Shown piece by piece: positions 1-17,735 of a stretch of DNA of 17,735 bases. Position numbers and translations under genes: made by a program. Positions within the stretch are counted from its first letter, which is position 1. Each line of letters begins with the position of its first letter. Origin of the DNA: an uncultured Eubacteriales bacterium (GTDB lineage: Bacteria > Bacillota > Clostridia > Christensenellales > Christensenellaceae); NCBI GenBank assembly GCA_900545085.1, contig UQXU01000033.1, positions 1-17,735 of the forward strand. Reading direction: 5' to 3'. Under the pieces are notes generated by a model, which had not been told where the DNA came from, searched no databases, and worked only from the letters and a program-made list of their open reading frames with translations.

Positions 1-690
1 CGAACGGCAAGTCTCGAGCTGGGGGAGAAAAGAGTACGCACGGTGCGCATAGGAGTTCCTGCAATAATGGGCGCGCTGCTCATATCAGGTCTTCTGCCTC
101 AGTTTTCCATTGATAATCCCGACATACACCTTCAGATAGTTGAAATACCCACCTTCACCGGAGCTAAAAAAGCGGAGGAAGGCGAGATAGATTTTTCTCT
201 TGCTGTTGTAGACGATATACGCTGCGAAAAACTGAATCAGCAGATAGTCTACGAGACAAGCCTTGATATGGCGGTGAACAAGAAAAACCCGCTCGCGCAG
301 AGGGAGTATGTCACAAATAGACAGATAGGAAATCAGAAATTTGTTGTTCTGCCCGAGGGCAGTCACCATTACAATCAAATCAGCGTTCATTTTAGTGCAA
401 TACACGCCAATACAATAATGAACACTTCACAAATTGATACAATGCGCTATCTTCTCAAGCATGATATAGCGGCAGCGATAGTTTACAGCGATGTGTTCAG
501 AAATTGGGATGAAGTGAAGATTGTACCGCTTGAACCCAGAATAGAAGCCAAAATAGGCGTGCTTTGGAAAAAGGAAAAATTTATGACAAAACCGATGCGC
601 AAGGTTTTGGAATATCTGACGTCAGAAAACATGACTAAGGATATACGCGAACACAGTTACCGAGTCATAGGAGATGAGACTGCGGATTAA
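1..690 (+). CDS. LysR-family transcriptional regulator, 3' part (effector-binding domain)
   Basis: The reading frame is open from base 1, so the gene starts upstream of the window and its N-terminal helix-turn-helix is not visible. The first GTG at 43 is internal: the LysR linker and the first effector-domain strand (IGVPAIMGALLISGLLPQF) run straight through it. About 229 residues remain, matching the C-terminal periplasmic-binding-protein-like half of a LysR protein of about 300 residues. The pattern 'IGxP...LLPxFxxxxPDIxLxIVE' followed by 'GEIDFSLAVVDD' is typical of these co-inducer domains. Family members bind a small metabolite and usually control a neighbouring or divergent gene. That partner probably lies off-window to the left, because an intrinsic terminator follows this gene and the next operon has its own promoter and T-box. 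The ligand cannot be predicted. Confidence 0.85.
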   Translation, partial: RTASLELGEKRVRTVRIGVPAIMGALLISGLLPQFSIDNPDIHLQIVEIPTFTGAKKAEEGEIDFSLAVVDDIRCEKLNQQIVYETSLDMAVNKKNPLAQREYVTNRQIGNQKFVVLPEGSHHYNQISVHFSAIHANTIMNTSQIDTMRYLLKHDIAAAIVYSDVFRNWDEVKIVPLEPRIEAKIGVLWKKEKFMTKPMRKVLEYLTSENMTKDIREHSYRVIGDETAD

Positions 691-711
691 TACTTTCTTT
701 CATGGATTTTT

Positions 712-745
712 TGCAGGGTACCAATCGCCCCCTGCATTTTTATTT
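712..745 (+). terminator. Rho-independent terminator of the LysR gene
   Basis: GCAGGG (713-718) pairs with CCCTGC (730-735) across an 11-nt loop, with an extra T712-A736 pair, and is followed by TTTTTATTTT. It lies 22 nt past the LysR stop codon. Confidence 0.75.
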
Positions 746-1071
746 TAAATACTGCAGCTTATCTGCATTTAATTTGATTTGCTGCAGTGTGGCATATAGT
801 ATTTAATATGATATTTATATAGTAGAAAAGTTAAATATCAGCAATAATATGCGGCATGCGCGCATGTTTCTCATCTTTCTAAAGAGCAAAGATAAAATGA
901 ATAAATGAAATTATTATACATTATTTGCAATTTTATGGACGAGACGCAGTCTTTTTGAATTATAAGTAAATTTATGTATATTTAACCATAAATTTAGTTT
1001 GTGCAATTCAGCGGCTTTGCTGTTATATGCTGTTATATATCTAAATAGTTATGCTGAAGGAACAAAAAGTA
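746..1071. other. AT-rich intergenic region with inverted and direct repeats, no gene
   Basis: No open frame with a ribosome binding site is visible on either strand. The stretch holds an 8-bp inverted repeat (ACTGCAGC 751-758 / GCTGCAGT 781-788), a 12-bp palindrome (CATGCGCGCATG 855-866), a perfect 10-bp inverted repeat with a 10-nt spacer (967-976 / 987-996) and a tandem 10-bp repeat (TGCTGTTATA, 1018-1027 and 1028-1037). The last two lie just upstream of the T-box promoter and could bind a regulator. That is inference from symmetry and position. Confidence 0.5.
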
Positions 1072-1072
1072 T

Positions 1073-1106
1073 TTGACTTTTTTGGAGTGTAATGATAAAC
1101 TATAAT
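1073..1106 (+). promoter_or_regulatory. SigA-type promoter of the T-box / ligase / symporter operon
   Basis: A TTGACT -35 box (1073-1078) is followed after 17 nt by TAAACT (1096-1101), preceded by TGA, which makes an extended -10. A second -10-like TATAAT lies at 1101-1106 but is 22 nt from the -35 box. Transcription would begin near 1108, just ahead of T-box Stem I. Confidence 0.6.
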
Positions 1107-1130
1107 ATAAATAGCATTTAATATAAATGC

Positions 1131-1410
1131 ATTGACCGAAAAGAAGTAGGCATTTAGATGCGCTGTTCAGAGAACCGCCGGGTGGTGCGAGGCGGGAGTT
1201 GCCTTTATGCCGAATACATTTCGTGAGCAGCGCACCAAACCGCGCGTAAGCGCGCAGTAGGCTGCGACGGGAGCGCCCGTTATAGCGCTGGGGCATCGTT
1301 TGGCTTTGCTGGGCTGTGCTTTTTGAGGCTGCGTTTGTGAGAACGCAGTGAATATGAGGTGGTAACACGGTACTTCCGTCCTCTGTCCGTATGCGACAGA
1401 GGATTTTTTG
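1131..1410 (+). ncRNA. T-box riboswitch, specifier UAC (tyrosine)
   Basis: The hallmarks of a T-box leader are visible. In Stem I, CGAAA (1137-1141) pairs with TTTCG (1219-1223) below the specifier loop, and GGCAT (1149-1153) pairs with ATGCC (1207-1211) above it. The 5' side of the loop carries the conserved AGTA (1145-1148); the 3' side reads GAA-UAC-A (1212-1218), giving a Tyr codon followed by a purine. The distal hairpin CCGCC/GGCGG (1175-1179/1191-1195) has the loop GGGTGGTGCGA, with AGAGA before it, and TGAG follows the specifier side. Stem III is CTGCGTT/AACGCAG (1329-1348). The T-box sequence AGGTGGTAACACGG (1357-1370) has UGGU (1360-1363), complementary to ACCA, which fits a tRNA with discriminator A such as tRNA-Tyr. 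The terminator is CCTCTGTC/GACAGAGG (1380-1387/1395-1402) plus six T. Uncharged tRNA-Tyr should favour antitermination, so the operon would be on in tyrosine shortage. Confidence 0.9.
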
Positions 1411-1491
1411 TTTTTAACCGAAAAAACGGCAGGCCGGGTCTAAAGCTTTATCTATCGCTTAAATTAGGAAGAGAAACAGAAGGGAAAAGAC

Positions 1492-3123
1492 ATGATAATA
1501 ACTGATTTGCTGAAAAGAAATGCCGAGCTTTATCCTGAGGAGGTGTGCCTGGTTGAGATAAACCCAGAGGCGCAGCCGAGGCCGGTTACGTGGTCAGAAT
1601 ACGAACTTATAGAATCCAGCAGATATGAGGGCTTCCGCGATGAGATAACGTGGAAGGAGTTTGACAAGAGAGCAAATAGATTTGCAAATCTGCTGCTGAC
1701 GCGCGGTATAAAAAAAGGCGATAAAGTGGCCATACTCCTTATGAATTGTCTGGAATGGCTGCCTATATATTTTGGCGTGCTCCGCACGGGTGCGGTTGTA
1801 GTGCCGATGAATTACAGATATACCGGAGAAGAGATAAAATATTGTCTCGATCTCGCAGAGGCGAACACGCTTGTTTTCGGCCCGGAATTTGTAGGAAGAG
1901 TAGAATCTGTATTCAACAGACTGCGCAAGATTAAGAATTTCTTCTATGTAGGCGATGATATTCCTACATTTGCAGACAGCTATGACGAGCTGACTACATA
2001 CTGCTCCGACTCGCAGCCGAAGATCAGCTTAACAGAGGACGATGACGCGGCGATCTATTTTTCGTCAGGCACGACGGGCTTCCCGAAGGCGATATTGCAT
2101 GCGCACAGAGCGTTATACTCATCTTGTCTGACAGAGCAGAAGCATCATGGACAAACGCGCAGCGATACGTTTTTATGCATTCCTCCGCTGTACCATACGG
2201 GCGCGAAGATGCACTGGTTCGGGAGTCTGCTTTCTGCGAGCAAGGCTGTGATACTGAGAGGCACAAAGCCGGAGTGGATACTCGATACTGTTTCGAAAGA
2301 GAGATGCACGGTTGTTTGGCTGCTGGTGCCTTGGGCGCAGGATATACTCGATGCGATAGACAGGGGAGACATAAACCTCGATGATTACGAGCTGGAACAA
2401 TGGAGATTAATGCATATAGGAGCCCAGCCCGTTCCGCCGAGTTTAATAGAAAGATGGAAAAAGGTGTTCCCTCATCATGAATACGACACTAACTACGGTC
2501 TCAGCGAGTCCATAGGCCCGGGTTGTGTGCATCTTGGCGTAGAGAATATTCATAAAGTAGGCGCGATAGGCGTCCCGGGTTATCTATGGGAGGCTGATAT
2601 AGTAGACGAAAATGGAACGGCTGTACCAAATGGAGAGGTCGGAGAGCTCATAGTCAAAGGCCCGGGCGTGATGAAATGCTATTATAATAATGAAAAAGCT
2701 ACAGCAGAAAGTCTCAAAGGCGGCTGGCTCTACACGGGAGATATGGCTCGGATGGACGAGGACGGCTTTATATATCTGGTAGACAGAAAGAAAGATGTAA
2801 TAATCAGCGGAGGCGAAAACATATATCCTGTTCAGGTTGAAGATTTTCTCCGCAAGCACGATGCTATAAAAGACTGCGCAGTTATAGGCCTGCCGGATAA
2901 GAGGCTGGGCGAGATTGCGGCGGCGATTATAGAGATAAAGCAGGGCGCTGAGTGTACGGAGGAAGAGATAGAGGATTTTGTACTAGACCTTCCGAGATAT
3001 AAGCGTCCGAGAAAGATAATATTCGATGAGATACCGCGAAACCCAACGGGTAAGATAGAGAAGCCGGTGCTGCGCGAGAGATACAGGGCAGAGCGTCTGG
3101 TAGAAGCGCAGACGACGAAATAA
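1492..3123 (+). CDS. AMP-forming acyl/aryl-CoA ligase (ANL superfamily)
   Basis: The enzyme should activate a carboxylic acid with ATP to an acyl-adenylate and transfer it to CoA. The 543 residues are full length for class I adenylate-forming ligases. Visible motifs are the P-loop YFSSGTTGFPKA (189-200), YGLSES (335-340), GWLYTGD (411-417), the hinge DRKKDVIISGGENIYP (431-446) and PRNPTGKIEK with the catalytic Lys521. It is not of the shorter PaaK type. Residues 33-53 hold an insert that makes the first core motif look doubled (TWSEYE, then TWKEFD). It is the first gene after the tyrosine T-box and lies 36 nt before the symporter, so both should be induced by tyrosine starvation. Substrate is not determined by these motifs; context suggests an aryl acid such as 4-hydroxyphenylacetate. 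A generic fatty-acid or carnitine-type ligase remains possible. A GAAGGGA-like ribosome site precedes the ATG. Confidence 0.9.
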   Translation: MIITDLLKRNAELYPEEVCLVEINPEAQPRPVTWSEYELIESSRYEGFRDEITWKEFDKRANRFANLLLTRGIKKGDKVAILLMNCLEWLPIYFGVLRTGAVVVPMNYRYTGEEIKYCLDLAEANTLVFGPEFVGRVESVFNRLRKIKNFFYVGDDIPTFADSYDELTTYCSDSQPKISLTEDDDAAIYFSSGTTGFPKAILHAHRALYSSCLTEQKHHGQTRSDTFLCIPPLYHTGAKMHWFGSLLSASKAVILRGTKPEWILDTVSKERCTVVWLLVPWAQDILDAIDRGDINLDDYELEQWRLMHIGAQPVPPSLIERWKKVFPHHEYDTNYGLSESIGPGCVHLGVENIHKVGAIGVPGYLWEADIVDENGTAVPNGEVGELIVKGPGVMKCYYNNEKATAESLKGGWLYTGDMARMDEDGFIYLVDRKKDVIISGGENIYPVQVEDFLRKHDAIKDCAVIGLPDKRLGEIAAAIIEIKQGAECTEEEIEDFVLDLPRYKRPRKIIFDEIPRNPTGKIEKPVLRERYRAERLVEAQTTK

Positions 3124-3159
3124 AGTGTACAAAAAATATAAAAGGGGAATCAAGTAAAA

Positions 3160-4704
3160 ATGGCGCTCAAGATAATATTGCTGGTAGTGTTTTTCGGAAT
3201 AATGATCGGCGTGGGAATATACTGCCGCCGACATGCTACCGACGTAAACGGTTTTGTATTGGGAGGACGCTCGGTAGGCCCGTGGCTTACGGCGTTTGCA
3301 TATGGTACGTCATACTTTTCAGCAGTAATATTCATAGGATATGCAGGTCAGTTTGGCTGGAAGTACGGCATAGCCTCCACATGGATAGGAATAGGGAACG
3401 CAGTGATAGGTTCCTTTCTCGCGTGGACTGTGCTCGGCAGAAGAACAAGGCTGCTGACTCAGAAGCTGAAAACGGCGACTATGCCTGACTTTTTCCACAA
3501 GCGCTTTGACAGCAAATCGCTGAAAATAGGCGCGGCGATAATTATATTTATATTCTTAATACCGTACACGGCGTCGCTGTATAACGGATTATCCAGATTG
3601 TTTGGCATGGCGTTCAATATAGACTACATAGTTTGCATAATAGCCATGGCAGCGCTGACGGGGATATACGTAATAGCAGGAGGATACGTCGCGACGGCGA
3701 TAAACGATTTCATACAGGGCATAATAATGATAGTCGGCATAGTTGCGGTGATAGGCGCGATACTGAGTGTGAACGGCGGTCTTGTAGGCTCTATGGCAGC
3801 TCTGGCTCAGGTGAGCGACCCTGAAGTATCGGATACGCCGGGCATATTTGCCTCGTTTTTCGGCCCGGACCCTTTGAATCTGCTGGGTGTGGTAATCCTC
3901 ACTTCGCTCGGAACGTGGGGCCTTCCGCAGATGGTGCAGAAGTTCTATTCTATTAAGAGCGAGAAAAGCATAAATAAGGGTACGGCTATATCTACTCTGT
4001 TCGCTATTGTAGTGGCAGGCGGATGCTATTTCCTCGGGGGCTTCGGACGTGCGTTTACAACGACGGAGGCCGTCGCAGAAGGCGGATTTGACTCCATAAT
4101 TCCTACTATGATGTCAACCTTGCCGGATTTGCTGCTGGCGATAGTAGTTATACTTGTTCTATCTGCGTCCATGTCTACTCTTTCGTCACTCGTTTTGGCG
4201 TCCAGCTCGACTGTCACTTTGGACCTCATAAGAGGAAATATTGTGAAGAACATGAACGAGAAAAAGACTCTGCTCAGCGTAAGAGTGCTTATAGTAATTT
4301 TTATAGCTATCTCTGCCGTAATTGCAATAGTACAGTACAAGAGCAGCGTCACGTTTATAGCGCAGCTTATGGGAATATCGTGGGGCGCTCTCGCGGGTGC
4401 GTTTCTGGCGCCGTTCCTTTACGGCTTATATTGGAAGCGGACGACTAAGACGGCTTGCTGGGTAAGTTTCATATTCGGCGTGGGCGTTATGACTCTTAAC
4501 ATGCTGTGCAAGTCGGTATTCCCTGCTATCTTGCAATCTCCGATAAACTGCGGTGCATTTGCAATGATTGCGGGTTTGATAATAGTACCTGTGGTCAGTT
4601 TGTTTACTAAGGCTCCGGATAGAGCAGCTGTAGATGATATGTTCTCGATTTACGACGAAAAGGTACTTGTTCCTGCGAAGGAAGCACTTGGAGAAGATGA
4701 TTGA
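3160..4704 (+). CDS. Sodium:solute symporter (SSS family)
   Basis: This 514-residue, highly hydrophobic protein should import a solute with sodium across the cytoplasmic membrane. About 13 membrane segments can be drawn, the first at residues 3-21. Family signatures are GGRSVGPWLTAFAYGTSYFSA (35-55), IAGGYVATAINDFIQGIIMI (172-191) and the Ser/Thr-rich LSASMSTLSSLVLASSS (334-350), the region that supplies sodium-binding hydroxyls in this family. SSS members carry amino acids, sugars, acetate, phenylacetate or pantothenate. The ATG at 3160 has an AAAGGGGA site. The gene is co-directional with the ligase, 36 nt downstream, and followed by a strong terminator, so it belongs to the T-box operon. 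Since its partner activates carboxylates, a carboxylic acid is the likeliest substrate. Tyrosine itself cannot be excluded. Confidence 0.88.
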   Translation: MALKIILLVVFFGIMIGVGIYCRRHATDVNGFVLGGRSVGPWLTAFAYGTSYFSAVIFIGYAGQFGWKYGIASTWIGIGNAVIGSFLAWTVLGRRTRLLTQKLKTATMPDFFHKRFDSKSLKIGAAIIIFIFLIPYTASLYNGLSRLFGMAFNIDYIVCIIAMAALTGIYVIAGGYVATAINDFIQGIIMIVGIVAVIGAILSVNGGLVGSMAALAQVSDPEVSDTPGIFASFFGPDPLNLLGVVILTSLGTWGLPQMVQKFYSIKSEKSINKGTAISTLFAIVVAGGCYFLGGFGRAFTTTEAVAEGGFDSIIPTMMSTLPDLLLAIVVILVLSASMSTLSSLVLASSSTVTLDLIRGNIVKNMNEKKTLLSVRVLIVIFIAISAVIAIVQYKSSVTFIAQLMGISWGALAGAFLAPFLYGLYWKRTTKTACWVSFIFGVGVMTLNMLCKSVFPAILQSPINCGAFAMIAGLIIVPVVSLFTKAPDRAAVDDMFSIYDEKVLVPAKEALGEDD

Positions 4705-4711
4705 TTATGCG

Positions 4712-4746
4712 AAAAGCAGGCGCTTAAATTATGCGCCTGCTTTTTT
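4712..4746 (+). terminator. Strong terminator of the T-box operon, probably bidirectional
   Basis: AAAAGCAGGCGC (4712-4723) pairs with GCGCCTGCTTTT (4733-4744) across a 9-nt loop, ending in a run of six T. Read from the other strand the stem is followed by only four T, so it may also stop the convergent lipoprotein transcript, whose stop codon lies at 4762-4764. Confidence 0.9.
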
Positions 4747-4761
4747 AATATAAATTTCGAG

Positions 4762-5868
4762 TTAATTTTCAGAATCTGCGTCAGAAGATGCCAATGTGTA
4801 CGTCATTAGAGTGGTTTCGCTGCGCAGTGTCGATCCGGTATTTGCCGCAGGGAGAGCGGCGACGAGGGAGGTGCCGTCGGAGTTCATGCTGAGTGATGTG
4901 TAGCTGTTGGCTGCGTCTAATGCAGTTCGGTTTTTTCCGAAAACGTCTGATACAAAGAGCTTTTCAGCTCCGTTGCCGACCGAAGAGACGGTATAAGCTA
5001 TGCGTGTTTGATCTCCTGAAACTGCGAAGTTGTTGACGTCCTCCGCCAATGTGTAGCATATGGATTCTTCCTCATGAACTTCCATCATGACCAGCTTGTA
5101 TTCTGTGTCGATGTAGAACAGCTTATCCGTGCCGCAGGTGGGCTTAGTGCTCTCGCATAGTTTAACCATGCGCGTAACGTCAGCGACTGTGTATATTGAG
5201 CCTGTTTTATATTCTACGCATATGTTGTTGTTTGACAGACGAAAGATCCGAGTTATGTTGTTTTCGGCTATGTAGTTCGATAGACCTGAGAATAATTCCG
5301 ATTCATATTCAACTTTGTGTTCAGCGTCTATAGTGTCCAGATTCAAAGTATCGTTATCTTTTATAGTTACAATGTGAATGAGAGTGCTGTCAGGTTCAGA
5401 GAAGACGTATTGTCCGGAATAACCGTTTATAGTAGCAGTGTTGTAGTAACCGAGCGTCTCTACTTCGCCTGATTCCAGATTGAGCAGGCACACGTTTTTA
5501 ACATCGTAACGCTCTGTGCAGAATATGACGCTTCGCCCCCCGTCTATCAGCATACAGTCGAATACATTCTCTGTCAGAGGGTATGTTTTCAGTACTTTTT
5601 GACCGTCGGGCTGCTCTGTGGTTACAGTGTCGATAACAGAGGAGTTGTTCTGGCCGGCGGCGCTTTTTCGGAAGATGAGATTTCCGTCGGGAGATATACC
5701 CAGATATCTGCGGGCTTGAAGAGATTGAGAAGAGACGTTCAGTACGGGGATACTGGGAGTTTGATCATCCTCCGGCGTTATTACACGGGTAACGGTTTTC
5801 TGCATGGAACAGGAGCACAAAATTGTGCAGGCTAAAATAATGATAGGAGCAAATATACGTTTTTTCAT
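4762..5868 (-). CDS. Lipoprotein with propeller-like repeats, third gene of a two-component operon
   Basis: The 368-residue product begins MKKRIFAPIIILACTILCSC. This is a lipoprotein signal peptide with lipobox Leu17-Cys18-Ser19-Cys20, so it should be anchored on the outer face of the membrane. The mature part is mostly short strands with recurrent 'SPDG/SGDQ/NSDG' turns (59-62, 284-287, 330-333), as in TolB/WD-like beta-propellers. Four cysteines (105, 117, 127, 238) and more follow. The start is set by AAAGGAG nine nucleotides upstream and by a 4-nt ATGA overlap with the kinase stop codon, which implies translational coupling. Position suggests a sensory partner of the kinase outside the cell. 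I recognise no named family. The arrangement resembles actinobacterial mtrA-mtrB-lpqB, but orthology is not claimed. Confidence 0.75.
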   Translation of the reverse strand: MKKRIFAPIIILACTILCSCSMQKTVTRVITPEDDQTPSIPVLNVSSQSLQARRYLGISPDGNLIFRKSAAGQNNSSVIDTVTTEQPDGQKVLKTYPLTENVFDCMLIDGGRSVIFCTERYDVKNVCLLNLESGEVETLGYYNTATINGYSGQYVFSEPDSTLIHIVTIKDNDTLNLDTIDAEHKVEYESELFSGLSNYIAENNITRIFRLSNNNICVEYKTGSIYTVADVTRMVKLCESTKPTCGTDKLFYIDTEYKLVMMEVHEEESICYTLAEDVNNFAVSGDQTRIAYTVSSVGNGAEKLFVSDVFGKNRTALDAANSYTSLSMNSDGTSLVAALPAANTGSTLRSETTLMTYTLASSDADSEN

Positions 5869-7355
5869 TTATCTGCGCTCCTTTCTTTAATGTGTGGAAG
5901 CCAAAGTGTGAAAGTTATGAGATCATCACTGACGTCGCATTCTATAATACCGCCGTGCAGAGATGCAATTTCTTTGCATATGGATAGTCCCAGCCCTATG
6001 GAACCGGAGCTGTTTTGCTGCCGGAGCTGATAGAATGGAGTGAAGAGATGCTCCAGCTTTTCGCCGCTCGGCGGGCAGTCTGTCAGGTTGCTCATGGAGA
6101 AGACTGCGCCATCCGGAGTATCGTAAAGACTTATAGTTATTTCGGAACGAGGCCGGCTGTACTTTATGGCGTTGTCGGCCAGATTCATGACGAGTCTGCG
6201 CATAAGCTCTGCGTCGCCGTTTATGATTATATCTTCGCCTGCGTTGAGCTTTATTGTAAAACCGTATCTTTTGGCACGCAGGGACATGTTTTCTGCCAGG
6301 GCTGCAGCGAGAGCGGTCATGTTTACTTCTTTTGTCATATTCATGGGAAGCGAATCGGCTCGCGTCATGTCCAAAAGCTCGTTTATCATGCGCAGGAGTC
6401 TGTGCGCTTCCTGATTTATCTGTAAAATCCCGCGTTCTAAAAATTCCGTATCTGACGCTCCCTGCTCTTTTATCATATCGCTGTAACCTATTATAGTTGT
6501 GAGAGGAGTTTTCAGATCATGCGTTACTCTATCGTAAAAGTCTTTTCTGTATACGAGGGTTTTGCTCAACGCTTCTTTTTCATCTCTTATGACTTCTATT
6601 TGCTGAGTTATAGTTTGAGCCATATTGTTGTATTCGCTGGTGAGCAGACCTATTTCGTCGTTAGAGACGACGGGCAGAGTATGCGAATTCTCAGGCGAGT
6701 TGGACATATCTATCATTGCATAGCTCAAACGGCGCACAGGATCGATGACCAGGCGCGTGATAAATATATATATTATCAGCGTGACGAACAGCGTTACGAT
6801 AGCGCTGACTCCGTTGATTAGAAGAACATAGGCGCTGTTGGAGTATAGCGTGGTGTAATCCTGAATAAGACGAACCACGCCGATGCTTTTACCATAAAAG
6901 ATAAGCGGATAAGAAAACGCAGCTGCGGATAAATCTTGAAAAGACGTGTACGCCATAGATCCTTTGAGTGCTATTTCCAGGTCGTTTTTGAAATTAGATA
7001 TTTGTGAACCGTAAGCAGTTGAGGCGTCCAGAGTAGACGCGAGCAGATCTCCTGTCGTGCTGTATATCTCTGCGTTCCCGCCGAAGAGACTGGAAAGGTC
7101 GGAGACTATAGACGAGGCCAGAATGCGGAGATTATCCTCCGTAAGTTCTCCGTTGGAGATCATAGTGCTTTGTACCACAGCTTTGCTGCTTTCGCTCAGC
7201 TCCAGCATGTCAGATGTAATTATATTCTGAGCCTGAATTTCAAGTATCTTGGCGACGGCGACTCGTGAGACGAGAAAAGCAACTATTGTTATGAGCAGCA
7301 TGAGAATGCAGAGCTTTAGTCTGAGTCCGAATCGGACGGGGCGTGTGCTTGTCAT
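5865..7355 (-). CDS. Sensor histidine kinase (HAMP, HisKA, HATPase)
   Basis: A 496-residue membrane kinase that should sense an extracellular cue and phosphorylate the response regulator encoded just upstream. Segments in order: membrane helix about 13-33, extracellular domain about 34-174 (PDC/dCache-like in size, with YSTTGDLLAST at 98-108), second membrane helix about 175-199, HAMP about 200-252, then HisKA with phospho-accepting His279 in VTHDLKTPLTTIIGYSDMI. The ATP-binding domain carries the N box NLADNAIKYSRP (391-402) and G box GSIGLGLSICKEI (451-463). All catalytic motifs look intact. Its ATG overlaps the regulator stop by 4 nt (ATGA), and its own stop overlaps the lipoprotein start the same way. 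The signal is unknown. Confidence 0.95.
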   Translation of the reverse strand: MTSTRPVRFGLRLKLCILMLLITIVAFLVSRVAVAKILEIQAQNIITSDMLELSESSKAVVQSTMISNGELTEDNLRILASSIVSDLSSLFGGNAEIYSTTGDLLASTLDASTAYGSQISNFKNDLEIALKGSMAYTSFQDLSAAAFSYPLIFYGKSIGVVRLIQDYTTLYSNSAYVLLINGVSAIVTLFVTLIIYIFITRLVIDPVRRLSYAMIDMSNSPENSHTLPVVSNDEIGLLTSEYNNMAQTITQQIEVIRDEKEALSKTLVYRKDFYDRVTHDLKTPLTTIIGYSDMIKEQGASDTEFLERGILQINQEAHRLLRMINELLDMTRADSLPMNMTKEVNMTALAAALAENMSLRAKRYGFTIKLNAGEDIIINGDAELMRRLVMNLADNAIKYSRPRSEITISLYDTPDGAVFSMSNLTDCPPSGEKLEHLFTPFYQLRQQNSSGSIGLGLSICKEIASLHGGIIECDVSDDLITFTLWLPHIKERSADK

Positions 7356-8038
7356 TCGTTTTCTTCAAGTACGTATCCTGCGCCGAAAGCGGTGCGTATT
7401 TTAGAGCGGCCGAGCTTGCGTCTCAGGCGCTGTATATGTATGTCTACAGTTCGCGTGTCGCCGACGTAATTCCGCAATCCCCAAACGTGGTCCATTATAT
7501 CCGCGCGGGATACTATAGTTCCCGTGTTTTTCGCAAGAAAGTACAGCAGGGCATATTCCTTCGGAGTCAGACTGAGCTCCTCGTTGTTAAAGTAAACTTT
7601 TTGAGTGGAGGGTACGAAGCGTATCCCTGCAACAGAAAAAGGCGGCTCGCTTTCGAGCGTAGGCGGAGCGGCCATCTCCATGCGTCTCAGTACGGATTTT
7701 ATCCTAAGCACGACTTCCTGCATGTCAAAAGGCTTGGTTATGTAATCGTCCGCGCCGTATTCAAGCCCGAGCAGCTTGTCGGATTGGCTGGCGCGCGCCG
7801 TAAGTATTATAATCGGCATGTTCATCCTGGGCGCAATCTTGCGGCAGAAATCCAGACCGTCTCCGTCCGGCAGAGAAAGATCGAGCAGCACCAGATCAGG
7901 CCGATCGTGCTTCACTATTTTTCTTGCATCAGAAAGGAGGCGGCAGCTCTCTGTCTCAAAGCCTTGTTTGGTCAAACCGTATTCCAGAAGCTCAGCTATA
8001 GGCTTCTCATCTTCTACAATTAAAATTTTATTTTTCAT
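7352..8038 (-). CDS. OmpR/PhoB-family response regulator
   Basis: The 228-residue protein has an N-terminal receiver with the acidic pair Asp10/Glu11, phospho-acceptor Asp53 (LVLLDLSLPDGDGLDF), Thr80 and Lys102 (TKPFD). A C-terminal winged helix (about 132-225) carries LTPKEYALLYFL and TVDIHIQRLRRKLG. It should bind direct-repeat DNA after phosphorylation by the kinase. The frame is open to an ATG at 8116, but I place the start at 8038. MKNKILIVEDE is the canonical receiver N-terminus, a GGAG lies 12 nt upstream, and the promoter -10 box (8077-8072) falls inside the longer frame. It is the first gene of a three-gene operon with 4-nt overlaps. Confidence 0.95.
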   Translation of the reverse strand: MKNKILIVEDEKPIAELLEYGLTKQGFETESCRLLSDARKIVKHDRPDLVLLDLSLPDGDGLDFCRKIAPRMNMPIIILTARASQSDKLLGLEYGADDYITKPFDMQEVVLRIKSVLRRMEMAAPPTLESEPPFSVAGIRFVPSTQKVYFNNEELSLTPKEYALLYFLAKNTGTIVSRADIMDHVWGLRNYVGDTRTVDIHIQRLRRKLGRSKIRTAFGAGYVLEENE

Positions 8039-8071
8039 ATTAATAAACAGCTCCAATATTCTTGCAGTAAA

Positions 8072-8080
8072 ATTATAACA
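8072..8080 (-). promoter_or_regulatory. Extended -10 promoter of the two-component operon
   Basis: On the minus strand the sequence reads TGTTATAAT, a perfect extended -10 (TGnTATAAT), with TATAAT at 8077-8072. No good -35 box is visible at 16-18 nt, as is common for extended -10 promoters. Start would fall near 8065, leaving a leader of about 27 nt before the ATG at 8038. Confidence 0.6.
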
Positions 8081-8253
8081 CAAAAAAATATGGCTTTTGG
8101 TGAAAAAGCAGGGCATGTTACAAAATTTTTAGAAGTTGGATACAGCGATAAAGTGTGGAATGTTTTGCCAATATAAATTTCCGATAAATAGGCAGGATAA
8201 ATTCGGGTTCGCATATGAGAGCCGTATTAATGAAATCTAAAGCGAGGTCGGAT

Positions 8254-8967
8254 ATGTTCAACACAATTATCAGGACGGCCATAATTTACGCCGTGATAAT
8301 CTTTGCAATGCGCCTCATGGGGAAAAAGCAGGCGGCGCAGCTCCAACCGTATGAGCTTGTGGTCACGCTTATAATATCGGATGTGGTATCTACGCCTATG
8401 GATTCTCCGGCGGTGCCTTTGAGCAGCGGACTGGTTCCTGCGCTGACTCTTATGCTGCTCTATTATTTGTTCTCAGTCATATCTCTGAAATTTCGCGGAT
8501 TCCGCACGTTTATAAGCGGAACTCCGAGTATTATGATATTGAGAGGCAAGCTGAATGAGGAAGAAATACGCAAAGTGAAATACAACCTGAGCGACTTGAT
8601 GGAGCAGCTTCGCATATCAGGCTATACTAATATAGCAGATATACATTACGCCGTGCTGGAGACTAACGGACAGCTCAGCGTGATGCCGTATTCCAATGCG
8701 GCGCCTGTCACGCCGGATCAGCTTAACCTCGAGGTGGAAGAGGATGACATGAGCGTTGCGGTTGTGCTTGACGGCGAGATACAGATAGACGGTCTTGCGC
8801 AGCTCGGCATAACGAACAAATCTATAGAAAAGCTGATACATACGATAGGAGCAAGAAGGGCGAAGGAAGTGTTTTTGATGACGCTTTCGTCTGCCGGAGA
8901 GGTGTTCGTACAAAAAAAGGGCGGAGAGACTAAGACGCTGAGACTGGCGCGCAGGGAGTTAAAATGA
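8254..8967 (+). CDS. DUF421 (YetF-like) membrane protein
   Basis: The 237-residue protein has two or three N-terminal membrane helices (about 5-19, 34-48 and 58-80) and a cytoplasmic alpha/beta part. The segment RLMGKKQAAQLQPYELVV (20-37), the LRGKLNEEEI region (96-105), the LMEQLR-x-x-GYTNIADIHYAVLE helix-strand (115-136) and NGQLSVMPYS (138-147) match the YetF/DUF421 pattern. Function is not well established; some homologues in spore-formers are linked to spore coat or germination. The frame extends to ATG 8215, but ATG 8254 has a GAGG site 7 nt upstream and gives the usual family N-terminus. The next gene overlaps by 4 nt (ATGA), so the two are translationally coupled. Confidence 0.85.
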   Translation: MFNTIIRTAIIYAVIIFAMRLMGKKQAAQLQPYELVVTLIISDVVSTPMDSPAVPLSSGLVPALTLMLLYYLFSVISLKFRGFRTFISGTPSIMILRGKLNEEEIRKVKYNLSDLMEQLRISGYTNIADIHYAVLETNGQLSVMPYSNAAPVTPDQLNLEVEEDDMSVAVVLDGEIQIDGLAQLGITNKSIEKLIHTIGARRAKEVFLMTLSSAGEVFVQKKGGETKTLRLARRELK

Positions 8968-9344
8968 GACGTACTATAGTTGTTGTTATATTGGCTGTGG
9001 CCATAGCGGCGTTTGCGGTGCTTCAAACAGTTTTTATGAATAATACAGAGAGAGAGCTGGATGCGATATTGGACGAGCTGGAGGCTTGTGTATCAGAGGA
9101 AAATTGGACAGAGGCAGACAGGTATGCAGACGAAGCCTTTGAATTCATGGAGGGAAAAATAGAAGTTCTCGGCTGGCTTGTAGATCATACCGGCCCCGAT
9201 GATATTCAGCTTGAAATTGCGACTCTGCGCGCTCAAGTGGCAAAACGTGAAAAAGAGGAGGCGACCGCGGCTGTGCGCAGGGTCAGAATGATGATGGAGG
9301 ACGTCAGAAGATCAGATTCTCCGAGTCTCAGAAATATATTCTAA
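8964..9344 (+). CDS. DUF4363 family small membrane-anchored protein
   Basis: The 126-residue protein has one N-terminal membrane segment (about 4-24) and a mostly helical remainder rich in Glu, Asp, Arg and Ala. It contains ELDAILDELEACVSEENW (31-48) and a final helix RRVRMMMEDVRR. Size, anchor and the 'nERELDxIxdxLexxxxxxxWxxA' pattern fit DUF4363, which commonly sits next to DUF421 genes in Firmicutes. Its ATG overlaps the DUF421 stop by 4 nt. The helical domain probably faces the outside, given few positive residues after the anchor, but topology is inferred. The family has no established biochemical role. No convincing terminator follows; the CAGCT/AGCTG pair at 9372-9390 lacks a T run. 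Confidence 0.75.
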   Translation: MRRTIVVVILAVAIAAFAVLQTVFMNNTERELDAILDELEACVSEENWTEADRYADEAFEFMEGKIEVLGWLVDHTGPDDIQLEIATLRAQVAKREKEEATAAVRRVRMMMEDVRRSDSPSLRNIF

Positions 9345-9375
9345 TTAAAAGTTTGTGAAAAATGTAATTTTCAGC

Positions 9376-9404
9376 TTTACTTTTGAGCTGTATGTTGATA
9401 TAAT
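9376..9404 (+). promoter_or_regulatory. Promoter of the pantothenate operon
   Basis: TTTACT (9376-9381) is separated by 17 nt from TATAAT (9399-9404), and TGA before it makes an extended -10. A CAGCT/AGCTG dyad (9372-9376/9386-9390) overlaps the -35 box and could be an operator. Transcription would begin near 9411, giving a leader of about 130 nt. Confidence 0.65.
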
Positions 9405-9410
9405 CTAACG

Positions 9411-9534
9411 GATGAATGGTATTCCATGTGGAGACTATATCACAATACGAACCTTATTTTTTAATTCCCAGCCTATACCCTATGGGACAGGACTCGGAGC
9501 GTCACCTGGAACTGTTATATAGCGAAAGGGTGAT
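9411..9534 (+). promoter_or_regulatory. Structured 5' leader of the pantothenate operon (candidate cis-regulatory RNA)
   Basis: The leader can fold into a branched structure. ATGG/CCAT (9416-9419/9424-9427) forms a small hairpin. CTATATCACA (9435-9444) pairs with TGTTATATAG (9513-9522) at nine of ten positions. That long-range stem closes over two hairpins: TCCCA/TGGGA (9466-9470/9483-9487) and CAGG-AC/GT-ca-CCTG (9488-9493/9501-9508) with a two-base bulge. The closing stem ends 3 nt before the Shine-Dalgarno site, so it could gate translation. A 'pan' RNA motif is known upstream of pantothenate genes in Firmicutes. I cannot confirm a match from memory, and the pairings are hand-drawn. Confidence 0.4.
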
Positions 9535-9539
9535 GAACA

Positions 9540-10400
9540 CTGAAGATTGGATTTATTGGAGCAGGAAAAGTCGGCTTTACTCTGGCGAAGTACTTTACTG
9601 CCAACGGTCTGGATGTGCGAGGCTTTTTCAGTCTGCACGAGACCTCGGCTGATGAGGCGGCACGATTTACGAACACGCGAGCATATGAGACGATAGAAGA
9701 GATAGTCTCGGACTGTGACGTTCTGTTTTTGACTGTTCCCGATGGGCGGATAGCTCAGGTATTTGACGAGATACGTCGGCTGAAAATTGAGAATAAGATA
9801 GTCTGCCACTGTAGCGGCGCTCTCTGTGCGGGGGATGCTTTCGCAGGAATAGCAGAGACGGGCGCATATGGGTATTCTGTTCATCCGCTGTTCGCAGTAA
9901 GCGATCGTTATCACGCTTACGAGGAGCTGCCGGATGTTTTTTTTGCACTCGAGGGCAGTGCGGAAAAGCTTGAGGATGTGCGCGGCATGCTGACAGGCGT
10001 GGGATTGACGGTACAGGTGATACGACCGGAAAGCAAAGTGAAATACCATGCCGCTGCCGTCATGGGGAGCAATCTGGTCGTAGGTCTGGCGCGGCAAAGC
10101 CTTCTTCTGCTGGAGGAATGCGGCTTTTCGGAGGAGAACGCTCTCAAGGCGCTGGGCCCGCTGATGCTCGGAAACATGAAGCATGTCACGGAGGATGGTC
10201 CGGTAAAAAGCCTGACCGGGCCGGTGGAGCGCAACGATACAGGCACGGTGGAGAAGCATCTTGCGTGTCTGGACGATGAGTATGTGCGCGGATTGTATGT
10301 GATGTTGTCTGAGGCTGTCGTAGAGATAGCTAAGCTCAGGCATCCGGACGGAGACTATAGTCTCATGGAAAGAATTCTCAAAGGGGAGACTGAAAAATGA
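9540..10400 (+). CDS. panG: PanG-type ketopantoate reductase (Rossmann / DUF2520 protein), CTG start
   Basis: Residues 3-12 read [10 protein letters not shown], the dinucleotide-binding GxGxxG at the very N-terminus. The frame has a stop at 9534-9536, and between it and the next usual start (GTG 9615, which would delete the Rossmann motif) the only plausible start is CTG 9540. It is preceded by AAGGGTGAT (9526-9534), a near-consensus ribosome site at good spacing. The 286-residue product has an N-terminal NAD(P) domain and a C-terminal helical DUF2520 domain ([20 protein letters not shown], 161-180). This family includes PanG, which replaces PanE as NADPH-dependent ketopantoate reductase in Francisella and some Firmicutes. 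The 4-nt overlap with panB and no panE in the window support that role. Assignment rests on family memory and context. Confidence 0.8.
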
Positions 10401-11224
10401 AGAATACTACAGCGACTTTCGCGAAAATGAAAAAAGACGGAGAGAAGATCTCTATGCTGACCTGCTACGATTATTCCACGGCTAAGCTGATGGACGAGGC
10501 GGGCATAAACGGAATACTCGTAGGCGACTCTCTGGGAAATGTAATCCTGGGATATCCTGACACTCTGTCCGTAACGATGGAGGACATGATACATCACGGC
10601 AGAGCTGTATCGCGTGGCTGCGAAAATACTCTGGTTGTCATCGACATGCCCTTCATGTCCTATCAGCCGTCTATATATGATGCGGTAGTTAATGCGGGCA
10701 GACTGATGAAAGAAGGACGCGGCGGAGCGGTCAAGCTGGAAGGCGGCGCGACGGTGTGCGAACAGATAAAAGCGATTAAAGATGCAGGAATTCCTGTAAT
10801 GGCGCATATCGGCATGACTCCTCAGTCTGTTAATATGTTTGGCGGCTTCAAGGTTCAGGGAAAGAATGAGAAGGTCGCGCGTCAGATTATAGAGGATGCT
10901 CTGGCTGTTCAGGAGGCAGGCGCGTTTTCTGTCGTTCTGGAATGTGTGCCGGACAGATTGGCGGCTCTGATTTCCGAAAAGCTGGACATACCCACCATAG
11001 GCATAGGCGGAGGAGCAGGCTGCGACGGTCAAATTTTGGTTTATCAGGATATGCTCGGTATGTTTACTGACTATGTACCGAAATTTGTAAAGAAGTTCGC
11101 TAATGTAGGCGAGGTTATGAAAAAGGCGTTTGCGGATTACGATGCAGAGGTCAAGGCGGGGACCTTCCCGGATGAGGCGCATAGCTTTTCCATCTCTGAC
11201 GATACGCTCGAGCGTCTTTACTAA
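10397..11224 (+). CDS. panB: 3-methyl-2-oxobutanoate hydroxymethyltransferase
   Basis: PanB transfers a one-carbon unit from 5,10-methylenetetrahydrofolate to 2-oxoisovalerate, giving ketopantoate, the first committed step of pantothenate synthesis. The 275 residues match the usual length. Typical segments are [18 protein letters not shown] (20-37), [13 protein letters not shown] (41-53), [11 protein letters not shown] (80-90), VKLEGG (112-117) and [20 protein letters not shown] (136-155). Metal ligands Asp44, Asp83 and Glu115 and the catalytic Glu182 (LECVP) are present. The ATG overlaps the panG stop by 4 nt, implying coupled translation and direct hand-over of ketopantoate to the reductase encoded just upstream. 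Confidence 0.97.
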
Positions 11225-11269
11225 TAGAGAATACAAAGCAATTACTTCGAAGGAGAAAGAACGATAAAA

Positions 11270-12115
11270 ATGATTATTGCCAAGACAGTTTCTGAGGTGC
11301 GTGAGCAGGTGAAGACTTGGAAGCGCGAAGGTTTAACTATCGGTCTCGTCCCCACGATGGGATATTTGCACGAGGGCCATGCGAGCTTGGTTCGCGCGGC
11401 GGATGCGCAGTGCGACCGAGTTGTAGCTTCCGTATTTGTGAATCCTACGCAGTTCGGACCCGGCGAGGATTTAGCTTCCTATCCGAGAGATTTTGATCAC
11501 GACTGCGCTTTGCTCAAAGAGTGCGGAGCGGATATGGTTTTTCATCCTGAGCCGGAGGATATGTACGCTCCGGATTTCTGCACATGGGTAGATATGGATG
11601 TTCTCAACGAGGAGCTATGCGGCAAATCCCGCCCTATTCACTTCCGCGGCGTCTGTACGGTTGTGACAAAGCTGCTTAACATTGCGGCTCCGGACAAGGC
11701 CTTCTTCGGTCAGAAGGACGCTCAGCAACTCGCGGTTATAAAGAGAATGGTGCGTGATCTCAACATGGATGTTGAAATAGTAGGCTGTCCGATAGTACGC
11801 GAAGAGGATGGACTCGCACGTTCCAGCAGAAATACATATCTGAGCGCAGAGGAGCGCAAAGCAGCCCTGATCTTGAGCAGGACTATAGCTCTGGGTCAGA
11901 AGCTCGTGCAGGAGGGCGAAAAAGATGCGAATGCTCTCGTCGAGGCGATGAAGAGGAACATCGAGAGCGAGCCTCTGGCGCGTATAGACTATGTAGAAGC
12001 TGTTGACGGCATAAACATGCAGCCGGTGGACAAGCTCGAAGGCAGCGTGCTCGTTGCCATGGCGGTATATATCGGCAAGACAAGACTCATAGACAATTTT
12101 ATTCTGGAGGACTGA
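11270..12115 (+). CDS. panC: Pantoate--beta-alanine ligase
   Basis: PanC condenses pantoate and beta-alanine with ATP, through a pantoyl-adenylate, to form pantothenate. The 281-residue protein has the nucleotidyltransferase HIGH-type motif [14 protein letters not shown] (28-41; His34, His37), [13 protein letters not shown] in the pantoate site (56-68), [13 protein letters not shown] (135-147), FFGQKDAQQ with GQKD at 147-150 region, and the KMSKS-like SSRNTYLS (195-202). A GAAGGAG lies 14 nt before the ATG, a rather long spacing; no other ATG, GTG or TTG fits better. It is 45 nt after panB and 1 nt before panD, in the same operon. Confidence 0.97.
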
Positions 12116-12116
12116 G

Positions 12117-12506
12117 ATGACGGTAGAACTGTTAAAGGCTAAAATACATCGCGCTACGGTAGTTCAGGCGGAGCTGGATTATGTAGGCTCTATCACTGTG
12201 GACAGCGAGCTGCTGGAAGCTTCCGGCATACTGGAATACGAAAAGGTGCAGATCGTAGATATTAACAACGGCAGCCGTTTCGAGACATATACCATCGCGG
12301 GCGAGAGAGGCAGCGGAATGATATGCCTAAACGGAGCGGCGGCGCGCTGCGTCAGCACAGGAGACAAGATAATTATCATGAGCTACGCTTCCATGACTCC
12401 TGAAGAGGCTAAGACGCACAAGCCGACAGTTATATTTGTAGACGACGACAATCGTATTTCTCGTGTTACAAATTATGAAAAGCATGGCCTGCTGAAAGAT
12501 ATGTAA
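12117..12506 (+). CDS. panD: Aspartate 1-decarboxylase (pyruvoyl-dependent)
   Basis: PanD makes beta-alanine from aspartate, supplying PanC. The 129-residue proenzyme has the self-processing site Gly24-Ser25 (YVGSITVD), where cleavage turns Ser25 into the pyruvoyl group, Lys9, and the Tyr58 region (RFETYTI). [19 protein letters not shown] (73-91) is the conserved beta-barrel core. Bacterial PanD of this type is usually 115-140 residues. The GGAGG ribosome site lies within the end of panC, and the ATG follows its stop after 1 nt. It completes the operon, so this locus encodes every step from 2-oxoisovalerate and aspartate to pantothenate. Confidence 0.97.
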
Positions 12507-12530
12507 TTTAAAAACAAAAGCAAAGCACTG

Positions 12531-12563
12531 AGATACGCCGGTTTTATATCAGCGTATCTTTTT
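12531..12563 (+). terminator. Terminator of the pantothenate operon
   Basis: AGATACGC (12531-12538) pairs perfectly with GCGTATCT (12552-12559) across a 13-nt loop, followed by TTTT. It lies 24 nt after the panD stop. Confidence 0.85.
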
Positions 12564-12591
12564 AATATTAAAAAATAATATAATAATATAT

Positions 12592-12617
12592 AAAAAAGGA
12601 ACGGGTGTACCGTTCCT
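12592..12617 (-). terminator. Terminator of the SipW-like gene (minus strand)
   Basis: AGGAACGG (12597-12604) pairs with CCGTTCCT (12610-12617) across a 5-nt loop. On the minus strand the stem is followed by a run of T (AAAAAA at 12592-12597 on the plus strand). It lies 17 nt past the minus-strand stop codon. Confidence 0.85.
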
Positions 12618-12634
12618 GTGATTCTCTTTATGAC

Positions 12635-13585
12635 TCAGCCCATTCTCTCCATTACTTTTTCGAATGTACTAAGAACTTTATCTACGTCCTTGCGTTCTCC
12701 GCTGATTTCGATTTCGTCTCCGAAAATGGAGATCTCAGCCGAGACAGATACGCTTAGCTTTTTTATGATTTTCTGTATTATGGAGAGCAGAGTTTCAGCG
12801 TCTTCCTCCGAGCACGTCAGAGTGTAAATGTAAGAGGCGCTGTCGCTGTCGTTGTTGCTTTTTTCTGAGCCGGAAGCGTCCGGAATGATATGTCTGCTGG
12901 CGGATTTACCGGCTTTTTTGTTTTTTGCCTTGTTGTATTCGCGGACAAATTCTTCGTGAGCCTCCTGTTCATCTCTTGCGTCTATTTCGTCGTCTTCGAA
13001 GTCGTCGTATTGTTCTAAGAGGCCGCTGTTCATTGCTTTTTTACGCTTTCTTCGTCCGAAGAAAAGCTGATAGAAAGCGTATATAAAGAGAGCGATAAGG
13101 ATTATAGTGACTACGATAAAGATAATCGTACCGGTCGTAGTTTGTGCGAAAGTCAAGACAGTACCTACAAAAGGTGTGAAAGACACTGCAAGCCCGCGCA
13201 GCATGTTGCCGGATACGTCTACAGGATTCTCGTTCGCAGCATTTACTGTTTTGTAAATGTCACCGTCTATCTCAGAGATATACTGGAACATTATTTTATT
13301 ATCAGTCTCAAGAGCGGGATTGTAGAACACTATCGGGTCGCCTACTTCGAAGCCGGAAGCGGTTCTGTCCGTGATTATTGCAGAACCTGAGGGAACGCGG
13401 TCTACGTCGTTCTGCACTACATATAAGCTTGTGCCAAAGACGGAGGGCATTTCTCCGGTTCCCATCCCCATATATCCGCATACGGCTAAGTATCCGGTGA
13501 CTATCATAAGAATCAGGCTCGCGAAGAGCAGAAGTATAAGCGTTCCGACGCCGCTTTTTTGTTTTTTTGATTTCTTTGCCATCAT
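12635..13585 (-). CDS. SipW-like S26 signal-peptidase-fold membrane protein, catalytic residues absent
   Basis: The 316-residue protein has membrane helices at about 14-37 and 152-176. Between them is a domain that lines up with SipW-type signal peptidases: MPSVFG (46-51), VPSGSAIIT (64-72), FEVGDPIVFYNP (79-90), KIMFQYISEI (97-106), a loop with Asn115 to Asp123, and FTPFVGTVLTFAQ (136-148). In my hand alignment the catalytic Ser of SGSMEP falls at Asn59, the His of THRI at Gln101, and the Asp of KGD near Asn115, so it is probably not a peptidase. The cytoplasmic tail has an acidic/lysine linker (178-250) and a small alpha/beta domain (252-316) ending IFGDEIEISGERKDVDKVL, reminiscent of the KH-like start of PhoH proteins. 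Two ATG codons open the gene; AGAGG fits the second (13582) better. It has its own promoter and terminator. Function unknown. Confidence 0.7.
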   Translation of the reverse strand: MMAKKSKKQKSGVGTLILLLFASLILMIVTGYLAVCGYMGMGTGEMPSVFGTSLYVVQNDVDRVPSGSAIITDRTASGFEVGDPIVFYNPALETDNKIMFQYISEIDGDIYKTVNAANENPVDVSGNMLRGLAVSFTPFVGTVLTFAQTTTGTIIFIVVTIILIALFIYAFYQLFFGRRKRKKAMNSGLLEQYDDFEDDEIDARDEQEAHEEFVREYNKAKNKKAGKSASRHIIPDASGSEKSNNDSDSASYIYTLTCSEEDAETLLSIIQKIIKKLSVSVSAEISIFGDEIEISGERKDVDKVLSTFEKVMERMG

Positions 13586-13619
13586 AACCTCTAACTGTTA
13601 AGAAATATTCATCTATAAG

Positions 13620-13648
13620 ATTATATAATAGAAAAGCGGATAAGTCCA
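13620..13648 (-). promoter_or_regulatory. Promoter of the SipW-like gene
   Basis: On the minus strand TGGACT (13648-13643) is followed after 17 nt by TATAAT (13625-13620). Start would be near 13613, giving a leader of about 28 nt with an AGAGGTT ribosome site. Confidence 0.55.
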
Positions 13649-13702
13649 GAGGAAAGGTAAGATTTTTACGGGATGATATGTCCTGTGCCGCATATTATAT
13701 GT

Positions 13703-13713
13703 GCTGTAACAGC
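13703..13713. repeat. GCTGT-A-ACAGC dyad in the intergenic region
   Basis: An 11-nt perfect dyad in the divergent gap between the SipW-like gene and the small-protein gene. It could be an operator; no promoter for the small gene could be placed with confidence around it. Confidence 0.25.
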
Positions 13714-13822
13714 GAAAAAAGCGCACCTTTGCAGGAAAATAAAAAATGCTGCCGAGCCTGTACTTTTAGGCCGGGAACGCGAGTAGTATATAGCAAACAG
13801 ACTAAAAATCAGGAGGAAAACA

Positions 13823-13984
13823 ATGAAGCATGACTCGATACAGACGTGGGCAGAGCTGGTGCGCAGCATGAATGCTCTTGCAGTTAGAATACTCAGCAGC
13901 GGCGAAAGAATATGTGAAAGTGAAGAATTGATTGAAATGAGCAGGCGTGCAGCAGAGCTGACGGAGGAGGATATGCGGGGCTAA
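13823..13984 (+). CDS. Small helical protein of 53 residues, possibly Spo0E-like fold
   Basis: ATG 13823 is preceded by a perfect AGGAGG six nucleotides upstream and opens a 53-residue frame ending in TAA. The product, beginning MKHDSIQTWAELVRSMNALA, is predicted to be two amphipathic helices separated by a turn at Ser25-Gly27. Length, the helical hairpin and the position of SEELIEMSRRAAEL (33-46) recall Spo0E-type small phosphatases (pattern SxEVLxLSQELDxLI). However, the SQELD residues needed for Spo0A~P dephosphorylation are replaced by SRRAA, so it would be inactive in that role. This is a weak resemblance. It lies 78 nt before the SpoIIE-type phosphatase gene, which has its own promoter. 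Confidence 0.6.
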   Translation: MKHDSIQTWAELVRSMNALAVRILSSGERICESEELIEMSRRAAELTEEDMRG

Positions 13985-13998
13985 GAATTTTATTATCG

Positions 13999-14028
13999 TT
14001 GATATACTCCGTCTAAGTGTGATATAAT
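13999..14028 (+). promoter_or_regulatory. Promoter of the PAS-SpoIIE phosphatase gene
   Basis: TTGATA (13999-14004) is followed after 18 nt by TATAAT (14023-14028), with TGA directly before it, an extended -10. Start would be near 14035, about 28 nt before the ATG. Confidence 0.75.
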
Positions 14029-14062
14029 TATCAAAGTTGAAAACGAAAAACGAAAGACGCTT

Positions 14063-15145
14063 ATGGTGGGAGAAATGGATACGATAATAAAAGATATCGA
14101 TCAGATATATTTAGTAATAGACTCCATGACGGATTTAGTGCGAGTGGTGAACGAAGACGGAATAGTTCTGTTGGCGAACAAAGCCATGATAGAGGCGGTC
14201 GGAGGATGCGTTGGAAGGAAGTGCTTCCGCTGTCTCAGTCTGACAGAGCGATGTGCGGACTGCCTGAGTATCAGGGCGAGCAGAGGCGAACACTCCCTCG
14301 AAACGGAAAGGCATATAGGCGAGAGAATATATTCCGTGAAGGCGGAGCCGGTGTATGACGCAGACGGCGGATATGTCGGCGTAGTGGAGGTGTTCCGCGA
14401 CAGCACGGATATGGTCAGACTGCGGACGCAGATAATGGAATCCAACGATAGAATGATGCGCGATATGCAGATGGCCCGTGCAATGCAGAATACAATACTC
14501 CGAACGGCTATGCCGAATATAAACGGCTATAGATTGAGTATTCGATTTCATCCCTGCAATCACGTCGGCGGAGACATGTTCGAAGCTGCGCGGATGACAG
14601 ACGGGCGGACGCTCATGTTTATCAGCGACGTTAGCGGGCATGGTGTTCAGGCGGCTATGCTGACGGTGTTTTTGCGCAGTGAAGTCGCCTCAGCTGCCAG
14701 ACGCACGGCGAATATAGCGGAGCTGGCGCAGATGCTGACCGAGGCGTTCCGTGAGCTGGGGCTGGGGAGCGAAGTATATATAACGGCGTTCCTCGCCGCT
14801 CTGGACGCGGAGAGCGGAGAGCTGGAGTGCATGAATATGGGACATAGCGTTCCGCCGCTGATAGCAGACGACAGGGGCGTTCGCGAGATAAGGCAGGCAG
14901 GGCTGCCCATATGCAGCTGGAGCGCGCTGCATGAAAGAGAAATACGAAAAGAGACTATTTTAAAAGGCGGCAGAATCATGCTGTACACTGACGGACTTTT
15001 CGACACGCAGGAGGCTCTGAAAGAAATAAAAACAAAATTCGGAAAAGAGGAGTTTGATTCCGACGCTTTTCTGGATGAGTATGAAGAGCAGGCGGATGGA
15101 TGCAAAGACGACGTGCTCATGGCAATTATAGAGCGATTGAAATAG
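14063..15145 (+). CDS. PAS-domain PP2C-type (SpoIIE) serine phosphatase
   Basis: The 360-residue soluble protein joins an N-terminal PAS sensor (about 12-118) to a short coiled linker (119-150) and a SpoIIE/RsbU-type PPM phosphatase (about 155-360). Phosphatase motifs are NHVGGDMFE (166-174; Asp171), FISDVSGHGVQAAM (186-199; Asp189), NMGHSVPPLI (258-267), MLYTDGLFD (306-314; Asp310) and KDDVLMAI (348-355). Such enzymes dephosphorylate anti-anti-sigma (STAS) proteins in partner-switching systems; no STAS or anti-sigma kinase gene is nearby. The PAS domain holds Cys54-x2-Cys57-x6-Cys64-x2-Cys67 plus Cys49, suggesting a metal or Fe-S centre and redox sensing. Start at 14063 is likely; the ATG at 14075, after GGTGGGAGAA, is an alternative. 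Confidence 0.9.
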   Translation: MVGEMDTIIKDIDQIYLVIDSMTDLVRVVNEDGIVLLANKAMIEAVGGCVGRKCFRCLSLTERCADCLSIRASRGEHSLETERHIGERIYSVKAEPVYDADGGYVGVVEVFRDSTDMVRLRTQIMESNDRMMRDMQMARAMQNTILRTAMPNINGYRLSIRFHPCNHVGGDMFEAARMTDGRTLMFISDVSGHGVQAAMLTVFLRSEVASAARRTANIAELAQMLTEAFRELGLGSEVYITAFLAALDAESGELECMNMGHSVPPLIADDRGVREIRQAGLPICSWSALHEREIRKETILKGGRIMLYTDGLFDTQEALKEIKTKFGKEEFDSDAFLDEYEEQADGCKDDVLMAIIERLK

Positions 15146-15180
15146 AAAAATGTGAATAATCGCTAAATCTTCACAATACA

Positions 15181-15209
15181 TTCGCACTTTTTATTATTTT
15201 TGTTATATA
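15181..15209 (+). promoter_or_regulatory. Promoter of cdaA-cdaR
   Basis: TTCGCA (15181-15186) is followed after 17 nt by TATATA (15204-15209), preceded by TGT, an extended -10; an overlapping TATAAT sits at 15206-15211. It lies over the TTG that would otherwise open the longest cdaA frame, which argues for the GTG start at 15251. Confidence 0.55.
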
Positions 15210-15250
15210 ATAATAGTTGGGAATGCTTTGTTTGGGGAAGGACATCAGCT

Positions 15251-16117
15251 GTGGGCGATATACTGCAATCAATCAGGATAAGCATCGGCGAATTTGGGGT
15301 CAAGGATGCGATAGACATTTTGCTCGTAACTTTTATAATTTACGGGCTGCTTATAATAACGCGCAAAACCAGAGCTATTCAAGTTCTCAAGGGTTTGGGC
15401 GTATTTCTTTTATTTGCGCTGATATGCCAATGGATAGGTTTGACGGCGGTTTCAGCGCTGCTGAACTATGTAATAGAAGCGGGCGCGGTTATAATAGTGG
15501 TCATATTCCAACCCGAGATTAGAAAGGCGCTTGAGAGAGTAGGAAGAGGGAGATTCTTCGGAATAGGCTTTGATAACAACATGGTTTCCGAGGACACTAA
15601 GGATATAGAGAACATAGAGCGCGCGATACTTAATCTTTCGATAAGGAAGATAGGTGCGCTTATGGTGTTCGAGCGGAAGACGGGGCTGAAGGACATAATA
15701 GAGAGCGGAACGACGCTGGACGCGCGAATCTCCAGCGAACTGATAGAGAATATATTCGTGCCGAATTCTCCAATGCATGACGGCGCGATGATACTGAAAA
15801 ATAATCGGATTGTAGCTGCGGGATGTTTCCTCCCGCTGAGCAATAACCCTAATCTATCCAGCGATTTGGGTACGAGACACAGAGCGGGTCTCGGAATGTC
15901 TGAAATGTCGGACGCGGTTATAATAATAGTATCAGAAGAGACCGGGATAATCTCTAAGGCGCACGATGGCGTTCTCTCGCGCTATATAGACAGAAAAGCG
16001 CTGCGCGGGATACTTAACGAGCTTTACGCATCTCCGGAGACCGCGAGCAAGAAGATACGCTCCATAGGCAGTGTATTCAGGCGAAAGGAGCGACAGGACG
16101 ATGAAAAAGATTCTTAA
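15251..16117 (+). CDS. cdaA: Diadenylate cyclase CdaA (c-di-AMP synthase)
   Basis: CdaA joins two ATP into cyclic di-AMP at the membrane. The 288-residue protein has three N-terminal membrane helices (about 20-38, 48-66 and 68-87) and a cytoplasmic DAC/DisA_N domain (about 100-250). The active-site motifs are SPMHDGAMIL (173-182; Asp177-Gly178-Ala179) and GTRHRAGLGMSE (207-218; Arg209-His210-Arg211). The frame is open to a TTG at 15200, but I chose GTG 15251: GGGGAAGGA lies 8 nt upstream, the length becomes typical of CdaA (270-290), and the promoter covers the TTG. cdaR overlaps its 3' end by 17 nt. c-di-AMP commonly controls potassium and osmolyte transport and cell wall homeostasis in Firmicutes. 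Confidence 0.96.
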   Translation: MGDILQSIRISIGEFGVKDAIDILLVTFIIYGLLIITRKTRAIQVLKGLGVFLLFALICQWIGLTAVSALLNYVIEAGAVIIVVIFQPEIRKALERVGRGRFFGIGFDNNMVSEDTKDIENIERAILNLSIRKIGALMVFERKTGLKDIIESGTTLDARISSELIENIFVPNSPMHDGAMILKNNRIVAAGCFLPLSNNPNLSSDLGTRHRAGLGMSEMSDAVIIIVSEETGIISKAHDGVLSRYIDRKALRGILNELYASPETASKKIRSIGSVFRRKERQDDEKDS

Positions 16118-17366
16118 AAAGCTGCTCGCAATGTTGAAAAAAAACTTGTCGTATAAAATAGTTGCTTTGATTTTCGCCTTTCTGTTGTGGAGCACTCTTA
16201 TGTCTAATCCGTCGACGATGCGCACGATAACGATACGAGACGTACCCATAAGCTATGTCGGATATGAAGAATTGACTGCTAAAGGGCTCATGGTGGATAT
16301 GTCGGACGCAGGGTTCAGGGAAACTGTGGATGTTCAGCTTACGGTGTCAAACAGGTATTATTCATCCGTTTCGCAAAGCTCTATAAATGTGACGGCAGAT
16401 TTAAGCGCGGTTTCCTCGACAGGGCAGAAAACGGTTGGGCTGAACGCTGCGCTTACGTCAGGGATAACGGCGTCCAATATAAAAATGAGCGCAGAACAGG
16501 TGAACTTGACGATAGACAACATAGCTGAGAAGGAAATTCCCGTCACCTGCGAGGTTCAGGGGAGTGCGGCGGATGGATATTATGCTTTCGAGCCTGTGCT
16601 GGAGTCAAATTCCGTTACAATAAAAGGCGCGGCTTCAAAGATTAACGATGTAACGAGAGCCGTATGCTATGTTCCTATATCGGGATTGCAGAGCAATGTA
16701 CGCGCGACGTATCTGCTGACTCTTTACAACTCTGAGGGAGAGCAGGTCTCGAGTGACGTGCTTACCAGCTCGATGCCGTCGACGATAGTTACGGTGAAGG
16801 TGCTTCCTACAAAAGTGGTGCCCGTGGAATACGAAGATCTGAATAAAGCGATAACAAATGTGCAAAGCGGTTACACAGTTGCAGGTCTGGAGCTTTCGCC
16901 TTCCAGCGTAAGGATAGCCGCGCAGGCCGACGCTCTCGCGGGTATAGATTCTGTTCAGCTAAAATCTATTAATGTGAATAATGCAAACAGCAGCGTACTG
17001 GTGGACGGCGCTTTGACAGAAATAGAAGGCGTAACGTTTATCGACGGCTCAAAGGTCGAGGTGTATGTGCAAATAGAAGAAGAACAGGCAGAAAAGACGT
17101 TCAGAAATCTGCCAATAGCGATAAAGGGATTGGGCGACGGATTAAGCGCCAAGCTGGAATCAATAGAAGTCAATGCTACTGTATCCGGCGAAAGGTCTGA
17201 AATAAAGGAGCTGAGTGAAAATGATATATCGCTCAGCGTAGATCTAAGCGAGTTAAAAAAAGGTACGCATACTGTGAGTATAGTAGTAGGAGATCTGGTG
17301 CAGGATTCGGTGAAGGTGCAATTGTCTGTCAGCAACGTAAAGGTGACGATAACTGACGCGCAATAA
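16101..17366 (+). CDS. cdaR: YbbR-domain protein CdaR, regulator of CdaA
   Basis: CdaR is a membrane-anchored extracytoplasmic protein that modulates CdaA activity. The 421-residue product has one N-terminal membrane helix (about 18-34, YKIVALIFAFLLWSTLM) and then four YbbR repeats, roughly 41-140, 152-242, 246-333 and 342-417. Each repeat starts with the 'xxIPVxxxx' strand pattern (DVPISYVG, EIPVTCEV, VVPVEYED, NLPIAIKG). The frame extends to GTG 16071, but ATG 16101 is preceded by AAAGGAG ten nucleotides upstream and gives the usual N-terminus. It overlaps cdaA by 17 nt. In most Firmicutes glmM follows; here a terminator and a convergent gene follow instead. Confidence 0.93.
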   Translation: MKKILKKLLAMLKKNLSYKIVALIFAFLLWSTLMSNPSTMRTITIRDVPISYVGYEELTAKGLMVDMSDAGFRETVDVQLTVSNRYYSSVSQSSINVTADLSAVSSTGQKTVGLNAALTSGITASNIKMSAEQVNLTIDNIAEKEIPVTCEVQGSAADGYYAFEPVLESNSVTIKGAASKINDVTRAVCYVPISGLQSNVRATYLLTLYNSEGEQVSSDVLTSSMPSTIVTVKVLPTKVVPVEYEDLNKAITNVQSGYTVAGLELSPSSVRIAAQADALAGIDSVQLKSINVNNANSSVLVDGALTEIEGVTFIDGSKVEVYVQIEEEQAEKTFRNLPIAIKGLGDGLSAKLESIEVNATVSGERSEIKELSENDISLSVDLSELKKGTHTVSIVVGDLVQDSVKVQLSVSNVKVTITDAQ

Positions 17367-17377
17367 AAATAAAGTTA

Positions 17378-17404
17378 CAGGGTGCGGTTTTGTTCCGCAC
17401 CCTG
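17378..17404 (+). terminator. Hairpin terminator between cdaR and the convergent exporter gene
   Basis: CAGGGTGCGG (17378-17387) pairs perfectly with CCGCACCCTG (17395-17404) across TTTTGTT. The downstream tract ATTTAAATTCTT is T-poor on the plus strand; on the minus strand the stem is followed by TAACTTTATTTT. It may serve both convergent genes. Confidence 0.7.
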
Positions 17405-17478
17405 ATTTAAATTCTTGATAAATATTCTTGATGAATTGGTTTTGCATTTTAAAAAATAATATACAGAAAAACACGGCT

Positions 17479-17735
17479 TTAGTGACTCGTGAGCTTCAGC
17501 CCGATTATGCCGACCAGCAGCAGCAATACGAAAAACAGGCGCACGGGAGAGGCCGGCTCGTTAAACATTATTATACCAATTATTACTGCACCGAGAGCGC
17601 CTATTCCCGTCCAGATGGCGTAGGCCGTGCCTATGGGGAGCGTTTTGGTCGCCTGAGAGAGCAGCAGAAAACTGGCGATAAGTCCTGCGACAGTCATTGC
17701 GGAGAATTTAAAAACAGTAAAACCTTCCGACAGCT
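17479..17735 (-). CDS. gdx: SMR-family guanidinium exporter (Gdx/SugE type), 5' end cut by window edge
   Basis: The minus-strand frame stays open to the window end. The Met at 17697 is internal, because the codons before it (LSEGFTVFKFSA) match the first-to-second helix segment of SMR proteins. About 85 residues are visible, so roughly 20 N-terminal residues, including the essential first-helix Glu, lie outside. FLLLSQATKTLPIGTAYAIW, TGIGALGAVIIGIIMF, NEPAS and the C-terminal VGIIGLKL are characteristic of the Gdx (formerly SugE) branch rather than the drug-exporting EmrE branch. Gdx exchanges guanidinium for protons as a dual-topology homodimer. Many gdx genes are preceded by a guanidine riboswitch, which here would be beyond 17735. 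Confidence 0.88.
   Translation of the reverse strand, partial: LSEGFTVFKFSAMTVAGLIASFLLLSQATKTLPIGTAYAIWTGIGALGAVIIGIIMFNEPASPVRLFFVLLLLVGIIGLKLTSH

What the first reader, a model, noticed from the sequence alone, without database searches (positions are those of the whole stretch)
1092..4746. Tyrosine T-box controlling a CoA ligase and a symporter: candidate aryl-acid-to-tyrosine salvage operon
Seen: a complete T-box leader with specifier UAC, a UGGU acceptor-pairing site, and then an AMP-forming ligase and an SSS symporter in one transcription unit with a terminator. Known: T-boxes with a Tyr specifier normally precede tyrosyl-tRNA synthetase, tyrosine/prephenate synthesis or tyrosine transport. 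SSS proteins include phenylacetate and acetate permeases. Some anaerobes and methanogens make aromatic amino acids from arylacetates by CoA activation and reductive carboxylation with indolepyruvate:ferredoxin oxidoreductase. Inference: when charged tRNA-Tyr runs low the cell imports a phenolic acid (for example 4-hydroxyphenylacetate) and activates it, so that the 2-oxoacid and tyrosine can be formed. This would be an uncommon T-box target and links a ligase of unknown substrate to a specific amino acid.
Basis: partly seen in the sequence, partly recalled or inferred. Interest (0 to 1): 0.82.

Follow-up and report, generated by a model that had tools for sequence, protein, structure and literature searches.

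The report
Tyrosine RNA switch for aryl-acid salvage
An RNA switch that senses shortage of tyrosine controls an enzyme and a transporter that most likely let gut and rumen Clostridia rebuild tyrosine from 4-hydroxyphenylacetate, a waste product of tyrosine fermentation.

Summary
Window 1123-1386 is a T-box leader (RF00230, 98.5 bits) with specifier UAC and a terminator, heading an AMP-forming acyl-CoA ligase and an SSS symporter. The inference gains strong comparative support. iorA lies within 6 kb of the ligase in 20 of 80 related loci and within 5 kb in 13 of 44 ligase genomes from an evenly drawn sample, including an operon T-box-SSS-ligase-iorA-iorB-paaK. In that sample 41 of 44 ligase carriers have IorA against 31 of 54 others. 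Full T-boxes head the ligase unit in 19 of 80 loci and 14 of 44 genomes; all 33 distinct ones, window included, read UAC, against 2 of 20 other T-boxes of relatives, both at tyrosine genes. A tyrosine-starvation switch on acid activation plus indolepyruvate:ferredoxin oxidoreductase implies biosynthesis: 4-hydroxyphenylacetate to its CoA ester to 4-hydroxyphenylpyruvate to tyrosine. Not shown: both proteins' substrates and iorAB in the window's own genome. Most relatives keep tyrA (44 of 50), so this is salvage. No held paper contains both 'T-box' and 'indolepyruvate'.

The parts
1073..1101 (+). candidate sigma-70 promoter (TTGACT, 17 nt, TAAACT)
   Evidence: consensus scan only, not clearly enriched over shuffles
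1123..1386 (+). T-box leader RNA (RF00230)
   Evidence: Rfam 98.5 bits, E 5e-21; nhmmer profile of relatives 212.5 bits (the window itself is in that profile)
1215..1217 (+). specifier triplet UAC (tyrosine)
   Evidence: cmscan alignment; invariant in the 18-sequence alignment; same triplet in 33 of 33 ligase-linked T-boxes by a fixed rule
1355..1383 (+). antiterminator stem with UGGU acceptor-pairing bulge (1360-1363)
   Evidence: cmscan alignment; fold
1378..1414 (+). intrinsic terminator (stem 1378-1404 and T tail) competing with the antiterminator
   Evidence: scan; fold of 1378-1404 -15.3 kcal/mol, z -5.11
1492..3123 (+). AMP-forming acyl-CoA ligase, 543 aa; proposed 4-hydroxyphenylacetate-CoA ligase
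   Evidence: Pfam PF00501 and PF13193; conserved family linked to iorAB in relatives; substrate inferred
3160..4704 (+). SSS-family sodium:solute symporter, 514 aa; proposed importer of the aryl acid
   Evidence: PF00474; TIGR00813 188.7 bits, over its cut-off of 184; same family within 6 kb of the ligase in 29 of 80 loci; substrate inferred
4711..4745 (+). operon-end intrinsic terminator
   Evidence: fold of 4706-4746 -22 kcal/mol, z -5.30

Best explanation
This is a tyrosine-specific T-box operon for salvage of an aryl acid into tyrosine. When uncharged tRNA-Tyr builds up, its anticodon pairs with UAC at 1215-1217 and its free ACCA end pairs with the UGGU bulge. The antiterminator forms and the ligase-symporter mRNA is made. 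The symporter brings in 4-hydroxyphenylacetate (or a close aryl acid) and the ligase spends ATP to make its CoA ester. IorAB, encoded next to the ligase in many relatives, reductively carboxylates the ester to 4-hydroxyphenylpyruvate, and an aminotransferase gives tyrosine. Shown by computation: the T-box, its Tyr specifier, the gene order, and the recurrent linkage of this ligase family with Tyr T-boxes, this symporter family, iorAB, paaK and, rarely, an aminotransferase. Inferred: tRNA response, substrate identities, direction of flux, and presence of iorAB in the window's own genome.
For: T-box and UAC. In 80 loci carrying the ligase (70-76% identity), T-boxes were sought by motif in all 80, by Rfam in part of them and by a nucleotide profile in all 80: 19 of 80 have a full T-box at the head of the unit (in L060 an LRR protein gene lies between T-box and ligase), 15 over Rfam's gathering score and 4 below it (82.3-92.1 bits); L061 has one cut by the contig end and L015 a remnant without stem I. 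In 98 class genomes drawn evenly, 44 carry the ligase and 14 of those have such a T-box: 13 found, all 13 matching RF00230 (12 over gathering), plus G006, which is L023. Specifier UAC by one rule in 33 of 33 distinct T-boxes, window included; among 20 other T-boxes of relatives the rule fired in 1 (L085, tyrS by eye) plus 1 after strand correction (L081), with a PDH_N (tyrA) hit 1.1 kb downstream. iorA lies within 6 kb in 20 of 80 loci, iorB in 16, paaK in 10, aminotransferase in 2. The L027 products are over the cut-offs of TIGR03336 (IOR_alpha, 710.6 bits) and NF005325 (indolepyruvate oxidoreductase beta, 294.2); TIGR03334 (IOR_beta) is just missed (198.6 of 205.8). T-box, ligase and iorA lie in this order on one strand in 8 cases: L007, L038, G056, G064, G103, G120, G127, G128. 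Co-occurrence: 41 of 44 ligase genomes have IorA (E up to 1e-100) against 31 of 54 others, Fisher p 6e-5 (kinship not corrected). On the ligase tree the T-box trait needs at least 14 changes, and T-box members group with iorAB-linked ones (L032 with L042 and L053; L019 and L023 with L028). PMC13285125 (abstract, passages, section 2.8 and Discussion read) reports that the AMP-forming ligase beside IOR in Bacteroides is an arylacetate-CoA ligase and suggests the biosynthetic direction there.
Against: 61 of 80 loci and 30 of 44 sampled genomes show no full T-box at the ligase (some have little upstream sequence). 35 of 80 loci show none of T-box, SSS or iorA nearby (before L060 and L079 were added; several contigs are short). 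Three of 44 ligase genomes (G070, G095, G138) lack an IorA hit at E 1e-100, and two of these carry the Tyr T-box (G070, G095). Two of the 17 T-box genomes searched (G005, G007) have only weak hits; MAG incompleteness may explain it. The window's genome is not held, so its iorAB is unseen. By sequence the ligase is nearest FadD5, FadD13, a fatty-acyl-CoA synthase and feruloyl-CoA synthetase among solved structures, and its best curated profile is a fatty-acid ligase (below cut-off), which does not fix a substrate. The symporter's best curated profile is PutP (below cut-off). No assay exists.
Confidence: 0.77

Rival explanations
1. The ligase is a broad arylacetate-CoA ligase feeding all three aromatic amino acids through IorAB, and the Tyr T-box merely uses tyrosine as the signal for the set; the main substrate could be phenylacetate or indoleacetate.
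For: In PMC13285125 (section 2.8, Discussion) a C. difficile ligase takes phenyl-, hydroxyphenyl- and indoleacetate, and known IORs act on all three arylpyruvates. paaK sits within 6 kb in 10 of 80 loci.
Against: All 33 ligase-linked T-boxes read UAC. A second, different ligase (PaaK; BLASTP 25% over 189 aa) in the same clusters suggests a split of substrates.
Confidence: 0.3
2. The symporter is a tyrosine or aromatic amino acid importer rather than an aryl-acid importer; only the ligase belongs to the salvage path.
For: Tyr T-boxes are known on transporters (NhaC family, PMC2494555 passages). NCBIfam ranks the symporter nearest PutP (205.7 bits) and far from ActP (31-47 bits), all under the equivalog or subfamily cut-offs.
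Against: SSS of this family and iorA are both within 6 kb of the ligase in 10 loci. In L080 and L035 the place after the ligase holds an MFS protein instead, whose best models on L080 are lactate and oxalate/formate carriers (all below cut-off; L035 by 40% identity), which points to a carboxylate.
Confidence: 0.3
3. The ligase serves another acid (fatty acid, p-coumarate, 4-hydroxyphenylpropionate) in catabolism or lipid metabolism and its link to tyrosine is indirect.
For: Its best curated profile is long-chain-fatty-acid--CoA ligase PRK06187 (434.4 bits, below its cut-off of 476). 35 of 80 loci have none of T-box, SSS or iorA nearby.
Against: A catabolic gene would hardly be switched on by lack of tyrosine; recurrent iorAB neighbours and co-occurrence; UAC in 33 of 33.
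Confidence: 0.07
4. The T-box and the ligase are a chance neighbourhood.
For: T-boxes are common: 3-29 matches per genome in 17 relatives.
Against: Assuming 9 T-boxes per 2.3 Mb, one within 450 nt upstream on the same strand is expected at about 0.0009 per locus; 18 or more of 80 has p about 3e-38 under independence (kinship not corrected).
Confidence: 0.01

Closest known systems
T-box leaders with Tyr specifier (tyrS, tyrosine biosynthesis operons, NhaC-type transporters; PMC2494555, passages read)
   Same: Same RNA architecture, UAC specifier, UGGU acceptor site, terminator/antiterminator switch.
   Different: The target is an acid:CoA ligase and an SSS symporter. Passages of PMC2494555 list T-box transporter families as ABC, APC, DAACS, LIVCS, MFS, NHAC and NSS, not SSS; its main text holds no 'acyl-CoA', 'phenylacet' or 'indolepyruvate'.
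Arylacetate-to-aromatic-amino-acid synthesis through IOR in methanogens and, proposed, Bacteroides (PMC13285125, Discussion read)
   Same: AMP-forming ligase beside iorAB; reductive carboxylation of arylacetyl-CoA.
   Different: In these Clostridia the ligase is not a PaaK (25% over 189 aa to the L027 paaK product) and is often under a Tyr T-box, which gives one amino acid specificity and a direction. Which ligase family the Bacteroides enzyme belongs to was not checked.
Oxidative tyrosine fermentation in C. scatologenes and C. difficile (HpdDEFG, HpdJ, HpdK; PMC13285125)
   Same: Same intermediates between tyrosine and 4-hydroxyphenylacetate.
   Different: Opposite direction; uses phosphotransacylase and kinase, or ADP-forming ligase, not an AMP-forming ligase under a starvation switch.
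Rumen bacteria making phenylalanine from phenylacetate (Allison 1965, seen only as a citation in PMC7356843; other classic papers recalled)
   Same: Aryl acid salvage in anaerobic gut bacteria; by their record titles many loci here come from rumen or gut MAGs.
   Different: That work is physiology; here genes and regulation are proposed for the tyrosine branch.

Membership tests
T-box leader (RF00230) | covariance-model score over gathering score | tested here: met
   98.5 bits against 93
T-box leader (RF00230) | specifier triplet in stem I | tested here: met
   UAC at 1215-1217, invariant in 18 aligned T-boxes and in 33 of 33; its match to the downstream function is inference
T-box leader (RF00230) | UGGN antiterminator bulge and competing terminator | tested here: met
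   UGGU 1360-1363; terminator z -5.11, antiterminator z -0.33
T-box leader (RF00230) | response to uncharged tRNA-Tyr | not testable with these tools
   needs in vitro antitermination or a reporter
Class I adenylate-forming acyl-CoA ligase | PF00501 and PF13193 domains over gathering | tested here: met
   248.9 and 50.6 bits
PaaK-type phenylacetate-CoA ligase (TIGR02155) | score over the PaaK cut-off (646.3 bits) | tested here: not met
   the ligase's best NCBIfam match of any kind is 434.4 bits and TIGR02155 is not among the 25 shown of 108; BLASTP to the L027 paaK product 25% over 189 aa
SSS sodium:solute symporter | TIGR00813 over cut-off | tested here: met
   188.7 against 184
SSS acetate-type permeases (ActP-like) | ActP models over cut-off | tested here: not met
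   31.2-46.9 bits against cut-offs of 750 and more
IorAB-dependent aryl-acid salvage pathway | ligase, iorA, iorB and aminotransferase encoded together | tested here: inconclusive
   window shows ligase and symporter only; in relatives iorA 20, iorB 16, aminotransferase 2 of 80 loci; all four together in L024
IorAB-dependent aryl-acid salvage pathway | iorAB in the same genome | not testable with these tools
   no genome held for the window; IorA over cut-off in 44 of 50 relatives' genomes
IorAB-dependent aryl-acid salvage pathway | ligase activity on 4-hydroxyphenylacetate | not testable with these tools
   needs an enzyme assay

The most novel reading that the evidence does not exclude
A widespread RNA-controlled cross-feeding loop: tyrosine fermenters release 4-hydroxyphenylacetate, and many gut and rumen Clostridia take it back into tyrosine by running the Stickland step in reverse, switched on by uncharged tRNA-Tyr. 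It would be one case of a general plan in which amino-acid-specific T-boxes drive acid:CoA ligases (a T-box that reads GUA, Val, sits before another acyl-CoA ligase in Angelakisella massiliensis, L100), so the specifier codon tells the substrate of an otherwise unassignable ligase.
Probability: 0.4. Interest if true: 0.85.

Novelty: new variant of a known kind. Interest (0 to 1): 0.72.

Why it matters
AMP-forming ligases are among the hardest enzymes to assign. Here an RNA codon reading ties a whole Clostridia ligase family to one amino acid and gives the direction of a reversible pathway that is usually drawn as tyrosine degradation. It offers candidate genes for the old observation that rumen anaerobes build aromatic amino acids from aryl acids, and bears on how much 4-hydroxyphenylacetate (precursor of p-cresol) gut bacteria consume. 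Two named species, Angelakisella massiliensis (L023) and Sporomusa silvacetica (L076), carry Tyr T-box plus ligase and would allow a test.

Tried and rejected
Missing tyrA as the reason for salvage: rejected, PF02153 over the cut-off in 44 of 50 relatives. A Trp T-box on iorAB in Sporomusa (L112): the leader is likely real (84.5 bits, below the gathering score of 93), but the triplet could be UGG or AUG, and its UGGU does not fit the G discriminator of three tRNA-Trp genes fetched and read by eye; left open. Val T-box ligase in Angelakisella (L100): a larger stretch was fetched to look for a VOR next door; none was recognised by eye among the open frames listed (no profile search was run on them). 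No structure prediction was run, because a fold match would not tell the substrate. Literature: ten searches; 'T-box' with 'indolepyruvate' gave 0 papers, also 'T-box' with 'reductive carboxylation' and 'CoA ligase', 'T-box' with 'indolepyruvate' and 'phenylacetate-CoA ligase'. Vitreschak 2008 and Gutierrez-Preciado 2009 are not held, and the additional files of PMC2494555 and PMC3766115, which list T-box regulons, were not readable here; so an earlier listing of this target cannot be excluded.
Full report
1. What is in the window. At gathering scores Rfam finds one RNA family in 17,735 bases, a full-length T-box leader at 1123-1386 + (98.5 bits, gathering 93, E 5e-21). The stem-I specifier loop reads GAA-UAC-A with UAC at 1215-1217, and the antiterminator carries UGGU at 1360-1363, which fits a tRNA with discriminator A (as tRNA-Tyr; recalled). 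The terminator 1378-1404 folds at -15.3 kcal/mol (z -5.11); its 5' strand overlaps the 3' strand of the antiterminator, which alone is not unusually stable (z -0.33). Downstream lie a 543-aa AMP-binding ligase (PF00501, PF13193), 36 nt, a 514-aa SSF symporter (PF00474; TIGR00813 over cut-off), and a strong terminator (fold of 4706-4746, z -5.30). Upstream is a frame with a LysR substrate-binding domain, open at the window edge (1-690); downstream, on the other strand, a 368-aa frame without a Pfam match and a two-component system. The window's whole genome is not held.

2. The ligase family. By their titles they are mostly Clostridia MAGs, many from rumen or gut (a few titles name other groups, such as a planctomycete and a Syntrophorhabdaceae bacterium), with named strains such as Angelakisella massiliensis, Sporomusa silvacetica and Ruminiclostridium hungatei. 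Neighbours within the fetched flanks (up to 6 kb, many contigs shorter) were assigned by clustering and tblastn: SSS of this family (40% identity or more) in 29 of 80, iorA in 20, iorB in 16, paaK in 10, a PLP aminotransferase in 2 (L024, L063), an MFS carrier in 2 (L035, L080). NCBIfam on L027 products: TIGR03336 IOR_alpha 710.6 bits (cut-off 650.9); indolepyruvate oxidoreductase beta NF005325 294.2 (230), while TIGR03334 IOR_beta is just missed (198.6 of 205.8); PaaK 529 (below its cut-off of 646.3). The L024 aminotransferase matches aminotransferase models below their cut-offs. The order SSS-ligase-iorA-iorB-paaK is seen whole in L007 and L027 (the L027 SSS is in the cluster but not in the list), and ligase-SSS-iorA-iorB-paaK in L028, L042, L053 and L056. 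L024 reads ligase-iorA-iorB-aminotransferase.

3. T-boxes at the ligase. A motif search found 15 of 80; Rfam added L007 and L038, where the T-box precedes SSS-ligase-iorA, and supported the rest. A nucleotide profile of the 18 T-boxes then known, run over all 80 loci, added L079 and L060 (Rfam 91.5 and 86.8 bits); in L060 a BspA-type LRR protein gene lies between T-box and ligase. Total: 19 of 80 full T-boxes, 15 over the gathering score. L061 has only the 3' part at a contig end, and L015 a short antiterminator/terminator remnant without stem I. Not all 80 were run through Rfam, and 61 of 80 have no full T-box.

4. A sample not chosen by neighbourhood. Of 98 genomes drawn evenly from the class of G006, 44 carry the ligase (E up to 1e-100) and 72 carry IorA. 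Ligase carriers have IorA in 41 of 44, others in 31 of 54 (Fisher p 6e-5; kinship not corrected). In 13 of the 44, iorA lies within 5 kb of the ligase by the printed coordinates (G056, G057, G058, G064, G065, G072, G073, G101, G103, G120, G124, G127, G128; G073 and G124 on the other strand). Upstream stretches were fetched for 43 of the 44 (four gave only 61-821 bases because the contig ends; the 44th, G006, is L023). The profile found 13 T-boxes, and Rfam matched 13 of 13, 12 over gathering (for G128 the longer stretch L201 was used). With L023 that is 14 of 44. Two of the three ligase genomes without IorA (G070, G095) are among these 14, which counts against the model unless their genomes are incomplete.

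5. Specifier. One rule (AA, optional A or T, TAC, then 5-8 bases, then GAG, AAG, TAG or TAA) matched 33 of 33 ligase-linked T-boxes, window included. The rule looks for TAC, so a control was run on 20 other T-boxes: those of the 30 loci issued that are not at the ligase (19), and L112. One of 20 matched at first (L085, before a tyrosyl-tRNA synthetase, recognised by eye). Two of the 20 had been read on the wrong strand; corrected, L081 also matches and L092 does not, so 2 of 20. L081 in Sporomusa precedes a frame that I recognise as DAHP synthase (by eye), with a prephenate dehydrogenase hit 1.1 kb downstream. So both control hits are at tyrosine genes.

6. Evolution. In a tree of the 81 ligases (quick IQ-TREE; 20 of 78 inner branches open) the T-box trait (18 rows as known then) needs at least 14 changes, SSS linkage 11 and iorA linkage 14. 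T-box members and iorAB-linked members sit together in several groups (L032 with L042 and L053, support 90; L019 and L023 with L028, 98). The same ligase has thus met the same codon again and again, or lost it often.

7. Mechanism. IorAB-type enzymes interconvert arylpyruvates and arylacetyl-CoA and are proposed to run in reverse in methanogens; AMP-forming ligases favour CoA-ester formation (both PMC13285125, Discussion). A T-box switches genes on when the amino acid is lacking. Together these favour the biosynthetic direction, and the UAC codon picks tyrosine, hence 4-hydroxyphenylacetate as the acid. This step is inference: no assay was possible. The symporter's substrate is less certain; its nearest curated profile is PutP (205.7 bits, under cut-off) and the nearest solved structures are sodium/glucose carriers. 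PF02153 (tyrA) is over the cut-off in 44 of 50 relatives, so the path adds to de novo synthesis.

8. Known or new. T-boxes, Tyr specifiers, IOR and arylacetate ligases are all known. The combination was not found in the held library ('T-box' with 'indolepyruvate', 0 papers). PMC2494555 (passages only) mentions Tyr T-boxes at tyrS, tyrosine biosynthesis in the B. cereus group and NhaC carriers. PMC3766115 (passages only) has no hit in its main text for tyrosine, phenylacet-, indolepyruvate, CoA ligase or symporter; its regulon tables are in additional files that I could not read. PMC13285125 suggests biosynthetic IOR in Bacteroides with an AMP-forming arylacetate ligase but has no 'T-box'. PMC7356843 (passages) cites phenylalanine from phenylacetate in the rumen. 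Two key T-box surveys are not held. I rate it a new variant: a known switch on what looks like a new kind of target, which reveals the direction of a known reversible path.

Noticed in passing
L100 (Angelakisella massiliensis, G006 C6 1966907-1967168): A T-box (123.4 bits) whose specifier reads GUA (Val) precedes another AMP-forming acyl-CoA ligase, distant (22-28% identity) from the one studied; it could be a valine-from-isobutyrate salvage gene. No VOR gene was recognised by eye next to it.
   Followed up: partly
L112 / L152 (Sporomusa silvacetica, G017 C110): A T-box (84.5 bits) lies directly before iorA-iorB-paaK without the ligase; the specifier could be UGG or AUG, and its UGGU does not fit the G discriminator of three tRNA-Trp genes read.
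   Followed up: partly
L098 / L153 (Sporomusa silvacetica, G017 C109): A T-box leader (130.7 bits) with two antiterminator-like motifs 67 bases apart precedes a frame that looks like an SSS symporter (by eye); the specifier reads UUC (Phe) or GUU (Val) depending on spacing, so perhaps a phenylacetate or phenylalanine carrier.
   Followed up: partly
L015:5926-5980: Remnant of a T-box before ligase-SSS-iorA: antiterminator/terminator part only, directly after a promoter-like sequence, no stem I seen; possibly a decayed or tRNA-independent leader.
   Followed up: no
L060:669-3698: Tyr T-box followed by an 880-aa BspA-type LRR protein gene (lipoprotein-like start) before the ligase.
   Followed up: partly
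G128 C15 (L179, L201): Unit Tyr T-box - SSS - an extra gene with an amidohydrolase-like start (recognised by eye) - ligase - iorA.
   Followed up: no
window:10397-12506: Pantothenate gene set panB-panC-panD on the + strand.
   Followed up: no
window:14063-17366: PAS-SpoIIE phosphatase, CdaA-type diadenylate cyclase and YbbR-like protein genes in a row.
   Followed up: no
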